Below are positions 1 through 64,000 of a DNA stretch of 64,000 nucleotides, piece by piece. The first letter of the stretch is position 1. Every line of letters starts with the position of its first letter. The notes under the pieces are model-generated. The model had not been told where the DNA came from. It worked only from the letters and a program-made list of their open reading frames with translations, and made no database searches. The translations under genes were made by a program, and so were the position numbers. The DNA comes from Sphingomonas cannabina (GTDB lineage Bacteria; Pseudomonadota; Alphaproteobacteria; Sphingomonadales; Sphingomonadaceae), in NCBI RefSeq assembly GCF_021391395.1, contig NZ_CP090059.1, positions 62,001-126,000 of the forward strand, in the 5' to 3' direction.

Positions 1-1053
1 GGTGACCTCGTCCCAGCCGATCTTGGAGAGGTCCTGCGGCTCGGGCGCGGCCTCGATGACGGGAGTGGGGCGACCCGCGGCCTTCTTGAGCCGCCAGGCA
101 GCGAAGCCGGCGGCGGCGGCGGCGGGTAGGATCACGAAGTGCGGCATCCCCGGGATCACGCCGAGGATGGCGAGGATCGCCGCGACCGGCGTCCAGGTCT
201 TGTGGCTGCTGAACTGGCTGCCGATCTGGCCGGCCAGGTCGTCGGTCGAGGTGACGCGGGTCACGATCGCCGCGGCGGCGATCGACAGCATCAGCGACGG
301 GAGCTGGGCCACCAGCGCGTCGCCGATCGCGAGCAGGACGTAGGTTTGCGCCGCTTCCTTGACGCCGAGCCCGTGGCTCAGCGTGCCGAGGATCAGGCCG
401 CCGACGATGTTGACCGCGAGGATCAGCAGGCCGGCGATGGCGTCGCCCTTCACGAACTTCGACGAACCGTCCATCGCGCCGTAGAAGTCGGCCTCGGTCG
501 CGACCTCGACCCGGCGCGCGCGCGCTTCGTCAGGAGTGATGAGGCCGGCGTTGAGATCGGCGTCGATCGCCATCTGCTTGCCGGGAAGGGCATCCAGGGT
601 GAAGCGCGCGGAGACTTCGGAGACGCGGCCGGCGCCTTTGGTCACCACCATCAGGTTGATGATGATCAGGATCGCGAACACGAACAGGCCGACGACATAA
701 TCGCCGCCGATCAGGAAGGTGCCGAAGGATTCGATGACATGGCCCGCGGCGGCCTCGCCCTCGTGGCCATGGACCAGCACGACGCGGGTCGAGGCGACGT
801 TGAGGCCGAGCCGGAACAGCGTCGCGAACAGGAGGACGGTCGGGAAGGCGGAGAAGTCGAGCGGCTTCTGCGCGTTGAGGGCGACCATCAGCACCGCGAG
901 GCTGATCATGATGTTGGTGACGAAGAACACGTCGAGCAGCGCCGCCGGGATCGGCACCACCATCAGCGCGACCAGCGTCAGCATCGCCATCGGCAGCGCG
1001 AAGCTCTTGGCCATCGGCGCCGCGCGCGCCGGCAGGAACGGAAGCGTCGCCAT
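1..1053 (-). CDS. flhA: Flagellar export apparatus protein FlhA (N-terminal half, cut by window edge)
   Basis: The 351 codons in view are the N-terminal membrane half of FlhA, the largest inner-membrane subunit of the flagellar type III export gate. Several hydrophobic helices are visible, and the FHIPEP-type signature LFRLGLNVASTR lies near residues 80-91. The frame is open to the window edge, so the cytoplasmic C-terminal domain lies outside. The ATG at 1053 is 4 nt past the stop of the transglycosylase gene, so the two are probably co-transcribed from the sigma-54-type promoter at 1939-1954. The family call is firm; only the far end is unknown. Confidence 0.95.
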   Translation of the reverse strand, partial: MATLPFLPARAAPMAKSFALPMAMLTLVALMVVPIPAALLDVFFVTNIMISLAVLMVALNAQKPLDFSAFPTVLLFATLFRLGLNVASTRVVLVHGHEGEAAAGHVIESFGTFLIGGDYVVGLFVFAILIIINLMVVTKGAGRVSEVSARFTLDALPGKQMAIDADLNAGLITPDEARARRVEVATEADFYGAMDGSSKFVKGDAIAGLLILAVNIVGGLILGTLSHGLGVKEAAQTYVLLAIGDALVAQLPSLMLSIAAAAIVTRVTSTDDLAGQIGSQFSSHKTWTPVAAILAILGVIPGMPHFVILPAAAAAGFAAWRLKKAAGRPTPVIEAAPEPQDLSKIGWDEVT

Positions 1054-1056
1054 CGC

Positions 1057-1899
1057 TTAGCCGCCCAGGCTCGCGAGCATCAGATAGGCGAGCCGCGCAT
1101 TCTGAGGATTGGGCCGGAGCAGCGAGCCGGTTGCGGCGGCGGGCTGGGCCGCCTTGAGCCGGTCGAGGGTGCTCGCCAGCCAATCGCGGTCGCCGTTGGC
1201 GGCGCCGGTGCCGAGCACCACCTCGACGTTCGGATCGCCGGCATCGAGCGCATCCGAGGCGAGCCCGGTGCCGCCGCCTGCCGCCGCGCCCTTGTCGAGC
1301 TTGGCCGCGAAACGCTGATAGACCTCGCCGAGCGATCGCGCGCGGCCTTCAGCGGTATAAAAAACGTTGCGGTTCGCGCGGGCAGCCGCCGGGAACAGCG
1401 ACGCCGCGCTGCGGCCGGAATTGGCGTCCATCGCCGACAGGAACTTCTTCGCGCCGCCGATCCCGAGGAAATGAGCCATGTAGAGGTCGGTCCCGGTCGC
1501 CGCGCGGCCGAGGCTCGCCTCCAGCGCATCCTTGTTGTCACTGGCGTGCTCTGCCGCCATCAGCGAGGCGGCGGCGGGATCGTTGCGCAGGTCGAGGATC
1601 GCCCGCCGCGCGGCGGGGTCGCTCACGACGAAGCGGCCGCTGCCGGTCTGCCTGATGCTGTCGGCCGCCCAGCCGAGGCCGTGCTCGGCGCCATGCTGCT
1701 TGACCACGCCGAGCCAGCTCTGCTCGATGAACTGGTAGAGTCCGGTCGCGCTGGAGGTGCCGGCGCGGGCATTCGGGCGCAGGCCGCTTTCGACCTGGGC
1801 CTGGCCCAGCAGATAGTTGAAGTCGATGCCGGTGCGTTCGCTGGCGACGGCGATCGCGTTCTGGACGCCGCCGAGGCGCTGGATCGAGGGTATGCTCAT
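1057..1899 (-). CDS. Flagellum-associated lytic transglycosylase (SLT-fold muramidase)
   Basis: This 280-residue protein carries a transglycosylase SLT-type domain at its N terminus: QAQVESGL with the presumed catalytic Glu37, followed by a GLYQFIEQSWL motif. No clear signal peptide is visible. FlgJ in this window has only the rod-binding part and no muramidase domain, so this enzyme probably cuts peptidoglycan for the rod, as SltF does in Rhodobacter (inference from family and context). The frame is open upstream to 2028, but the start at 1899 is preferred because a sigma-54-type promoter (1939-1954) and a repeat element lie inside that extension. It is followed 3 nt later by flhA. Confidence 0.85.
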   Translation of the reverse strand: MSIPSIQRLGGVQNAIAVASERTGIDFNYLLGQAQVESGLRPNARAGTSSATGLYQFIEQSWLGVVKQHGAEHGLGWAADSIRQTGSGRFVVSDPAARRAILDLRNDPAAASLMAAEHASDNKDALEASLGRAATGTDLYMAHFLGIGGAKKFLSAMDANSGRSAASLFPAAARANRNVFYTAEGRARSLGEVYQRFAAKLDKGAAAGGGTGLASDALDAGDPNVEVVLGTGAANGDRDWLASTLDRLKAAQPAAATGSLLRPNPQNARLAYLMLASLGG

Positions 1900-1938
1900 C
1901 GAGCTCTTGCCTGAAGTCCCATGGTTACCGGGACATTC

Positions 1939-1954
1939 AGCAAGGAGCGTGCCA
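1939..1954 (-). promoter_or_regulatory. Sigma-54-type promoter upstream of the transglycosylase/flhA unit
   Basis: The minus strand reads TGGCACGCTCCTTGCT, matching the -24/-12 consensus TGGCACG-N4-TTGCW at every conserved position. Transcription would start near 1928, giving a leader of about 29 nt to the ATG at 1899. The same element type precedes flgB at 4731. Confidence 0.8.
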
Positions 1955-1985
1955 AGATTTGGAGGTGGCGGAGGCGAAACGGAAT

Positions 1986-2063
1986 CGTGCTCCTGCGAAG
2001 GCAGGAGCCCTGGCCGCAAGCGATGCACCTATGATCTAGAGCTCCTGCCTTCGCAGGAGCACG
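1986..2063. repeat. Double-hairpin palindromic repeat, copy 1
   Basis: Two 23-bp arms (1986-2008 and 2041-2063) are exact reverse complements, separated by 32 nt. Each arm is itself a small hairpin: CTCCTGC, a GAAG loop, GCAGGAG. Three more copies lie near 26020, 38204 and 56270. The layout resembles the paired REP/BIME elements mobilised by RAYT transposases; no RAYT gene is in this window. Confidence 0.85.
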
Positions 2064-2093
2064 GACGAGGGTAGGATAGGCTCTGGAAAAAAC

Positions 2094-2122
2094 AGCCCTT
2101 CGACAAGCTCCGGGCGAACGGG
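2094..2122. repeat. Short CCCTTCGACAAGCTC-type intergenic repeat
   Basis: The stretch AGCCCTTCGACAAGCTC followed by CGGGCGAACGGG forms an imperfect palindrome. From memory, it resembles a short dispersed repeat common between genes in sphingomonad genomes. Only one copy was noticed here. It lies just downstream of flgN and may help end its transcript. Confidence 0.5.
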
Positions 2123-2128
2123 GCGGGG

Positions 2129-2440
2129 TTAGGCGATGGCGGCCCCACCCAGAGGCCGATAGGATTGCGCCGGGGCACCGGCAAGAACTTGCAGGCGGCG
2201 GCGAACGTTTGCCGCCATCAGGTTGACGTAGACGCGGCAGGTCTCGTTGAGCCGGTGCGCCTCGCGCGCGAGCTCCTCGATCTCCGGGGTCGACGGCTCA
2301 CGAGCCGCGGCGACCGCGTCGATGCTTTTGAGCTTGGCGCTGGTCGCCGCCTCGAGCGCGTCGATGTCGTTGGCCTTGAGCGCGGCGATCTCGGCATGGA
2401 GCGCCTCGATCACGCGAACCAGCGCGTCACGACGCGTCAT
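2129..2440 (-). CDS. flgN: FlgN-like flagellar export chaperone
   Basis: This small, helical, charged protein of 103 residues follows flgM directly, as flgN usually does. FlgN binds the hook-filament junction proteins FlgK and FlgL before export; both are encoded nearby. Sequence conservation in this family is weak, so the call rests on size, predicted coiled-coil character and position. ATG 2440 is chosen over ATG 2452 because GGAGG lies 5 nt upstream of it. The gene overlaps the end of flgM by 14 nt, suggesting translational coupling. Confidence 0.7.
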   Translation of the reverse strand: MTRRDALVRVIEALHAEIAALKANDIDALEAATSAKLKSIDAVAAAREPSTPEIEELAREAHRLNETCRVYVNLMAANVRRRLQVLAGAPAQSYRPLGGAAIA

Positions 2441-2738
2441 CGCTGCCTCCATGCGGCGCCCACTGCATCTTCAGCGCCAGCAGCCGGTCGGCGACCGTCG
2501 TGGGCAGCAGCGGGAAATTGCCGTCCTGGATTGCCTTGCGGACCTTGGCGACGCGATCGGCGTCGACCGGCGGCGTCGCCGCGAGGGGCTGCGCCAGCGC
2601 ACGCAAAGTCGAGGGATCGGCGCGCACCGCCACGTCCTGCGTCGCCGGCTGGGCTGCAGACACGGGCGCGCTCGATGCGACCGGTGCGATGCGCCGGTCG
2701 ATCGGTACGCTGGGCTTGGACCCGATCGGATCCACCAT
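2427..2738 (-). CDS. flgM: Anti-sigma-28 factor FlgM
   Basis: This 103-residue protein has a disordered Ala/Pro-rich N-terminal half. Its C-terminal half (KVRKAIQDGNFPLLPTTVADRLLALK) fits the sigma-28-binding region of FlgM. FlgM holds FliA inactive until the hook-basal body is finished and is then exported. Its presence implies a FliA sigma factor elsewhere and fits the sigma-28-like promoter before the second motA. It forms a unit with flgN. No convincing promoter was found in the 67 nt separating it from flgA. Confidence 0.85.
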   Translation of the reverse strand: MVDPIGSKPSVPIDRRIAPVASSAPVSAAQPATQDVAVRADPSTLRALAQPLAATPPVDADRVAKVRKAIQDGNFPLLPTTVADRLLALKMQWAPHGGSDDAS

Positions 2739-2805
2739 GGTCTCCGTCCTCGAATAGTATCTTCAGACGATCAAACGACCGGCCGCCGACAAGTTTAAGC
2801 ATTTT

Positions 2806-3339
2806 TTATTGGGCCCAGCCGGGCAGCGTCGCCCGGCCGGCTTCGACCGCGACCGCCTGCACCGGCGGCTTGGCGGAATCGACCTTGATCGCGACCCTCC
2901 CGCCCGCGGGCGCATCGCCCATCGCGACGCCGTCGCGGGTAATCGAGAAGCCGGGCGCGCCGACCTCCAGCGTCACCGCGTCGCCGCGGCGGATCACCGG
3001 CTCGGCCTTGGGCGCAGGTGCGATCGGCGCGGCGGCGGCGACCACCGGCCGCGGACGCGGCGGCGTCATCACCGGCACGTAGATGCGCCACGCCGGTGCG
3101 TCGCAGGTGACGACCACCGAGTCCTGGTAACTGCCGCGCCAGTCGAGCTTGGGCAGCGGACAGGCGGCGAGCTTGAGGCGCTTGTCGACGGCGGCACGGG
3201 CGCCGCCTTCCTCGCCGACGGCGTGGCCGGTGAAGGCGGCGACGGCGACGTCGATCGCCGTGGTATCCTGGAAGCGGATCGTCTGCGCAACCGCAGGCAG
3301 CGGCGCGAGGAGGATGGCGAAAAGCAGCGGACGGATCAT
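2806..3339 (-). CDS. flgA: P-ring assembly chaperone FlgA
   Basis: This 177-residue protein has an N-terminal signal peptide (MIRPLLFAILLAPLPAVAQ) and a C-terminal SAF-like domain (VIRRGDAVTLEVGAPGFSITRDGVAMGDAPAGGRV), the pattern of FlgA. FlgA works in the periplasm, where it helps FlgI assemble the P ring. The start ATG overlaps the stop of the upstream motB-like gene (3336-3339), so it is translated as the third gene of the motA-like/motB-like/flgA unit. Confidence 0.9.
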   Translation of the reverse strand: MIRPLLFAILLAPLPAVAQTIRFQDTTAIDVAVAAFTGHAVGEEGGARAAVDKRLKLAACPLPKLDWRGSYQDSVVVTCDAPAWRIYVPVMTPPRPRPVVAAAAPIAPAPKAEPVIRRGDAVTLEVGAPGFSITRDGVAMGDAPAGGRVAIKVDSAKPPVQAVAVEAGRATLPGWAQ

Positions 3340-3842
3340 TGCGGGTCTCCTGCGAAACCGATCTGGAGCTGGACGGCGCGGCCGGCGCCGGGGCGGGTCT
3401 CGATGGCGATGCGGTCGGCCGGCACTGCGCGGGCGAGCAGCGCGGCGGCGGCGCGAGCACGGTCGGCGGCGAGAATCGCGGCGCTGCCGGTTGCGCGGTC
3501 GACGTCGCCAGGGGTGCCGTCGGTACCGCCGATCACCCGCAGCGTAGTGCGCGGGTCGCGCGCGGCCTCGCGCGCCCAGGCGATCGCGTCATTGGAAGGC
3601 AATGCTGCCGAGCCGGGCGCGAACCCGGCGATCACGCTGGCATCGACCGGCATCGGCGCGACGCGCTCGGCATCGAAGCCTTGGCGCAGCCCCTCGGCGA
3701 TGGCGCGGCCATCGAGCGCGCGATTCGCCTGGAGGAAAACGAAGAAGCCGACCAGCAGCAGCATGAGATCGGCGAGCGTGATCAGCCACAGCGGCCGGCG
3801 CGCGCCTTCCTCGAACGGATCGTCGATGGTGAGGTCGCTCAT
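3336..3842 (-). CDS. Small MotB-like stator protein (OmpA-type C terminus)
   Basis: This 168-residue protein has one transmembrane helix at residues 18-38 carrying Asp25 (LITLADLMLLLVGFFVFL), in the place of the proton-binding Asp of MotB. A C-terminal OmpA-like region contains GTDGTPGD and DRARAAAALLARA. It is much shorter than the second MotB in the window (301 residues), with almost no linker between helix and OmpA region. Its partner motA-like gene overlaps it by 4 nt. It could be an alternative flagellar stator or a related ExbD/TolR-type unit; the position inside the flagellar locus favours the first. Confidence 0.75.
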   Translation of the reverse strand: MSDLTIDDPFEEGARRPLWLITLADLMLLLVGFFVFLQANRALDGRAIAEGLRQGFDAERVAPMPVDASVIAGFAPGSAALPSNDAIAWAREAARDPRTTLRVIGGTDGTPGDVDRATGSAAILAADRARAAAALLARAVPADRIAIETRPGAGRAVQLQIGFAGDPQ

Positions 3843-4498
3843 GCCGCATCCCTCCTGACGCGCGGGCGCTCGCGCTCGGCGAGCGCGGCGAGGGGTTGCA
3901 CCAGGCGTGCGCGCTCGATCAGCTCGGCGCGGGCGAGACGCTTGAGGCGCGCCGCGATCGGCATGGCGATCAGGTTGGCTGCGAGCGCGCCGTAGAGCGT
4001 CGCCAGCACCGCCACCGCCATCGATCCGCCGATGGTGGCGGGATCGGTCATGCCGGCGAACATCCTGACCAGTCCGATCAGCGTGCCGACCATGCCCATC
4101 GCCGGGAAGATCTCGGCCGCCGCCGACCATAGGTCGATCGCGGCGCGATGCCGCTCGGCACGCGCGACGCGGCGCTGGTCGAGCAATGCCGAGATCTCCT
4201 CGCCGCCCGCACCATCGACGATGCGGCCGACGGCTGCGGCAATGTCCGGATCGGCGATGACGGTACGGTCGAGCCGGACCACGCCGTGCCGTGCCGAGAT
4301 GCGAGACAGGGCGTCGATCTGCGTCAGCAGCGCGTCCGCCTGAAAGGGCTTGCGCCACAGCACGCCGAGCGCGGCGAACCCACGGAACAGGTCGCGACCG
4401 GGGGTGCGCAGCACGAGGGCGAGCAGCGTGCCGCCGCCGACGATCGCCAACGCGGCGGGATCGGCAAAGCTACCGAGGGAGGGAAGTGAATGCAGCAT
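3839..4498 (-). CDS. Small MotA/TolQ/ExbB-family proton channel protein
   Basis: This 219-residue membrane protein shows the MotA/ExbB core (IFPAMGMVGTLIGLVRMFAGM, then a further helix ALAANLIAMPIAARLKRLARAEL). It would pair with the MotB-like protein encoded next. ATG 4498 has GAGGG 5 nt upstream; ATG 4501 is also possible. The sigma-54-type promoter at 4515-4530 would start transcription only a few nucleotides before these codons, so the message may be nearly leaderless or another promoter may exist. It is shorter than the second MotA (287 residues). Confidence 0.8.
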   Translation of the reverse strand: MLHSLPSLGSFADPAALAIVGGGTLLALVLRTPGRDLFRGFAALGVLWRKPFQADALLTQIDALSRISARHGVVRLDRTVIADPDIAAAVGRIVDGAGGEEISALLDQRRVARAERHRAAIDLWSAAAEIFPAMGMVGTLIGLVRMFAGMTDPATIGGSMAVAVLATLYGALAANLIAMPIAARLKRLARAELIERARLVQPLAALAERERPRVRRDAA

Positions 4499-4514
4499 CA
4501 TCACCCTCACGCGT

Positions 4515-4530
4515 TGCAAGGGTGGGGCCA
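4515..4530 (-). promoter_or_regulatory. Sigma-54-type promoter upstream of the motA-like gene
   Basis: The minus strand reads TGGCCCCACCCTTGCA. It keeps GG and GC with exact -24/-12 spacing and the TTGC box, but has CCC in place of ACG. The predicted start near 4504 is very close to the ATG, which lowers confidence. It is divergent from the flgB promoter. Confidence 0.5.
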
Positions 4531-4546
4531 ATTTCGCCCCCTCGCT

Positions 4547-4630
4547 CGTCATGCCGGACTTGATCCGGGATCCAGGGTCACGAGCGGCGTTGCCTGCGAC
4601 TCTGGATCCCGGGTCAAGCCCGGCATGACG
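4547..4630. repeat. GTCATGCCGGACTTGATCC-type palindromic repeat
   Basis: An 84-bp inverted repeat: arm 4547-4575 (CGTCATGCCGGACTTGATCC and on) pairs imperfectly with arm 4602-4630, which ends GGGTCAAGCCCGGCATGACG. This repeat type is widespread between genes in alphaproteobacteria. Here it sits between the motA-like promoter and the paired enhancer-like sites. Confidence 0.85.
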
Positions 4631-4651
4631 ATGAATAGGGCGACGCGCATC

Positions 4652-4687
4652 CGGCAATCGCTTGCCGCCACCGGCAAGACCTTGCCG
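4652..4687. promoter_or_regulatory. Tandem enhancer-like sites, two copies of CGGCAA-N4-TTGCCG
   Basis: Two perfect inverted repeats with identical arms and spacers: CGGCAA/TCGC/TTGCCG at 4652-4667 and CGGCAA/GACC/TTGCCG at 4672-4687. Their centres are exactly 20 bp apart, about two helical turns, on one face of the DNA. They lie about 77 and 97 bp upstream of the predicted flgB start and about 155 and 175 bp upstream of the motA-like start. This is the layout expected for a sigma-54 activator of the FlbD/FleQ class (inference). Confidence 0.75.
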
Positions 4688-4730
4688 CTTCCCTTGGCCG
4701 ACAACAACAAATCCGGCGCCCTCATCAATT

Positions 4731-4746
4731 TGGCACGCCCATTGCA
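4731..4746 (+). promoter_or_regulatory. Sigma-54-type promoter of the flgB-flgL operon
   Basis: The sequence TGGCACGCCCATTGCA matches the -24/-12 consensus at all conserved bases. The predicted start near 4757 leaves about 25 nt before the flgB ATG, with GGGAGA as ribosome-binding site. It most likely serves the whole rod-hook operon down to flgL, since the later gaps are short. Confidence 0.85.
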
Positions 4747-4781
4747 AAGCTGCCCTCGAACCAGTGCGGGAGACCGACGAG

Positions 4782-5129
4782 ATGAGCAACGACAGCCTGT
4801 TCGGCGTCCATGGCGCGGCGCTCGAAGTGCGCTCGCAGCGCATGGGCGTGCTCGCGTCGAACATCGCGAACGCCTCGACCCCCGGCTACCAGGCCAAGGA
4901 CATCGACTTCGCCGAGGCGCTGCGCTCGGCGGAGAGCGGGCATGTCGACACGGGCATCGCCGCGGCGACCAAGTACCGCACCCCGCTGCAGATGAGCATG
5001 GACGGCAACACCGTCGAGCTCGCCACCGAGCAGACCGCCTTCGCCGAGAACGCGATCGCCTATCAGACGACGCTGTCGTTTCTCAACGGCCGCATCGGCC
5101 AGATCACCCGCGCGCTGAAGGGCGAATGA
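4782..5129 (+). CDS. flgB: Flagellar proximal rod protein FlgB
   Basis: This 115-residue protein has the N-terminal axial-protein motif (RMGVLASNIANASTPGYQAKDIDF) and a helical C terminus, the usual FlgB size and form. FlgB forms part of the proximal rod across the periplasm. ATG 4782 is chosen because it follows the sigma-54-type promoter and GGGAGA and starts the conserved domain; the frame is open further upstream without homology. It is first in the rod-hook operon and overlaps flgC by 4 nt. Confidence 0.95.
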   Translation: MSNDSLFGVHGAALEVRSQRMGVLASNIANASTPGYQAKDIDFAEALRSAESGHVDTGIAAATKYRTPLQMSMDGNTVELATEQTAFAENAIAYQTTLSFLNGRIGQITRALKGE

Positions 5130-5542
5130 CGATGGCCGACAATCCGATGTCCATCTTCCAGGTCGCCGGCCGCGCGATGAGCGCGCAGCTGGTGCGGATG
5201 AACACCACGGCGTCCAACCTCGCCAACGCCGGCGGCGTCGCCTCGACGCCGGATGCGGCCTATCGGACGATGAAGCCGGTGTTCCGCACCCAGTTCGACC
5301 AGGCGAGCGGCATGGCGACGGTCAACGTCGAGCAGGTCGTCACCGCCGGCGAGGCGCCGACCAAGCGCTACGACCCCGGCAATCCGATGGCCGACCGGGA
5401 CGGCAACGTCTGGGAGAACGCCGTCGATGAGACGCGCGAGCTGGTCGACATGCTCGAGGCTGCGCGCACCTACCAGAACAATGTCGAGGTCATGCAGACC
5501 GCCAAGTCGCTGATCGTCGATACCCTCAAGCTGGGACGCTGA
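5126..5542 (+). CDS. flgC: Flagellar proximal rod protein FlgC
   Basis: This 138-residue protein contains the axial motif MNTTASNLANAGGVASTP near the N terminus and the C-terminal ENAVDETRELVDMLEAARTYQNNVEVMQTAKSL helix typical of FlgC. ATG 5126 overlaps the flgB stop (ATGA); ATG 5132, two codons on, is an alternative. FlgC packs with FlgB and FlgF in the proximal rod. Confidence 0.95.
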   Translation: MTMADNPMSIFQVAGRAMSAQLVRMNTTASNLANAGGVASTPDAAYRTMKPVFRTQFDQASGMATVNVEQVVTAGEAPTKRYDPGNPMADRDGNVWENAVDETRELVDMLEAARTYQNNVEVMQTAKSLIVDTLKLGR

Positions 5543-5544
5543 CC

Positions 5545-6231
5545 ATGGCCTCTTCCTTCGATTCCACGCTCGACGCGCTCGGCATACCGCGCACCAACTC
5601 GGGCACGCCGGTCCAGCCCGCCTCGTCGGCGAACACGACGCTCGGCCAGGCCGATTTCCTGAAGCTGATGACCGCGCAGATGCAGAACCAGGACCCGTTC
5701 AACCCGGTCGACAACACCCAGATGGTCGCGCAGATGGCGCAATTCTCCAGCCTGGCCGGCATCACCGAGATGTCGACCACGCTGAAGTCGATCGCCGACA
5801 AGCTCAATGCGACCTCCGCCAGCGACGCGATGGCCTATGTCGGCAAGACGGTGCTGACCGAAGGATCGGTCGCTTATCCGCGGACCGCGGGTGGCTTCGC
5901 CGGCCAGGTCGAGCTCGACGGCGACACGACCGGCGTCATCGTCACCATCGCCGACAAGGACGGCAAGGTCCTGAAGTCCGTCGACCTCGGCGCCCAGAAG
6001 AAGGGCACCGTCGACTTCGACTGGGACGGCAGCACCGACACCGGCGGCGAAGCCGGCGACGGCCCGTTCACCATCACCGCCACCGCCCGCAACGGCACCA
6101 CCAAGGTCGACAGCCGCACCCTGGTGTGGGCGCCCGTCGCCTCGGTCTCGATCCCGTCGACCGGCGAGCCGGTGCTGTCGGTGGCCGGCATCGGCCAGGT
6201 CCCAGTCTCTGCCGTCCGCCAGGTCGGCTGA
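5545..6231 (+). CDS. flgD: Hook assembly scaffold FlgD
   Basis: This 228-residue protein has the FlgD N-terminal signature (DFLKLMTAQMQNQDPFNPVDNTQMVAQMAQFSSLAGI) followed by FlgD Ig-like/Tudor-like domains. FlgD caps the growing hook and is lost when the hook is complete. It starts 2 nt after the flgC stop. Confidence 0.95.
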   Translation: MASSFDSTLDALGIPRTNSGTPVQPASSANTTLGQADFLKLMTAQMQNQDPFNPVDNTQMVAQMAQFSSLAGITEMSTTLKSIADKLNATSASDAMAYVGKTVLTEGSVAYPRTAGGFAGQVELDGDTTGVIVTIADKDGKVLKSVDLGAQKKGTVDFDWDGSTDTGGEAGDGPFTITATARNGTTKVDSRTLVWAPVASVSIPSTGEPVLSVAGIGQVPVSAVRQVG

Positions 6232-6260
6232 ACCCAAGAACCTTCAAGGGAGCAAGTTCC

Positions 6261-7589
6261 ATGTCCTTCTACACGTCGCTCAGCGGGCTCAAGGGTTCGC
6301 AGACCGAGATGTCGACCATCTCGCACAACCTCGCCAACGTCTCGACCAACGGCTTCAAGAAGAGCCGCACCGAGTTTGCCGACGTCATCGCGTCGAGCGT
6401 GTCGGTGAACCCGAACCAGATGGTCGGCTCTGGTTCGGTGGTGAAGGCGATCCGCCAGGAATTCAGCCAGGGCGGACTCGTCCAGTCTGAATCCTCGCTC
6501 GACCTCGCGGTCTCGGGCGACGGCTTCTTCGTGGTCAAGCCCGACCTCGAGGGCAGCAAGGTCAACTACACCCGCAACGGCGGCTTCATGGTCGATCCCG
6601 ACCGCTACGTCGTCGATGCGAACGGCGGACATCTCCAGGTCTATCCGGTCGACGGCTCGGGCACTGTGGTCGCCACCGGCGCCGGCGCGACGACGAGCCT
6701 GCGGGTCCCCGCCTTCAGCGGTACGCCCAAGGCCACCGGCGCGGTCAGCCAGTCGCTCAACCTGTCGGGCAATGCGTCGGTGCCGTCGTCGAATCCGGTG
6801 TTCACCACCGCCAACCCCTATGCCTTCGACCGCTTCAACCCGGCGACCTACAATAATTCGACCCAGACCACGGTGTACGACACCGACGGCAACGCGATGA
6901 CGATGACCAGCTATTTCGTCCGCGAAACCGCCCCTGCGGTGGTGCCGCCGGCGACGGTCGCGCCTTTGGGGCCGAGCACCTGGAAGGTCTACACCTTCGT
7001 CGGCGACCAGCAGCTCGATGCTGATGCCGGCACCGCGGGCGCCAATCCGATCACGCTGAGCTTCGACGTCAACGGCGCGCTGACCGCGCCGACCGGCGCC
7101 ACCACCTTCGGCGAGTTCACCCCGACCGGGGCGGCCAAGCCGCAGACGATCTCGCTCGACTTCGGCAGCGCCACCACCCAGCTCGCCCAGCCGTTCGACC
7201 TGGTCGCACAGAGCCAGGACGGCGCCGCGGTCGGCAAGCTCGAGGGGCTCAGCGTCGACGAGAACGGCATGGTCCGCGCCACCTTCTCGAACGGCGACAG
7301 CCAGGCACTCGGCATGGTCGCGCTGGCCAATTTCTCCAATCCTTCGGGCCTGCGCCAGCTCGGTAACAGCTATTGGTCGCCGACCGGCCTGTCGGGCGAT
7401 CCGCGCATGGGCCAGCCCGGCGCGGACGGCTTCGGCGCGCTGATGTCGGGCGCGATCGAGCGCTCGAACGTCGACATCACTGAGGAGCTGGTCAACCTGA
7501 TCGCGGCCCAGCGCAATTTCCAGGCGAATGCGAAGGCGCTCGATGCGTCGAGCCAGATCTCGCAGTCGATCTTCAACATCCGTTCGTAA
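6261..7589 (+). CDS. flgE: Flagellar hook protein FlgE
   Basis: This 442-residue protein starts MSFYTSLSGLKGSQTEMSTISHNLANVSTNGF, the flagellar basal-body rod signature, has a long variable middle region, and ends with the C-terminal axial motif (ERSNVDITEELVNLIAAQRNFQANAKAL). It polymerises into the hook. ATG 6261 follows AAGGGAGC and begins the conserved motif; in-frame upstream codons lack homology. Confidence 0.95.
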   Translation: MSFYTSLSGLKGSQTEMSTISHNLANVSTNGFKKSRTEFADVIASSVSVNPNQMVGSGSVVKAIRQEFSQGGLVQSESSLDLAVSGDGFFVVKPDLEGSKVNYTRNGGFMVDPDRYVVDANGGHLQVYPVDGSGTVVATGAGATTSLRVPAFSGTPKATGAVSQSLNLSGNASVPSSNPVFTTANPYAFDRFNPATYNNSTQTTVYDTDGNAMTMTSYFVRETAPAVVPPATVAPLGPSTWKVYTFVGDQQLDADAGTAGANPITLSFDVNGALTAPTGATTFGEFTPTGAAKPQTISLDFGSATTQLAQPFDLVAQSQDGAAVGKLEGLSVDENGMVRATFSNGDSQALGMVALANFSNPSGLRQLGNSYWSPTGLSGDPRMGQPGADGFGALMSGAIERSNVDITEELVNLIAAQRNFQANAKALDASSQISQSIFNIRS

Positions 7590-7617
7590 CGGCGCGAACC
7601 CCCAGGGAGGCTGAACG

Positions 7618-8367
7618 ATGGACCGGATGGTCTACACCGCATTGTCAGGGCTCAAGGGCCAGATGGCGGCGCAGGCGGCGATCGCGAACAACATCGCGAA
7701 CGCCTCGACCACCGGCTATCGCGCCGACCGCGTCGCCTTCGAGGCGATGATGCTGAAGGGCGGCGGCGGGCTCGAATCGCGCGCGCCCTCCGGCGAGGAA
7801 GTGCGCGACGCCGACCGTAGCGGCGGCGCCATCCAGGACACCGGCAACCCGCTGGACGTCGCCGTCACCGGCACCGCCTGGATCGCGGTGCAGGCCCCCG
7901 ACGGCAGCGAAGCCTACACCCGGCGCGGCGATCTGCGGATCGCGGCCTCGGGCGTGCTGGAGACCGGCGACGGTTTCCCGGTGATGGGGTCGGGGGGCCC
8001 CATCACCATGCCGCCCGCCGACAAGGTGATCATCGGCGAGGACGGCACGATCTCGATCGTGCCGCTCGGCGCCGAACCCGGCCAGGCGCCGCAGGAGATC
8101 GACAAGATCAGGCTCGCCAGCGCCGAGGGTTCCGACACCGTCAAGGGCCTCGACAACCTGCTCCATGTGCGCGGCGGCGGCGTGCTGCCCGACGATGCCG
8201 AGGCGCGGGTCAAGTCGGGCGCGCTCGAGGGATCGAACGTCAACCTGACGCAGGCGCTGGTCGACATGATCGAGAACCAGCGCAGCTACGAAGTGCAGGC
8301 CAACCTGCTCAAGGAAGCCAAGAATCTCGACGAAAGCTCCGCATCGCTGATGCGGATGCCGGTCTGA
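7618..8367 (+). CDS. flgF: Flagellar proximal rod protein FlgF
   Basis: This 249-residue protein has the axial N-terminal motif (GLKGQMAAQAAIANNIANASTTGYRADR) and the C-terminal motif (EGSNVNLTQALVDMIENQRSYEVQANLLKEA). Length and order between flgE and flgG support FlgF. A GGGAGG ribosome-binding site precedes the ATG. Confidence 0.93.
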   Translation: MDRMVYTALSGLKGQMAAQAAIANNIANASTTGYRADRVAFEAMMLKGGGGLESRAPSGEEVRDADRSGGAIQDTGNPLDVAVTGTAWIAVQAPDGSEAYTRRGDLRIAASGVLETGDGFPVMGSGGPITMPPADKVIIGEDGTISIVPLGAEPGQAPQEIDKIRLASAEGSDTVKGLDNLLHVRGGGVLPDDAEARVKSGALEGSNVNLTQALVDMIENQRSYEVQANLLKEAKNLDESSASLMRMPV

Positions 8368-8383
8368 GAAAGGAAATCAAGCG

Positions 8384-9172
8384 ATGTCGTCCGCCGCTCT
8401 CCATATCGCCCGCACCGGGCTCGACGCGCAGGACACCCGGATGCGGGTGATCTCGAACAACCTCGCCAACGTCAACACGACGGGGTTCAAGAAGGATCGC
8501 GCCGCGTTCGAGACGCTGGCCTATCAGGTCGTCACCGCCCCCGGCGCCGCCAGCACGCAGGAGACGCGCTACGCGACGGGGCTCAACCTCGGCACCGGCG
8601 TGCGCATCCAGGGTACGGCGCGGATCGATACCCAGGGGTCGATGCAAACCACGGGCAACAGCCTCGATCTCGCGCTCGACGGCGACGGCTATTTCCAGGT
8701 GCAGATGCCGGGCGGCACGCTCGCCTATACTCGCGCCGGCAACTTCACGCGCTCGCCCGAAGGGCTGCTGGTGACCAGCGAGGGCTATCAGGTGATGCCG
8801 GGAATCACTATCCCCGAGGGCACCACCAACATCACCATCGGCACCGATGGCACCGTCTCCGCGACCGTGCCAGGCCAGACCGAGGCGAGCCAGCTCGGCC
8901 AGATCCAGGTCGCCAGCTTCCCCAATTCGGCGGGGCTGCAGGCGAGCGGCGACAACTATGTCGTCGAGACCGCCGCCTCCGGCCCGGTCAACCTCGGCAT
9001 CGCCGGCCAGGACGGCCGCGGCAAGGTCCGCCAGGGGATGCTCGAGGGCTCCAACGTCAACGTCGTCGAGGAGCTGGTCGACATGATCGAGACCCAGCGC
9101 GCCTATGAGGTCAACTCGAAGATGATCTCGGCGACCGACGACATGCTCAAATACGTCAACCAGAACATCTGA
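8384..9172 (+). CDS. flgG: Flagellar distal rod protein FlgG
   Basis: This 262-residue protein begins with the axial motif (RMRVISNNLANVNTTGFKKDRAAFETLAYQ) and ends EGSNVNVVEELVDMIETQRAYEVNSKMISATDDMLKYVNQNI, both typical of FlgG. It builds the distal rod inside the L and P rings. It lies 16 nt after flgF behind an AAAGGAA ribosome-binding site. Confidence 0.95.
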   Translation: MSSAALHIARTGLDAQDTRMRVISNNLANVNTTGFKKDRAAFETLAYQVVTAPGAASTQETRYATGLNLGTGVRIQGTARIDTQGSMQTTGNSLDLALDGDGYFQVQMPGGTLAYTRAGNFTRSPEGLLVTSEGYQVMPGITIPEGTTNITIGTDGTVSATVPGQTEASQLGQIQVASFPNSAGLQASGDNYVVETAASGPVNLGIAGQDGRGKVRQGMLEGSNVNVVEELVDMIETQRAYEVNSKMISATDDMLKYVNQNI

Positions 9173-9180
9173 GGCGGACG

Positions 9181-9864
9181 ATGCGCTCTTCCCTCATCCT
9201 CGGCGCCTTCGCCACCATGCTCGCGCCGGCGTCCGCCGACGCTGGCATCTTCGGCGGCAAGAAGAAGGTCGCGCCGCCGCCCGAATACCAGGCGACCCCG
9301 CCGCAGCCGATCCGACCGCCGGAGCCGGCCAACGGCGCGATCTTCCAGCCGACCCGCGGCTATGCCGGGCTCTACGAGGGCGCGCGCGCGCGGTCGGTCG
9401 GCGATCCGCTGACGATCGTGCTGGTCGAGCGCACCTCGGCATCGAAATCGGCCGGCTCCAAGCTCGATTCGGGCGGCGGCTTCGGCCTGACCGGCCCGAG
9501 CACCGGGGCGCTCCATCTGTTCGATCCGACCGACGCCAGCGCCAGCGGCAAGCGCAACTTCAACGGCACCGGCACCGCCGACCAGTCGAACGCGCTGTCG
9601 GGCGAGATCACCGTGACGGTGGCCGAGGTGCTGCCCAATGGCACGATGGTCGTCCAGGGCCAGAAGACGGTGACGCTCAACCGCGGCGACGAGTTCGTCC
9701 AGATCCGCGGCCTGGTCCGTCCCGCCGATGTCGACGTCAACAACCGTGTGCTATCGACCCGCGTCGCCGACGCCCGCATCGCCTACACCGGCCGCGGCGA
9801 CGTCGCCCGCGCCAGCCGCCAGGGGTGGCTGAGCCGCTTCTTCCAGGTCATCAGCCCGTTCTGA
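9181..9864 (+). CDS. flgH: Flagellar L-ring protein FlgH (no lipobox cysteine)
   Basis: This 227-residue protein has an N-terminal signal-like segment (MRSSLILGAFATMLAPASADA), a Pro-rich linker, and the FlgH core (YEGARARSVGDPLTIVLVERTSASKSAGS; NGTMVVQGQKTVTLNRGDEFVQIRGLVRPADV). FlgH forms the outer-membrane L ring. The enteric protein is a lipoprotein, yet this one contains no cysteine at all, so it cannot be lipidated the usual way. It sits 8 nt after flgG. Confidence 0.92.
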   Translation: MRSSLILGAFATMLAPASADAGIFGGKKKVAPPPEYQATPPQPIRPPEPANGAIFQPTRGYAGLYEGARARSVGDPLTIVLVERTSASKSAGSKLDSGGGFGLTGPSTGALHLFDPTDASASGKRNFNGTGTADQSNALSGEITVTVAEVLPNGTMVVQGQKTVTLNRGDEFVQIRGLVRPADVDVNNRVLSTRVADARIAYTGRGDVARASRQGWLSRFFQVISPF

Positions 9865-9875
9865 GGATGCGCCAA

Positions 9876-10970
9876 ATGCTCCGTCTGATCCTCGCTACCC
9901 TCGCAGCGCTGCTGATCGCCGCTCCGGCCCACGCCGAGCGCGTCAAGGACCTCGGCGCGTTCCAGGGCATCCGTACCAACCAGCTCACCGGCTACGGCAT
10001 CGTCGTCGGCCTGCCGGGCACGGGCGACGACAATCTCGAATACACCGTCCAGTCGATGAAGGGCGTCGCCTCGCGCTTCGGCCTCCAGCTGCCGCAGAGC
10101 GTCAACCCGAGCCTCAAGAACTCGGCGGTGGTGATCGTGACGGCCGAGCTGCCGCCGTTCGCCAAGCCGGGGCAGAAGCTCGACATCACTGTCTCGGCGA
10201 TGGGCAAGGCGAAGAGCCTGCGCGGCGGCACGCTGGTGCTGACGCCGCTGCAGGGCGCCGACGGGCAGATCTACGCGATGGCGCAGGGCAACCTCGCGGT
10301 CGGCGGGCTCGGCGCGGAAGGCGCGGACGGCTCGAAGATCGTCGTCAACATCCCCTCGTCCGGGCGTATCCCCGAGGGCGCCACGGTCGAGCGCGCGGTC
10401 GACACCGGCTTCGCCACCGCGCCGACGCTGACCTTCAACCTCGCCCGCGCCGATTTCACCACGGCACAGAACGTCGCCAACGCGATCAACGGCCGCTTCG
10501 GCGTCGGGACCGCCCGCGCCGTCGATGCCGTCTCGGTCGCCGTGCAGGCGCCGCAGGGCAGCGACGTGCGCGCGCAGATCATGAGCGCGATCGAGAACCT
10601 GCCCGTCACCGCTGCCGAGGCGCCCGCCCGGGTGATCGTCAACGCGCGCACGGGCACCGTCGTCATCAACTCCGCCGTGCGCGTCAGCCCGGCCGCGGTC
10701 ACGCACGGCAAGCTCACCGTCCGCATCGACGAATCGCAGCGGATCAGCCAGCCCGCCCCCTTCAGCCGCGGCCAGACCGCGCTGGAGCGCCAGAGCGCGG
10801 TCGGCGTCGAGGAGGAGAAGCGCCCGATGTTCCTGCTGGAGCCGGGACCCAAGCTCAGCGACGTGGTCAAGGCGGTCAACGCCATCGGCGCCTCGCCGGC
10901 CGACCTGGTCGCGATCCTGGAGGCGCTCAAGGAGGCCGGTGCGCTCAACGCCGAGCTGGTGGTGCTGTGA
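9876..10970 (+). CDS. flgI: Flagellar P-ring protein FlgI
   Basis: This 364-residue protein has a cleavable signal peptide (MLRLILATLAALLIAAPAHA) and the FlgI core starting RVKDLGAFQGIRTNQLTGYGIVVGLPGTGDD. It forms the P ring around the rod in the peptidoglycan layer, helped by FlgA. ATG 9876 is preferred to ATG 9867 because GAGG then has a workable 9-nt spacing. The last codons overlap the GTG start of flgJ. Confidence 0.94.
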   Translation: MLRLILATLAALLIAAPAHAERVKDLGAFQGIRTNQLTGYGIVVGLPGTGDDNLEYTVQSMKGVASRFGLQLPQSVNPSLKNSAVVIVTAELPPFAKPGQKLDITVSAMGKAKSLRGGTLVLTPLQGADGQIYAMAQGNLAVGGLGAEGADGSKIVVNIPSSGRIPEGATVERAVDTGFATAPTLTFNLARADFTTAQNVANAINGRFGVGTARAVDAVSVAVQAPQGSDVRAQIMSAIENLPVTAAEAPARVIVNARTGTVVINSAVRVSPAAVTHGKLTVRIDESQRISQPAPFSRGQTALERQSAVGVEEEKRPMFLLEPGPKLSDVVKAVNAIGASPADLVAILEALKEAGALNAELVVL

Positions 10971-11284
10971 CGAGCGTCGGCACCCCGATCGCCTCGACCG
11001 CGGGCGGCGTGTCCAATGACACGTCGCGCACAGCGTCGCGCGACAACCTGCAGAAGGCGGGCGAGCGCTTCGAGGCGATCTTCGTCAACATGATGCTGAA
11101 GTCGATGCGCTCGGCCAAGCTCGCCGACGGCCTGTTCGACAACAAGGCCGGCGAGCAGTTCCGCGACATGCAGGACCAGCAGTTCGCCGAGAGCATGGCC
11201 GCGCACACGCCGATCGGCATCGGCAAGGCGATGACCGAGTTCCTCGCCAAATCCACACCGACCGCCGAGGAGACGACGACATGA
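10967..11284 (+). CDS. flgJ: Rod-binding protein FlgJ (N-terminal domain only)
   Basis: This 105-residue protein matches the rod-binding domain of FlgJ (FEAIFVNMMLKSMRSAKLADGLFDNKAGEQFRDMQDQQFAESMA). The C-terminal muramidase domain of enteric FlgJ is absent; the separate transglycosylase gene at 1057-1899 probably supplies that activity. Translation starts at a GTG that overlaps the flgI stop (GTGA), and the 3' end overlaps flgK by 4 nt. Confidence 0.9.
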   Translation: MTSVGTPIASTAGGVSNDTSRTASRDNLQKAGERFEAIFVNMMLKSMRSAKLADGLFDNKAGEQFRDMQDQQFAESMAAHTPIGIGKAMTEFLAKSTPTAEETTT

Positions 11285-12612
11285 GCGACCTGCTCTACAT
11301 CGGCGCCTCGGGCGTCCGCACCTATCAGTCGGCACTCGGCACCACGTCGGAGAACATCGCCAACGTCGGCACCGCCGGCTATGCGCGCCGCGCCGTCCAG
11401 GTCCAGGAGATCCCGGCGACCAAGGGCCTGCGCATGTCGGGCAACGGCTCGCTCGCGACCGCGCTGACCCGCTCGGCGAACGAGTTCCGCAACACCGACG
11501 TTCGCACGTCAGGCTCCGATCTCGCGCGGACCGAAGCCGGCATCGTCTGGCTCGACCGGGTCGAGCAGGTGCTGACCGGCAACGAGCTTAGCGCGCAGCT
11601 CACCGCCTTCTTCAACGCGGCGCAGGGCGTCGCCGCCGATCCCGCTTCGGTCGCGCCGCGCGGGGTGATGATCGAGAGCGCGGCGACGCTGGCGAACTCG
11701 TTCACCGCCACCGGCCGCGCGCTCGACACCGCGATCGGCGACCTCAGCCTCACCGGCCGCGACGCCGCGCGCGACCTCAACGACCTCGCGCAGCAGCTCT
11801 ATCAGGTGAACCAGGGGCTTTCCCGCGCCGATCAGGGCTCGGCGATGCAGATGTCGATGCTTGACCAGCGCGACCGCCTGCTCGAGAGCATGAGCGCATT
11901 GGTCGACGTCGACGTGACCTTCGACGCACAGAGCCGCGCGATCGTCCGCACCGGCGGCGCAGCCGGGCCGGTGCTGGTCGACGCGGCCGGCGCGAGCCAG
12001 GTCAGCTTCGCGATGAGCGCCACCGGCGCCGCGCAGTTCCAGCTCCACCGCGGCGCCAGCGCGACGGTGATCCCGGCGCAGGGCGGCGCCTTCGCGGGCA
12101 TCACCGAAGGGGCGCAGCGCCTCGCCGACGCGCGCGACGCGCTGAACGATCTCGCCACCCGCTTCGTCGACGGCGTGAACGCGGTGCAGGCCGGCGGCCG
12201 CGACCTCGACGGTGCGGCGGGCACGCCGATGTTCGCGGCGGGCGACCCGCCGACCGAGGTCCGCCTCGTGCTGACCGACCCGCGCGGTATCGCCGCGGCG
12301 GCGCCTGGTGAGGGCACGCGCGGCAATTCCAACCTCCAGAACCTCGCGACGCTGCGCACCGACGGCAAGTTCGAGGCCGGGCTGTCCGACACCATCACCA
12401 CCAACGCCGCCGCGCTCGCCGCGCGCAAGAACGTCGCCGCGGCGCAGAACTCGATCCGCGACGCCGCGGTCGCCGCGCGCGATTCGGTGACGGGCGTCGA
12501 CCTCGACGAAAGCGCGGTCGAGCTGATCCGCTTCCAGCAGGCCTATCAGGCGTCGAGCCGCATCATCCAGGTCGCGCGCGAGACGCTTCAAAACATCCTC
12601 GATATCCGCTGA
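11281..12612 (+). CDS. flgK: Hook-filament junction protein FlgK
   Basis: This 443-residue protein begins with the axial signature (LLYIGASGVRTYQSALGTTSENIANVGTAGYARR) and ends ESAVELIRFQQAYQASSRIIQVARETLQNILDIR, both typical of FlgK. It joins hook to filament and is probably a FlgN client. The start overlaps flgJ by 4 nt. Confidence 0.94.
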   Translation: MSDLLYIGASGVRTYQSALGTTSENIANVGTAGYARRAVQVQEIPATKGLRMSGNGSLATALTRSANEFRNTDVRTSGSDLARTEAGIVWLDRVEQVLTGNELSAQLTAFFNAAQGVAADPASVAPRGVMIESAATLANSFTATGRALDTAIGDLSLTGRDAARDLNDLAQQLYQVNQGLSRADQGSAMQMSMLDQRDRLLESMSALVDVDVTFDAQSRAIVRTGGAAGPVLVDAAGASQVSFAMSATGAAQFQLHRGASATVIPAQGGAFAGITEGAQRLADARDALNDLATRFVDGVNAVQAGGRDLDGAAGTPMFAAGDPPTEVRLVLTDPRGIAAAAPGEGTRGNSNLQNLATLRTDGKFEAGLSDTITTNAAALAARKNVAAAQNSIRDAAVAARDSVTGVDLDESAVELIRFQQAYQASSRIIQVARETLQNILDIR

Positions 12613-12623
12613 GGAGCCTTCCC

Positions 12624-13526
12624 ATGCGCATCGCCTCCAGCCTCTTCTACAATCAGGCCACCGCCACGCTGGGCACGCTCAGCGAGCGCGCGGGGGAGCT
12701 GCAGACGCAGATCTCGACCGGCAAGAAGCTCACCGCGCCGTCGAGCGATGCGGTCGCCTACCGCCAGCTGTCGAACGTCACCCGCACCGGCGCCGACGCC
12801 ACCCAGGACGCCAAGAACGTGACGCTGGCGAGCACCCTGCTCAGCGCCTCCGACGCCGCGCTCGGCGACATCGAGGAGCAGCTCCAGCAGGCGCGCGAGC
12901 TGGCGATCCAGGCCAATAGCGGCACGCTGCCCGCCGATCAGAAAAAGACCATCGCCTCCACGCTCGATGCGATGATCGAGGACCTGTTGAAGCTGGTGAA
13001 CACCCGCGACACCAGCGGCGCTCCGTTGTTCGGCGGGGCGAGCGGCGATACCGCCTACACCCAGGCGGCCGACGGTACGATCAGCTACATGGGCACCGGC
13101 ACACCCGGCGCGATCCCGATCGGCGAAGGCTCGAGCCTGCGCGCGACGATCACGGGCGAAGAGGTGTTCAACAACCTGCCCAAGGCGGACGGCACCACCA
13201 CCGACATGTTCAAGGTCCTCCAGGACCTTTCCGCCTCGCTCAAGGCCGGCGGTAACGCCGGTACCGCGATCGACGACCTCAAGACCGCGATCGATTCGAT
13301 CGGCAACGCCCGCGCCTCGCTCGGCGCGCGCGGCGCCCGGCTCGACCTCGAGCAGCAGCGCCTCACCAAGGCTGCCGCGGCGCGCGAGGAGACGCGCAGC
13401 TCGCTGGAGGATACCGACGTCACCGCCACGGTGATCGAGCTGCAGAAGACGATGACGGTGCTGCAGGCGACCCAGGCGAGCTTTTCCAAGCTCACGTCGC
13501 TGTCGCTGTTCAACTATCTGAGCTAG
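12624..13526 (+). CDS. flgL: Hook-filament junction protein FlgL
   Basis: This 300-residue flagellin-like protein has the FlgL N-terminal domain (RIASSLFYNQATATLGTLSERAGELQTQISTGKKLTAPSSDAVAYRQLSN) and a C-terminal helical domain ending SKLTSLSLFNYLS. It is the last gene of the flgB-L operon, with a strong hairpin 8 nt after its stop codon. Confidence 0.93.
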   Translation: MRIASSLFYNQATATLGTLSERAGELQTQISTGKKLTAPSSDAVAYRQLSNVTRTGADATQDAKNVTLASTLLSASDAALGDIEEQLQQARELAIQANSGTLPADQKKTIASTLDAMIEDLLKLVNTRDTSGAPLFGGASGDTAYTQAADGTISYMGTGTPGAIPIGEGSSLRATITGEEVFNNLPKADGTTTDMFKVLQDLSASLKAGGNAGTAIDDLKTAIDSIGNARASLGARGARLDLEQQRLTKAAAAREETRSSLEDTDVTATVIELQKTMTVLQATQASFSKLTSLSLFNYLS

Positions 13527-13534
13527 CTGGGAGG

Positions 13535-13560
13535 AAAGCCCCTCCCTGGGGAGGGGCTTT
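13535..13560 (+). terminator. Terminator hairpin after flgL
   Basis: AAAGCCCCTCCC pairs perfectly with GGGAGGGGCTTT across a minimal TG loop, a 12-bp GC-rich stem. The 3' arm ends in TTT, but no longer T-run follows. It separates flgL from motA. Confidence 0.7.
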
Positions 13561-13613
13561 GAGAGGCGGAAAAGATTCCTCACCCGCTTTAACCAAATTC
13601 CCACCTCCAGCCC

Positions 13614-13640
13614 TCAAAGATAACCCGAAACGGCCGTTAA
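13614..13640 (+). promoter_or_regulatory. Sigma-28-like promoter upstream of motA
   Basis: TCAAAGAT (13614-13621), 11 nt, then GCCGTTAA (13633-13640) resembles the sigma-28 consensus TAAAGTTT-N11-GCCGATAA; the -10 box matches 7 of 8. The start would fall near 13648, about 33 nt before the motA ATG. Stator genes are usual class-III targets of FliA. Confidence 0.6.
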
Positions 13641-13680
13641 CCCTGACAGGAACGGTCTTCGCCAGGGGGTAATCGAGTTC

Positions 13681-14544
13681 ATGTTTCCGGCGATCGGTCT
13701 CGTCATCCTGCTCGCAATGGTCTTCGGCGGCTTCGTCATCACGGGCGGCGCGCTGGGGCCGGTGATGCATGCCATCCCGCACGAGATGCTGATCATCGGC
13801 GGCGCCGCGCTGGGCGCGCTGGTGATCGGCAACTCGGGCAAGGAGCTGAAGGCGCTCGGCGGCGGCGTGATGAAGGTGCTGAAGGGCCCCAAGTACAAGA
13901 AGCAGGATTATCTCGATACGATCTTCCTCGTCTCCAAGCTCATGAAGATGCTGCGGACCGACGGCCCGATTGCGCTCGAGCCGCATGTCGAGGACCCCAA
14001 GTCCTCCGCGATCTTCGCCGAATATCCGCGCCTCCTCGCCGACGATACGCTGGTCAACCTGATCGCCGACACGCTGCGCCTGGTCGTCGTCTCGTCGGGC
14101 ACGCTCGACGTCCACGCGGTCGAGGAGGTGATGGACAACGCCATCAAGACCCACCACCACGAGGTGCAGAGCCCGCAGGGTGCGCTCCAGTCGCTGGCCG
14201 ATGCGCTGCCCGCGCTCGGCATCGTCGCCGCGGTGCTGGGTGTGGTGAAGACGATGGGTTCGATCGACAAGCCGCCGGCGATCCTCGGCGCGATGATCGG
14301 ATCGGCGCTGGTCGGCACCTTCCTCGGCGTGCTGCTCGCCTATGGCATCGTCGGCCCGCTCGCCAATCGCCTCAAGCAGGTGATCGACGCCGACGGCGCG
14401 ATCTACCACGTCGTCAAGCAGATCATCATCGCCTCGCTCCACGGCCACCCGCAGCCGCTGGTGATCGAGGCGGCGCGCTCCGGCATCGCGCACAAGAACC
14501 AGCCGGGCTTCGGCGAGGTATTCGACGGTTTGAGGGGAAGATAG
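13681..14544 (+). CDS. motA: Flagellar motor stator protein MotA
   Basis: This 287-residue protein has four hydrophobic helices and the MotA region ALGIVAAVLGVVKTMGSIDKPPAILGAMIGSALVGTFLGVLLAYGIVGPLANRLKQV. With MotB it forms the proton-driven stator. A GGGGG ribosome-binding site precedes the ATG. It is of usual MotA length, unlike the short MotA-like protein at 3839-4498. Confidence 0.95.
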   Translation: MFPAIGLVILLAMVFGGFVITGGALGPVMHAIPHEMLIIGGAALGALVIGNSGKELKALGGGVMKVLKGPKYKKQDYLDTIFLVSKLMKMLRTDGPIALEPHVEDPKSSAIFAEYPRLLADDTLVNLIADTLRLVVVSSGTLDVHAVEEVMDNAIKTHHHEVQSPQGALQSLADALPALGIVAAVLGVVKTMGSIDKPPAILGAMIGSALVGTFLGVLLAYGIVGPLANRLKQVIDADGAIYHVVKQIIIASLHGHPQPLVIEAARSGIAHKNQPGFGEVFDGLRGR

Positions 14545-14547
14545 GCC

Positions 14548-15453
14548 ATGCCCGCCGCAAGGGCGCCGCACGGCTCGAACCAGCCGCCCAAGATCATCGT
14601 CAAGAAGGTCTATGTCGAGGAGCACGGCGCGCATCACGGCGGCGCCTGGAAGGTCGCCTATGCCGATTTCGTGACGGCGATGATGGCCTTCTTCCTGCTG
14701 TTGTGGATCCTCGGCGCCACCACCGAGAAGCAGCGCAAGTCGATCGCCGACTATTTCGCGCCGACGCTGGTCGAGATGCGGCAGGAAAGCGCCGGCTCCA
14801 ACGGGCTGTTCGGCGGGGCCTCGCTCGTCGACAAGGACAATTATCCGCACCGCGCGTCGCAGACCGGCACGCGCGCGTTGACCGTGCCGGTGAGCGCGAC
14901 CGGCGGGCTGCGCGAGGGCTCGGGCGATCGCGGTTCGATGAAGCGCGCCTCGATCTTCGCGGAGGACGAGGCCAACTTCAATCGCCTGCGCCGCCAGGTC
15001 GAGCTCAAGATCAAGCAGAACGCGCGGCTCGCCAAGCTCGGCAAGCACGTCAAGTTCGTCGCGACGCGCGACGGGATGCGCATCGATCTGCTCGACGATG
15101 CCGATTATTCGATGTTCGCGCTCGGCACGACCGCGCTGGTGCCCGATGCGTCGGAGCTGATCGGCCTGGTCGCCGAATCGATCCGCGGCATGGACAATCC
15201 GATCATGATCCGCGGCCATACCGACAGCCTCGCCTGGGGCGATCCCAGGGCGATGAACAACTGGATGCTCTCGTCAGGCCGCGCGGAGGCGACGCGCCGC
15301 CGGCTGGCGCTGGGCGGCGTGCCGGAGACGCATTTCGAGCGGATCGAGGGAGTCGCCGACCGCGAGCCGATGATCGTCAAGAATGCCGCCGATCCGCGCA
15401 ACCGGCGCGTCGCGATCACCTTGCTCTATCGGCGGGGGACCTTCGGAGGCTGA
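14548..15453 (+). CDS. motB: Flagellar motor stator protein MotB
   Basis: This 301-residue protein has a basic N terminus, one transmembrane helix containing the proton-binding Asp40 (VAYADFVTAMMAFFLLLWILG), and a C-terminal OmpA-like peptidoglycan-binding domain (MIRGHTDSLAWGDPRAMNNWMLSSGRAEATRRRL). It starts 3 nt after motA. Confidence 0.95.
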   Translation: MPAARAPHGSNQPPKIIVKKVYVEEHGAHHGGAWKVAYADFVTAMMAFFLLLWILGATTEKQRKSIADYFAPTLVEMRQESAGSNGLFGGASLVDKDNYPHRASQTGTRALTVPVSATGGLREGSGDRGSMKRASIFAEDEANFNRLRRQVELKIKQNARLAKLGKHVKFVATRDGMRIDLLDDADYSMFALGTTALVPDASELIGLVAESIRGMDNPIMIRGHTDSLAWGDPRAMNNWMLSSGRAEATRRRLALGGVPETHFERIEGVADREPMIVKNAADPRNRRVAITLLYRRGTFGG

Positions 15454-15479
15454 GCGGCCTATGGGCTCAGCCGGGGTGA

Positions 15480-15566
15480 TGGTGCGGTCGAGAAGACTCG
15501 AACTTCCACGTCCTTTCGGACACAACGACCTCAACGTTGCGCGTCTACCAGTTCCGCCACGACCGC
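15480..15566 (-). tRNA. tRNA-Leu (anticodon GAG)
   Basis: The minus strand folds as an 87-nt class-II tRNA: acceptor GCGGTCG/CGACCGC, anticodon stem CAACG/CGTTG around loop TTGAGGT (anticodon GAG), a long variable arm (TGTCC-GAAA-GGACG) and T-loop GTTCGAGTC. Discriminator A and CCA are encoded (15480-15483). Confidence 0.95.
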
Positions 15567-15676
15567 ACATGAAACCCGCCGGACGTGCCGGCGGCTGGTA
15601 AGGCGAGCGCCCCTAGCGCAGCCGGACCGTGCTGGCAAGCTTCCTTGATCGCGCGGGAACGGTTACCGGCGAAACC

Positions 15677-17020
15677 ATGTCCGAACCCGCCATTCCCGCC
15701 CGCGACGTCGCCGCCGAGACCCGGCGGCTGCTGGCGCTCGCCTGGCCGGTGGTGCTGACCAGCCTCAACTGGACGATCCTCCACGTCACCGACGTGGTGG
15801 TGGTCGGGCTGGTCTCGACCGAGCAGGCGGCGGCGCTGGGGGCGAGCCGGGCGCTGACCTTCATCGGCATCGTCGCCGTGCTCGGCTGGCTGACCGGCAT
15901 CTTGGTGTTCGCCTCCCGCGCCGACGGCGCCCGCGACCTGCCGACGACGGGCCGCGTGTTCCAGGAGGGGCTGGTGCTCGGCCTGGCGCTGGGCCTCGCC
16001 GCGGGCGCGCTGCTGTTCGCCTTCGCCGAGCCGATGCTGCTGGCGATCGGCGTGGCGCCCGCGATCGCGCCGGACGCGGCCGCGGTGGTGCGGGTGATGG
16101 CGCTCGCCTATCCCTTCCAGACTCTGATCATCGCGGCGAGCTTCTTCCTCGAAGGCGTCAGCCGGCCGCGGCGGGTGACGGTGGTCAACTTCATCACGCT
16201 GCCGGTCAATGCGGTGCTCGCCTGGGCGCTGTCGGGCGGCCACGCCGGGCTGCCCGCGCTCGGCGCGGTCGGCGCGGCGGCAGCGACGGCGATCGCGTCG
16301 GTGCTCGGCGCCGCGTTGATGATCGGCGCCGCGCTTACGCTGGCGCGGGCCGAGGAGCGCGGGGTGCGCCGGTGGCGGGCGACGGGAGAGGGCGTGCGCC
16401 GGCTCGCCGCATTCGGCCTGGTGCCTGCGATCGCGTCCGCACTCGAGCTTGCCGGATTCTCGGTGCTGATCGCGCTGTCGACGCGGCTGGGGGAGGCGGC
16501 GACCCACGCCTTCCAGATCGTCTTCTCGATCCACAACGTGACCTTCGCGCTCGCGCTCGGCATGGGTTCGGCGGCCGGCGTGCGCGCGGGCAATGCGGTG
16601 GGCGAGGGCCTGCCGCGCGAGGCGCCATGGCGCGCGACGATCGCGACGGCGCTGGCAGCCGCGGCGACCGGGGTGTGCGCCCTGATTCTGCTCGTGTTCG
16701 ACCGCAGCGTCACCGGCGCCTTCCCCGCCGCCGCCGAGGTGCATGTGCTGGCCGCGGCGATGCTGCTCGTCTGGGCGCCCTTCATCCTGTTCGACGGGAT
16801 GCAGGTGGTGCTGGTCTACACGCTGCGTTCGCTCGGTGACCAGGTCGCGGCAGGCCTCAACGGCATCGCCGCCTTTTTCGTGGTTACCGGCGGGCTCGGC
16901 TGGCTGCTGGTCGAGCAGGGCGTCGGCCCGATGGCGCTGGTCTGGGCCTCGGGCATCGGCATGGTCGCGGCGGCGCTGTTCAACGGCCTCCGGCTCGGCT
17001 GGGTGAGCCGGCGACTCTAA
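15677..17020 (+). CDS. MATE-family multidrug/toxin exporter
   Basis: This 447-residue protein has about 12 hydrophobic helices arranged as two related halves (RLLALAWPVVLTSLNWTILHVTDVVVVGL in the first; FGLVPAIASALELAGFSVLIALSTRLGEAATHAFQIV in the second). MATE proteins export cationic compounds using Na+ or H+ gradients; the substrate cannot be told here. ATG 15677 is chosen over a GTG at 15629 because it begins the conserved region. It stands alone between a tRNA and a convergent gene. Confidence 0.88.
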   Translation: MSEPAIPARDVAAETRRLLALAWPVVLTSLNWTILHVTDVVVVGLVSTEQAAALGASRALTFIGIVAVLGWLTGILVFASRADGARDLPTTGRVFQEGLVLGLALGLAAGALLFAFAEPMLLAIGVAPAIAPDAAAVVRVMALAYPFQTLIIAASFFLEGVSRPRRVTVVNFITLPVNAVLAWALSGGHAGLPALGAVGAAAATAIASVLGAALMIGAALTLARAEERGVRRWRATGEGVRRLAAFGLVPAIASALELAGFSVLIALSTRLGEAATHAFQIVFSIHNVTFALALGMGSAAGVRAGNAVGEGLPREAPWRATIATALAAAATGVCALILLVFDRSVTGAFPAAAEVHVLAAAMLLVWAPFILFDGMQVVLVYTLRSLGDQVAAGLNGIAAFFVVTGGLGWLLVEQGVGPMALVWASGIGMVAAALFNGLRLGWVSRRL

Positions 17021-17159
17021 ATCCTCCCCGAGCTTGCTTGGGGAGGGGGACCATCGCGCAGCGATGGTGGGGGGGACCGCCGGAACGGCGGCTGCGCCGC
17101 CGCCCCTCCACCACCGCCCTTGGCGGCGGTCCCCCTCCCCGAGCGAGCTCGGGGAGGAT
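17021..17159. repeat. Long palindromic repeat between convergent genes
   Basis: The ends ATCCTCCCCGAGCT (17021-17034) and AGCTCGGGGAGGAT (17146-17159) are exact inverted repeats enclosing further nested GC-rich palindromes (for example ACCATCGC/GCGATGGT). It fills the gap between the MATE gene and the convergent zinc-ribbon gene and could terminate both. Confidence 0.8.
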
Positions 17160-17167
17160 CTGGAGGG

Positions 17168-17995
17168 CTAAATCCCCCGCGCGAAGCTCAGCTCGAGCAC
17201 GTGCGAATTGGCCGGCACGTCGAGCTTGGCCGAATTGAACTCGATCCCGCCGTTGGGCGCGAGCGAGCGCACCTTGGGCTCGATCGTCCAGCTGTAGACC
17301 AGCCGCCCCTGCGCATCGCGCAGCTCCGCGCGGATGTCGGGCACGCGCTGCACCGCGCCGGTCGGGTTCACCACCCGGCCTGAGATCGCGAACAGCTCGT
17401 TGCCGCTGGCGAGGTTGCGGCGGTCGATCGACTTGTCGGCGAAACGCAGCGGCGTCTCGGCGTCGCCCAGCGGCAGGCCGAGCTGCGCGGCAATGCCGGG
17501 CTGACCCGTGTAGAGGATCGCCCCCGCGCCGATCAGCATCGAAGCGCCCGCGACCATCGCCGCCGCGGTCCAGCGCCGCGCGGGATTGCGCCGCGGCTTG
17601 AACGGCGGGCGGTGCGCGAACGCGTCGAAATCGCGCCGCGGCTCGGCCACGGCATCGTCGACATAGCTTCGGACCGGCGCCGGCCGCGGTTCGGCGGCGG
17701 GAGGCGCCGCTTCGGCCCGCGTTGCCGCAACTGGCGCCGCTTCGGCCGCCACCGGCTGGGGTGCCGGTGCCGCGGGAGCAGGCTCGGCCGCTATCGGCCG
17801 CGGCGCCGATGGCACCGGATCAGGCGGTGCCGCCGCACGCTCGACCGCAGGGGTCGATCGGTCGACCGCCGCCGAGGCCGGCGCCTGGAACCAGCTATGC
17901 TTGCAATTGGCGCAGCGGACGGTGCGGCCATCCGCACCGACGGCGCTGTCGGGAACGAGGTATCGCGTGCCGCACTCGGCGCATTCTAGGATCAT
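17168..17995 (-). CDS. MJ0042-type zinc-ribbon membrane protein
   Basis: This 275-residue protein starts with a zinc ribbon (CxxC at residues 5/8 and 28/31, ending CKHSWF, the MJ0042 pattern). A long Ala/Pro linker follows, then one transmembrane helix near 143-163 and a C-terminal domain of DUF3426 type. Such proteins are common in alphaproteobacteria, often near ftsE, but their function is not established. It is transcribed divergently from ftsE. Confidence 0.8.
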
Positions 17996-18047
17996 GCGTC
18001 GTCACTCACACAGGCTGTTCGGCTCATCACACCCGATCAACCGCGCT

Positions 18048-18094
18048 GAATCTAAACACGAAACGACTCGGGGAGCAAGAGTCTCGAAAGAGTC
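18048..18094. promoter_or_regulatory. Cluster of four GANTC sites upstream of ftsE
   Basis: GAATC (18048-18052), GACTC (18065-18069), GAGTC (18079-18083) and GAGTC (18090-18094) fall within 47 bp in the gap between the zinc-ribbon gene and ftsE. GANTC is the target of the cell-cycle methyltransferase CcrM in alphaproteobacteria, and clusters in promoters can link expression to replication. Function here is inferred. Confidence 0.5.
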
Positions 18095-18173
18095 AAGAGA
18101 CATATTGTGGCACGGTGGCGCCTGTGCGATGGCTGTGGGCATCGGGGCAAGCAGCGGGTAAGCCGGCGCCGGC

Positions 18174-18878
18174 ATGGCGAACATCGTCCAGTTCGAGAAT
18201 GTCGGCCTGCGCTACGGCACGGGGCCGGAGACGCTGTCCGACGTCAGCTTCACGCTGGCGACCGGCGCCTTCTATTTCGTGACCGGTGCCAGCGGGGCGG
18301 GCAAGACCAGCCTCCTGAAGCTGCTCTACCTTGCGCAGCGGCCGACGCGCGGCACCATCCGGCTGTTCGGCGAGGATGCGGTGATGCTGCCGCGCTCGCG
18401 CCTGCCGGGCTTCCGCCGCCGGATCGGCGTGGTGTTCCAGGATTTCCGCCTGATCCCGCACCTCACCGCCTGGGACAATATCGCGCTGCCGCTGCGCCTG
18501 TCGGGGGTGCCCGAGGGCGACATCGAGGCGCCGGTGCGCGAGATGCTCGCCTGGGTCGGCCTGTCCGAGCGTGCGCACGCCCGGCCGCCAACGCTGTCGG
18601 GCGGCGAGCAGCAGCGCATCGCCATCGCCCGCGCGGTGATCGGCCGGCCCGAGATGCTGGTCGCCGACGAGCCCACCGGCAACGTCGATCCCGAGATGGC
18701 GGCGCGGCTGCTCCATCTGTTCGACAGCCTCAACCGGCTCGGCACCACCGTGGTGGTGGCGACGCACGACTTTCATCTCCTGAGCCGCATCCCCAACGCG
18801 CACATGATGCGGATCGAGCACGGCCAGCTGCTCGACCCGACCGGCAGCCTCCGCCATCCGCCCGGGCGGCCGACATGA
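18174..18878 (+). CDS. ftsE: Cell-division ABC transporter ATPase FtsE
   Basis: This 234-residue ABC ATPase has Walker A GASGAGKT (38-45), signature LSGGEQQRIAIARA, Walker B LVADEPTGN and a switch His (ATHD). With FtsX it controls peptidoglycan hydrolases at the division site. Its stop overlaps the ftsX start (ATGA). Confidence 0.93.
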   Translation: MANIVQFENVGLRYGTGPETLSDVSFTLATGAFYFVTGASGAGKTSLLKLLYLAQRPTRGTIRLFGEDAVMLPRSRLPGFRRRIGVVFQDFRLIPHLTAWDNIALPLRLSGVPEGDIEAPVREMLAWVGLSERAHARPPTLSGGEQQRIAIARAVIGRPEMLVADEPTGNVDPEMAARLLHLFDSLNRLGTTVVVATHDFHLLSRIPNAHMMRIEHGQLLDPTGSLRHPPGRPT

Positions 18879-19774
18879 GCGAAATCGAGGAGGAGATCGT
18901 GGAGGTCGGCCGGGTCAAGTCGCGCTGGCGGCTGCTCGACGACGGCCGGCGCACGCGGGCGATGAGCTGGGTGATGGCGGTGATGCTGTTCCTGACCGTG
19001 CTTGCCGGCGCGCTGGGGCTCGGCACGCTCGGCGCGGCGACCAGTCTCGACAGCCAGCTTGCGGGGCGGCTCACGGTGCAGCTGGTGGGCGCAGATGACG
19101 ATGCGGCGGCGGACCTTGCCCGGCGCCTGCGCGCGATGCCCGAGGTGAAGGCGGTGCGGCAGGTGCCCCGCACCGAGCTGGCAGAGCTGCTCGAGCCCTG
19201 GCTCGGTGACGCCGGGCTCGATGCCGACCTGCCGATGCCGGCGATGATCGACGTCGACCTCCGCGATCCCGCGGACGCCGCCGCCGCACGCGTTTCGGCA
19301 GCCGTCCGTGCCGCCGCTCCCGGCGCACGGGTCGACCGCAATGCCGCCTGGCTGGCGCCGGTGCGCAGCTTCGTGCTGTCGCTCGCCTGGCTGGCGGGCG
19401 GGCTGGTACTGCTGATGGCGGGCGCGACCACCGCGATCGTGCTGCTGGCGGCGCGCGCCGGGCTCGACACGCACCGCGACACGATCGAGGTGCTGCACAT
19501 GCTGGGCTCGACCGACGTCCAGGTCGCGCGCCTGTTCCAGCGGCGCATCGCGCTCGATACGCTGATCGGCGGCGCGATTGGGACCGTCTTCGCGCTGGCG
19601 ACGGTGGCGCTGCTCGGCAGCCGCATCGCCAGCCTCGATTCGGCATTGACCAACGGGATCGGGCTTTCGGCGCTCGGCTGGGCGCTGCTCGCGCTGATGC
19701 CGCTCGCCTTCGCGCTGCTGGCGATGGCGGCGGCGCGCGTCACCGTGATCCGTGCGTTGAGGCAGGTGTTGTGA
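18875..19774 (+). CDS. ftsX: Cell-division protein FtsX
   Basis: This 299-residue membrane protein has a cytoplasmic N terminus, a first helix near residues 30-50, an extracytoplasmic domain, then three helices in the C-terminal half (FtsX/MacB permease fold, with EVLHMLGSTDVQVARLFQRR). ATG 18875 overlaps the ftsE stop. It ends overlapping the GTG start of the next gene. Confidence 0.92.
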   Translation: MSEIEEEIVEVGRVKSRWRLLDDGRRTRAMSWVMAVMLFLTVLAGALGLGTLGAATSLDSQLAGRLTVQLVGADDDAAADLARRLRAMPEVKAVRQVPRTELAELLEPWLGDAGLDADLPMPAMIDVDLRDPADAAAARVSAAVRAAAPGARVDRNAAWLAPVRSFVLSLAWLAGGLVLLMAGATTAIVLLAARAGLDTHRDTIEVLHMLGSTDVQVARLFQRRIALDTLIGGAIGTVFALATVALLGSRIASLDSALTNGIGLSALGWALLALMPLAFALLAMAAARVTVIRALRQVL

Positions 19775-20313
19775 GGATCCTCGTCCGCCTCCTCGCGGTC
19801 GCTGCGCTGCTCTATCTGCTTGGCTTCGCGCTGTTCAGCTTCTCGCTCGGCCGTCCGCTCGGTGCGCGTAAGACCGATGCGATCGTGGTGCCGACCGGCG
19901 GCCCCGGCCGCATCTCGCGTGGGATCGCGGTGCTCAAGGCGGGCGAGGCGAAGCGGATGCTGATCAGCGGCACCGCCCCGGACGTGCGCCCGATCGAGCT
20001 CGCGATCGAATATGGCGTCGAGCCCAGATGGTTCGCCTGCTGCATCGATCTGGGGCAGGAGGCGGTCGACACCCGCTCCAACGGCGACGAGACCGCCGAA
20101 TGGGTGCGCACCCACGGCTTCCGATCGGTGCGGCTGGTGACGGCGGAATGGCACATGCCGCGCGCCCGGCTCGAGCTGACCCATGCGCTCGGGCCGGATG
20201 TCGAGGTGGTTGGCGACGCCGTCGTCACTCATCCGAGGTTCGGGATGCTGGTGCGCGAATACAACAAATACCTCGTCCGCCGGGCGGCGATCCTGTTCGG
20301 GATCGGCGGATGA
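19771..20313 (+). CDS. YdcF-like (DUF218) membrane-anchored protein
   Basis: This 180-residue protein has an N-terminal membrane anchor (LLAVAALLYLLGFALFSFSL) and a DUF218 domain (DAIVVPTGGPGRISRGIAVLKAGEAKRMLISG; LVTAEWHMPRARLE). Homologues (YdcF, ElyC/SanA) are linked to envelope and vancomycin-tolerance traits, but the reaction is unknown. A GTG start overlaps the ftsX stop, and its own stop overlaps the next ATG. Confidence 0.8.
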   Translation: MRILVRLLAVAALLYLLGFALFSFSLGRPLGARKTDAIVVPTGGPGRISRGIAVLKAGEAKRMLISGTAPDVRPIELAIEYGVEPRWFACCIDLGQEAVDTRSNGDETAEWVRTHGFRSVRLVTAEWHMPRARLELTHALGPDVEVVGDAVVTHPRFGMLVREYNKYLVRRAAILFGIGG

Positions 20314-21008
20314 TCGCCTGGGCGCGCACCTTGCTGTTCATCCTCGTCTTCTGGGGAGGATCGGTGCCGTTCGTGCTCGGCGCGCCGGTCGCCGCGCTGT
20401 TCGGGCGGGCGGCGCTTCGGAGCTACGCTCATGCCTGGCTCGACTTCCACAGCTGGGCGACGCGCCGGCTGATCGGCATCCGCACCCGCATCGTCGGCGC
20501 GCCGACGGAAGGGCCGGCGCTCTATGCCTGCAAGCACCAGGCGATGTTCGAGACCTTCGAGGTCGCGCGGATGCTGGGCACGCCGGCGCCGATCATGAAA
20601 CGCGAGCTCGCCGGCATCCCCGTCTGGGGTTGGGCGGCGCAGCGCTATGGCGTGATCGTGGTCGACCGCAGCGCCTCCGCCACGGCATTGAGGCGGATGA
20701 TGCGCGATGCCGAGCAGGCACTGGCGGAGGGCCGGCCGGTGGTGATCTTCCCCGAGGGGACGCGCGTGAAGCCAGGCGAGATGCCGCCGCTCAAGCCCGG
20801 CTTCGCCGGCCTCTACCGCGCGCTCGGCCTGCCGGTGATCCCCGTCGCGCTCGACAGCGGTCGGCTGTGGCCGAAGCGGGGCGCCAAGCGCGCCGGCACC
20901 GTCACCATCGCTTTCGGCGATCCCATCCCCCCGGGCCTGCCGCGCCGCGAGATCGAGGCGCGTGTCCATGCCGCGATCAATGTCCTGGAGTCCAATGTGA
21001 GAGGATAG
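20310..21008 (+). CDS. plsC: 1-acyl-sn-glycerol-3-phosphate acyltransferase (PlsC)
   Basis: This 232-residue protein has an N-terminal membrane helix, the acyltransferase block I (ACKHQAMFETF, a variant of NHxxxxD with K before H and E in place of D) and block III (VVIFPEGTR). It makes phosphatidic acid from lysophosphatidic acid. K-H-x4-E is a known PlsC variant. ATG 20310 overlaps the DUF218 stop, so ftsE, ftsX, ydcF and plsC read as one operon. Confidence 0.87.
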   Translation: MIAWARTLLFILVFWGGSVPFVLGAPVAALFGRAALRSYAHAWLDFHSWATRRLIGIRTRIVGAPTEGPALYACKHQAMFETFEVARMLGTPAPIMKRELAGIPVWGWAAQRYGVIVVDRSASATALRRMMRDAEQALAEGRPVVIFPEGTRVKPGEMPPLKPGFAGLYRALGLPVIPVALDSGRLWPKRGAKRAGTVTIAFGDPIPPGLPRREIEARVHAAINVLESNVRG

Positions 21009-21013
21009 CCACG

Positions 21014-21505
21014 ATGAAGACGGTGCTGTGCTGGCTGGCGCTGATCGGCGCGATCGGGTCGGGTTTGATGGCGGGTTTCTTCTTCGCCTTCTCGAACACC
21101 GTGATGGGCGCGCTCGGCCGGATGCCGCCGGCGCAGGGGGCGACGGCGATGCAGCACGTCAACGTCGTGGTGCTGAACCCGCTGTTCCTGTCCGTGTTCA
21201 TGGGGACGGCCGTGGTCGGCGCGGTGCTGGCCGGCGGCGGGGTGCTGCGGCTGGGGACGCCGGGCGCGGTGCTCGCGATCGTCGGCGGGCTCGCCTATGC
21301 GATCGGCACCTTCGGCGTGACGATGATGCTGAACGTGCCGCTCAACAACCAACTCGCAGCGGCCGATCCGGCGACGCAGGAAGCCGCGGCGCTGTGGGCG
21401 ACCTATCTCAAGGACTGGACCTTCTGGAACACGGTCCGCACCTGGGCTGCGGTGGTGGCCATGGTGCTGCTGGTGTTCGGGTGGAGGGACTTCAGCCGTC
21501 AGTGA
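21014..21505 (+). CDS. DUF1772-family membrane protein
   Basis: This 163-residue protein has four hydrophobic helices, beginning LALIGAIGSGLMAGFFFAFSNTVMGALGRMPPAQGATAMQHVN, the DUF1772 pattern. The conserved MxxxNVPxN-like segment is visible (MMLNVPLNNQLAA). Function is unknown. It follows plsC by 5 nt and its 3' end overlaps the convergent tyrA end by 7 nt. Confidence 0.75.
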   Translation: MKTVLCWLALIGAIGSGLMAGFFFAFSNTVMGALGRMPPAQGATAMQHVNVVVLNPLFLSVFMGTAVVGAVLAGGGVLRLGTPGAVLAIVGGLAYAIGTFGVTMMLNVPLNNQLAAADPATQEAAALWATYLKDWTFWNTVRTWAAVVAMVLLVFGWRDFSRQ

Positions 21506-22407
21506 TCCGACCGGCCGAAGTCCGGCCGCGCGTCGTCCTGGCCTTGCTCGATGATCGAGCGGCGGACGGCGCGCGTCTCGGTGAACTTGTCGAACAGCAC
21601 CTCGCCCTTGCCCCAGCGGATCGCACGCTGGAGCTCGGTCAGGTCCTCCGAGAAGCGCTGGAGCATGTCGAGCACCGCCTCGCGGTTCGCCAGGAACACG
21701 TCGCGCCACATCGTGGGATCGGAGGCGGCGATGCGGGTGAAATCGCGGAAGCCGCCGGCCGAATATTTGATCACCTCGGAGCTCGTCACCTCCTCGAGAT
21801 CGGAAGCGGTGCCGACGATGGTGTAGGCGATAAGGTGCGGCAGATGGCTGGTCACCGCGAGCACGCGGTCGTGGTGGTCGGGCGCCATCTGCTCGACATT
21901 GGCGCCGAGCCGCCGCCAGAACTCCGCGACCCGCTCGACGGCGACCGGATCGGCACCCTCGGGTGGGGTCAGGATGCACCAGCGCTTGTGGAACAGCGCG
22001 GCGAAGCCAGCCTCGGGGCCACTGTTCTCGGTCCCGGCGACAGGATGGGCGGGGATGATCTTCGCGCCGGGTAGAGCCGCCGCCAGCGCCTCGACCACGC
22101 TGGCCTTGCATGAGCCGACGTCGCTGACGATGGCATCGGCGGGTAGGTCGGCGGCGATCTCCGCCGCGGCCGCTCCCATCGCACCGACGGGCACGCACAG
22201 CACGACGAGATCGGCGTCGATCACCGATGCGCCGGCGCTATCGGCAATATCGTCGCAAAGCCCGAGCGCGCGCGCGGTCTCCCGGACCTCGGGATCGGCG
22301 TCGTAGCCCGACAGCGCCACGCTCGGCATCGCTTCCCGCACGCCGCGCGCAATCGACGAGCCGATCAGCCCGAGCCCGATGACCGCGATGCGCGAAAACG
22401 GCAGCAT
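21499..22407 (-). CDS. Prephenate/arogenate dehydrogenase family protein (TyrA)
   Basis: This 302-residue protein has an N-terminal NAD(P)-binding motif (VIGLGLIGSSIARG) and the prephenate dehydrogenase conserved region (IIPAHPVAGTENSGPEAGFAALF; HHDRVLAVTSHLPHLIAYTIV). It catalyses oxidative decarboxylation in tyrosine synthesis. Whether it prefers prephenate or arogenate cannot be read from sequence. Its ATG shares one base with the hisC stop, so the two genes form an operon. Confidence 0.9.
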   Translation of the reverse strand: MLPFSRIAVIGLGLIGSSIARGVREAMPSVALSGYDADPEVRETARALGLCDDIADSAGASVIDADLVVLCVPVGAMGAAAAEIAADLPADAIVSDVGSCKASVVEALAAALPGAKIIPAHPVAGTENSGPEAGFAALFHKRWCILTPPEGADPVAVERVAEFWRRLGANVEQMAPDHHDRVLAVTSHLPHLIAYTIVGTASDLEEVTSSEVIKYSAGGFRDFTRIAASDPTMWRDVFLANREAVLDMLQRFSEDLTELQRAIRWGKGEVLFDKFTETRAVRRSIIEQGQDDARPDFGRSDH

Positions 22408-23507
22408 CAGCCGGCCTTCTCGACCAGGTCGCGCAGCGCCGCGGCGACGCCGCGTGTCTCGTCCTCGGTGCCGATGGTGATGCGAAGGCCGTGCGGCAGG
22501 CCCTGTCCCGGCAGCCAGCGCACGATATAGCCGGCGTCCATCAGCCCCTTGTAGGCCGCCTCGGCGGTCAGCTTGCCCTCGAACAGCACCAGCACGAAAT
22601 TGGCCTGGCTGGGCACCGCGCGCAGGCCTGCGTTGCCGAGCTTGGCCACCTCGTCGGCGAACCAGCGCCGCCATTCGGCATTGTGCGCGCGGGTATGCTC
22701 GACGAAGCCGGTGTCGCCGAGCGCGGCGATCGCGGCGGCCGTGCCGGCGATGGTGATCGAGAAGGGCAGGCGGATGCGGTGCATCGCCTCGATGATCGGC
22801 GCGGCGGCATAGCCCCAGCCGATCCGCTCGGCGGCGAGCCCGTACATCTTGGAGAAGGTGCGCGTGACCAGCACGTTGGGCGCACTCTCCGCGAGCGCCA
22901 TGCCGCCGTCCTCGGCATCACCGTCGATATATTCGGCATAGGCGTGGTCGAGCACGAGCAGCACGTCGCCCGGCAGGCCCGCGTGCAGCCGCGCGATCTC
23001 CGCCTTGCTGGCATAGGTGCCGGTCGGATTGTTGGGATTGGCGATGTAGACGATACGCGTGCGCGGCGTGACCGCGGCGAGGATCGCGTCGACGTCGGTC
23101 GCATAGTCCTTGTCGGGCGCCACGATCGGCGTCGCACCGACGCGCCGCGCGGCGATCTCGTACACCGCGAAGCCGTACTTCACGAAGATCACTTCGTCGC
23201 CCGGCCCGGCAAAGGCGCCGGCGGCGAGATGCAGAATCTCGTCCGATCCGTTGCCGTAGATGATCCGCATGGGATCGAGCCCGTATTTCGCCGCCAGCGT
23301 CTCGCGCAGCTCGGCGCCGCTGGCGTCGGGATAGCGTTCCAGCCGGCTGGCGGCGCTCGCGAACGCCGCGCGCGCGGCCGGGCTGGTGCCGAGCGGATTC
23401 TCGTTCGACGAGAGCTTGACGACCTTGCGGCCGTCGTCGGTGGTCGAGCGCCCCGGCACATAGGGCGCGATCGCCATGATCCAGGGCTTGGGGAGAGGAG
23501 CGTTCAT
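22407..23507 (-). CDS. hisC: Histidinol-phosphate aminotransferase
   Basis: This 366-residue fold-type I PLP enzyme has [10 protein letters not shown] near the N terminus, [20 protein letters not shown], and the PLP lysine in [16 protein letters not shown]. It makes histidinol phosphate; next to tyrA such enzymes often also transaminate aromatic precursors (family knowledge). ATG 23507 is preferred to a TTG at 23528. It is divergent from metX. Confidence 0.9.
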
Positions 23508-23602
23508 GGAGGCGAGCCGATGGCCCAATGCGCGCGTGCTGGCAAGCGTTGCGGCGCGGCACGGGACTTGCGTTGCCGGGGAAACGGCCTAGCAGCGGGA
23601 CG

Positions 23603-24721
23603 ATGAGCGACGCCCGCTTCGGCCTCGACCGCATTGCCCGTCTCGCAACGCCGCTGTCGCTCGACGGCGGTGCCAGCCTGGCGTCGGTCGAGATCGCTTA
23701 TGAGACCTATGGGGAGCTCTCGCCGGCGAAGGACAATGCGATCCTCGTCTGCCACGCGCTGACCGGCGACCAGCACGTCGCCTCCAACCACCCGCGCACG
23801 GGCAAGCCCGGCTGGTGGACGCGGATGGTCGGGCCGGGCAAGCCGATCGACACCGATCGCTATCTCGTCATCTGCACCAACGTGCTGGGAAGCTGCATGG
23901 GCAGCACCGGTCCCGCCAGCCTGAGACCGGACGGCTGTCCCTATGGCATGAGCTTCCCGGTCATCACCATCCGCGACATGGTGCGGGCGCAGGCGATGCT
24001 GCTCGACCATCTCGGCATTCCGACGCTCGCGGCGGTCGTCGGCGGATCGATGGGGGGAATGCAGGCGCTGAGCTGGGCCGCGACCTATCCCGAGCGCGTC
24101 CGCGCGGCGGTGGTGATCGCGTCCACCGCGCGCCATTCGGCCCAGAACATCGCGTTCCACGAGGTCGGTCGCCAGGCTATCATGGCCGATCCCAAGTGGC
24201 GCGGCGGCGACTATTACGGCACCGGCGACCCGCCGACCGCGGGCCTCGCCGTCGCCCGCATGGCCGCGCACATCACCTATCTCTCCGAGGCCGGTCTCAC
24301 CGAGAAATTCGGCCGCAAGCTCCAGGCGCGTGAGGTGAAGACCTTCGGCTTCGACGCCGATTTCCAGGTCGAGAGCTACCTGCGCCACCAGGGGCTGACC
24401 TTCACCGATCGCTTCGACGCCAACTCCTATCTCTACATCACCCGCGCACTCGACTATTTCGACCTGGCGGAGGAGCATGGCGGCCTGCTCGCCAATGCCT
24501 TTCGTGGTTCGAAGACCCGCTTCTGCCTGGTGAGTTTCGACACCGACTGGCTCTATCCCACTGCCGAATCGCGCACGATCGTCCACGCCCTCAACGCCGC
24601 CGGGGCCGCCGCGAGTTTCGTCGAGCTCCACTCGCCCTACGGTCACGATGCGTTTCTGCTCGAATCGCCCGAATTGAACCGGGTCGTCGACGGTTTCCTC
24701 AGGACCAACGGACATGACTGA
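23603..24721 (+). CDS. metX: Homoserine O-acetyltransferase MetX
   Basis: This 372-residue alpha/beta hydrolase-fold enzyme has nucleophile Ser149 in GGSMGGMQ and the conserved segments [17 protein letters not shown] and GHDAFLLE with the catalytic His. It activates homoserine in methionine synthesis; a few MetX proteins are succinyltransferases, which cannot be excluded. ATG 23603 starts the conserved region. The stop overlaps the following gene by 8 nt. Confidence 0.92.
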
Positions 24722-25166
24722 GATCATCCTCTCCGACGATCGGGCCCGCCTGGACGTGGATCGCATCCACGGCTGGCTCGCCTCCAGCTACTGGTCGCCG
24801 GGCATCGAGCGGTCGCTGGTCGAGCGCGCGATTGCGGGATCGCATTGCCTCGGCGCCTATCGGGGCGGCGAGCAGGTCGGCTTCGCACGGATGATTACCG
24901 ATCACGCCACCTTCGCCTGGCTGGCGGACGTGTGGGTCGACGAGGCGGCGCGCGGGCTCGGCATCGCCCGGCGGATGGTGCGCTGGTTCCTCGACCATCC
25001 GGACTTCGCCACGATCCGGCGGACCGGCCTCGTCACGCGCGATGCGCATGACGTCTATGCGGCGTGCGGTTTCACGCCGCTCCACCGGCCCGACTATTTC
25101 ATGGAGCGGCTGGCGCCTTGGGCCCTTCAGCTGATGCAGGACGATGCCGAGCAGCCTGCGTCCTGA
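24714..25166 (+). CDS. GNAT-family acetyltransferase between metX and metW
   Basis: This 150-residue protein has the GNAT acetyl-CoA site ([27 protein letters not shown]) and a C-terminal YAACGFTPL motif. Substrate unknown. It overlaps metX by 8 nt and metW by 23 nt, so it is translationally embedded in the methionine operon, where metX is usually followed directly by metW. Confidence 0.85.
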
Positions 25167-25746
25167 CCTGGCGATCATCGCCGCCAACGTGGCGCCGGGC
25201 AGCCGCGTTCTCGACGTCGGCTGCGGCGACGGCGCGCTGATGGCGGCGCTGCGCGACGAGCGCGGGGTCGACGCGCGCGGGCTCGAGCTCGATCCGGGCG
25301 ATGTCGCGACGGCGGTCGCGCGCGGGCTGTCGGTGGTGCAGGGCGACGCCGACACCGACCTCAAGGACTATCCGACCGACGCGTTCGACTATGCGATCCT
25401 GAGCCAGACGCTCCAGACGACGCGGCGGCCCGACCATGTCCTCGACGAACTGCTGCGGATCGGCCGGCGAGCCTTCGTGTCCTTCCCCAATTTCGCGCAT
25501 TGGCGGGTGCGCGCGTCGCTCTTGTTCGGCGGCCGGATGCCGGTCACGCGGCTGCTGCCGCTCGAATGGTATGAGACGCCCAACATCCACCACGTCACCG
25601 TCGACGACTTCCGCGCCTTCGTGCGGCAGCGCGGGATCACGGTGGAGGGCGCCTGGTTCCTCGCCAACGGCGCTCCGGCGCGGCCGGCCGCGGCGAACCT
25701 GTTCGCCGAGCACGCCGTGTTCCTCCTGAGCCAACCCCGCCGCTGA
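25144..25746 (+). CDS. metW: Methionine biosynthesis protein MetW
   Basis: This 200-residue SAM-methyltransferase-fold protein has LDVGCGDGALM (motif I) and the MetW segments AILSQTLQTTRRPDHVLDELLRIGRRAFVSFPNFAHWRVR and PYEW-like LPLEWYETPNIHH. MetW works with MetX in some bacteria, where it activates homoserine acetylation. It starts inside the end of the GNAT gene. Confidence 0.92.
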   Translation: MPSSLRPDLAIIAANVAPGSRVLDVGCGDGALMAALRDERGVDARGLELDPGDVATAVARGLSVVQGDADTDLKDYPTDAFDYAILSQTLQTTRRPDHVLDELLRIGRRAFVSFPNFAHWRVRASLLFGGRMPVTRLLPLEWYETPNIHHVTVDDFRAFVRQRGITVEGAWFLANGAPARPAAANLFAEHAVFLLSQPRR

Positions 25747-25774
25747 TGCGTTCTCTCCTCGAAGGAGAGCGATG

Positions 25775-26011
25775 ATGAGCGACAAGCAGCCGACGCAGGC
25801 GAGCGGCGGTCCCGGCGGCAAGCGAGACGGTGTCAGCGACATCGCCAGCCGCAAGGGTGGCGGGGAATCGGGCGGCGGTGCCTACGCCGATAAGAATCTG
25901 GTCAAGCGAAAGGGCGAATGGTCGGGCTTCCTCGGCCACGGCGGCCTGAGCGAGGTCGACTATCACGGACCCGACAATCCCAATGAGACGACGGGCGGCA
26001 ACAAGCCTTGA
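25775..26011 (+). CDS. Small hydrophilic protein of unknown function
   Basis: This 78-residue protein is Gly/Lys-rich with no hydrophobic segment, so it is probably soluble and largely disordered. AAGGAG lies 7 nt before ATG 25775 (4 nt before ATG 25772), a strong ribosome-binding site that supports real translation. I do not recognise the family. It is followed by a repeat element and the convergent ssb. Confidence 0.6.
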   Translation: MSDKQPTQASGGPGGKRDGVSDIASRKGGGESGGGAYADKNLVKRKGEWSGFLGHGGLSEVDYHGPDNPNETTGGNKP

Positions 26012-26019
26012 GATCGATC

Positions 26020-26096
26020 GTGCCCTGCGAAAGCAGGAGCTCCGGCCTCGCGCGATACCCTCGATGATCCAGGGCTCCTGCTTTCGCAGGAGCACG
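26020..26096. repeat. Double-hairpin palindromic repeat, copy 2
   Basis: Arms at 26020-26040 and 26074-26096 repeat the copy-1 design, with A in place of G in the loop and a one-base deletion in the left arm. It lies between the small hydrophilic gene and convergent ssb and may terminate both transcripts. Confidence 0.85.
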
Positions 26097-26125
26097 AGGT
26101 CACTTAATGCGAAGCTTCGGGCAGC

Positions 26126-26671
26126 TCAGAACGGCACGTCGTCGTCGAGGTCGTCAGCGAAGCCGCCGCCGAAGTCGTTGCCCTTGGCCGCGCCCGAACG
26201 CTGCCCGCCCGAGTTGAAGTTGCCGCCGCGCGCGCCCGAGCTCTGCCCGGCGAAATCGTCGCTGCCGCCCGCCCAGTCGTCACCGCCGCGCGGGGCGCCG
26301 CCACCAGCGCCGCCGCCCGGCGCGCCGTCGAGCATCGTCAGCACACTGTTGAAGCCCTGCAGCACGATCTCGGTCGAATAGCGGTCCTGGCCCTGCTGGT
26401 CCTGCCACTTACGCGTCTGCAGCGCGCCCTCGACATAGACCTTGCTGCCCTTGCGCAGATAGCGCTCGGCGACGTTGGCGAGGCCTTCGTTGAAGACCTT
26501 GACCGTGTGCCACTCGGTGCGCTCCTTGCGCTCGCCGGTGTTGCGGTCCTTCCAGCTCTCCGACGTCGCGATGCGCAGCTCGACGACCTTGCCGCCGTTC
26601 TGGAAGCTGCGGCTCTCGGGATCGCGTCCCAGGTTGCCGACCAGGATGACCTTGTTGACGCTGCCCGCCAT
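26126..26671 (-). CDS. ssb: Single-stranded DNA-binding protein
   Basis: This 181-residue protein has an OB-fold domain at residues 1-110 ([34 protein letters not shown]), a Gly-rich linker and the acidic tail DDLDDDVPF that recruits replication and repair proteins. Length and architecture are typical of alphaproteobacterial SSB. Confidence 0.95.
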
Positions 26672-26681
26672 TCAAAAATTC

Positions 26682-28562
26682 CTACAATCCAATTGCCGTC
26701 GCGACCCAATAGGTCGCTCCCGCAGCGATGTAGGCCAGTGCGAACAAATAGCCAACCATGAACGCGGGCCATTTCCACCCGTTGGTTTCGCGCCGCGTGA
26801 CGGCGATGGTCGAGATGCACTGCGGCGCGAACACGAACCACATCAGGAAGGCGAGCGCGGTCGGCAACGACCAGCGGCCCTTGAGCTGGTCCTGGATGCG
26901 CCCCTCGTTGGCGGCGTCGGTGCCGTCGATGGCATAGACGGTGCCGATCGCCGCCACCGCCACCTCGCGCGCCGCCATCGCCGGCAGCAGCGCGAGCGAG
27001 ATGTCGCGGTTGAAGCCGATCGGCTTCACCACCAGCTCGATCGCATGGCCGATGCGGCCGCCGATGGAGTAATCGACGGGGGAGATGCCCGAGCCCTCGG
27101 GCGGCTTGGGGACGCTCAGCAGCAGCCACAGCACCACCGTGGTCGCGGCGATGATCGTGCCGGCGCGCTTCAGGAAGATGATCGCGCGCTGCCACAGGCC
27201 GAGCAGCACGTCGCGCATGCTCGGCCATTGATACTTCGGCATCTCCATCATGAAGCCCGAGGAGGCGCCCTTGGTCACCGTGCGCCGCAGCACCAGCGCC
27301 GCGCCATAGGCTCCCGCCACGCCGACGATCAGCAGGCCGAACATGACGAGCCCCTGCAGCCGCACGAACGGCAGCACCTGGGTGTTGGGGATCATCGCGC
27401 CGATGATCAGAGTATAGACCGGCCAGCGCGCCGAGCAGGTCATCAAGGGCGCGATCAGGATGGTGGTGAGCCGATCCTTCTCATCGTCGATGGTGCGGGT
27501 CGCCATGATCCCCGGCACCGCGCAGGCGAAGGACGACAAGAGCGGGATGAAGGCGCGGCCCGACAGGCCGACGCTCGCCATCAGCCGGTCCATCAGGAAC
27601 GCCGCGCGCACCATGTAGCCGGTCGATTCGAGCACGAGGATGAACAGGAACAGGATCAGGATCTGCGGCAGGAACACGATCACCGCGCCGACGCCGGCGA
27701 TCAGCCCGTCGGTGATCAGCGATCGGACGAAGCCGTCCGGCATCACCTCCCGCACCCAGTTGCCGAGCGAGGTGAAGCCCGCGTCGATCGCATCGGCGGG
27801 GATGACCGCCCAGGTGAACACCGCCTGGAACATCACGAACAGCAGCGCCAGCAGCAGCGCCGGTCCCGCCACCGGGTGCAGCGCGATCGCGTCGAGCCGG
27901 TGGGTCCAGCGCCGCACCGCCGTCTCCGAGACGGTGGCCTTGGCCGCGATGGTGCGGGCGAGGCGCTGGAGCGTGGCGATGTCGTCGACCGGCCCGCCGC
28001 CGGCCCGGATCGGCCGCGCACCGCTGACCTGCACCGCGGCGGCGAGCCGGTCCTTGAGCTGGTCGATGCCGCGCTTGCGGACCGCGACGGTCGGCACCAC
28101 CGGCACGCCGAGCTCCTCCTCGAGTTGCGCCGGATCGAGCACCAGCCCGTCGCGCTCGGCGAGGTCGATCATGTTGAGCGCGATCACCACTGGCGTGCCG
28201 AGCGCGATGAGCTGGAGCGCGAAGCGCAGGTGGTTGTCGAGATTGGCGGCGTCGACCACCACCAGGATCGCATCGGGCAGCCGCTCGCCTTCCTGCCGGC
28301 CGAGCACGACGTCGCGCGTCACGCGCTCGTCGGGCGAGGCGGGGTCGAGGCTGTAGGCGCCGGGCAGGTCGATCAGCTCGACCGGGCGGCCGTCGGGCAG
28401 CGCCATCCGCCCGGAATGGCGCTCGACGGTGACGCCGGGATAGTTGCCGACCTTCTGCCGCGCGCCGGTGAGCGCGTTGAACAGCGCGCTCTTGCCGGCA
28501 TTGGGATTGCCGACGACCGCGACCAGCGGCGCGAGGGTGGCGGGGGCGTGCGTCGGACTTAC
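26682..28562 (-). CDS. feoB: Ferrous iron transporter FeoB (start codon not canonical)
   Basis: The protein has an N-terminal G domain (G1 GNPNAGKS, then KVGNYPGVTVE, DLPGAYSL and LNMIDLA) and a C-terminal polytopic domain with Gate motifs (SSFACAVPGIMATRTI; PMLTC-like LMTCSARWPVYTLII). It imports Fe2+. The open frame reaches back to 28619 with no ATG, GTG or TTG before the P-loop; the first in-frame Met is at 28406, past G1. GTA at 28562, one base after the feoA stop, is where a GTG would be expected. The 626-residue length on that basis fits the family. Confidence 0.85.
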   Translation of the reverse strand, partial: VSPTHAPATLAPLVAVVGNPNAGKSALFNALTGARQKVGNYPGVTVERHSGRMALPDGRPVELIDLPGAYSLDPASPDERVTRDVVLGRQEGERLPDAILVVVDAANLDNHLRFALQLIALGTPVVIALNMIDLAERDGLVLDPAQLEEELGVPVVPTVAVRKRGIDQLKDRLAAAVQVSGARPIRAGGGPVDDIATLQRLARTIAAKATVSETAVRRWTHRLDAIALHPVAGPALLLALLFVMFQAVFTWAVIPADAIDAGFTSLGNWVREVMPDGFVRSLITDGLIAGVGAVIVFLPQILILFLFILVLESTGYMVRAAFLMDRLMASVGLSGRAFIPLLSSFACAVPGIMATRTIDDEKDRLTTILIAPLMTCSARWPVYTLIIGAMIPNTQVLPFVRLQGLVMFGLLIVGVAGAYGAALVLRRTVTKGASSGFMMEMPKYQWPSMRDVLLGLWQRAIIFLKRAGTIIAATTVVLWLLLSVPKPPEGSGISPVDYSIGGRIGHAIELVVKPIGFNRDISLALLPAMAAREVAVAAIGTVYAIDGTDAANEGRIQDQLKGRWSLPTALAFLMWFVFAPQCISTIAVTRRETNGWKWPAFMVGYLFALAYIAAGATYWVATAIGL

Positions 28563-28563
28563 T

Positions 28564-28833
28564 CTAGCTGGCGGGGGCGACGTGGATGGCGTGGCCGACG
28601 TGGCGGCGGATCGCCACCGTCATCCGCCCGATCCGGCAGGCGATCGGCCCGCTGCCGAGCGAGGCCTTGTGCAGCAGCTCGACCTCGACGCCCTCGTCGA
28701 GCCCGAGCTCGCGCAGCCGCCGCGCCTCCGGGGCGCTCAGCGTGTCCCAGTCGACCGCGGCGACGGTGCCGGGCACGCGACGGGGGAGGTGGCCGAGTCG
28801 GACGGGAGCGGACAAGGAGACAGGGGCATTCAT
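28564..28833 (-). CDS. feoA: FeoA-domain protein
   Basis: This 89-residue protein has an SH3-like FeoA domain (RRLRELGLDEGVEVELLHKASLGSGPIACRIGRMTVAIRRHVGHAIHV). FeoA supports FeoB-mediated iron uptake. It is the first gene of the feoAB operon and lies directly behind a Fur-box-like sequence. Confidence 0.88.
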   Translation of the reverse strand: MNAPVSLSAPVRLGHLPRRVPGTVAAVDWDTLSAPEARRLRELGLDEGVEVELLHKASLGSGPIACRIGRMTVAIRRHVGHAIHVAPAS

Positions 28834-28836
28834 TGC

Positions 28837-28855
28837 TGCGAGTGATTATCAATAG
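28837..28855 (-). promoter_or_regulatory. Putative Fur operator upstream of feoA
   Basis: On the minus strand CTATTGATAATCACTCGCA has the TGATAATCA core of Fur boxes and a weaker second half. It is AT-rich against its surroundings and begins 4 bp from the feoA ATG. Iron repression of feoAB by Fur is well known in other bacteria. Confidence 0.5.
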
Positions 28856-28887
28856 TAGCGCGGCGATGCCAGCGCAAAGTGCGACCC

Positions 28888-29547
28888 CTAGCGTACCGGA
28901 TAGCGCAAGCGCCCGACGAAGCGCGACAGGCTCGGCCGATGGGCGATGCGGGCGAGGAAGCCGGCCTTGGTCTTCTCGAACGCCATGATGCCGTCGATGC
29001 GCCGCTGGAGGAAGGCGCTGGTATCGACGTGGCCTTCGCTCTCGTCGCCCAGGAATACCTGGATCGTCGCCGCATAGACGCCGGCGAGGATGCCCCGCTT
29101 GGTATAGTGGTTATAGTCGGTCGCGGTGTCGCCCGCCGCGCGCCACATGACGTCGGCCGAGCGCCAGCCGAGCTTCGCCGCCCGCACCAGGTTCTGCGGC
29201 AGGGCCAGCACCGCATAGGCCCGCCGGAGCGATTCGCGCAGCGGGGCGAGCAGCTCGAGCCGCGCCTCGACCAGCGCCGCGATCTTCTGCCGCACCTTCA
29301 TCGCCGCCAGCGTCGCCGGCGGCAGCTTGGCGAGCATCTCCCGATCGATGTGCGCGAACCAGGCATCGATCATCTCGACCGCGCCGCCCGGCCAGGCGAG
29401 CTTCGCCACGTCGGGATCGACCCCGCGCATCGCGGCGGCTGCGGCGACGGCGCGCGGCGTCCAGCCGTCGAACGCGGCATTGACCGCGACGTCGCCGATC
29501 AGCGCATCGCGAATCTCGTCGAGCGTGGCATCTTGGAGGTCAGCCAT
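28888..29547 (-). CDS. COQ9-family protein
   Basis: This 219-residue helical protein matches the COQ9 family of alphaproteobacteria and mitochondria (ATLDEIRDALIGDVAVNAAFDGWTPRAV at the start; the conserved core SADVMWRAAGDTATDYNHYTKRGILAGVYAAT). COQ9 binds lipids and assists ubiquinone synthesis. AAAGGAG lies before ATG 29547. The start overlaps the 3' end of the upstream exporter gene by 8 nt. Confidence 0.88.
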   Translation of the reverse strand: MADLQDATLDEIRDALIGDVAVNAAFDGWTPRAVAAAAAMRGVDPDVAKLAWPGGAVEMIDAWFAHIDREMLAKLPPATLAAMKVRQKIAALVEARLELLAPLRESLRRAYAVLALPQNLVRAAKLGWRSADVMWRAAGDTATDYNHYTKRGILAGVYAATIQVFLGDESEGHVDTSAFLQRRIDGIMAFEKTKAGFLARIAHRPSLSRFVGRLRYPVR

Positions 29548-30484
29548 CCAGGCTCCTTTGCGCCTGCGCGCCGACCGGCGCAAGCTGCACTGGCGTGCGG
29601 CCGCCCCGGCGCACCAGCACCAGCGCGAGGGCGACCAGCGCGGCGCCGACGAAATCGAGCGTGCCGAGCCGCTCGTCATAGACGACCCAGCCGATCGCCG
29701 CCGCCACCACCGGCTGGATCAGCAGCGCGATGCCGACCACCAGCGGCGAGAGCTTGCCGAGCGCGTAGATCATCAGTCCCTGCCCCACCACCTGGCTCAG
29801 CACCGCCAGCGCGACCAGCGGCCCCCAGCGATGCGGCAGGATCGCTTCACCGAGCAGCCAGGCGGCTACGAGCAGCGGCAGCACGCTGGTGATGCTCGAC
29901 AGCGCGAGCGCGGGCAGCGGCGCCATGCGCTCGCGCACCCGGGACATGACGATGAAGTAAAGGGCGTAGAACAGCCCGGCGGCGAGGCAGAGGAGATCGC
30001 CGACGAGATTGCGGGAGGACAGCTCGGCCGAGCGCCCGAGCAGCAGCGCGCCGCCGGCCACCGCGATCCCCAGCGCGACACCCTGCGACCGCGTCGGCCA
30101 GCTCCGCGCGGCGATGAAGCCGTAGACGGGAAAGACCAAAGTCGCGACATTGCCGAGCAGCGTGGAGTTGGCGAGCGTGGTCTGGTGGATGCCGACATGC
30201 CAGCTGCCAAGATCGGCGGCGAAGGCGATGCCGCTCACCCCCAGCACCCACCACAGCCCCTTGGCGCTGGCGATCGGGCGCTGGCGGAGCGACCAGGTCG
30301 CCGCCAGCAGCAGCGGCGCGGCGATCGCCATGCGCCAGAAGGCGGCCGCCACCGGCCCGACATCGGCCATCCGCACGAACCACGGCCCGAACGCGAGCGC
30401 GACGTTCGCCCCCGCCACGGCCAGCAAGGGTAAGATTTGGCTTTGCTGCGGCGCAGCTTTTCTTGGCTCTCCGCTCCGGTGCAT
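29540..30484 (-). CDS. DMT-superfamily (EamA) transporter
   Basis: This 314-residue protein has ten predicted helices in two EamA halves. Family members export amino acids or metabolites; the substrate is not evident. It is upstream of and overlapping the COQ9 gene, and divergent from the Old Yellow Enzyme gene. Confidence 0.82.
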   Translation of the reverse strand: MHRSGEPRKAAPQQSQILPLLAVAGANVALAFGPWFVRMADVGPVAAAFWRMAIAAPLLLAATWSLRQRPIASAKGLWWVLGVSGIAFAADLGSWHVGIHQTTLANSTLLGNVATLVFPVYGFIAARSWPTRSQGVALGIAVAGGALLLGRSAELSSRNLVGDLLCLAAGLFYALYFIVMSRVRERMAPLPALALSSITSVLPLLVAAWLLGEAILPHRWGPLVALAVLSQVVGQGLMIYALGKLSPLVVGIALLIQPVVAAAIGWVVYDERLGTLDFVGAALVALALVLVRRGGRTPVQLAPVGAQAQRSLDG

Positions 30485-30542
30485 GCGGCCCTGTAACGTC
30501 CTAGCTTCGCCGCGTCGCCCCCAAGGGAGGTTTTATCCGGTC

Positions 30543-31622
30543 ATGCCCAGCTTGTTCGATTCCATTGACCTCGGTGCGATCCGCGCACCCAACCGCGTGC
30601 TGATGGCGCCGCTCACCCGCGGCCGCTCGACCGAGGGCCATGTGCCGACGCCGCTGATGATCGACTATTACCGCCAGCGTGCCGGTGCCGGCCTGATCAT
30701 CACCGAGGGTACCGGCATCAGTCGCGAAGGGCTGGGTTGGCCCAACGCGCCGGGCCTGTGGACCGACGAGCAGGTCGACGCGTGGAAGCCGATCGTCGAC
30801 GCGGTGCACGAGGCGGGCGGGCGGATCGTGCCGCAGCTCTGGCACATGGGCCGGCTCGCGCGGCCGGACGTCACCGGCCAGCAATCGCTGTCGTCCTCGC
30901 CGATCCAGGCGCCCTATGCGCCGGGCAAGCCCAACCCGTACGACGAGCCGCGGCCGGCGACGCATGACGACATCAGACGCGTGCTCGACGACTATTCCGC
31001 GGCGGCACGCAACGCGCTGCGCGCCGGGTTCGACGGCGTCGCGCTGCACGCTGCCAATGGCTATCTGATCGACCAGTTCCTGCGTGACGGCGTCAATCAT
31101 CGCGAGGATGACTACGGCGGTCTGCCCGAGAACCGCATCCGCCTGCTCCTCGAAGTCGTCGACCGGCTGATCGCCGAGGCCGGCGCGGATCGCACCGGCG
31201 TGCGCCTGTCGCCCAACGGCGAGACGCAGGGCGCCGACGACAGCGATCCCGAAGCGATTTTCGTGCCGGCGGCGAGGGCGCTCGCCGAGCGCGGCATCGC
31301 CTTCCTCGAGCTGCGCGAGCTCACGCCGGAGGGGACCTTCGGCAAGAGCGAGGTGCCTCCGCTCAGCCCCAAGATTCGCGAGGTCTTCCCTGGGCCGCTA
31401 GTGCTCAACCAGGACTATGATTTTGCGGCCGCGCAGGCCGCGCTCGATGCGGGCCTGGCCGATGCAATCGCCTTCGGCCGGCCGTTCATCGCCAATCCGG
31501 ACCTGGCCGAGCGCCTGCGCCAAGGGGCGCCGCTCAACCCGGCCGACCCCAGGACCTTCTACACGCCGGGTCCCGAGGGCTATACCGACTATCCGGCGCT
31601 GCCCGAGACCAGGGCTGCCTGA
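30543..31622 (+). CDS. Old Yellow Enzyme-family NADH:flavin oxidoreductase
   Basis: This 359-residue FMN-dependent TIM-barrel protein resembles NemA-type ene-reductases: APLTRGRS near the N terminus, QLWHMGR, GFDGVALHAANGYLIDQFLRDGVNHREDDYGG, and the C-terminal AFGRPFIANPDLAERL. It would reduce activated C=C bonds or nitro compounds; the natural substrate is unknown. ATG 30543 begins the conserved sequence. Confidence 0.9.
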   Translation: MPSLFDSIDLGAIRAPNRVLMAPLTRGRSTEGHVPTPLMIDYYRQRAGAGLIITEGTGISREGLGWPNAPGLWTDEQVDAWKPIVDAVHEAGGRIVPQLWHMGRLARPDVTGQQSLSSSPIQAPYAPGKPNPYDEPRPATHDDIRRVLDDYSAAARNALRAGFDGVALHAANGYLIDQFLRDGVNHREDDYGGLPENRIRLLLEVVDRLIAEAGADRTGVRLSPNGETQGADDSDPEAIFVPAARALAERGIAFLELRELTPEGTFGKSEVPPLSPKIREVFPGPLVLNQDYDFAAAQAALDAGLADAIAFGRPFIANPDLAERLRQGAPLNPADPRTFYTPGPEGYTDYPALPETRAA

Positions 31623-32360
31623 TCAGGCGCGGCGGGCGGTGATGAAATAATCGAGCGCGCGGCTGTCGCTGAGCACGAAGCCGTGGCCCGGCGACAGGCT
31701 GAGCCCGCGCGTGTCGATCACCTCCAGCCCCGCATTCTCGACCAGCGCGGTCAGTTCGTCGGGCGTCAGGAACTTGTCCCAGTCGTGCGTGCCCCTGGGA
31801 ATCTGGCCGGTGCCCTCGCCGATGGTGATCATCGCGAGGCGCGACAGCGCGGTGCGATTGGGCGTCGACAGCAGCATCAGGCCGCCCGGCGTCAGCACCT
31901 CCGCCAGCCCGCGGACGAAGGCGGCCGGATCGGTGACGTGCTCGATCACCTCGAAGCTCACCACCAGGTCGAAGCGCCGGCCGGCAACGGTTTCGATCCC
32001 GCCGGCGAGATAGTCGATGGCGAGGCCGCCCGCCGCCGCATGCGCACGGGCGGCGCCGATGTTCTCCGGTGCCGCATCGACCCCGGTCACCGCCGCGCCG
32101 AGCCGGGCGAGCGGCTCGGCGAGCAGCCCGGCGCCGCAGCCCATGTCGAGCGCGGTCTTCCCCGCAAGCGGCGTGAAGCTCGCCGGATCGCCGCCCCAAT
32201 GCGCATCGACCTGCTCGCGCAGGTAGGCGAGTCGCGGCGGGTTCAGCCGGTGGAGCATCGCCGAGGAGCCCTTGGGGTCCCACCAGTCGGCGGCGAGCCT
32301 GCCGAAATGCGCGGCCTCGGCCGGATCGATAGTTGCGGCTGTTACGGTTGCGTGACCCAT
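31623..32360 (-). CDS. ubiG: Ubiquinone biosynthesis O-methyltransferase UbiG
   Basis: This 245-residue SAM methyltransferase has motif I LDMGCGAGLL (71-80), the UbiG N-terminal segment HFGRLAADWWDPKGSSAMLHRLNPPRL and DLVVSFEVIEHV. It does both O-methylations in ubiquinone synthesis. Its stop abuts the convergent OYE gene (0 nt apart), and it is divergent from lysC, the usual alphaproteobacterial order. Confidence 0.93.
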   Translation of the reverse strand: MGHATVTAATIDPAEAAHFGRLAADWWDPKGSSAMLHRLNPPRLAYLREQVDAHWGGDPASFTPLAGKTALDMGCGAGLLAEPLARLGAAVTGVDAAPENIGAARAHAAAGGLAIDYLAGGIETVAGRRFDLVVSFEVIEHVTDPAAFVRGLAEVLTPGGLMLLSTPNRTALSRLAMITIGEGTGQIPRGTHDWDKFLTPDELTALVENAGLEVIDTRGLSLSPGHGFVLSDSRALDYFITARRA

Positions 32361-32411
32361 GCCGCCTCCCTATCAGGGCGCCCCACCTCACCCAAGGGAT
32401 AAGCGACACCC

Positions 32412-33668
32412 ATGGCCCGCATCGTGATGAAGTTCGGCGGCACCTCGATGGCGGGCATCGAGCGAATCCGCAGCGTCGCCGCGCGCGTCAAGCGCGAGTG
32501 GGAGGCGGGGAACGAGGTCGCGGTCGTCGTCTCGGCGATGGCCGGGGAGACCGACCGGCTGGTCAATTTCTGCCGCGAGGCGTCGTCGCTCTACGATCCG
32601 CGCGAGTACGACGTGGTGGTTTCCAGTGGCGAGCAGGTGACGAGCGGACTGCTCGCGATCGCGCTGCAGGCGATCGGCGTGCCAGCGCGCAGCTGGCTCG
32701 GCTGGCAGCTGCCGATCCGCACCTCCGACGGTCACGGCTCGGCGCGCATCGCCGAAATCGATACGACCGCGCTGAACGCCAGTCTCGCCAACCGCGAGGT
32801 CGCGGTGATCCCAGGCTTCCAGGGATTGGCGGCGGGGGAGCGCGTGACCACGCTCGGCCGCGGCGGTTCCGACACGTCGGCGGTGGCGATGGCGGCGGCG
32901 ATGAAGGCCGACCGCTGCGACATCTACACCGACGTCGACGGCGTCTACACCACCGACCCGCGCATCGTGCCGAGGGCGCGCAAGCTCAAGCGGGTGACCT
33001 ATGAGGAGATGCTCGAGCTCGCCAGCGTCGGCGCCAAGGTGCTGCAGACGCGCTCGGTCGGGCTCGCGATGAAGGAGAATGTCCGCGTCCAGGTGCTCTC
33101 GTCGTTCGTCGACGAGGACGGCGAGGCGGAGCCCGGCACGATGATCGTCGGGGAAGAGGAGATCGGAGACATGGAACGCCAGCTCATCACGGGCATCGCC
33201 CACGACAAGAACGAGGCGAAGATCACGCTGACCAGCGTGCCCGACAAGCCGGGCGCGGTCGCCAGCATCTTCGCGCCGCTGGCCGAGGCCGGCATCAACG
33301 TCGACATGATCATCCAGAACATCGCGCACAATGCGGGGTCGACCGACGTCACCTTCACCGTGCCGTCCGCCGACCTCGCCCGCTCGATCGACGTGCTGAA
33401 CCGCGCGCAGGGCGAGATCGGCTTCGGCGAGCTGGTCCATGACACCCGCGTCGCCAAGATCTCGATCGTCGGCGTGGGGATGCGCAGCCATGCCGGCGTC
33501 GCGTCGACGATGTTCACCACGCTCGGCGAGCGCGGGATCAACATCCAGGCAATCTCGACCAGCGAGATCAAGGTCAGCGTGTTGATCGAGGAGGATTATA
33601 CCGAGCTCGCGGTGCGCGTGCTGCACACTGCCTATGGCCTCGACGCGCCGGAGGATGCGGCGGCCTGA
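32412..33668 (+). CDS. lysC: Aspartate kinase LysC
   Basis: This 418-residue enzyme has the kinase motif MKFGGTSMAG, the catalytic region GRGGSDTSAVAMAAAMKADRCDIYTDVDGVYTTDPR, and two C-terminal ACT domains (ITLTSVPDKPGAVASIFAPL and ISIVGVGMRSHAGVASTMF) for lysine/threonine feedback. It commits aspartate to the lysine, threonine and methionine pathways, including metX substrate. Confidence 0.94.
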   Translation: MARIVMKFGGTSMAGIERIRSVAARVKREWEAGNEVAVVVSAMAGETDRLVNFCREASSLYDPREYDVVVSSGEQVTSGLLAIALQAIGVPARSWLGWQLPIRTSDGHGSARIAEIDTTALNASLANREVAVIPGFQGLAAGERVTTLGRGGSDTSAVAMAAAMKADRCDIYTDVDGVYTTDPRIVPRARKLKRVTYEEMLELASVGAKVLQTRSVGLAMKENVRVQVLSSFVDEDGEAEPGTMIVGEEEIGDMERQLITGIAHDKNEAKITLTSVPDKPGAVASIFAPLAEAGINVDMIIQNIAHNAGSTDVTFTVPSADLARSIDVLNRAQGEIGFGELVHDTRVAKISIVGVGMRSHAGVASTMFTTLGERGINIQAISTSEIKVSVLIEEDYTELAVRVLHTAYGLDAPEDAAA

Positions 33669-33713
33669 CGAGCCGCTTGCCGCGCCGCGGCGGCGAAGCT
33701 ACCGCCGTGCCTT

Positions 33714-34742
33714 ATGACTGATTCCTCGATCGGCCGCGAGCGTCTCGCCCGGCGCATGGCGCGCGGCGCGCAGTTCCTCGGCTCCGACGTCGCGATCCTG
33801 TGCGGCGCCATGTCCTGGGTGTCCGAGCGCAACCTCGTCGCCGCCATCTCCAATGCGGGCGGCTTCGGCCTGATCGCGTGCGGGGCGATGAGCCCCGAGC
33901 TGCTCGACGCCGAGATCGCCGGGACCAAGGCGCTGACCGGCCGACCGTTCGGCGTCAATCTGATCACCATGCACCCGCAGCTGTTCGACCTGATCGAGGT
34001 CTGCGCCAGGCACCGGGTGAGCCATGTCGTGCTCGCGGGCGGGCTGCCGCCGGCGGGGAGTCTCGACGCGATCAAGGGCAACGGCGCCAAGCTGATCTGC
34101 TTTGCCCCGGCGCTGGCGCTGGCGAAGAAGCTGATCCGCTCGGGCGTCGATGCGCTGGTGATCGAGGGGATGGAGGCCGGCGGTCATATCGGCCCGGTCT
34201 CGACCAGCGTGCTCGCGCAGGAAATCCTGCCCGAGGTCGCCGCCGACGTGCCCGTGTTCGTCGCCGGCGGCATCGGCCGGGGCGAGGCGATCGCGGGCTA
34301 TCTCGACATGGGCGCCGCCGGCGTGCAGCTCGGCACCCGCTTCGTCTGCGCGGCCGAGAGCATCGCGCACCCCAACTTCAAGAAGGCGTTCCTCCGCGCC
34401 TCGGCCCGCGATGCGGTCGCCAGCGTCCAGGTCGATCCGCGGCTGCCGGTGATCCCGGTGCGTGCGCTCAAGAACGCCGGCACAGAGCTGTTCACCGCCA
34501 AGCAGCGCGAGGTGGCGCAGGCGCTCGACGAAGGCGGCATCGAGATGGCGGAGGCGCAGCTCCAGATCGAGCATTACTGGGCCGGGGCGCTGCGCCGCGC
34601 GGTGATCGACGGCGACGTCGAGCACGGCAGCCTGATGGCCGGCCAGTCGGTCGGCATGGTGACCAGGGAGGAGCCGGTCGCCGAGATCGTCGCCACGCTG
34701 ATGGTCGAGGCCGCGCATGCGCTGGAGAAGCGGGCGGGGTGA
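33714..34742 (+). CDS. Nitronate monooxygenase-family flavoprotein
   Basis: This 342-residue FMN-binding TIM-barrel protein of the 2-nitropropane dioxygenase family has NAGGFGLIACGAM, VIEGMEAGGHIGP and VFVAGGIGRGEAIAGYLDMGAAGVQLGTRF. It may oxidise nitronates or be an enoyl-reductase (FabK) relative. Its 3' end is 1 nt before the next ATG. Confidence 0.83.
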   Translation: MTDSSIGRERLARRMARGAQFLGSDVAILCGAMSWVSERNLVAAISNAGGFGLIACGAMSPELLDAEIAGTKALTGRPFGVNLITMHPQLFDLIEVCARHRVSHVVLAGGLPPAGSLDAIKGNGAKLICFAPALALAKKLIRSGVDALVIEGMEAGGHIGPVSTSVLAQEILPEVAADVPVFVAGGIGRGEAIAGYLDMGAAGVQLGTRFVCAAESIAHPNFKKAFLRASARDAVASVQVDPRLPVIPVRALKNAGTELFTAKQREVAQALDEGGIEMAEAQLQIEHYWAGALRRAVIDGDVEHGSLMAGQSVGMVTREEPVAEIVATLMVEAAHALEKRAG

Positions 34743-34743
34743 C

Positions 34744-35328
34744 ATGGAGCAGCGGAATGGCCTTCCGATCCGCGCCTTCGCCAATGTCGCCGATTGGGAG
34801 GAATGGCTCGCCGTGCAGCCGCGGACCTCGCCGGGGGTGTGGCTGAAGTTCGCGAAGGCCGGCAATCCGGAATCCTCGGTCACCAAGGCGCAGGCGATCG
34901 ACGCCGCGCTGATACACGGCTGGATCGACGGTCAGCTCGCCCCCTATGACGACGCCTGGTTCCTCACCCGCTTCACCCCGCGCAAACCACGCAGCAAATG
35001 GTCGGCGAACAACCGGGCGCGGGCGATCGAGCTGATCGCCGATGGACGGATGGCGGCCGCCGGGCAGGCCGAAATCGATCGCGCGAAGGCTGATGGTCGC
35101 TGGGATGCCGCCTATGCGTCGGCCTCGGCCGCCGAAGTGCCCGACGATCTCGCCGCCGCCCTGGACGCCGAACCGGCCGCGCGCAGCTTCTTCGATACGC
35201 TGACCGGCGCCAATCGCTACGCGATCCTTCATCGCATTCACGACGCAAAGAAGCCTGAAACGCGCGCGGCGCGGATCGCCAAGTTCGTGGCGATGTGCGC
35301 GGCGGGCCAGACGATCCACGGGAAATAG
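34744..35328 (+). CDS. YdeI/OmpD-associated-family protein
   Basis: This 194-residue protein fits the YdeI family (WLKFAKAGNPESSVTKAQAIDAALIHGWIDGQLAPYDDAWFLTRFTPRKPRSKWSANNRARAIELIADGRM, with C-terminal helices). The biochemical role is unsettled. ATG 34744 begins the conserved region and directly follows the flavoprotein stop, so the two are probably co-transcribed. Confidence 0.82.
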   Translation: MEQRNGLPIRAFANVADWEEWLAVQPRTSPGVWLKFAKAGNPESSVTKAQAIDAALIHGWIDGQLAPYDDAWFLTRFTPRKPRSKWSANNRARAIELIADGRMAAAGQAEIDRAKADGRWDAAYASASAAEVPDDLAAALDAEPAARSFFDTLTGANRYAILHRIHDAKKPETRAARIAKFVAMCAAGQTIHGK

Positions 35329-35443
35329 AGCCAGCCTTACAGCGCGATGGTCGGGCTTATCGGCGTCACCCGACGCGACCTGGCCCAGATTCGCGCCAGA
35401 TATCGAGCGAGCCGTTCAGGCCCGGCCGCACCCGCTCGCCGGC

Positions 35444-35764
35444 TCAATCGTCGCAATATTCCCAGCGGCCGGCGTTGCAGGCGGCGACGGCGCGGCGCCA
35501 GGCCGCCATCTTGCGCCTGTATTCCGCATGGGCGTCGGCATAGGTGTCGCGCGCGTCGCGATAGTTCTGCCAATTCCTGCCGTCGCGCCGGCGGACATAG
35601 TCGAGCTGATCCTGGTTCATCCGCCTGATGGTCGCGCTATCGCGTGCGCGCGCCGCGGCGCTGCGCATGGCCGGATCGCGGGGGTCGTCGGCATGCGCCG
35701 CCGCCGGCAGGAGCGTCGCACTCATGGCCAGCGCGCAGGCAAACGAACCGAACTTCATGATCAT
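35444..35764 (-). CDS. Small secreted protein of unknown function
   Basis: This 106-residue protein has a signal peptide (MKFGSFACALAMSATLLPAAAHA) and a mature part that is strongly charged and helical with many Arg and Asp and two Cys near the C terminus. GAGGGGG precedes ATG 35764; ATG 35758 is also possible. Family not recognised. Confidence 0.65.
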   Translation of the reverse strand: MIMKFGSFACALAMSATLLPAAAHADDPRDPAMRSAAARARDSATIRRMNQDQLDYVRRRDGRNWQNYRDARDTYADAHAEYRRKMAAWRRAVAACNAGRWEYCDD

Positions 35765-35900
35765 GCGGCCCCCTCAGTGCCCTCGCTACCGCTATTTGCC
35801 CGCAAGCTGCCGCAAAGCAATCGATTTGCGACGAGCGGGCGGCAGGCAACCGTTGCAGCTATCGCTTGCGTTGGCACCGGCCCCGTCTATCTGATAGGCC

Positions 35901-38180
35901 ATGGCCCTCACCGCCGCCGCCTCCGCCCGCGAGATCCTGGTCCGCCTTCACGACGTGATGGCGGCGCGGACCAGCGCGCAGGCGAAGCTCAACGCGGTGG
36001 TCGACATCATCGGCGAGGCGTTGGAGAGCGAGGTCTGCTCGATCTACCTGCTGCGCGAAGGCGTGCTCGAGCTGTTCGCGACGCGCGGGCTCGATGCGGC
36101 GGCGGTGCACGTCACCAAGCTGGCGCCCGGCGAAGGCCTGGTCGGGACGATCGCCGGCAATGTCGAGACGCTCAACCTCGACGAGGCCGCCAGCCATCCC
36201 GACTTCGCCTATCGGCCGGAGACGGGCGAGGAACGCTTCCACAGTTTCGCCGGCGTGCCGATCATCCGCCGCGAGCGTGCGGTGGGCGTGCTCGCGGTCC
36301 AGCATGTCGAGCCCAGGCGCTACGACGACGTCGAGATCGAGGCGCTGCAGACGGTGGCGATGGTGCTGAGCGAGCTGATCGCCAACGCCGGCCTGATCGA
36401 CATGACCGGCGGCGGCACCACCCGGCCGCAGTCGACCGCGACCGCGCGGATCAGCGGCTTCAAGCTGGTCGACGGCATGGGCGCGGGCGTCGCGGTGTTC
36501 CACCAGCCGCGCATCGTCATCGAGCATACCGTCGCCGAGGACATCGAGGAGGAGCGGCGCCGCGTCTATTCCGCCTTCGACAAGATGCGCGACCAGATCG
36601 AGCGCATGGCGGCGCAGGCCGAGTTCGGCGTCGGCGGCGAGCATGACGAGGTGCTCGAGACCTACAAGATGTTCGCCTATGACGAGGGCTGGTCGCGCCG
36701 CATCAACGAGGCGATCGACAGCGGCCTGACCGCCGAGGCGGCGATCGAGCGCGTGCAGCAGCGCACGCGGATGCGGATGCGCGAGATCGACGATCCGCTG
36801 CTCCGCGACCGCATGCACGACCTGGAGGATCTCTCCAACCGGCTGCTGCGTATCGTCTCGGGCCGGCTCGGCACCGCGGCGCAGATGGGCCTCCGGGAGG
36901 ATTCGATCCTGCTGGCGCGCAACCTGGGGCCGGCCGAGCTGCTCGAATACGACCGGCGGCGGCTCAAGGGCGTGGTGCTGGAGGAGGGCAGCCTCACCGC
37001 GCACGTCACCATCGTCGCGCGGGCGATGGGCGTGCCGGTGCTCGGCCGCGCACGCGACCTCCGCCGGCTGGTGGCGGAAGGCGACAAGCTGCTGCTCGAC
37101 GTCACTGCCGAGAGCCTGATCGTCCGTCCCTCGACGGCGATGGAGGAGGCGTTCGAGGCCAAGCTGGCGCTGGGGCAGAAGCGCCGTGCCGCCTTCGCCG
37201 CGCTCCGCGACCAGCCGCCGGTCACCAAGGACGGGCACAGGGTCACGGTGATGATGAACGCGGGCCTGCGCGACGACGTCGCCGCGCTGGACCTGAGCGG
37301 GGCCGACGGCATCGGGCTGTTCCGCACCGAGTTCCAGTTCCTCGTCTCGGCGACGCTGCCGCAGCGCGAGCGCCAGCAGCGGCTGTATCGCGACGTGCTC
37401 GACGCCGCGGCGGACAAGCCGGTCACCTTCCGCACCGTCGACATCGGCGGGGACAAGGCGCTGCCCTACCTCAACCACGACGAGATGGGCGAGGAGGAGA
37501 ACCCGGCGATGGGCTGGCGCGCGCTGCGCCTGGCACTGGAGCGCGAGGGGCTGATGAAGGCGCAGGCGCGCGCGCTGATCGAGGCGGCGGCCGGGCGGCA
37601 GCTCAACGTCATGTTCCCGATGGTGAGCGAACCCTGGGAGTTCGACGAGGCCAAGGCGCTGTTCGAGGCACAGCGCGAATGGCTGGCCGGCCGCAACCGC
37701 AAGATGCCGCACGAGATCCGCTACGGCGCGATGCTGGAGGTGCCGGCGCTGGCCGAGGTGCTCGACCAGCTGCTGCCGCGGCTCGACTTCCTGTCGGTCG
37801 GGACCAACGACCTCACCCAGTTCCTGTTCGCGGCCGACCGCGCGCATCCCAAGCTGGCGCTGCGCTACGACTGGCTGAGCCCTTCGATCCTGCGCTTCCT
37901 CGCCCGCGTCGCGGCGCCGGCGCAGGCGCTGGGCAAGCCGCTTGCCGTCTGCGGCGAGATGGGCGGGCGGCCGCTTGAGGCGATGGCGCTGATCGGGCTC
38001 GGCATCGATCGCATCTCGATCACCCCGGCGGCGGTGGGGCCGATCAAGGCGATGGTGCGCAGCCTCGACCGCGCTGCGATCATGGCGCAGATGCAGGAGT
38101 GGCTCGCCGCGCCGCCGTCGCGCGACCTGAGGGGTGTGCTGGAAGAATGGGCGCGGGCGCACGGGGTCGTGCTCGACTAG
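35901..38180 (+). CDS. ptsP: PTS-Ntr phosphotransferase EI-Ntr (PtsP)
   Basis: This 759-residue protein has an N-terminal GAF domain (about residues 15-155), the EI N domain with phospho-acceptor His368 (LTAHVTIVARAMGVPVL), and a PEP-binding barrel with DGIGLFRTEFQFL, SVGTNDLTQF and catalytic Cys684 (VCGEMGG). It takes phosphate from PEP and starts the nitrogen PTS relay to NPr and EIIA-Ntr. No partner gene is in view. Position after lysC is common in alphaproteobacteria. Confidence 0.94.
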   Translation: MALTAAASAREILVRLHDVMAARTSAQAKLNAVVDIIGEALESEVCSIYLLREGVLELFATRGLDAAAVHVTKLAPGEGLVGTIAGNVETLNLDEAASHPDFAYRPETGEERFHSFAGVPIIRRERAVGVLAVQHVEPRRYDDVEIEALQTVAMVLSELIANAGLIDMTGGGTTRPQSTATARISGFKLVDGMGAGVAVFHQPRIVIEHTVAEDIEEERRRVYSAFDKMRDQIERMAAQAEFGVGGEHDEVLETYKMFAYDEGWSRRINEAIDSGLTAEAAIERVQQRTRMRMREIDDPLLRDRMHDLEDLSNRLLRIVSGRLGTAAQMGLREDSILLARNLGPAELLEYDRRRLKGVVLEEGSLTAHVTIVARAMGVPVLGRARDLRRLVAEGDKLLLDVTAESLIVRPSTAMEEAFEAKLALGQKRRAAFAALRDQPPVTKDGHRVTVMMNAGLRDDVAALDLSGADGIGLFRTEFQFLVSATLPQRERQQRLYRDVLDAAADKPVTFRTVDIGGDKALPYLNHDEMGEEENPAMGWRALRLALEREGLMKAQARALIEAAAGRQLNVMFPMVSEPWEFDEAKALFEAQREWLAGRNRKMPHEIRYGAMLEVPALAEVLDQLLPRLDFLSVGTNDLTQFLFAADRAHPKLALRYDWLSPSILRFLARVAAPAQALGKPLAVCGEMGGRPLEAMALIGLGIDRISITPAAVGPIKAMVRSLDRAAIMAQMQEWLAAPPSRDLRGVLEEWARAHGVVLD

Positions 38181-38203
38181 TCTTCTTAGATCGAAGCGTG
38201 TCA

Positions 38204-38280
38204 GTGCTCCTGCGAAAGCAGGAGCCCAGGATCACTGCCGACCCGCTTGCGGCCTGCGCTCCTGCTTTCACAGGAGCACG
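38204..38280. repeat. Double-hairpin palindromic repeat, copy 3
   Basis: Arms 38204-38225 and 38258-38280 (GCTCCTGCTTTCACAGGAGCACG) repeat copies 1 and 2; the right arm has A in place of G, weakening its own hairpin. It lies 23 nt after the ptsP stop. Confidence 0.85.
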
Positions 38281-38416
38281 ATTTGACTTCATCAGAGCCG
38301 ACTCCGGAGTTCGGGTTCGGCACCGAATCGCGCTTTTCCGCCATTGACAAGCGCTTCGGGGCCATGGGACACACCCGCGCGCCGCAGTTCGTGGCGTGGC
38401 CCCCACGGAGACGGCG

Positions 38417-39247
38417 ATGGTCGAAGGCGAGGCGCAAGGCGACGCGAATTTGTTCCCGAAACAGTCGGGCGAGGTCCTGCGCGACGCGCGGATCGCGCAG
38501 GGGCTGGAGATCGCCGACGTCGCCGCCCGCACGCGCATCCCTCAGCGCCATCTCGAGGCGATCGAGGCGAGCAACTATGCGAGCCTGCCGTCGACCACCT
38601 ATGCGATCGGCTTCGCCAAGGCCTATGCCCGCGCGGTCGGCGTCGACGAGGTGACGCTCGGCACGCAGGTGCGGGGTGAGCTGTCGATGCTGCCGAGCCG
38701 CGAGCCGGCGACGCCGATCTACGAGGCCGACGAACCCTCGCGCACGCCGCCGAGCGGGCTGGTGTGGGGCGGGGCGCTGCTCGCGCTGCTGATCCTGGCC
38801 GGCATCGGCCTGTGGTACGGCACCGGCATCTTCCGCGGCGACAGTGCGCCCACCGCGGCCGAGGCGACTGCGGAGCCTCAGGCGGCGCCGGCCGACACGG
38901 CGACCGTGGCGGTGCCGACGCCCGCGCCGACGCCGGCCGGCGGCCAGGTCACGCTCACCGCGACCGACGAGGTGTGGGTGCGCATCTATGACGCGGCGAA
39001 CAATACGCTGCTGATAAAGACGCTGGCGCCCGGCGAGCGCTACGACGTGCCGATGGATGCCAACGGGCCGATGATCAACATCGGCCGGCCGGACAAGCTC
39101 GACGTCACCGTCAACGGCTCGAAGGTGGCGCCGCTCGGCAACGGCAAGGTCGCGATCAAGGACGTGCCGATCAGCGCCGCCGCCTTGCTCGCGCGCGGCG
39201 CGGCGCCGGCTGAGGCCGGTGGGTCGAACACGACCGCCGCACCCTGA
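38417..39247 (+). CDS. RodZ-like helix-turn-helix membrane protein
   Basis: This 276-residue protein has a cytoplasmic HTH_25 domain (17-80; LRDARIAQGLEIADVAARTRIPQRHLEAIE), a transmembrane helix (115-134), a Pro/Ala/Thr linker and a C-terminal DUF4115 domain. This is the architecture of RodZ, which links MreB to the elongasome. GGAG lies 6 nt before ATG 38417, better than a GTG at 38396. Confidence 0.83.
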   Translation: MVEGEAQGDANLFPKQSGEVLRDARIAQGLEIADVAARTRIPQRHLEAIEASNYASLPSTTYAIGFAKAYARAVGVDEVTLGTQVRGELSMLPSREPATPIYEADEPSRTPPSGLVWGGALLALLILAGIGLWYGTGIFRGDSAPTAAEATAEPQAAPADTATVAVPTPAPTPAGGQVTLTATDEVWVRIYDAANNTLLIKTLAPGERYDVPMDANGPMINIGRPDKLDVTVNGSKVAPLGNGKVAIKDVPISAAALLARGAAPAEAGGSNTTAAP

Positions 39248-39309
39248 TACTGGCGGCATGACGCCAAAGCTGCGATAGGGGCGCCCTGGGTTCGAGACAC
39301 CGGGGATTG

Positions 39310-40230
39310 ATGAGGATGCGTATCGTTTTGGCCGCAGCGCTGGTTGCCGCAACGCTCGGGTTCGCCGCTCCGGCGCAGGCGCAGAGCGGGCTCGAGGGAC
39401 GGGTGGGCAAGCTCGAGAGCGAGATGCGCGCGGTGCAGCGCAAGGTGTTCCCGGGCGGCGCCGGGATGACGGTCGAGCCGCAGATCACCGCGCCGCAGGC
39501 CCCGATCGCCGAACCGGGCACGCCGGCGGGCGGCGGGCTCGTCGACCTGACCGCGCGGGTGAGTGCGCTGGAAGCGGGCGTGCGCAACGTCACCGGGCAG
39601 GTCGAGCAGGCCAACTACCGGGTCCGCCAGCTTGAGGAGGCGTTCAACGCCTATAAAACCGCGACCGACGCACGGCTGAAGGCGCTGGAGGGCGGCGGCG
39701 TCCCGGCAGGCGATGCCCCCGCGGTGGGCGGGCCGGCCGAGGCTGCGCCGCCGCCGGTCACGCCGACCCGCCCGGCGGCGTCCGCGGGCGCCGATCCGGC
39801 ACGCGCCGCCGCGGCCGGGATCGAGCGTCCCAAGACCGGCGATGAGGCCGAGGACGGCTATGTCTACGGCTATCGCCTGTGGCAGGCGAAGCTCTATCCC
39901 GAGGCGGAGGCGGCGCTGAAGACGGTCGCCGACAAGTTCCCCAAGCACCGCCGCGCGAGCTATGCCCAGAACCTGCTCGGCCGCGCCTATCTGGACGAGG
40001 GCAAGCCCAACCTTGCGACGCTCGCCTTCTACGACAGCTACAAGAAGTTCCCGGACGGCGAGCGGGCGCCGGACAGCCTGTTCTACCTGGCGCAGGCGCT
40101 GGTCCAGCTCAAGAAGCCGGCGGATGCATGCAAGGTCTACAGCGAGCTGAGCTCGGTTTATGCCGGCAAGATCACGACCGCCATGGCCGCCGACATCGCC
40201 AAGGGTCGCGCGGCTGCCAAGTGCCAGTGA
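39310..40230 (+). CDS. Tol-Pal-associated periplasmic protein CpoB/YbgF
   Basis: This 306-residue protein has a signal peptide (RIVLAAALVAATLGFAAPAQA), an N-terminal coiled coil (LEGRVGKLESEMRAVQRKV), a variable Pro/Ala linker and a C-terminal TPR region (YVYGYRLWQAKLYPEAEAALKTVADKFPKHRRASYAQNLLGRAYLDEGKPNLA). CpoB coordinates outer-membrane constriction with peptidoglycan synthesis. ATG 39310 chosen; 39316 is possible. Confidence 0.88.
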   Translation: MRMRIVLAAALVAATLGFAAPAQAQSGLEGRVGKLESEMRAVQRKVFPGGAGMTVEPQITAPQAPIAEPGTPAGGGLVDLTARVSALEAGVRNVTGQVEQANYRVRQLEEAFNAYKTATDARLKALEGGGVPAGDAPAVGGPAEAAPPPVTPTRPAASAGADPARAAAAGIERPKTGDEAEDGYVYGYRLWQAKLYPEAEAALKTVADKFPKHRRASYAQNLLGRAYLDEGKPNLATLAFYDSYKKFPDGERAPDSLFYLAQALVQLKKPADACKVYSELSSVYAGKITTAMAADIAKGRAAAKCQ

Positions 40231-40231
40231 C

Positions 40232-41206
40232 GTGACCGGCCCCGAGCGTTTCGCCGTCGACGTCGCGGCGGCGCTCGGGCGCGGGCTGGATGAAGGCGAG
40301 CGGCTGGCACTTGCCGTCTCCGGCGGGCCTGACAGCATGGCGATGCTGGCGCTGGCGCATGCCGCCTTTCCCGGGCGCGTAGTCGCCGCCACCGTCGATC
40401 ACCGCCTCCGTGCCGCCTCCGCCGAGGAAGCGGCGATGGTCGCCGCCTGGTGCAGTGGGCGTGGCATTCCCCACGCCACGCTCGTTCCGGCCGAGCCGAT
40501 CGCCGGCGCCAGCATCCAGGCGCGGGCGCGCGAGGCGCGCTATGCGCTGCTCAGTGGCTGGGCGGAGGAGCAAGGCGCCGCGGCGCTGCTCACCGCGCAT
40601 CATCGCGACGATCAAGCCGAGACCCTCCTGATGCGCGCGGCGCGAGGGTCGGGCGTGGCCGGGCTCGCTGCGGTCCGGGTGCGGCGCGATCTGGGTGTGG
40701 TGCCGCTGATCCGTCCGCTGCTCGACTGGAGCCGGGCCGAGCTGCGCGCGATCGTGGAGGCGGGTGGCCTGCCGTTCGTCGACGACCCCAGCAACCGCGA
40801 CGACGCGTTCGACCGCACGCGCGTGCGGCGCCTGCTGGAGGAGAACCGCTGGTTCGACGCCGCCGGGCTCGCTCGCAGCGCCGCGCACCTCGCCGAGGCG
40901 GAACAGGCGCTCGCCGCCTGGCTCGACCAGCTCTGGGCGGAGCGGGCGCGGATCGACGGGGCCGCTCTGACCTTCGACCCGGCCGGCCTGCCGCGCGAGC
41001 TTCGCCGCCGGGCGGTGCGCCGCGGAATCGCCGAGATCCGTCGCACGGCGGGCATCACCGCCCCCGCCTGGTCCGACGCCACCAATGTCGAGCCGCTGCT
41101 CGACGCGCTCGACGGCGGCCGCGGCGCGACGCAGGCCGGAGTGGCGATCCGCTCCTCCCGCGGGCGTTGGCGTTTCGCCGCAGCCCCGCCGCGGCGTCCG
41201 CACTGA
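40232..41206 (+). CDS. tilS: tRNA(Ile)-lysidine synthase TilS
   Basis: This 324-residue N-type ATP pyrophosphatase has the PP-loop SGGPDS (30-35), VDHRLRAASAEEAAMV and TAHHRDDQAETLLMRAARGSG. It makes lysidine at position 34 of tRNA-Ile(CAT), which is essential. The GTG at 40232 lies 2 nt after the cpoB stop and begins the conserved sequence, though its ribosome-binding site is weak. The C-terminal domain is short. Confidence 0.9.
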   Translation: MTGPERFAVDVAAALGRGLDEGERLALAVSGGPDSMAMLALAHAAFPGRVVAATVDHRLRAASAEEAAMVAAWCSGRGIPHATLVPAEPIAGASIQARAREARYALLSGWAEEQGAAALLTAHHRDDQAETLLMRAARGSGVAGLAAVRVRRDLGVVPLIRPLLDWSRAELRAIVEAGGLPFVDDPSNRDDAFDRTRVRRLLEENRWFDAAGLARSAAHLAEAEQALAAWLDQLWAERARIDGAALTFDPAGLPRELRRRAVRRGIAEIRRTAGITAPAWSDATNVEPLLDALDGGRGATQAGVAIRSSRGRWRFAAAPPRRPH

Positions 41207-41286
41207 TCGACCCGATCCCTCGTCCGTTCCATTGCCATTAACCCGGCAAGTCCTATCTTATCGGGCGGAAAGGTGATTCCCACGCG

Positions 41287-43251
<1,965 letters not shown>

Positions 43252-43287
43252 TCGCGGGCCGATTGACGGCTGACTCTGTGCTCCTAG

Positions 43288-43320
43288 CCCTCCCGCATCG
43301 AAAGGTGCGGGAGGGTTTTT
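43288..43320 (+). terminator. Rho-independent terminator after ftsH
   Basis: CCCTCCCGCA (43288-43297) pairs with TGCGGGAGGG (43306-43315) over an 8-nt loop and is followed by TTTTT, a textbook intrinsic terminator. Confidence 0.92.
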
Positions 43321-43321
43321 C

Positions 43322-43429
43322 ATGAGACTTGCCGGGCTGGCGCTCGCGCTGGCGATGGCGGTCGTTCCGGCGGCGGTGGCGCAGCAGCCGCCGACGACGG
43401 TCGCCGATTTCATCGCCACCTGTCGCTGA
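43322..43429 (+). pseudogene. Truncated gene for a secreted protein (35 codons left)
   Basis: The frame encodes a clean signal peptide (MRLAGLALALAMAVVPAAVA) and then QQPPTTVADFIATCR before a stop. From memory, sphingomonads often carry a small secreted protein after ftsH that begins TTVADFLA and continues for 60-80 more residues; nothing like that continues here. The break falls at the presumed left edge of the decayed element. A real 35-residue peptide is possible but less likely. Confidence 0.5.
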
Positions 43430-43443
43430 TGCCAGCGGAGGAC
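43427..43443 (+). other. Possible degraded attachment-site repeat (left)
   Basis: TGATGCCAGCGGAGGAC resembles TGGTGCCCAGAAGAGGAC at the 3' end of tRNA-Leu(CAG) (47441-47458) in the same orientation: 14 identical positions with one gap. It lies where the truncated secreted-protein gene ends. The match is imperfect and could be chance. Confidence 0.25.
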
Positions 43444-43797
43444 AAGTTCAGCATCGTGCTTACTCGCCGCAGCATGTTCGCAATCATTATCGCTGTTGCG
43501 GCGCCGGTGTTGTTATGGGCCGTTCCCCCGATCGCGGGGCGCTCGAATCTTCTGTGGCTGCTCGCAGTTTTCGTTCCGGGACCGTGGGCTATTTGGCACT
43601 TGGCCAGGCAACTCTACACCGCCGCGATGCACGGTTACGTCGTGACCGGCGTTCCAGAAAAGCGGGTATATCGGGATGACGCTCCGAGCCTCTACAGAAA
43701 CAATGTCATCGCCTATATCATCCTGTTCCCTATCGTGGCGGCCGGTGTCGTGATCATGATGCTGAACGCCCTCCAGGCAGAGCATCTCATCCGCTGA
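43429..43797 (+). CDS. Membrane protein of unknown function
   Basis: This 122-residue protein has three hydrophobic segments (FAIIIAVAAPVLLWAVPPIAG; LLWLLAVFVPGPWAIWHLA; IAYIILFPIVAAGVVIMMLNAL) with a polar loop before the last. Its base composition is lower in GC than the surrounding core genes. The ATG overlaps the stop of the truncated gene; ATG 43474 is an alternative. Family not recognised. Confidence 0.5.
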   Translation: MPAEDKFSIVLTRRSMFAIIIAVAAPVLLWAVPPIAGRSNLLWLLAVFVPGPWAIWHLARQLYTAAMHGYVVTGVPEKRVYRDDAPSLYRNNVIAYIILFPIVAAGVVIMMLNALQAEHLIR

Positions 43798-44240
43798 CGT
43801 GGAGCAGCCATTTTCCACTCGTTGCAGGCACGTCAGCACGCTGACAGGCTGCGGAGATCAGCACTTCGCCGTCCTTCTCGCCGCAATCACATGCTCGCCG
43901 TAGAACAGCGAACCGTCAACGAGATCGTGTCGATCACGACATCACAGGCCTTGTCGGTCATCGTCTTGCGCAGCCGATGCGACAGGCAGAGGCCCGGTTC
44001 TCGCTATCGTGCGGCCCTCGAGCGTCCGGATCGCGCCGTCGCGGACCGCCCGCGCATTGTGAGGCGAGACAGCGAATGCTGACAGCTGGTCAAGGGCGGC
44101 GGTGGTGGCGTATCGCCTCGATCGCTTATTCGTCGACGCGGCCGGAGACCTGAAGCGAGCCGCCCGCGTGGCCGCGGCATCCGGAAGAACCGCGGTGGTT
44201 TCTCAATGGTCTCATACGACCTTTCCGGCCGGCCCGCCGA
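43798..44240. other. Gene-poor 443-bp stretch, probably decayed
   Basis: No complete gene with a convincing start and family was found. On the minus strand short open pieces in different frames (around 43830-44130) read like parts of a broken coding sequence, but I cannot name it. Nothing like a tRNA or terminator was seen. Confidence 0.4.
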
Positions 44241-44738
44241 TCAGCTCTCCCGACCGGGCGGAGCGATGTCGCGTCCAGCAGTGATGTCGCGGTTCATACC
44301 GTCGGCGAGCATCCGGAGCAGCCGCACCAGATCGTCGAAATCCTGCCGGCTCCAGTCGCGGAACATCTCGATCGCCAGCCGCTCGCGCGCGGCATCCAGG
44401 GCATCGGTCGCCGCCTTGCCGCGTTTGGTGATCACCGCCTCCCGCACACGACGATCCGCCGCGCTAGGGCGGCGCTCGACCAGGCCGAGCTCCTCGAGTC
44501 GTGCCACCTGACGGCTCACGGTCGTATAGTCGCGGCCGGCTTTCGCGGCGAGATCGACGACCCCGATCGGCCCCAGCCGCTCGATCCCCACGATGAGCGG
44601 GAAAAGCGCACGCTCGAGCGTAAGCCCGGCCAGCCGCAGGATTTCCTCGTCCCGCTCCGGCTCGTTGATCACCGCGACGATGTCGAGGAGCGAGCGGTGC
44701 AGTCGGGGGAGCACCTCCGAAATATGTGTATGATGCAC
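44241..44738 (-). CDS. MarR-family transcription regulator
   Basis: This 165-residue protein has the MarR winged helix (LGPIGVVDLAAKAGRDYTTVSRQVARLEELGLVERRPSAADRRVREAVITKRGKAATD). The GTG at 44738 is proposed as start, as it begins the family-length protein; the frame stays open further upstream across the operator region. It is divergent from the FAD monooxygenase gene and probably controls it. The palindrome at 44726-44738 overlaps its start, which suggests autoregulation. Confidence 0.85.
   Translation of the reverse strand: MHHTHISEVLPRLHRSLLDIVAVINEPERDEEILRLAGLTLERALFPLIVGIERLGPIGVVDLAAKAGRDYTTVSRQVARLEELGLVERRPSAADRRVREAVITKRGKAATDALDAARERLAIEMFRDWSRQDFDDLVRLLRMLADGMNRDITAGRDIAPPGRES
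44726..44738. promoter_or_regulatory. Operator-like palindrome at the marR start
   Basis: GTGTATGATGCAC has matching outer GTG/CAC and inner AT/AT, with one mismatched pair. It covers the proposed marR GTG start and lies 9 bp before the divergent -35 box. Confidence 0.45.
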
Positions 44739-44746
44739 TTTCTTTA

Positions 44747-44776
44747 TTGACACTGTCCGGCTCCCGATGGATATGT
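44747..44776 (+). promoter_or_regulatory. Sigma-70-type promoter of the FAD monooxygenase
   Basis: TTGACA (44747-44752), an 18-bp spacer, then ATATGT (44771-44776) give a good -35 and a moderate -10 box. Transcription would start near 44783, about 20 nt before ATG 44803. Confidence 0.55.
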
Positions 44777-44787
44777 GCAACTTACAC
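44775..44787. promoter_or_regulatory. Operator-like palindrome over the monooxygenase promoter
   Basis: GTGCAACTTACAC is an inverted repeat with GTG-AA and TT-CAC arms, resembling MarR-type half-sites. It overlaps the -10 box and start point, a position that would block transcription. It shares the GTG/CAC ends of the palindrome at 44726. Confidence 0.5.
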
Positions 44788-44802
44788 GCAATGGAGGCCA
44801 AC

Positions 44803-46314
44803 ATGGAAGCGGCAAATATCGACGTGCTGATCACCGGCGCCGGCGCCGCCGGCCTGACCTTGGCCATCGAGCTTGCGCGCCGGGGCGTACGGTTCCGTCT
44901 GATCGACAAGCTGCCGGCCCCGTTCCCCGGCTCGCGCGGCAAGGGTATTCAACCGCGTAGCCAGGAGATTTTCGAGGATCTCGGCATCCTCGACCGCATT
45001 GTCGCCACAGGCGGGCTCTACCCGCCGCTGCGTGAATATCGCGGCGACGGCAGCTTCCAGGACTCGCTGGTGGCGGAATCCTTTGCTCCGACGCCCGCCG
45101 AACCCTTCCACCTCGCGCTGCTCGTCCCGCAGTTTCTCACCGAACGGGTGATGCGCGAGCGGCTTGCCGAGCTGGGGCACCGGCCGGAATTCGGATGCGA
45201 GCTCGTCGCGTTCGTGCAGGACGACGAAGGCGTGACCGCCAGGCTGCTCATGCCCAGCGGGGAGCAGACGGTGCGCGCACGTTATCTGGTCGGCACCGAC
45301 GGCGGCCGCAGCTTCGTGCGCAAGAGCCTCGAGCTGGACTTCCCCGGCAAGACGCTGGGCATCCGCGCGATGGTCGCCGACGTGGTGCTGACCGGATTGG
45401 GGCGCGATGCCTGGCATCGCTTCAATGAAGGCGACATGGAGACCCAGATCTCCTTCTGCCCGCTGCCGGGTACGCCGATGTTCCAGATCCAGGCCCCGAT
45501 CCCGCTCGAAGGCGACGCCGACCTGACCGCGTCGGGCCTCCAGGCGATGGTTGACACGCGGATCGGACGAAGCGGGATTCGCATCGAGAGCGTTTCCTGG
45601 GCCTCGGCCTATACGATGAACGCGCGTCTCGCCGACCGGTATCGGGTCGGACGCGTGTTTCTCGCGGGTGATGCCGCCCATATCCATCCGCCCACGGGGG
45701 GACAGGGCCTCAACACCAGCGTTCAGGACGCCTATAATCTCGGCTGGAAGATCGCTGCGACCCTCGCCGGGGCTTCGCCCGCGGTGCTGGACAGCTATGA
45801 GGATGAACGCCGGCCGGTCGCCGGGGCGATGTTGGGGCTCGCGACGAGGCTGCTCGATGCGGCGAAGCGCGGCGACATGCGGCGCGGGCGGGAGGTGCAT
45901 CAACTCGACATCGGTTATCCGGATTCGCCGCTGTCGCTCGAGGTGCCGGCGCGTGAGGGCATGCTGCTCGCCGGCGAACGGGCACCCGACGCACCCGTGG
46001 CCGGAGCGGCCGGCCAGGATCGCCGCCTATTCGAGCTGTTCGCCGGGCCGCATTGGACGCTGCTCGGTTATGAGCCCGGTGGCACCGGGATTGCTCCACG
46101 CGAGGGTCTGCACATCCACCGCATCGGCGCCGATGAGGCCCTGGTCGACCGGGAACGGCACTTCCAGAATGCCTATGGCGTCGCGACAGGCGACTGGGTG
46201 CTGGTGCGGCCCGACGGATATGTCGGGGCGATCGTCGATGCCGCGCATCTCGCCGAACTGGAGCGCCATCTCGATGCGATGGGCCTCGCCGTCCCAGCGC
46301 ACGCCGATGCCTAA
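44803..46314 (+). CDS. FAD-dependent aromatic monooxygenase (PheA/TetX-like)
   Basis: This 503-residue class-A flavin monooxygenase has the FAD motif GAGAAG (12-17), the DG-type segment VGTDGGRSFVRKSLELDF, and FLAGDAAHIHPPTGGQGLNTSVQDAYNLGWK. A C-terminal thioredoxin-like domain follows, as in phenol- or polyketide-hydroxylating members. The substrate is unknown. GGAGG lies 5 nt before ATG 44803, better than ATG 44767 or 44791. It lies inside the presumed mobile element, under the divergent MarR regulator. Confidence 0.85.
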   Translation: MEAANIDVLITGAGAAGLTLAIELARRGVRFRLIDKLPAPFPGSRGKGIQPRSQEIFEDLGILDRIVATGGLYPPLREYRGDGSFQDSLVAESFAPTPAEPFHLALLVPQFLTERVMRERLAELGHRPEFGCELVAFVQDDEGVTARLLMPSGEQTVRARYLVGTDGGRSFVRKSLELDFPGKTLGIRAMVADVVLTGLGRDAWHRFNEGDMETQISFCPLPGTPMFQIQAPIPLEGDADLTASGLQAMVDTRIGRSGIRIESVSWASAYTMNARLADRYRVGRVFLAGDAAHIHPPTGGQGLNTSVQDAYNLGWKIAATLAGASPAVLDSYEDERRPVAGAMLGLATRLLDAAKRGDMRRGREVHQLDIGYPDSPLSLEVPAREGMLLAGERAPDAPVAGAAGQDRRLFELFAGPHWTLLGYEPGGTGIAPREGLHIHRIGADEALVDRERHFQNAYGVATGDWVLVRPDGYVGAIVDAAHLAELERHLDAMGLAVPAHADA

Positions 46315-46444
46315 GCTGCCGATGCTTAGAGGATGGGCGACGCCACTTACGATCGGCGCGTTCTTCCCCCATGGCGGGCACAGGTCTGCTGATGTTCTTC
46401 GAGCTGGATCGCGGATTGATGGTGGTGATCCACCAATGGTTCTC

Positions 46445-47306
46445 CTAGTTCTTCCTCGCGGGCGTCGCAGGCCACATGGCGGCTAACGTTCGGCCGCTCG
46501 CGCGCTCTAAATCGAACTCGCTCCATTCGGCCTGACGCAGCTCGCCCGGCCGGACGAACACATGCGGCGACATCCGTAGCGCGTACTGGGTGATGCCGTA
46601 CCCGGAGAACGCCTCTATCGCGCAGCAGCTCACCCACGTCCCTGGGGTTGGTGATGGCCGCGTAGTGGCGGGTCTTCGGGACAACGATCGCGCCCCTTAG
46701 GTCGGCGGCCACGTCCCGCTGCACCCGGCCAGTCGCGATGCCGTAGCGGAGGACGCGGCTGATAACGCTGCGCATGCGCCTGGCGCTTTCATAGCGCCCC
46801 GTCGCCTCGAGCTTGCGCAGCACGGCCAGGACTTCCAGCGCCTCGATCTGGTTGATCGGGCGCGAGCCGATATCGGAATACGCCATCCCGAGCAGCCACT
46901 GCACCTTTTCGAGCGTGATCCCGGCGCGGCCTTCGCGGGTGATCTTCGTGACCCATTCCTCCGCGACGGATTTGAAGCTGTTGCCGGCGTCGAACTGCGC
47001 CCGCATCCGCTTGAGCTTCTTTTCCGCAGCTGGATCGATGCCGTCCGCGACCAGCTTGCGGGCGGCATCACGCGCCTCCCGTGCCTCCGGTAGGCTGACT
47101 TCGGGCCAGACGCCGAGCGACAGCACCTTGTCCTTGCCGAGATAGCGATACTTGAGTCGCCAGTATTTCGAACCGGTCGGAGTGACGAGAAGGAAGAGCG
47201 AATGCTCATCGAAGAGCTTGTACGCCTTTGCTCGAGGCCGGGCATTCTTGATGGCGAGAACGGTGAGCGCCAAGGGGGTATCTCCATCCGAAAACGGGTG
47301 GATCAT
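46445..47306 (-). pseudogene. Broken tyrosine integrase (P4-type, DUF4102 N terminus)
   Basis: The N-terminal part (ALTVLAIKNARPRAKAYKLFDEHSLFLLVTPTGSKYWRLKYRYLGKDKVLSLG) is the DUF4102 domain, followed by a core-binding domain. After NPRDVGELL the frame shifts near 46618-46630; the sequence continues in a second frame as EAFSGYGITQYALRMSPHVFVRPGELRQAEWSEFDLERA, holding the first catalytic Arg. It then stops at 46445 without the HxxR and Tyr part. The likely start is TTG 47273 (GGAG 8 nt upstream) or ATG 47306. It lies beside tRNA-Leu(CAG), the usual target of such elements. Confidence 0.85.
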
Positions 47307-47440
47307 GGGCCCCGAAAAGTACCCCAAAAGCGGGGTATCTGTGGGCAAACCCACCCGAACCTCGCCGGACAAAGTAGCAGAAAAAGCGCTTGTTTCCGAG
47401 CCACTTACGGGACGTTCTTGGACGTCCGTGGACGGGAAAG

Positions 47441-47527
47441 TGGTGCCCAGAAGAGGACTCGAACCTCCACGCCCTTTCGAGCGCCGCCACCTGAAGACGG
47501 TGCGTCTACCAATTCCGCCATCTGGGC
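47441..47527 (-). tRNA. tRNA-Leu (anticodon CAG)
   Basis: An 87-nt class-II tRNA on the minus strand: acceptor GCCCAGA/TCTGGGC, anticodon stem CCGTC/GGCGG around TTCAGGT (anticodon CAG), a long variable arm and T-loop GTTCGAGTC. Discriminator A and CCA are encoded. Its 3' end faces the broken integrase, so it is the probable integration site. Confidence 0.95.
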
Positions 47528-47650
47528 ACGGGGTAGGCGGCGCGCTCTAATGAATGGGATCTGCGGTTGTCAACCGGCTGTTGGCCTTGCCGATCGCGCG
47601 CGCTCGGGGCATGGAGCCGGCGACTACCCAAGGAATCCTCGACAGGCGCA

Positions 47651-48583
47651 ATGAAGGACCAGCTCATCACCCTGTTCGGCGGCGGCGGATTCGTCGGCCG
47701 CTATGTGGCGCAGGCACTGCTTGCCGCCGGCGCGCGCGTGCGAGTCGCGCAGCGCGTCCCCCGCGACGCCTGGTTCCTGAAGCCGCTCGGCGGCCTCGGG
47801 CAGACCCAGTTCGTCGCCGCGGACGTGACCAGGCCCGCCACCGTCGCCCGCGCGATCGAGGGGGCGGACGGCGTCGTCAATCTCGTCGGCAGCTTCGCCG
47901 ACATGGCCGCGGTCAACGCCGGCGGCGCGCGCGTCGTCGCCGAGGCGGCGGCCGCCAAGGGCATCGGCGCGCTCGTCCATGTCTCCGCGCTCGGCGCCGA
48001 TCCCGAGTCGCCTTCGACCTACGGCCGCACCAAGGGCGAGGGCGAGAAGGCAGTGCTCGCCGCGTTCCCGGGCGCGACGATCCTGCGCCCGTCGCTGGTG
48101 TTCGGGCGCGAAGACCAGTTCACCAACCGCTTCGCCGGGATGATCGCGGGCGCGCCCGTGCTGCCGGTGCTGCGCGGAGCGACCCGCTTCCAGCCGGTCT
48201 ACGTCAAGGACGTCGCGAGCGCGGCGGTGAAAGCGCTCGCCGCGCCCGAGGACCATGCCGGCCGCACCTATGAGCTCGGCGGGCCGGACGTGCTCACCAT
48301 GACCGAGCTCTATCGCTGGCTCGGCCGCACCATCGGGCGCGAGCCGCCGATGATCGACCTGCCCGATTCGCTCGGCAGCCTGATCGCGGCGTTCGGCTTC
48401 CTACCGGGCGCGCCGATCACCATGGACCAGTGGCGGATGCTCCAGCGCGACAATGTCGTGAGCGTCGGCGCCGAGGGGCTGGGCGCCTTCGGCATCGATC
48501 CCACGCCGCTCGCCAGCGTCGCGCCTGCCTGGCTGGTACGCTTCCGCCGCCACGGACGCTTCGCCAAGCGCCTGCCCGCCTGA
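47651..48583 (+). CDS. NDUFA9-like NAD(P)-binding protein
   Basis: This 310-residue atypical short-chain dehydrogenase has GGGGFVGRYVAQALLAAGARVRV at the N terminus, then ADGVVNLVG and HVSALGADPESPSTYGRTKGEGE, and matches the complex I NDUFA9 (39 kDa) subfamily. In alphaproteobacteria its tie to complex I is suggested but not certain. ATG 47651 starts the conserved region. Confidence 0.85.
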   Translation: MKDQLITLFGGGGFVGRYVAQALLAAGARVRVAQRVPRDAWFLKPLGGLGQTQFVAADVTRPATVARAIEGADGVVNLVGSFADMAAVNAGGARVVAEAAAAKGIGALVHVSALGADPESPSTYGRTKGEGEKAVLAAFPGATILRPSLVFGREDQFTNRFAGMIAGAPVLPVLRGATRFQPVYVKDVASAAVKALAAPEDHAGRTYELGGPDVLTMTELYRWLGRTIGREPPMIDLPDSLGSLIAAFGFLPGAPITMDQWRMLQRDNVVSVGAEGLGAFGIDPTPLASVAPAWLVRFRRHGRFAKRLPA

Positions 48584-48636
48584 ACCCGAGTTCCTGTTAG
48601 CGTGCCGCCCGTCCGCGGCCTGAAAGTGAGGCCGTG

Positions 48637-49434
48637 ATGGACCTTCTGACCGTGATCCTGCTCGGCATCGTCGAGGGCGTGACCGAATTCCTGCCGGTGT
48701 CCTCGACCGGGCACCTGATCCTGGCGGGTGCGCTGCTCGGCTTCCATGGCGAGAGCGCCGGCACCTTCGACATCGTCATCCAGCTCGGCGCGATCCTGGC
48801 AGTGGTGGTGCTCTACTGGCGGCGGTTCTGGGACGTCGCGCAGGGATTGTTCCGCGTCGAGCGCGGGGCGCTGATCTTCATCCGCAACTTGGCTCTCGCC
48901 TTCCTGCCCTCGGCGGTGATCGGGGTGATCGTCTACAAGGCGGTCAAGGCGATGCTCGAGAATCCGACGATCGTCGCGGTCGCGCTGATCGTCGGCGGCG
49001 TCGCCATCCTGGTGATCGAACGGCTGGTGCGCGACGCCAAGGTGCACAGCGTCGAGGGGATGAGCTGGCGCACCGCGCTGGGCATCGGCGTGATCCAGTG
49101 CCTGTCGATGATTCCCGGCGTCAGCCGCTCGGGGGCGACGATCATGGGCGCGCTGGGCCTGGGGGTCGAGCGGCGCACCGCGGCCGAGTTCAGCTTCTTC
49201 CTGGCTGTGCCGACGATGCTCGCCGCCTCGGCCTATGACCTCTACAAGAACCACGAACATCTCGGCGACACCGGCTGGAGCCAGATCGCGGTCGGCTTTG
49301 TCGTATCGTTCGTCGTCGCGCTGCTGGTGATCCGCTGGTTCGTCGGCATCGTCACCCGCCACGGCTTCGCGCCCTTCGCCTGGTACCGAATCGCCGCCGG
49401 CGCGCTGGCGCTGGTGTGGTTGCAATTCAGATAG
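48637..49434 (+). CDS. uppP: Undecaprenyl-diphosphate phosphatase UppP
   Basis: This 265-residue polytopic protein has both BacA motifs (GIVEGVTEFLPVSSTGHLIL and MIPGVSRSGATIMGALGLGV). It recycles the lipid carrier for peptidoglycan synthesis and gives bacitracin tolerance. ATG 48637 has GAGG 5 nt upstream, preferred to the GTG one codon before. Confidence 0.94.
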   Translation: MDLLTVILLGIVEGVTEFLPVSSTGHLILAGALLGFHGESAGTFDIVIQLGAILAVVVLYWRRFWDVAQGLFRVERGALIFIRNLALAFLPSAVIGVIVYKAVKAMLENPTIVAVALIVGGVAILVIERLVRDAKVHSVEGMSWRTALGIGVIQCLSMIPGVSRSGATIMGALGLGVERRTAAEFSFFLAVPTMLAASAYDLYKNHEHLGDTGWSQIAVGFVVSFVVALLVIRWFVGIVTRHGFAPFAWYRIAAGALALVWLQFR

Positions 49435-49589
49435 GTCAATAATCGGAACTATTTTTGAAAGGTCATTTCGTCTCGACGACCGAAAAGACCATTTCGGCCA
49501 CGGAGATAGGGCAGGATTGATGCCATATCTGCCGATTTGACCTATGCCCTTGGCGGCCTTTCGCGTTACCGGGCGGCGAAAGGTCGATC
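49435..49589. promoter_or_regulatory. AT-richer leader region upstream of gltD with repeated GAAAGGTC motifs
   Basis: The gap before gltD holds GAAAGGTC near 49457 and again near 49578, and a close relative AAAAGACCATTTCGG near 49483 whose flank repeats GGTCATTTCG. The motif could bind a regulator of glutamate synthase; no known consensus is matched and no clear -35/-10 pair stands out. Confidence 0.3.
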
Positions 49590-51023
49590 ATGGCAGGCGA
49601 AAAGCTTCTTCAATTCGTGACCCGGACGCAGGCGTACCCCGCCAAGCGGGAGGCGCAGGCGCGTGCCGAGGATTTCCGCGAGATCGCGGAGCGCTACGGC
49701 GTGCCCGCCGCCGAGGAGCAGGCAAGCCGCTGCTCGCAATGCGGCGTGCCCTATTGCTCGGTGCACTGCCCGCTGCACAACCATATCCCGGACTGGCTGC
49801 GGCTCACCGCCGAGGGGCGGCTGCGCGAGGCCTATGAGCTGAGCAACGCCACCTCGACCATGCCCGAGATCTGCGGCCGCATCTGTCCGCAGGATCGGCT
49901 GTGCGAAGGCAATTGCGTGATCGAGTTCTCTGGCCACGGCGCGGTGACGATCGGATCGGTCGAGAAGTTCATCACCGACACCGCCTGGGAAGAGGGCTGG
50001 GTCGAGCCGGTCGCCGTGGGGCCGGCGCGGGGCCAGTCGGTCGGCATCATCGGCGCGGGTCCGGCGGGGCTCAGCGCGGCCGAGTATCTGCGCGGCTATG
50101 GCTATGACGTCCATGTCTACGACCGCCACGACCGGATGGGCGGGCTGCTGACCTACGGCATCCCGGGCTTCAAGCTCGAGAAGCCGGTGGTGATGCGCCG
50201 CGTCGACCGGCTGAAGCAGGGCGGCATCGTCTTCCACGAGGGGTTCGAGGTCGGCCGCGACGCGACGCTGGACGAACTGCGCGAGCGGCACGACGCGCTG
50301 CTGATCGCTACCGGCGTCTACAAGCCGCGCGCGATCAAGGCGCCCGGCGTGGGCTCGGCCGGAGTGGTCGAGGCGCTGACCTACCTCACCGCCTCCAACC
50401 GCAAGAGTTTCGGCGATGCGGTGCCCGAGTTCGAGGACGGCAGCCTCGACGCCAAGGGCAAGCATGTCGTGGTGATCGGCGGCGGCGATACCGCGATGGA
50501 TTGCGTGCGCACCGCCGTCCGCCAGGGCGCGGCGTCGGTGAAGTGCCTCTACCGCCGCGACCGCGCCAACATGCCGGGCTCGCAGCGCGAGGTCGCCAAT
50601 GCCGAGGAGGAAGGCGTCGAGTTCGTCTGGCTCTCCGCCCCGCAGGCATTCGAGGCAGCGGAACGAGTGACGGCGGTCCGTGCGGAGAAGATGCGGCTCG
50701 GCGCCCCCGACGCCACCGGCCGCCGCGCCCCCGAGCCGGACCCGGGCAGCGACTTCCGGCTGGAAGCCGATCTCGTCATCAAGGCGCTCGGCTTCGACGC
50801 CGAGGACCTGCCGCGGCTGTTCGACGCGCCGGAGCTGGGCGTCACCCGCTGGGGGACGCTCAGGACCGACAACAAGACGATGATGACCAGCCTCGACGGC
50901 GTGTTCGCGGCCGGCGACATCGTGCGCGGCGCGAGCCTGGTGGTGTGGGCTATCCGCGACGGCCGCGACGTTGCGGCGAAGATGCACCAGTATCTCAAGG
51001 TCAAGGGGAAGGTGGCGGCATGA
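49590..51023 (+). CDS. gltD: Glutamate synthase small subunit GltD
   Basis: This 477-residue FAD/NADPH protein has N-terminal cysteine clusters for [4Fe-4S] centres (CSQCGVPYCSVHCPLHNHIPDWL; CGRICPQDRLCEGNC), a FAD site (IIGAGPAGLSAAEYL) and an NADPH site (VVIGGGDTAMDCVRTA). It passes electrons from NADPH to GltB. The gene is upstream of gltB, and its last codons overlap the next ATG. Confidence 0.94.
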   Translation: MAGEKLLQFVTRTQAYPAKREAQARAEDFREIAERYGVPAAEEQASRCSQCGVPYCSVHCPLHNHIPDWLRLTAEGRLREAYELSNATSTMPEICGRICPQDRLCEGNCVIEFSGHGAVTIGSVEKFITDTAWEEGWVEPVAVGPARGQSVGIIGAGPAGLSAAEYLRGYGYDVHVYDRHDRMGGLLTYGIPGFKLEKPVVMRRVDRLKQGGIVFHEGFEVGRDATLDELRERHDALLIATGVYKPRAIKAPGVGSAGVVEALTYLTASNRKSFGDAVPEFEDGSLDAKGKHVVVIGGGDTAMDCVRTAVRQGAASVKCLYRRDRANMPGSQREVANAEEEGVEFVWLSAPQAFEAAERVTAVRAEKMRLGAPDATGRRAPEPDPGSDFRLEADLVIKALGFDAEDLPRLFDAPELGVTRWGTLRTDNKTMMTSLDGVFAAGDIVRGASLVVWAIRDGRDVAAKMHQYLKVKGKVAA

Positions 51024-51739
51024 GGGGGATGACCGGAGCCTTGTTGGTTGCGCTGGCGACGCCGGCGGCCGCGCAGACGACGGCCGCCCCGCCGGTTCCT
51101 TCTTCGGCCGCCGCGACCGATCCGGCAAAGCTCGCCCTCGGCCAGCGCATCGCGGGACGCCTTCTTCCCGACGGCACCTACCGCACGATCATGAAGGCGA
51201 CCATGGATCAGGTGACGTCGATGTTCACCGATCAGATCGGAGCGATGCCGGTTCGCGACCTGGTCAAGGCGGGCGGCCTTTCGGAAGAGCAGGCGGCGAA
51301 GCTCGGTCCTGGAACGATCCGGCAGATCGCCGAGATCATGGACCCGGCATTCGATCAGCGGATGCGCATCACAATGAAGGTCATGGGCGACGAGATGAGT
51401 GAGCTGATGACTCAGATGGAGCCGGAGTATCGCGCCGGTCTGGCGGAGGCTTATGCCACGCGCTTCTCCGCCAATCAGCTCGCCGAGCTCGATCGTTTCT
51501 TCGCGACGCCGACCGGCAGCGCCTACGCTTCGCAGTCGATGGCGATCTATGCCGATCCGGCGATGATGCGGCGGATGCAGACGCTGATGCCGAAGATCAT
51601 GCAGGCCATGCCCGGCATCATCACGAAGGTGACCGCGGCCACGGCCGACCTGCCCAAGACGCGCGACGCCAAGTCACTGTCGAAGGAGGAGCGGGCACGC
51701 CTCGAGGCGCTGCTGCTTCCCGCGAAGGATTCCCAATGA
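51020..51739 (+). CDS. DUF2059-like secreted protein between gltD and gltB
   Basis: This 239-residue protein has a signal peptide (MTGALLVALATPAAAQ) and a helical Met-rich mature part; the C-terminal half (EYRAGLAEAYATRFSANQLAELDRFFATPTGSAYASQSM) fits DUF2059. Function is unknown. ATGA overlaps at both ends tie it translationally to gltD and gltB. ATG 51029 is an alternative start. Confidence 0.82.
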   Translation: MRGMTGALLVALATPAAAQTTAAPPVPSSAAATDPAKLALGQRIAGRLLPDGTYRTIMKATMDQVTSMFTDQIGAMPVRDLVKAGGLSEEQAAKLGPGTIRQIAEIMDPAFDQRMRITMKVMGDEMSELMTQMEPEYRAGLAEAYATRFSANQLAELDRFFATPTGSAYASQSMAIYADPAMMRRMQTLMPKIMQAMPGIITKVTAATADLPKTRDAKSLSKEERARLEALLLPAKDSQ

Positions 51740-54700
51740 GCCAGCTCGACACCGAACGCCTCCGCCTCGCCCGCGAGGGCATGTACCGCCCCGAGTTCGA
51801 GAGCGACGCCTGCGGCGTCGGCCTGGTCGCCGCCACCGACGGCGTGCCCTCGCGCCGCGTCGTCGCCGCTGCGATCGACGCGCTGAAGGCGGTGTGGCAC
51901 CGCGGCGCGGTCGACGCCGACGGCAAGACCGGCGACGGCGCCGGCATCCATGTCGACCTGCCCGCCAAGTTCTTCGACGACGCCGTGGTCGCCTCGGGCC
52001 ACCGCGTGCTGCCGAACCGGCTCGCGGTCGGCATGATGTTCCTGCCGCGCACCGACCTGACCGCGCAGGAGACGTGCCGCACCATCGTCGAGAGCGAGAT
52101 CATCGAGGCCGGCTACACCATCTACGGCTGGCGCCAGGTGCCGGTCGACGTGTCGGTGATCGGGATGAAGGCGCAGGCGACGCGCCCGGAGATCGAGCAG
52201 ATCATGATCGCCGGCCCGCTCCCCGACGAGCAGGACGCGGCCGAGTTCGAGAAGAACCTGTACCTGATCCGCCGCCGCATCGAGAAGCGCGTGATCGCGG
52301 CGCAGATCAGCGGCTTCTACGTCTGCTCGCTGAGCTGCCGGTCGATCGTCTACAAGGGGCTGTTCCTCGCCGAGAGCCTCAGCGAATTCTACCCGGACCT
52401 CAAGGACGAGCGGTTCGAGAGCCGGGTTGCGATCTTCCACCAGCGCTATTCGACCAACACCTTCCCGCAATGGTGGCTGGCGCAGCCGTTCCGCTGCCTC
52501 GCGCACAACGGCGAGATCAACACGATCCGCGGCAACAAGAACTGGATGCTGAGCCACGAGATCAAGATGGCCAGCATCGCGTTCGGGGAGCGATCGGAGG
52601 ACATCAAGCCGGTGATCCCGGCCGGCGCCAGCGACACTGCCGCGCTCGACGCCGTGTTCGAGGCGATCTGCCGCTCCGGCCGCGACGCGCCGACCGCCAA
52701 GCTGATGCTGATCCCCGAGGCCTGGGGGCCGAAGGGCGAGATGCCGCTCGCGCATGTCCAGATGTACAAGTATCTGGCGAGCGTGATGGAACCGTGGGAC
52801 GGCCCCGCCGCGCTGGCGATGACCGACGGCCGCTGGGCGGTCGCGGGCATGGACCGCAATGCGCTGAGGCCGCTGCGCTATACGCTGACCGGCGACGGGC
52901 TGCTGATCGTCGGGTCGGAGACCGGCATGGTGGTGGTGCCCGAGAGCACAGTGGTCGAGAAGGGCCGGCTCGGTCCCGGCCAGATGATCGCGGTCGACCT
53001 CGACCAGGGCCAGCTGCTCCACGACCGCGAGGTCAAGGACCGCCTCGCCGGCGAGGCCGATTACGGATCGATGATCGGCGAGTTCCTGAGCGTGGACGAC
53101 CTTCCCCGGGCGAAGAGCGAGCCGCTGCGCTTCGACCGCGCCGAGCTTGCGCGCCGCCAGGTCGCGGCGGGGCAGACGCTGGAGGACATGGAACTGATCC
53201 TGTCGCCGATGGTCGAGGGGGCCAAGGAAGCGATCGGATCGATGGGCGACGACACGCCGCTCGCCGTCATCTCGGACAAGCCGCGGCTGATCAGCCAGTT
53301 CTTCCGCCAGAACTTCAGCCAGGTGACGAACCCGCCGATCGATTCCCTGCGCGAACGGCACGTGATGTCGCTCAAGACGCGGTTCGGCAACCTCGCCAAC
53401 ATCCTCGACACCCAGGCGGCGCCGAGCAAGGTGCTGGTGCTCGAGAGCCCGGTGCTCACCAACGGCGACTGGGATCGCCTGAAGGCGCATTTCGGCACGC
53501 ATGCGGCCGAGATCGACTGCACCTTCCCCGCCGATGCCGGGCCGGAGGCGCTGCGCGCCGCCATCGCCGACATCCGCGCCCAGGCCGAGCAGGCGGTGCG
53601 CCAGGGCAAGAGCGAGCTGTTCCTGACCGACGAGCATATCGGCCCGGACCGCGTCGCCATCGCCGGCGTGCTGGCGGCGGCAGCGGTGCACACGCATCTC
53701 GTCCGCCGCGGTCTCAGGAGCTACGCCAGCGTCAACATCCGCAGCGCCGAGTGCCTCGACACCCATTATTATGCGGTGCTGATCGGCGTCGGCGCCACCA
53801 CGGTGAACGCCTATCTCGCCGAAGCCGCCATCGCCGACCGCCACGCGCGCGGGCTGTTCGGCGACCTGAGCCTCGACGAATGCCTCCAGCGCCATCGCAC
53901 CGCGATCGACGAGGGGCTGCTCAAGATCATGTCGAAGATGGGGATCGCGGTGATCTCCAGCTATCGCGGCGGCTACAACTTCGAGGCGGTCGGGCTCAGC
54001 CGCGCGCTGGTCAACGACCTGTTCCCGGGGATGCCGGCCAAGATCTCAGGCGAGGGCTATGCCTCGTTGCATTTGAGCGCGAAGCTTCGCCACGACGCGG
54101 CGTTCGACAGCGCGGTGGCGACGCTGCCGATCGGCGGCTTCTACCGCCAGCGGCACGGCGGGGAGACGCACGCCTATTCGGCGCAGCTGATGCACACGCT
54201 GCAGACCGCGGTCGCGACCGACAGCTATTCGACCTATCTGCAGTTCGCGCGCGGCGTGCGCGATCTGCCGCCGGTCTATCTGCGCGATCTGCTCGAGTTC
54301 AACTATCCGCGCGAGGGCGTGGCGATCGATTCGGTCGAGGCGATCACCGAGATACGGAAGCGCTTCGTGACGCCGGGCATGTCGCTGGGGGCGCTCAGCC
54401 CCGAGGCGCACGAAACGCTGGCGATCGCGATGAACCGGATCGGCGCGCGGGCGGTGTCGGGCGAGGGTGGCGAGGATGCGTCGCGCTACAAGCCCTATGA
54501 GAACGGCGACAACGCCAACTCGAGCGTCAAGCAGATCGCCTCGGGCCGCTTCGGCGTCACCGCGGAATATCTCAACGCCTGCGATGAGATCGAGATCAAG
54601 GTGGCGCAAGGCGCCAAGCCCGGCGAGGGCGGCCAGCTCCCCGGCTTCAAGGTCACTGAGCTGATCGCGAAGTTGCGCCACGCAACTCCGGGCGTCGGCC

Positions 54701-56253
54701 TGATCTCGCCGCCGCCGCACCACGACATCTACTCGATCGAGGATCTGGCGCAGCTCATCTACGACCTCAAGCAGATCAACCCGCGCGCGCGGGTCTGCGT
54801 CAAGCTGGTGAGCGCCGCCGGCATCGGCACCGTCGCGGCGGGCGTCGCCAAGGCGCATGCCGACGTGATCCTGGTCGCGGGACACAATGGCGGCACCGGC
54901 GCCAGCCCGCAGACGAGCATCAAATACGCCGGCACGCCGTGGGAAATGGGCCTCAGCGAGGTCAACCAGACGCTGACGCTCAACGGCCTGCGCGGCCGCG
55001 TGCGCCTGCGCACCGACGGCGGGCTCAAGACCGGGCGGGACATCGTCATCGCCGCGATCCTGGGCGCCGAGGAGTATGGCATCGGCACGCTGAGCCTGGT
55101 GGCGATGGGCTGCATCATGGTGCGCCAGTGCCATTCGAACACCTGCCCGGTCGGCGTGTGCGTCCAGGACGAGCGGCTGCGCGCCAAGTTCACCGGCACG
55201 CCGGAGAAGGTCATCAACCTGATGACCTTCATCGCCGAGGAGGTGCGCGAGATCCTGGCGCGCCTCGGCGTCACCAGCCTCGACGAGGTGATCGGCCGCA
55301 CCGAGCTGCTCCGCCAGGTCAGCCGCGGCGCCGAGCATCTCGACGACCTCGACCTCAACCCGATCCTCGCCAAGGTCGACGCGACCGATGCCGAACGGCG
55401 CTTCAGCCTGTCGACCTTCCGCAACGAGGTGCCCGACAGTCTCGACGCGCAGATGATTCGCGACGCGGCTGCGGTGTTCAGCCGGCGTGAGAAGATGCAG
55501 CTCACCTATTCGGTGCGGAACACCCACCGCGCGGTGGGCACGCGGCTCTCCAGCGAGATCACGCGCACCTTCGGCATGTCGGCGCTCGACGACGGCCATG
55601 TCACCATCCGCCTGCGCGGCTCGGCCGGCCAGTCGCTCGGCGCCTTCCTGTGCAAGGGCGTCAAGCTCGAGGTGTTCGGCGACGCCAACGACTATGTCGG
55701 CAAGGGGCTGTCGGGCGGCATCATCGCGGTACGGCCGATGGTGTCCTCGCCGCTCGCGAGCCAGGACAACACCATCATCGGCAACACCGTGCTCTACGGC
55801 GCGACCTCGGGCCGGCTGTTCGCGGCGGGCCAGGCGGGCGAGCGCTTCGCCGTCCGCAACTCGGGCGCCGAGGTGGTGGTCGAGGGCTGCGGCGCCAACG
55901 GCTGCGAGTATATGACCGGCGGCACCGCCGTGGTGCTCGGCCGCGTCGGCGCCAACTTCGGCGCGGGCATGACCGGCGGCATGGCCTTCGTCTATAACGC
56001 CGACGGCAGCTTCGAGCGGCGCGCCAATCCGGAGAGCATCGTCTGGCAGCGGCTCGCCTCGCGCCATTGGGAATCGGTGCTGCTGGCGATGATCCGCGCG
56101 CATGTCGACGCGACCGACAGCGCCTGGGCGGCAGGTCTGCTCGAGGACTGGGACCGCGTGCGCGGCCAGTTCTGGCAGGTGTGCCCGAAGGAGATGGTGA
56201 CGCGGCTCGCCTATCCGCTCGACGACGAGGTGGAGGTGATCGCGGCGGAGTAG
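51736..56253 (+). CDS. gltB: Glutamate synthase large subunit GltB
   Basis: This 1505-residue protein has the class-II glutaminase domain (nucleophile Cys26 in DACGVGL after a short propeptide), the central and FMN domains (GEGGQLPGFKV; VAGHNGGTGASPQTS), the [3Fe-4S] motif CIMVRQCHSNTCPVGVC, and a C-terminal GXGXG beta-helix domain (NTVLYGATSGRLFAAGQAGERFAVRNSGAEVVVEGCGANGCEYMTGG). With GltD it makes two glutamates from glutamine and 2-oxoglutarate. Confidence 0.97.
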   Translation: MSQLDTERLRLAREGMYRPEFESDACGVGLVAATDGVPSRRVVAAAIDALKAVWHRGAVDADGKTGDGAGIHVDLPAKFFDDAVVASGHRVLPNRLAVGMMFLPRTDLTAQETCRTIVESEIIEAGYTIYGWRQVPVDVSVIGMKAQATRPEIEQIMIAGPLPDEQDAAEFEKNLYLIRRRIEKRVIAAQISGFYVCSLSCRSIVYKGLFLAESLSEFYPDLKDERFESRVAIFHQRYSTNTFPQWWLAQPFRCLAHNGEINTIRGNKNWMLSHEIKMASIAFGERSEDIKPVIPAGASDTAALDAVFEAICRSGRDAPTAKLMLIPEAWGPKGEMPLAHVQMYKYLASVMEPWDGPAALAMTDGRWAVAGMDRNALRPLRYTLTGDGLLIVGSETGMVVVPESTVVEKGRLGPGQMIAVDLDQGQLLHDREVKDRLAGEADYGSMIGEFLSVDDLPRAKSEPLRFDRAELARRQVAAGQTLEDMELILSPMVEGAKEAIGSMGDDTPLAVISDKPRLISQFFRQNFSQVTNPPIDSLRERHVMSLKTRFGNLANILDTQAAPSKVLVLESPVLTNGDWDRLKAHFGTHAAEIDCTFPADAGPEALRAAIADIRAQAEQAVRQGKSELFLTDEHIGPDRVAIAGVLAAAAVHTHLVRRGLRSYASVNIRSAECLDTHYYAVLIGVGATTVNAYLAEAAIADRHARGLFGDLSLDECLQRHRTAIDEGLLKIMSKMGIAVISSYRGGYNFEAVGLSRALVNDLFPGMPAKISGEGYASLHLSAKLRHDAAFDSAVATLPIGGFYRQRHGGETHAYSAQLMHTLQTAVATDSYSTYLQFARGVRDLPPVYLRDLLEFNYPREGVAIDSVEAITEIRKRFVTPGMSLGALSPEAHETLAIAMNRIGARAVSGEGGEDASRYKPYENGDNANSSVKQIASGRFGVTAEYLNACDEIEIKVAQGAKPGEGGQLPGFKVTELIAKLRHATPGVGLISPPPHHDIYSIEDLAQLIYDLKQINPRARVCVKLVSAAGIGTVAAGVAKAHADVILVAGHNGGTGASPQTSIKYAGTPWEMGLSEVNQTLTLNGLRGRVRLRTDGGLKTGRDIVIAAILGAEEYGIGTLSLVAMGCIMVRQCHSNTCPVGVCVQDERLRAKFTGTPEKVINLMTFIAEEVREILARLGVTSLDEVIGRTELLRQVSRGAEHLDDLDLNPILAKVDATDAERRFSLSTFRNEVPDSLDAQMIRDAAAVFSRREKMQLTYSVRNTHRAVGTRLSSEITRTFGMSALDDGHVTIRLRGSAGQSLGAFLCKGVKLEVFGDANDYVGKGLSGGIIAVRPMVSSPLASQDNTIIGNTVLYGATSGRLFAAGQAGERFAVRNSGAEVVVEGCGANGCEYMTGGTAVVLGRVGANFGAGMTGGMAFVYNADGSFERRANPESIVWQRLASRHWESVLLAMIRAHVDATDSAWAAGLLEDWDRVRGQFWQVCPKEMVTRLAYPLDDEVEVIAAE

Positions 56254-56269
56254 GGCGCCAGGTCTGAAT

Positions 56270-56343
56270 CGTGCTCATGCGAAGGCAGGAGCCTTGGCCA
56301 CGAGCATCCCGGCTTGCCAGCGCTCCTGCCTTCGCAGGAGCAC
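56270..56343. repeat. Double-hairpin palindromic repeat, copy 4
   Basis: Arms 56270-56292 (with A in place of C in CTCATGC) and 56321-56343 (GCTCCTGCCTTCGCAGGAGCACC) repeat the copy-1 design; the spacer is 28 nt rather than 32. It lies 16 nt after the gltB stop and is the main feature of the 237-nt gap before the next gene. Confidence 0.85.
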
Positions 56344-56490
56344 CGGTGCCGTTTGTCCGGGCATTGGTTCGTATGCGTTTCGGTTCGTCGCATTCGGCTG
56401 GACCCATCGGCCAATTCGGAGGTTTGTAGCGGCTCCCGGATGCGGAGCGGCAGGGGCCGCGCTTCGCGTCGCTCTTGAAGGCTGGCCCGC

Positions 56491-57546
56491 ATGAAGCTTT
56501 CCGCCGTCTGCTGCACCCTCGCGCTCGCGCTGGGTACCATCCCTCCCGCCATGGCGCAGGATCACGCGATCCTCGGCCCCCGGTTCGGGCAGGACGCCGG
56601 CAACGATCCCGCCGCCCGCGCGGTCATCCGCCGCGCGGGTGCCGCGCTCGACCGTCCGCCCGGCGCGGTTCCGCAGCTCCATACCGAAGGGACGCTGCCC
56701 GGCCAGGGCATCCGCGACGCCAGCCTGCAGGCGAAGCAGGACCAGCCGATCGTCCTCGACCTCGCGCTGGCATGGCGGCTGACCGGCGACCGGCGCTATC
56801 TCGACCAGGCGGGCCGCTATCTGGAAGCCTGGGTCGATACCTATCGGATGTCGTTCAACCCGATCGACGAGACCGGGTTCGACGCGCTGATCCTCGCCAC
56901 CGACCTGACCGAGGCCGACCTGCCGGCGCCGCTCCAGGACAAGCTCCAGGATTTCTGGCGCCGGATGGCGTCGGGCTATCTCGACGCGATGGAAGGCAAG
57001 GCCAGGAACAGCGCCAACAATTGGCAGAGCCATCGCGTCAAGCTCGCGACCATGGCCGCCTATGCGGTGGGCGATCCCGGACTGATTTCGCGAGCGCGTC
57101 AGGCGTTCCGGCGGCAGGTGACGGCCAATATCCGGCCCGACGGATCGACGCTCGATTTCGAGCAGCGCGATGCGCTCCACTATGTCACCTATGATCTCGA
57201 TCCGCTGCTGATGGCGGCGCTCGCGGCCAAGGCGCACGGCGAGGACTGGATCGACTGGAAGAGCCCGGCGGGATCGAGCCTCGCCGGCGCGCTCGACTGG
57301 CTCGAACCCTATGCGACGGGCGGGAAGGCGCATGTCGATTTCGTCAATTCGACGGTGCCGTTCGACCGCCAGCGCGCGGCGGCGGGCGAGAGCGCCTATG
57401 TGCCACGTCCCTGGAAGGCGGGCAGCGCGGTCAACACCTTCGCGATGGCGGCGCTGGTCGATCCCGCCTATCGCGACGTCGCCGCGGCGCTGGCGTCGCG
57501 CACGGGCAGCAAGCCGGCGGATTGGGTGAGCCTCTATGCGCGTTGA
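56491..57546 (+). CDS. Alginate lyase-family (PL5-like) secreted protein
   Basis: This 351-residue protein has a signal peptide (MKLSAVCCTLALALGTIPPAMA) and an alpha/alpha-toroid fold: ALAWRLTGDRRYLDQAGRYLEAWVDTY, then NNWQSH (176-181), the PL5 active-site region, and DALHYVTYDLDPL. It would cleave polyuronates in the periplasm, but no alginate genes are near, so the substrate is uncertain. Confidence 0.8.
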   Translation: MKLSAVCCTLALALGTIPPAMAQDHAILGPRFGQDAGNDPAARAVIRRAGAALDRPPGAVPQLHTEGTLPGQGIRDASLQAKQDQPIVLDLALAWRLTGDRRYLDQAGRYLEAWVDTYRMSFNPIDETGFDALILATDLTEADLPAPLQDKLQDFWRRMASGYLDAMEGKARNSANNWQSHRVKLATMAAYAVGDPGLISRARQAFRRQVTANIRPDGSTLDFEQRDALHYVTYDLDPLLMAALAAKAHGEDWIDWKSPAGSSLAGALDWLEPYATGGKAHVDFVNSTVPFDRQRAAAGESAYVPRPWKAGSAVNTFAMAALVDPAYRDVAAALASRTGSKPADWVSLYAR

Positions 57547-57677
57547 CCGCCACTCAGACCTGAACAGGCTAGGTTCCCGGCGATCGACCGGCTATGATCG
57601 CACGGGTGTTCAGCTTCGGCTCAGCCGGCCGGAGCTAGGGAGCGCCCCCGATTCGCTCCCGAAGGAGTGAGGATGTC

Positions 57678-58142
57678 ATGCGTCTCGTTCTGACCCCAGT
57701 CATCGCTCTTGGCGCTGCCGCGCTCGTCGTCGCTGCCCCTGCCGCCGCGCAGGACCATGAAACGGCGCCACCCGTCGCCAAGGTCGGTGAGGCGCTGTCG
57801 AATCCGATGGTGCAGGAAGGCGCCGCCCAGGCGGTGACCAACCTCGCCGACGTGCTGCTGGCGACACGGATCGGGCCGCTCGCGCATTATGCCGATCCGG
57901 ACGGCGACATCCGCCCCGACGACACGCTTGCCGATCTCGAGGCGCGGCGCGATCCCGATTACCGCCGCCACCTTCAGGATCGTACCCGCAAGTCGGTGGC
58001 GATGGCGGGCCAGGCGGCGCGCGACGCCGGCGCGATGGCGGCCGAGCTCAAGGCGACCGGCGCGCGGCTCAAGGCGGCGCTCGCCCCGATGGTCGCCGCG
58101 CTGAGGTCCTATTCCGCCGCATCCGACGACGATCATTATTGA
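57678..58142 (+). CDS. Secreted protein of unknown function
   Basis: This 154-residue protein has a signal peptide (MRLVLTPVIALGAAALVVAAPAAAQ) and a helical Ala-rich mature part with a C-terminal DDDHY tail. GAAGGAG precedes the ATG. Family not recognised. It stands alone with a 131-nt leader region in which no clear regulatory site was seen. Confidence 0.7.
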   Translation: MRLVLTPVIALGAAALVVAAPAAAQDHETAPPVAKVGEALSNPMVQEGAAQAVTNLADVLLATRIGPLAHYADPDGDIRPDDTLADLEARRDPDYRRHLQDRTRKSVAMAGQAARDAGAMAAELKATGARLKAALAPMVAALRSYSAASDDDHY

Positions 58143-58188
58143 TGTCCACGCCTAGACGCGCGCCGCGCTCGCCGTAAGAGTGGCGGGG

Positions 58189-58860
58189 ATGTGGCAGCTT
58201 TATCAATTCCCGCTCTGTCCTTTCTCCCGCAAGGTCCGTCTGCTGCTCGGCGAGAAGGGCGTCGGCTATGAGCCGGTGCGCGAATCGCCCTGGCTGAGGC
58301 GCGACGAATTCATCGACATGAATCCCGCCGGCCAGACGCCGGTGATGGTCGACGTCGAGCGCGGCACCGTGCTGATCGATTCGATGGCGATCTGCGAATA
58401 TTTCGAGGAGACGGTCGAGAAGGCGGCGATGATCAACGGCACCGCCGCCAACCGCGCCGAGATCCGCCGGCTGGTCGCGTGGTTCGACACCCAATTCTAT
58501 CGCGACATCACCGCGCCGTTCCTCAACGAGCGGATGCTGAAGCGGGTGACGCGCCAGGGCACGCCCGACGGCGCCGCGCTGCGCGAGGCGATGAAGGCGG
58601 TGGTCGGCCATCTCGACTATATCGATTACCTGCTCGACCACCGCACCTGGCTCGCCGGCGCGACGATGAGCCTGGCCGACCTCGCCGCCGCCGCCCAGAT
58701 CTCGGTCGCCGACTATCTCGGCGGGATCGACTGGAAGAGCCATGAGCAGGCCAAGCGCTGGTACGTCGGTATGAAGAGCCGGCCGAGCTTCCGCCCGCTG
58801 CTCGCCGAGCGGATGGAACTGGTGAGCCCGCCCGCCGATTACGAGAAGCTGGACCTGTAG
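58189..58860 (+). CDS. Glutathione S-transferase family protein
   Basis: This 223-residue protein has an N-terminal thioredoxin fold (LYQFPLCPFSRKVRLLLGEKGVGYE; NPAGQTPVMVD; DSMAICEYFEE) and a helical C-terminal GST domain. CPFS places a cysteine in the catalytic area. Substrate unknown. ATG 58189 begins the fold behind GCGGGG; a GTG three codons earlier is possible. It is 14 nt upstream of the PEBP gene. Confidence 0.88.
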   Translation: MWQLYQFPLCPFSRKVRLLLGEKGVGYEPVRESPWLRRDEFIDMNPAGQTPVMVDVERGTVLIDSMAICEYFEETVEKAAMINGTAANRAEIRRLVAWFDTQFYRDITAPFLNERMLKRVTRQGTPDGAALREAMKAVVGHLDYIDYLLDHRTWLAGATMSLADLAAAAQISVADYLGGIDWKSHEQAKRWYVGMKSRPSFRPLLAERMELVSPPADYEKLDL

Positions 58861-58874
58861 TAAGGGGGCAAGCG

Positions 58875-59489
58875 ATGCTCGAACACGTTCCCCGCTGGCT
58901 CGGCGCCGTGCTCAAGGGGGTGCGGGCGGGCGCGGACAAGCTCACCATCGTCCAGCCGGACCTCGGCAATTTCGCCGCACTCGAGCTGCGCAGCCCCGCC
59001 TTCGCCGATGGCGGGCGGTTGCCCGAACGCTTCACCGCCGACGGCGCGGGCGTGTCGCCGCCCTTGTTCTGGACCGGCGTGCCCGAGGGCACCGACAGCC
59101 TGGTGCTGATCGTCGAGGACCCCGACGCACCGGCGCCGAGCCCGCTCGTCCATGCTATCATCTGGGGGATGCCCGGCGAGGACGGGCGGCTGGCCGAAGG
59201 CGCGATCGTCGCCGACGGACCGGGCGGCGAAGGCGGCGACGTCGGCCGCAACAGCTTCCGCCGCGAAGGCTGGCTGCCGCCTGACCCGCCGCCGGGCCAC
59301 GGCGAGCACCGCTACGTCTTCCAGCTGTTCGCGCTCGCGCCGAGCGACACGCCCGGCGAGACCCCCAGCCGCGGCAACGCCATCGCGGCGATGCGCGGGC
59401 GCGTGCTCGCCGCCGGGCTGATCACCGGCACCTATTCGCGCGGCGAGCCGGCGCCGACCGGGCGCGTGGGATCGGTTGCCGCCGCCTGA
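58875..59489 (+). CDS. PEBP (YbhB/YbcL, Raf-kinase-inhibitor-like) protein
   Basis: This 204-residue protein has the PEBP core (SPPLFWTGVPEGTDSLVLIVEDPDAPAPSPLVHAIIWGMP, and PPPGHGEHRYVFQLFAL). The bacterial role is unclear; the fold binds anionic ligands. It shares a unit with the GST gene and ends directly before the palindrome at 59491. Confidence 0.88.
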   Translation: MLEHVPRWLGAVLKGVRAGADKLTIVQPDLGNFAALELRSPAFADGGRLPERFTADGAGVSPPLFWTGVPEGTDSLVLIVEDPDAPAPSPLVHAIIWGMPGEDGRLAEGAIVADGPGGEGGDVGRNSFRREGWLPPDPPPGHGEHRYVFQLFALAPSDTPGETPSRGNAIAAMRGRVLAAGLITGTYSRGEPAPTGRVGSVAAA

Positions 59490-59490
59490 T

Positions 59491-59505
59491 CGCCAACAGT
59501 TGGCG
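59491..59505. promoter_or_regulatory. Perfect palindrome, possible upstream activator site
   Basis: CGCCAACAGTTGGCG is a perfect inverted repeat (7-bp arms, 1-nt centre) centred about 107 bp before the start predicted from the sigma-54-type promoter at 59580. A further GTTGGCG half-site is at 59521. The lack of a loop argues against a terminator. Confidence 0.55.
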
Positions 59506-59579
59506 TGATTTGCGGAAGATGTTGGCGCTTGACACCACATCCAAATCGCGCCCTTAGCAAAATCAATAACTTAGAAAAT

Positions 59580-59595
59580 TGGCACGACCCCTGCA
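59580..59595 (+). promoter_or_regulatory. Sigma-54-type promoter upstream of two tiny membrane peptides
   Basis: TGGCACGACCCCTGCA keeps TGGCACG and the -12 TGC with exact spacing; only the first T of TTGC is C. The region around it is unusually AT-rich. The start near 59605 gives a leader of about 51 nt to the ATG at 59657. Confidence 0.65.
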
Positions 59596-59656
59596 AAACA
59601 CTTGGCATCGGCGCCGGATGGTCCGGCACCGAAGACAAGACAGGGAGTTCGTTACC

Positions 59657-59767
59657 ATGGCTATCCGTTTCGAGACCTTCCAGCGCAGCGCCGTCGCGGT
59701 GTTCGGTGCGCTGATCGCCACCATGATGCTGGTCGTCGCTTCGGCTCCGCACGTTCCGCTCGCCTGA
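59657..59767 (+). CDS. 36-residue single-helix membrane peptide (unknown)
   Basis: The product has a short amphipathic start (MAIRFETFQRSA), one hydrophobic helix (VAVFGALIATMMLVVASA) and a short PHVPLA tail. GGGAG lies 9 nt before the ATG. Position behind the sigma-54-type promoter and codon usage like neighbouring genes support a real gene. Family not recognised; it may act as a membrane or stress-response peptide. Confidence 0.6.
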   Translation: MAIRFETFQRSAVAVFGALIATMMLVVASAPHVPLA

Positions 59768-59817
59768 CCGGAACGTCGGAGCCCCCGACCCCCAACGCTG
59801 ATCCAGGAGTTCACGTC

Positions 59818-59919
59818 ATGCTTCGTTCGTTCGCCATCGGCGCCGTCTCGTTCGCCTTCACCGCGGTGCTGATCCTCGCCAGCGCCACCGCCCCCGGGGT
59901 TCATCTCATCGCGGCCTGA
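59818..59919 (+). CDS. 33-residue single-helix membrane peptide (unknown)
   Basis: The product is almost one hydrophobic helix (FAIGAVSFAFTAVLILASA) with a single basic residue after Leu2 and a tail APGVHLIAA. AGGAG lies 8 nt before the ATG. It follows the first peptide by 50 nt, and both have GGAGTTC in their leaders, suggesting one transcript. It shares the layout (Arg, helix, Pro-His-Leu tail) but not close identity with the first peptide. Confidence 0.55.
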   Translation: MLRSFAIGAVSFAFTAVLILASATAPGVHLIAA

Positions 59920-60002
59920 GCCCCGGGCTGCCGCTTCCCTCCCGCAACGGGAGGAACAACGTCGCGCTCCCGCCGGTTGGACGATCATTCCCGGCCGAGG
60001 AC

Positions 60003-60863
60003 ATGGGAGCGATGACCGACACAATCGAAATGATCCATGAGGATGCGCTTCCCGGACAGGAGAGCGCATTGGAGCCCAAGCCCGACTGGCGGCCGCGCTA
60101 TCCCGGATCGGGGCGGCTCCAGGGCCAGGTCGCGATCGTCACCGGCGCCGACAGCGGCATCGGCCGCGCCGTCGCCGCGCTGTTCGCCCGCGAGGGCGCC
60201 GACATCGCGATCGTCTATCTATGCGAGACCGAGGACGCGCTGGAGACCAAGCGCATCGTCGAGGCGGAGGGCCGCCGCGCGATCACGCTGACCGCCGATG
60301 TCGGTTCGAAGAAGATGTGCGAGCGCGTCGTCGCCGAGACGATCGACGCGTTCGGGCGCCTCGACGTCCTGGTCAACAATGCCGGCGAGCAGCATCCCGA
60401 CCCGGACATCACCGACATCACCGAGGAGCAGCTGAGGCGCACCTTCCAGACCAACATCTTCGGCATGTTCTTCATGGTGCAGGCGGCGATGCCGCACCTG
60501 AAGGAGGGCGCGCGCATCGTCAACTGCACCTCGATCACCGGCTATCAGGGATCGAAGGAACTGCTCGACTATTCGTCGACCAAGGGGGCGATCACCGCCT
60601 TCACCCGCTCGCTGTCGGAAAACCTGATCGGCAAGGGCATCCGCGTCAACGCGGTGGCGCCAGGGCCGATCTGGACGCCGCTCAACCCGTTCGGCGGGAC
60701 GCGCCCCGAGAAGATGAAGGGTTTCGGCAAGGACACCCCGATGGGCCGGGCCGGCCAGCCCAACGAGGTCGCACCGGCCTTCCTGTTCCTGGCGTGTGAG
60801 GATTCGAGTTACATGTCGGGGCAGGTGCTGCACCCCAATGGCGGAACAGTCGTCAACGGCTGA
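60003..60863 (+). CDS. Short-chain dehydrogenase (YghA-like)
   Basis: This 286-residue SDR has an N-terminal extension (EPKPDWRPRYPGSGRLQGQ) typical of the YghA group, the cofactor motif TGADSGIGRA, NNAG, and the catalytic YSSTKG with Ser in NCTSITGYQGS. Substrate unknown; relatives are often stress-induced. ATG 60012 is an alternative start. Confidence 0.88.
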   Translation: MGAMTDTIEMIHEDALPGQESALEPKPDWRPRYPGSGRLQGQVAIVTGADSGIGRAVAALFAREGADIAIVYLCETEDALETKRIVEAEGRRAITLTADVGSKKMCERVVAETIDAFGRLDVLVNNAGEQHPDPDITDITEEQLRRTFQTNIFGMFFMVQAAMPHLKEGARIVNCTSITGYQGSKELLDYSSTKGAITAFTRSLSENLIGKGIRVNAVAPGPIWTPLNPFGGTRPEKMKGFGKDTPMGRAGQPNEVAPAFLFLACEDSSYMSGQVLHPNGGTVVNG

Positions 60864-60878
60864 ACGGACGCCCTTCGC

Positions 60879-61910
60879 TCAGCCGACGCGAATGCAGTTC
60901 CGGCCCTCGTTCTTGGCCCGGTAGAGCAGACGGTCGGCGCGGCCGAAGGCGGCGCGGGCCGTGTCGCCCTTTGCTACCGGCGCCAGGCCAGCCGAGAAGG
61001 TGACCGCACCCAGCGGCTCGTCGGTCTCGCGCAGGCGATAGCGCTTGGTCGCGACCAGCTCGCGCGCGATCTCCAGCGTCGCGCGGGCCGAGCCGGCGTC
61101 CATGTCGGTGAACAGCACGACGAACTCCTCGCCGCCGTAGCGGGCGACGAGATGGTTGCCGCAGGCCTCGCGCAGCGCAGCGGCGATCGCCCTCAGCACC
61201 CGGTCGCCTACCGCATGTCCGAAGCGGTCGTTGACCGACTTGAAATGATCGATGTCGCACACGGCGAGCCACATCGTCGCATCCGTCGCGGCATGGCTGG
61301 CGAACGCCTCCTCGAAGGCGCGGCGATTGGGAAGGTCGGTCAGCGGATCGCGCCGGGCGTTGTCGCGCGCCTCCTCGAGCTTGGCGCGCAGCTCCGCGGC
61401 CTCGCGGGTCGCGCTCTCCAGCCGTGCCTCGGCGGTACGCACGCGCGCGACCATCGCGGCAGTGATCCGCGCGACCTCCGCCACCGCCGCCGACCCGTTA
61501 TCGAGCGCGGCCTGCTGCTGGCGGATGCGGTCGGCGCTCTCGGCAAGCTCCCGGCCGAAGCCATGGGTCTCGGCATGAAGGCCCTGGATGATGTCGGCGA
61601 AGCCCTCGACCTGGAGCTGCGTCTGCGCGATCAGCCCGTCGGCACGATCGCGTTCGCTGCCCGTGCCGGGCGTGACCTCGCCCCCCAGCGCCTCGATATC
61701 GCGCAGCGTCAGCCGCACGCCGCCGTCGGTCAGTCGGGCCACTGCCTGCGCCAGCGGCGCATCGGGATAGGCGAGGATCGCATAGGCGAAGGCGTAGTTG
61801 GCCGGATCGGGGTCGAGCCGCTGTGCCGTCAGGAAATCGCCGATCCGGTCGAACAGCTGGCGCGGCGCTGAGCCGGCCTGTTCGGAGCGGACGACGTGAG
61901 CCCCCTTCAT
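60879..61910 (-). CDS. Diguanylate cyclase (GGDEF) with helical N-terminal domain
   Basis: This 343-residue protein has a helical N-terminal sensor-like region (residues 1-185, ending in a coiled coil) and a GGDEF domain with RRDPLTDLPNRRAFE and the active-site motif GGEEF (259-263). It should make cyclic di-GMP. The RxxD inhibitory site five residues upstream is absent. No transmembrane segment is seen, so it is cytoplasmic. Cyclic di-GMP often controls the flagellar state, so a link to region 1 is possible. Confidence 0.88.
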   Translation of the reverse strand: MKGAHVVRSEQAGSAPRQLFDRIGDFLTAQRLDPDPANYAFAYAILAYPDAPLAQAVARLTDGGVRLTLRDIEALGGEVTPGTGSERDRADGLIAQTQLQVEGFADIIQGLHAETHGFGRELAESADRIRQQQAALDNGSAAVAEVARITAAMVARVRTAEARLESATREAAELRAKLEEARDNARRDPLTDLPNRRAFEEAFASHAATDATMWLAVCDIDHFKSVNDRFGHAVGDRVLRAIAAALREACGNHLVARYGGEEFVVLFTDMDAGSARATLEIARELVATKRYRLRETDEPLGAVTFSAGLAPVAKGDTARAAFGRADRLLYRAKNEGRNCIRVG

Positions 61911-62018
61911 GATCTTTTCCGATCCCCTCGCGGCCAGCCCAGCCCGGCGCGGCCGCTCAGGCACGCGTCTAATGCCGAACTGCTAACATCGGGTTGTCGC
62001 TACGATATATCAGTGAGG

Positions 62019-62576
62019 TCACGACCGCCGCTTACCGAGGCCCTGTACCGCGGCGAGCGTGCCGGTGATATGCCCCGTCGGGCTGGGATCGTCGTGGACA
62101 TAGGCAACGCGGCCGTCGGGCGCGATGACGTAGCTGGTGCGGCTGGTCGCGTTGATCGTCGCGCCGCCCGGCGTCTTGATCGAGCGGCCGAGCGCCACGT
62201 CATAGCCCTTCACCACATTGGGCCCTGCGCTGGCGACGGTGAACTTGCCGGCGCATTTCTCCGACGAGAATTTCTGCAGCACATCGACCGAGTCGGCCGA
62301 CATGCCGAGCACGGTCGCGCCGGCGCGGGTGAACTCGGGGATCTTCTCGGCGAAGGCGGCGGCCTCGGCGTTGCAGCCGCCGGTATAGGCGGCGGGGAAG
62401 AAATAGAGCACGACCGGGCCCTTCCTCAGCAGGTCGTGCAAGCGGACGTTGACGATCTTGCCGGCGACCGCGCCGCGCGTGGCGAAGTCGGGGGCCTTCG
62501 CGCCGGGGGCAAGCGCCGCCTCGGCGGGAACGGCGAGCAGGGCGGCGACGGCGGCGGCGATCAGGGGCAGGCGCAT
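62019..62576 (-). CDS. Periplasmic peroxiredoxin (AhpC/TSA family)
   Basis: This 185-residue protein has a signal peptide (MRLPLIAAAVAALLAVPAEA) and a thioredoxin-fold peroxidase domain; YFFPAAYTGGC carries the peroxidatic Cys68, and a further Cys in SSEKCAGKF could resolve it. AAGGA lies about 8 nt before ATG 62576. It reduces peroxides outside the cytoplasm (inferred from the signal). Confidence 0.85.
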   Translation of the reverse strand: MRLPLIAAAVAALLAVPAEAALAPGAKAPDFATRGAVAGKIVNVRLHDLLRKGPVVLYFFPAAYTGGCNAEAAAFAEKIPEFTRAGATVLGMSADSVDVLQKFSSEKCAGKFTVASAGPNVVKGYDVALGRSIKTPGGATINATSRTSYVIAPDGRVAYVHDDPSPTGHITGTLAAVQGLGKRRS

Positions 62577-62634
62577 GGGGCAGGTCCTTCGCTGGGAACG
62601 CCCCTTCGGATACGCCTTCGCCGGGCGCGAGTCA

Positions 62635-63669
62635 TCACCGCGTGAGCGCGATCCCGAAGCGGGCGTGGGTATCGTTGATGCGATAGTCGTCGAGCGCCTC
62701 GCCATAGCCGGTGAAGGCCTGGCCGAAGAGATAGATGCCGATGCCGTCGCCCACGCCCGCGAGCGGATAGGACGCGAACAGCTCGGCCCCGCCCTTGCCG
62801 GTGCCGGGATTGCCGCGCGCGGTGACGGATAGCTTGATCCCGTCGGCCTGGCCGATCGCGGCCTTGAGCGAGGTATAGCCCCAGTAACGGTCGAGCCCGG
62901 ACGTGTCGTCGAGGAACGCCCAGACCTGCGGCACCAGCTCGGCGTGCCATCCGTCGCCGAGGTCGAATCTTTTGGCCGCGCGCAGGGTCAGCCGGTTGAC
63001 GGAGATCGAGCCGGGGCCGTCCTCGCCGTTCGAGTCATGGCGGAAGCCTGCGGCGACGTTGAGATCGTGGGCCACCGGTATGTCGAAGAAGGCCTCGGGG
63101 CTGTAGGTGGTGCTCCGGAACGGGGCGGACGGGCGGTCGATCGCCCAGAACATCGTCTGGGTATAGGCGAAGGTGAAGCGCGACAGCAGTCCGTCGCCGC
63201 CGAACGGCTTGAGCGCGAAGCTCACCTGCAGCTTGGCGCCCGCGTCGTCGGCGCCGACGACGCCGTAGATCGGCTCATAGGGCGCGAAGCGGTCGAGGAA
63301 ACCGGAAGCTTCGCCATTGCCTGAGGCGACGACGGTCTCCCGCGCGATCGGCGCGGCGGCGGGCGGCGCCGGCTGAGCCGCGGCGACGCCGGTCTCGGCC
63401 AGGCGATAGCCGAGCTTGACGAAGCCGTGCGCCGGCACCTCAGCCGGCGAGCCGCTCACCGGCTCGAGGACGAGGCGTGTGCCGTCCGCGGCGGTGATCT
63501 CGAGCCGCGCAGGGGGCACCGAACTCTGGGCGGCCTCGCCCTCGTTGACCAGATAGATGTCGACGCCCTGCCGCGCCGCCTCCGCGGAGGCGATCGGGGC
63601 AGGCAACTGTCGGACCTGAGCCGCGGCGGGCGTCGCGGCGGCGGCGAGAATCAAGGGAAGGAGGCGCAT
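62635..63669 (-). CDS. Outer-membrane phospholipase A (PldA-like)
   Basis: This 344-residue protein has a signal peptide, a periplasmic leader of about 120 residues, and the OMPLA beta-barrel. YTQTMFWAI is followed by FRSTTYSPEAFFDIP and the catalytic set His211-Ser213-Asn225 in RHDSNGEDG...SVNRL. It hydrolyses phospholipids in the outer leaflet. The long leader beyond the signal is more than enteric PldA has. It lies 58 nt upstream of the peroxiredoxin gene. Confidence 0.87.
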   Translation of the reverse strand: MRLLPLILAAAATPAAAQVRQLPAPIASAEAARQGVDIYLVNEGEAAQSSVPPARLEITAADGTRLVLEPVSGSPAEVPAHGFVKLGYRLAETGVAAAQPAPPAAAPIARETVVASGNGEASGFLDRFAPYEPIYGVVGADDAGAKLQVSFALKPFGGDGLLSRFTFAYTQTMFWAIDRPSAPFRSTTYSPEAFFDIPVAHDLNVAAGFRHDSNGEDGPGSISVNRLTLRAAKRFDLGDGWHAELVPQVWAFLDDTSGLDRYWGYTSLKAAIGQADGIKLSVTARGNPGTGKGGAELFASYPLAGVGDGIGIYLFGQAFTGYGEALDDYRINDTHARFGIALTR

Positions 63670-63719
63670 TGCGGGCGGAACTCCTAGCCGTCCGCCGACA
63701 GGCGCGCTAGGCGGGGGTC

Positions 63720-64000
63720 ATGGCTGTCACCCCCTCAGACGTCGCGCTTGCGCACCGGCTCGCCGATGCCGCGGGCGCCGCGATCCGCCCACTGTTCCGC
63801 GCCGAGTTCGGCCTGGAGATGAAATCCGACGAGACCCCCGTCACCCGCGCCGATCGCGAGGCCGAGGCCGCGATGCGGCGGCTGATCAAGGCCGAGGCGC
63901 CGCGCGACGGCATCGCCGGGGAGGAATATGGGATCGAGGAGGGATCGAGCGGCCGCCAATGGGTGCTCGATCCAATCGACGGCACGCGCGCCTTCATCGC
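63720..64000 (+). CDS. Inositol-monophosphatase-family phosphatase (HisN-like), 5' part
   Basis: The 93 codons in view contain ETPVTRADREAE, GEEYG and the metal-binding WVLDPIDGTRAFI, the family core; the rest lies past the window edge. The form ETPVTxAD...GIAGEEYG...GTRAFI is close to histidinol-phosphate phosphatase HisN, which would complement hisC, but other family members fit too. It is divergent from pldA with 50 nt between. Confidence 0.85.
   Translation, partial: MAVTPSDVALAHRLADAAGAAIRPLFRAEFGLEMKSDETPVTRADREAEAAMRRLIKAEAPRDGIAGEEYGIEEGSSGRQWVLDPIDGTRAFI

What the first reader, a model, noticed from the sequence alone, without database searches (positions are those of the whole stretch)
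59491..59919. Palindrome, sigma-54-type promoter and two tiny membrane peptides: candidate undescribed unit
A perfect 15-bp palindrome lies about 107 bp before the start predicted from a -24/-12 element, the usual distance for a sigma-54 activator site. The promoter leads only to two genes of 36 and 33 codons, each a single hydrophobic helix with a good ribosome-binding site. The palindrome differs from the flagellar repeats, so another activator would be involved. An inducible membrane-peptide pair (stress response, transporter or protease modulation, or toxin-like action) is a fair guess only.
Basis: partly seen in the sequence, partly recalled or inferred. Interest (0 to 1): 0.8.

Follow-up and report, generated by a model that had tools for sequence, protein, structure and literature searches.

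The report
Phage-shock satellite encoding tiny membrane peptides
A bacterium, probably a Sphingomonas, carries away from its main phage-shock (membrane-stress) genes a second switch of the same kind that appears to turn on two tiny membrane peptides; the first peptide is kept in nearly every relative examined in its genus but belongs to no described family that we could find.

Summary
The activator is probably PspF. A site like those of psp-operon promoters lies before this promoter: it is the best match in the 64 kb, and 39 of 43 distinct unit promoters (this one included) have one at <=10 of 200 shuffles. Site plus -24/-12 element occurs twice in the 4.39-Mb genome: at the psp operon and here. 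The 15-bp palindrome is at chance frequency, exact in 2 of 43 loci, and merely overlaps that site. A profile of peptide 1 hits 177 of 180 good genomes of the genus, usually once. In other genera of the family a homologous peptide behind the same promoter is usually followed by a mini-PspC, and those peptides are related to the first gene of the psp operon. Here no PspC lies beside the unit (0 of 43); a second peptide usually follows. So this looks like a satellite of the phage-shock regulon, placed like E. coli pspG. I infer an inner-membrane partner of PspA/PspC. Regulation rests on sequence only; function is inferred; no transcript or protein was observed.

The parts
59500..59516 (+). Predicted upstream PspF site (UAS I), TTGGCGTGATTTGCGGA, first base 80 bp before the T of the TGG of the -24 element
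   Evidence: Best match in the 64-kb window to a matrix made from psp-operon promoters of other genomes (12.3, next 11.4); 0 of 200 shuffles of the upstream region reach it
59522..59538 (+). Predicted second PspF site (UAS II), TTGGCGCTTGACACCAC, weaker
   Evidence: Matrix score 7.1 on the - strand, 4.0 on the + strand; in related promoters best sites cluster at -91 and -68, about 23 bp apart
59491..59505 (.).
   Evidence: chance frequency; exact in 2 of 43 distinct loci
59579..59595 (+). Sigma-54 -24/-12 promoter element TTGGCACGACCCCTGCA
   Evidence: relaxed form in 43 of 43 and stricter form in 41 of 43 distinct unit loci; same kind of element in the genome's own psp operon
59608..59632 (+). 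5' leader stem-loop just after the predicted start
   Evidence: Predicted fold: z -1.48 for 59605-59660, z -4.21 for a 42-base leader stretch; 38 of 38 distinct unit leaders fold better than the mean of their shuffles; no consensus fold from the alignment
59657..59767 (+). ORF1, peptide 1, 36 aa, single predicted membrane span
   Evidence: Profile hits 193 of 201 genus genomes; 39 distinct 36-codon sequences among 44 records, pN/pS 0.64
59820..59921 (+). ORF2, peptide 2, 33 aa, single predicted membrane span
   Evidence: Alignment of 16 sequences; candidate in 31 of 43 distinct unit loci
60003..60863 (+). SDR-family oxidoreductase gene, possible but not constant last gene of the transcript
   Evidence: Pfam and NCBIfam matches; starts within 350 bp of the end of ORF1 in 10 of 43 distinct loci, beyond 1 kb in 6, not found in the about 1.5 kb held in 27

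Best explanation
This is a satellite transcription unit of the phage-shock (Psp) response. Under membrane stress PspA is expected to release PspF (established for E. coli, inferred here). PspF would bind the paired sites at 59500-59538 and drive sigma-54 polymerase from the -24/-12 element at 59579-59595. The transcript would begin near 59605 with a stem-loop and encode one or two single-span peptides, with the downstream SDR as a possible extra gene. The peptides should sit in the inner membrane, N-terminus inside. Because homologous peptides partner a mini-PspC in other genera, and those peptides are in turn related to the first gene before pspA in the psp operon, I infer that they act in the PspA/PspC membrane complex, as an anchor, modulator or effector. 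Shown from sequence: sites, promoter, conservation, linkage to psp genes. Inferred: PspF binding, induction, membrane location, role.
For: (1) The genome has rpoN and a psp operon: PspF over the TIGR02974 cut-off (474.2 v 443.55), with PspA, PspB and PspC over theirs, and a 47-codon hydrophobic ORF between promoter and pspA. (2) A matrix from psp-operon promoters of other genomes finds a site in 39 of 43 distinct unit promoters (window included) with at most 10 of 200 shuffles reaching it, mostly at -91, -68 or near -80. (3) TTGGYGNNNNTT-N60-90-TGGCACGNNNNNTGC occurs twice in 4.39 Mb, at psp and here, reversed control 0. (4) In 249 family genomes this pattern gives 53 places in 45 genomes (places counted from the listing) against 1 control match; of 30 such loci fetched, 19 are followed by a PspC motif, 2 by pspA, 6 by a hydrophobic ORF only, 3 by neither. 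Seven mini-PspCs were put to Pfam and all 7 exceed the PspC cut-off. In 332 genomes of the class outside the family: 3 matches against 3 control matches. (5) Peptide 1 is related to the mini-PspC-linked peptides (hhalign 98.5%, 0 of 60 block-permuted controls reach it), and these to the psp-operon peptides (96.4%, 0 of 60); peptide 1 also matches peptides collected by promoter pattern (88%, 0 of 60, score 26.0 v control maximum 23.9). (6) The profile of peptide 1 hits 177 of 180 good genus genomes; 186 of the 193 genomes hit have one match, 7 have two.
Against: No expression, footprint or protein evidence. The direct tie between peptide 1 and the psp-operon peptides of its own genus is weak: with the one row that had been found by peptide similarity (L008) left out, 26.8% and 2 of 60 controls reach the score (with it, 84% and 0 of 60). 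The tie runs through the other-genus peptides, which were themselves collected with the peptide-1 profile, so that comparison is partly circular; single-span peptides inflate similarity. The pattern and the consensus used to pick the matrix sites were drawn after seeing these promoters. Four of 43 unit promoters lack a clear psp-type site (L066, L075, L078, L090). The window site leads the 64 kb only narrowly (12.3 v 11.4). The matrix finds the E. coli pspA site (7 of 300 shuffles) but not pspG (66 of 300). Peptide 2 is not shown to be related to peptide 1 (5 of 60) or to PspC (13 of 60). pN/pS of 0.64 and 0.75 is only moderate constraint.
Confidence: 0.77

Rival explanations
1. A sigma-54 unit for the same peptides, but driven by another enhancer-binding protein (for example NtrC-, FlbD- or PrsR-like) that reads the palindrome.
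For: Enhancer proteins share a fold and many NtrC-type families match PspF itself; the palindrome is perfect and is shared exactly by L066, one of the four promoters without a clear psp-type site.
Against: The site shared with psp promoters is conserved, the palindrome is not; in other genera the homologous peptides lie with mini-PspC or in psp operons.
Confidence: 0.12
2. The peptides are not the point: the region is a structured leader or small RNA, or a set of leader ORFs, that controls the downstream SDR.
For: 5' stem-loop in unit leaders, strong folding before the SDR, SDR close behind in 10 of 43 loci.
Against: The SDR starts beyond 1 kb (6) or is not found in the about 1.5 kb held (27) in 33 of 43 loci while promoter and peptide 1 remain; length and residues of peptide 1 are kept.
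Confidence: 0.07
3. A toxin-like membrane peptide pair, as in type I toxin-antitoxin modules.
For: Size and hydrophobicity fit.
Against: Hit in 193 of 201 genus genomes, usually once, and in a stable neighbourhood (GGDEF gene just upstream in 40 of 43 loci), unlike scattered mobile modules; no sigma-70-like promoter for an antisense RNA found by a simple scan of 59400-60100 (a weak test); homologues in other genera lie with psp genes.
Confidence: 0.04

Closest known systems
E. coli pspG, the PspF-controlled gene outside the psp operon (PMC9239133 and PMC2763126, passages read)
   Same: Separate from the psp operon, sigma-54 promoter with upstream PspF site, small inner-membrane protein, expected to be an effector of the Psp response.
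   Different: PspG has 80 residues (CDS) and two predicted spans (PMC2763126); these peptides have 36 and 33 residues and one span each. No direct comparison with PspG was run; neither peptide matched any Pfam family up to E 0.01. The pspG upstream region does not score with the matrix made here.
First small gene of psp operons in this family (ZMO1062, called pspD and reported up-regulated with pspABC in xylose medium in Zymomonas, PMC8645129, passages read, may be of this kind; that is my inference from its position in the list)
   Same: Same promoter type and same place at the head of the transcript; related through the peptides of other genera.
   Different: Here there is no pspA behind it, the peptide is shorter than in the genome's own psp operon (36 v 47 aa), and the direct sequence tie is weak.
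Peptide plus mini-PspC units in other genera of the family
   Same: Homologous peptide 1, same kind of promoter and site. In four loci (L160, L161, L167, L172) a downstream ORF looks by eye like the window's AhpC-type protein; not tested.
   Different: No PspC motif beside the unit in the window's genus (0 of 44 records = 43 loci); peptide 2 is usually there instead (31 of 43).
Stress-induced small membrane proteins such as E. coli YohP (PMC12719787, passages read)
   Same: A small membrane protein raised under stress and linked to the phage-shock response.
   Different: YohP expression is reported to induce the response; here the peptides would be part of its output. No sequence relation tested.

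Membership tests
PspF regulon (sigma-54, phage shock) | -24/-12 promoter | tested here: met
   59579-59595; relaxed counterpart in 43 of 43 and stricter in 41 of 43 distinct unit loci
PspF regulon (sigma-54, phage shock) | PspF-type upstream site | tested here: met
   Matrix from psp promoters; 0 of 200 shuffles here, 39 of 43 unit promoters at <=10 of 200; best in 64 kb, narrowly. By sequence only
PspF regulon (sigma-54, phage shock) | pspF and rpoN in the same genome | tested here: met
PspF regulon (sigma-54, phage shock) | Expression depends on PspF and rises under membrane stress | not testable with these tools
   No expression data available here
PspG family | Size and two membrane spans of PspG | tested here: not met
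   33-36 aa, one span each; no Pfam match up to E 0.01 and no NCBIfam match up to E 1 for either peptide. Not filed as PspG
PspC domain (PF04024) | PspC domain in the unit | tested here: not met
   No match for ORF1 or ORF2; motif in 0 of 44 genus records. Present in the homologous unit of other genera
psp-operon leader peptide family | Sequence relation to the small peptide before pspA | tested here: inconclusive
   Direct comparison 26.8% with 2 of 60 controls reaching it once the similarity-found row is left out; indirect tie through other-genus peptides 98.5% and 96.4%, 0 of 60 each. Not compared directly for peptide 2
Type I toxin-antitoxin | Antisense RNA gene | tested here: inconclusive
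   No consensus sigma-70 promoter in 59400-60100; weak test

The most novel reading that the evidence does not exclude
This bacterial family uses an undescribed family of single-span peptides as a standard component of the Psp response, made from both the psp operon and a dedicated satellite promoter. The peptide would be the membrane partner that recruits or releases PspA or PspC; in the window's genus the satellite's mini-PspC has been lost and a second peptide stands there. PspF-controlled transcripts in this family also share a 5' stem-loop of changing sequence, perhaps a stabiliser or a timing element.
Probability: 0.37. Interest if true: 0.7.

Novelty: new variant of a known kind. Interest (0 to 1): 0.55.

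Why it matters
In E. [quoted passage not shown] This locus gives a predicted second PspF target in an alphaproteobacterial family, with a testable site and near-universal conservation of peptide 1 in the genus sample, and points to a peptide family that the two annotation libraries searched (Pfam, NCBIfam) do not hold. It also gives a clear genetic test of what small membrane members of the Psp response do.

Tried and rejected
Rejected: the palindrome as the activator site. Not supported: peptide 2 as a remnant of PspC or a copy of peptide 1 (peptide 2 against the pattern-collected peptides gave 44% with 0 of 60 controls, so a distant tie is open). Rejected as a constant feature: the SDR. RNAalifold on 31 leaders gave no consensus structure, perhaps through gaps in the alignment; the stem-loop rests on single-sequence folds and on pairs counted by a script that picked the best hairpin per leader, which favours pairing (stem of at least 4 in 42 of 44 records; two-sided changes at the first, third and fourth pairs from the loop). 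For the window the longer fold is unremarkable (z -1.48, 15 of 200 shuffles fold as well) and the genome's own psp leader does not fold better than shuffles (z 0.11).

The A3 comparison still held L008.

Dropped rows and choices: in counts on the unit I left out L002 (same locus as L142) and the other-genus loci L006, L008, L022, L024. The second copy in G315 was not fetched. The matrix used 19 sites, one (L130, cut short) probably false; one search repeated it with 18. Matrix sites were picked with a consensus I wrote after seeing the promoters. Of 21 psp loci, a small hydrophobic ORF between promoter and pspA was shown in 17; L122, L124, L130 and L138 gave none. The 20 pattern-collected peptides were picked by me from the 30 loci, some starts trimmed by eye and near-duplicates dropped. 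In one search a motif was too strict; one search replaces it. Of the 17 profile-found records, two (L163, L175) are one locus, one (L164) is from the window's genus and one (L169) also holds pspA. One search used a faulty pattern and gave nothing. No structure prediction was run.

Names: the search for related loci with A4 found three records, all labelled Sphingomonas; the window's organism, genus and family are unnamed here, and 'Sphingomonas' and 'sphingomonad' are inferences from these. Literature: eight searches listed no paper that I recognised as describing this unit; seen as passages only: PMC11237479, PMC9239133, PMC3709507, PMC2763126, PMC12719787, PMC8645129; all others as search listings. 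The library lacks most subscription papers.

Full report
What is there. Neither peptide matches Pfam up to E 0.01 or NCBIfam up to E 1. An SDR-family gene starts at 60003 on the same strand.

Conservation. A search of 149 family genomes with peptide 1 alone gave one strong relative, in the same genus, and weak matches of which some lay beside psp genes: L006 and L008 hold a sigma-54-type promoter, a small hydrophobic peptide and a pspA-like gene, with a PspF-like frame divergent (by eye); L022 and L024 hold small peptides before a PspC-type frame. In the genus, peptide 1 alone hit 58 of 201 genomes at E <= 0.01; a 21-sequence profile, built from genomes in that set, hit 193 of 201, and 177 of 180 of good quality; 186 of the 193 have one match and 7 have two. 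Some of the weakest may not be the unit. Of 43 distinct unit loci examined, all have a relaxed -24/-12 element in the expected place and 41 a stricter one. A GGDEF gene lies just upstream on the same strand in 40 of 43; the window is one of the three exceptions, its flanking genes being reversed relative to the unit. pN/pS is 0.64 for ORF1 (39 distinct sequences) and 0.75 for a core of ORF2 (27), with second codon positions changing least.

The activator. The one PspA gene found in the genome lies in a psp operon with divergent pspF; PspF, PspA, PspB and PspC exceed their NCBIfam cut-offs; rpoN is present. psp promoters from relatives show TTGGYGNAWTTNCCCAA about 80-94 bp before the -24 element, followed by a second TTGG half-site. 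A matrix from these, without the window's genome, finds a site in 39 of 43 distinct unit promoters, the window's included, at <=10 of 200 shuffles; the four failures are L066, L075, L078 and L090. Positions cluster at -91 and -68, with the window at -80, one helical turn away (the phasing is my reading). The window's site, 59500-59516, is the top match of the whole 64 kb, though narrowly (12.3 against 11.4). The E. coli pspF/pspA intergenic region scores with the same matrix (7 of 300 shuffles reach it); E. coli pspG does not (66 of 300). The composite of half-site and promoter occurs twice in 4.39 Mb, at psp and here; the pattern was drawn knowing both, so the informative part is that nothing else matches and the reversed control is empty. 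Over 249 family genomes it gives 53 places in 45 genomes against 1 control match; over 332 genomes of the class outside the family, 3 against 3.

What the palindrome is. Perfect palindromes of this size are as common in the window as in shuffles (30 against 25-32), and this one is exact in 2 of 43 distinct loci (window and L066) and within two mismatches in 4. Its right half is the left end of the conserved site. It is best read as an incidental overlap or an extra half-site.

Link to the Psp system. In other genera the profile-found loci carry the same kind of promoter in most cases and a homologous peptide; a PspC motif follows in 14 of 17 records (see dropped rows), and seven mini-PspCs of 59-67 residues all exceed the Pfam PspC cut-off. 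Loci found by the site-plus-promoter pattern, with no regard to the peptide, agree: 19 of 30 with a PspC motif, 2 with pspA, 6 with only a hydrophobic ORF, 3 with neither. Profile comparisons with block-permuted controls relate peptide 1 to the mini-PspC-linked peptides (98.5%, 0 of 60) and these to the psp-operon peptides (96.4%, 0 of 60), but peptide 1 directly to the psp-operon peptides of its genus only weakly (26.8%, 2 of 60) once a similarity-found row is left out. Peptide 1 against peptides collected by pattern gives 88%, 0 of 60, by a narrow margin (26.0 v 23.9). The first of these is partly circular, since those peptides were found with the profile. None of the 43 loci of the window's genus has a PspC motif near the unit.

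Mechanism. From work on E. coli (PMC9239133, PMC3709507, PMC2763126, passages seen), PspA holds PspF inactive until membrane stress, PspF binds upstream sites of pspA and pspG, and sigma-54 polymerase is then activated. I infer the same here. The peptides' role is inferred from company: partner of mini-PspC elsewhere, and kin, through those, of the head gene before pspA. An anchor or modulator of the PspA/PspC complex is my choice, at perhaps even odds; direct action on the membrane is the main alternative within the same frame. The SDR may be carried along in this genome, but is not a constant member.

Leader stem-loop. In 38 of 38 distinct unit leaders, 20 of 20 leaders of other genera and 17 of 20 psp leaders, a 42-base stretch after the promoter folds better than the mean of its shuffles (mean z -2.4, -1.8, -1.2). 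A longer window fold is unremarkable (z -1.48) and an alignment-based fold found no consensus, so covariation is suggested but not proved.

Verdict. A real, conserved satellite of what looks like the phage-shock regulon in this family, not found described in the searches made here: a new variant of a known kind. Regulation by PspF is well supported by sequence; function is open.

Noticed in passing
window 59608-59632; unit loci L001-L156; psp loci L062, L123-L141; other genera L179-L206: A 5' stem-loop of changing sequence directly after the predicted start of PspF-type transcripts: 38 of 38 unit, 20 of 20 other-genus and 17 of 20 psp leaders fold better than the mean of shuffles; no consensus fold from the alignment.
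   Followed up: partly
window 59937-59954: Strong hairpin (CCUCCCG stem) between ORF2 and the SDR gene, without a T tract.
   Followed up: no
window 60879-61964 and relatives: A GGDEF (diguanylate cyclase) gene stands directly upstream of the unit on the same strand in 40 of 43 distinct loci; in the window the flanks are reversed and it lies downstream, convergent.
   Followed up: partly
L062 3746-4859: The psp operon continues with further small proteins beyond pspABC, two of them weakly PspB-like (below cut-off).
   Followed up: no
e.g. L092-L121: Tens of genomes of the genus have a second, better-scoring PspA/IM30-type gene besides the weaker-scoring one; the window's genome has only one.
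   Followed up: no
L022, L163/L175, L168, L179, L190, L194: Tandem copies of the peptide gene before mini-PspC in other genera, suggesting repeated local duplication.
   Followed up: no
G315:C1:603023 and 1724804: One genome of the genus has two identical-scoring copies of peptide 1 far apart.
   Followed up: no
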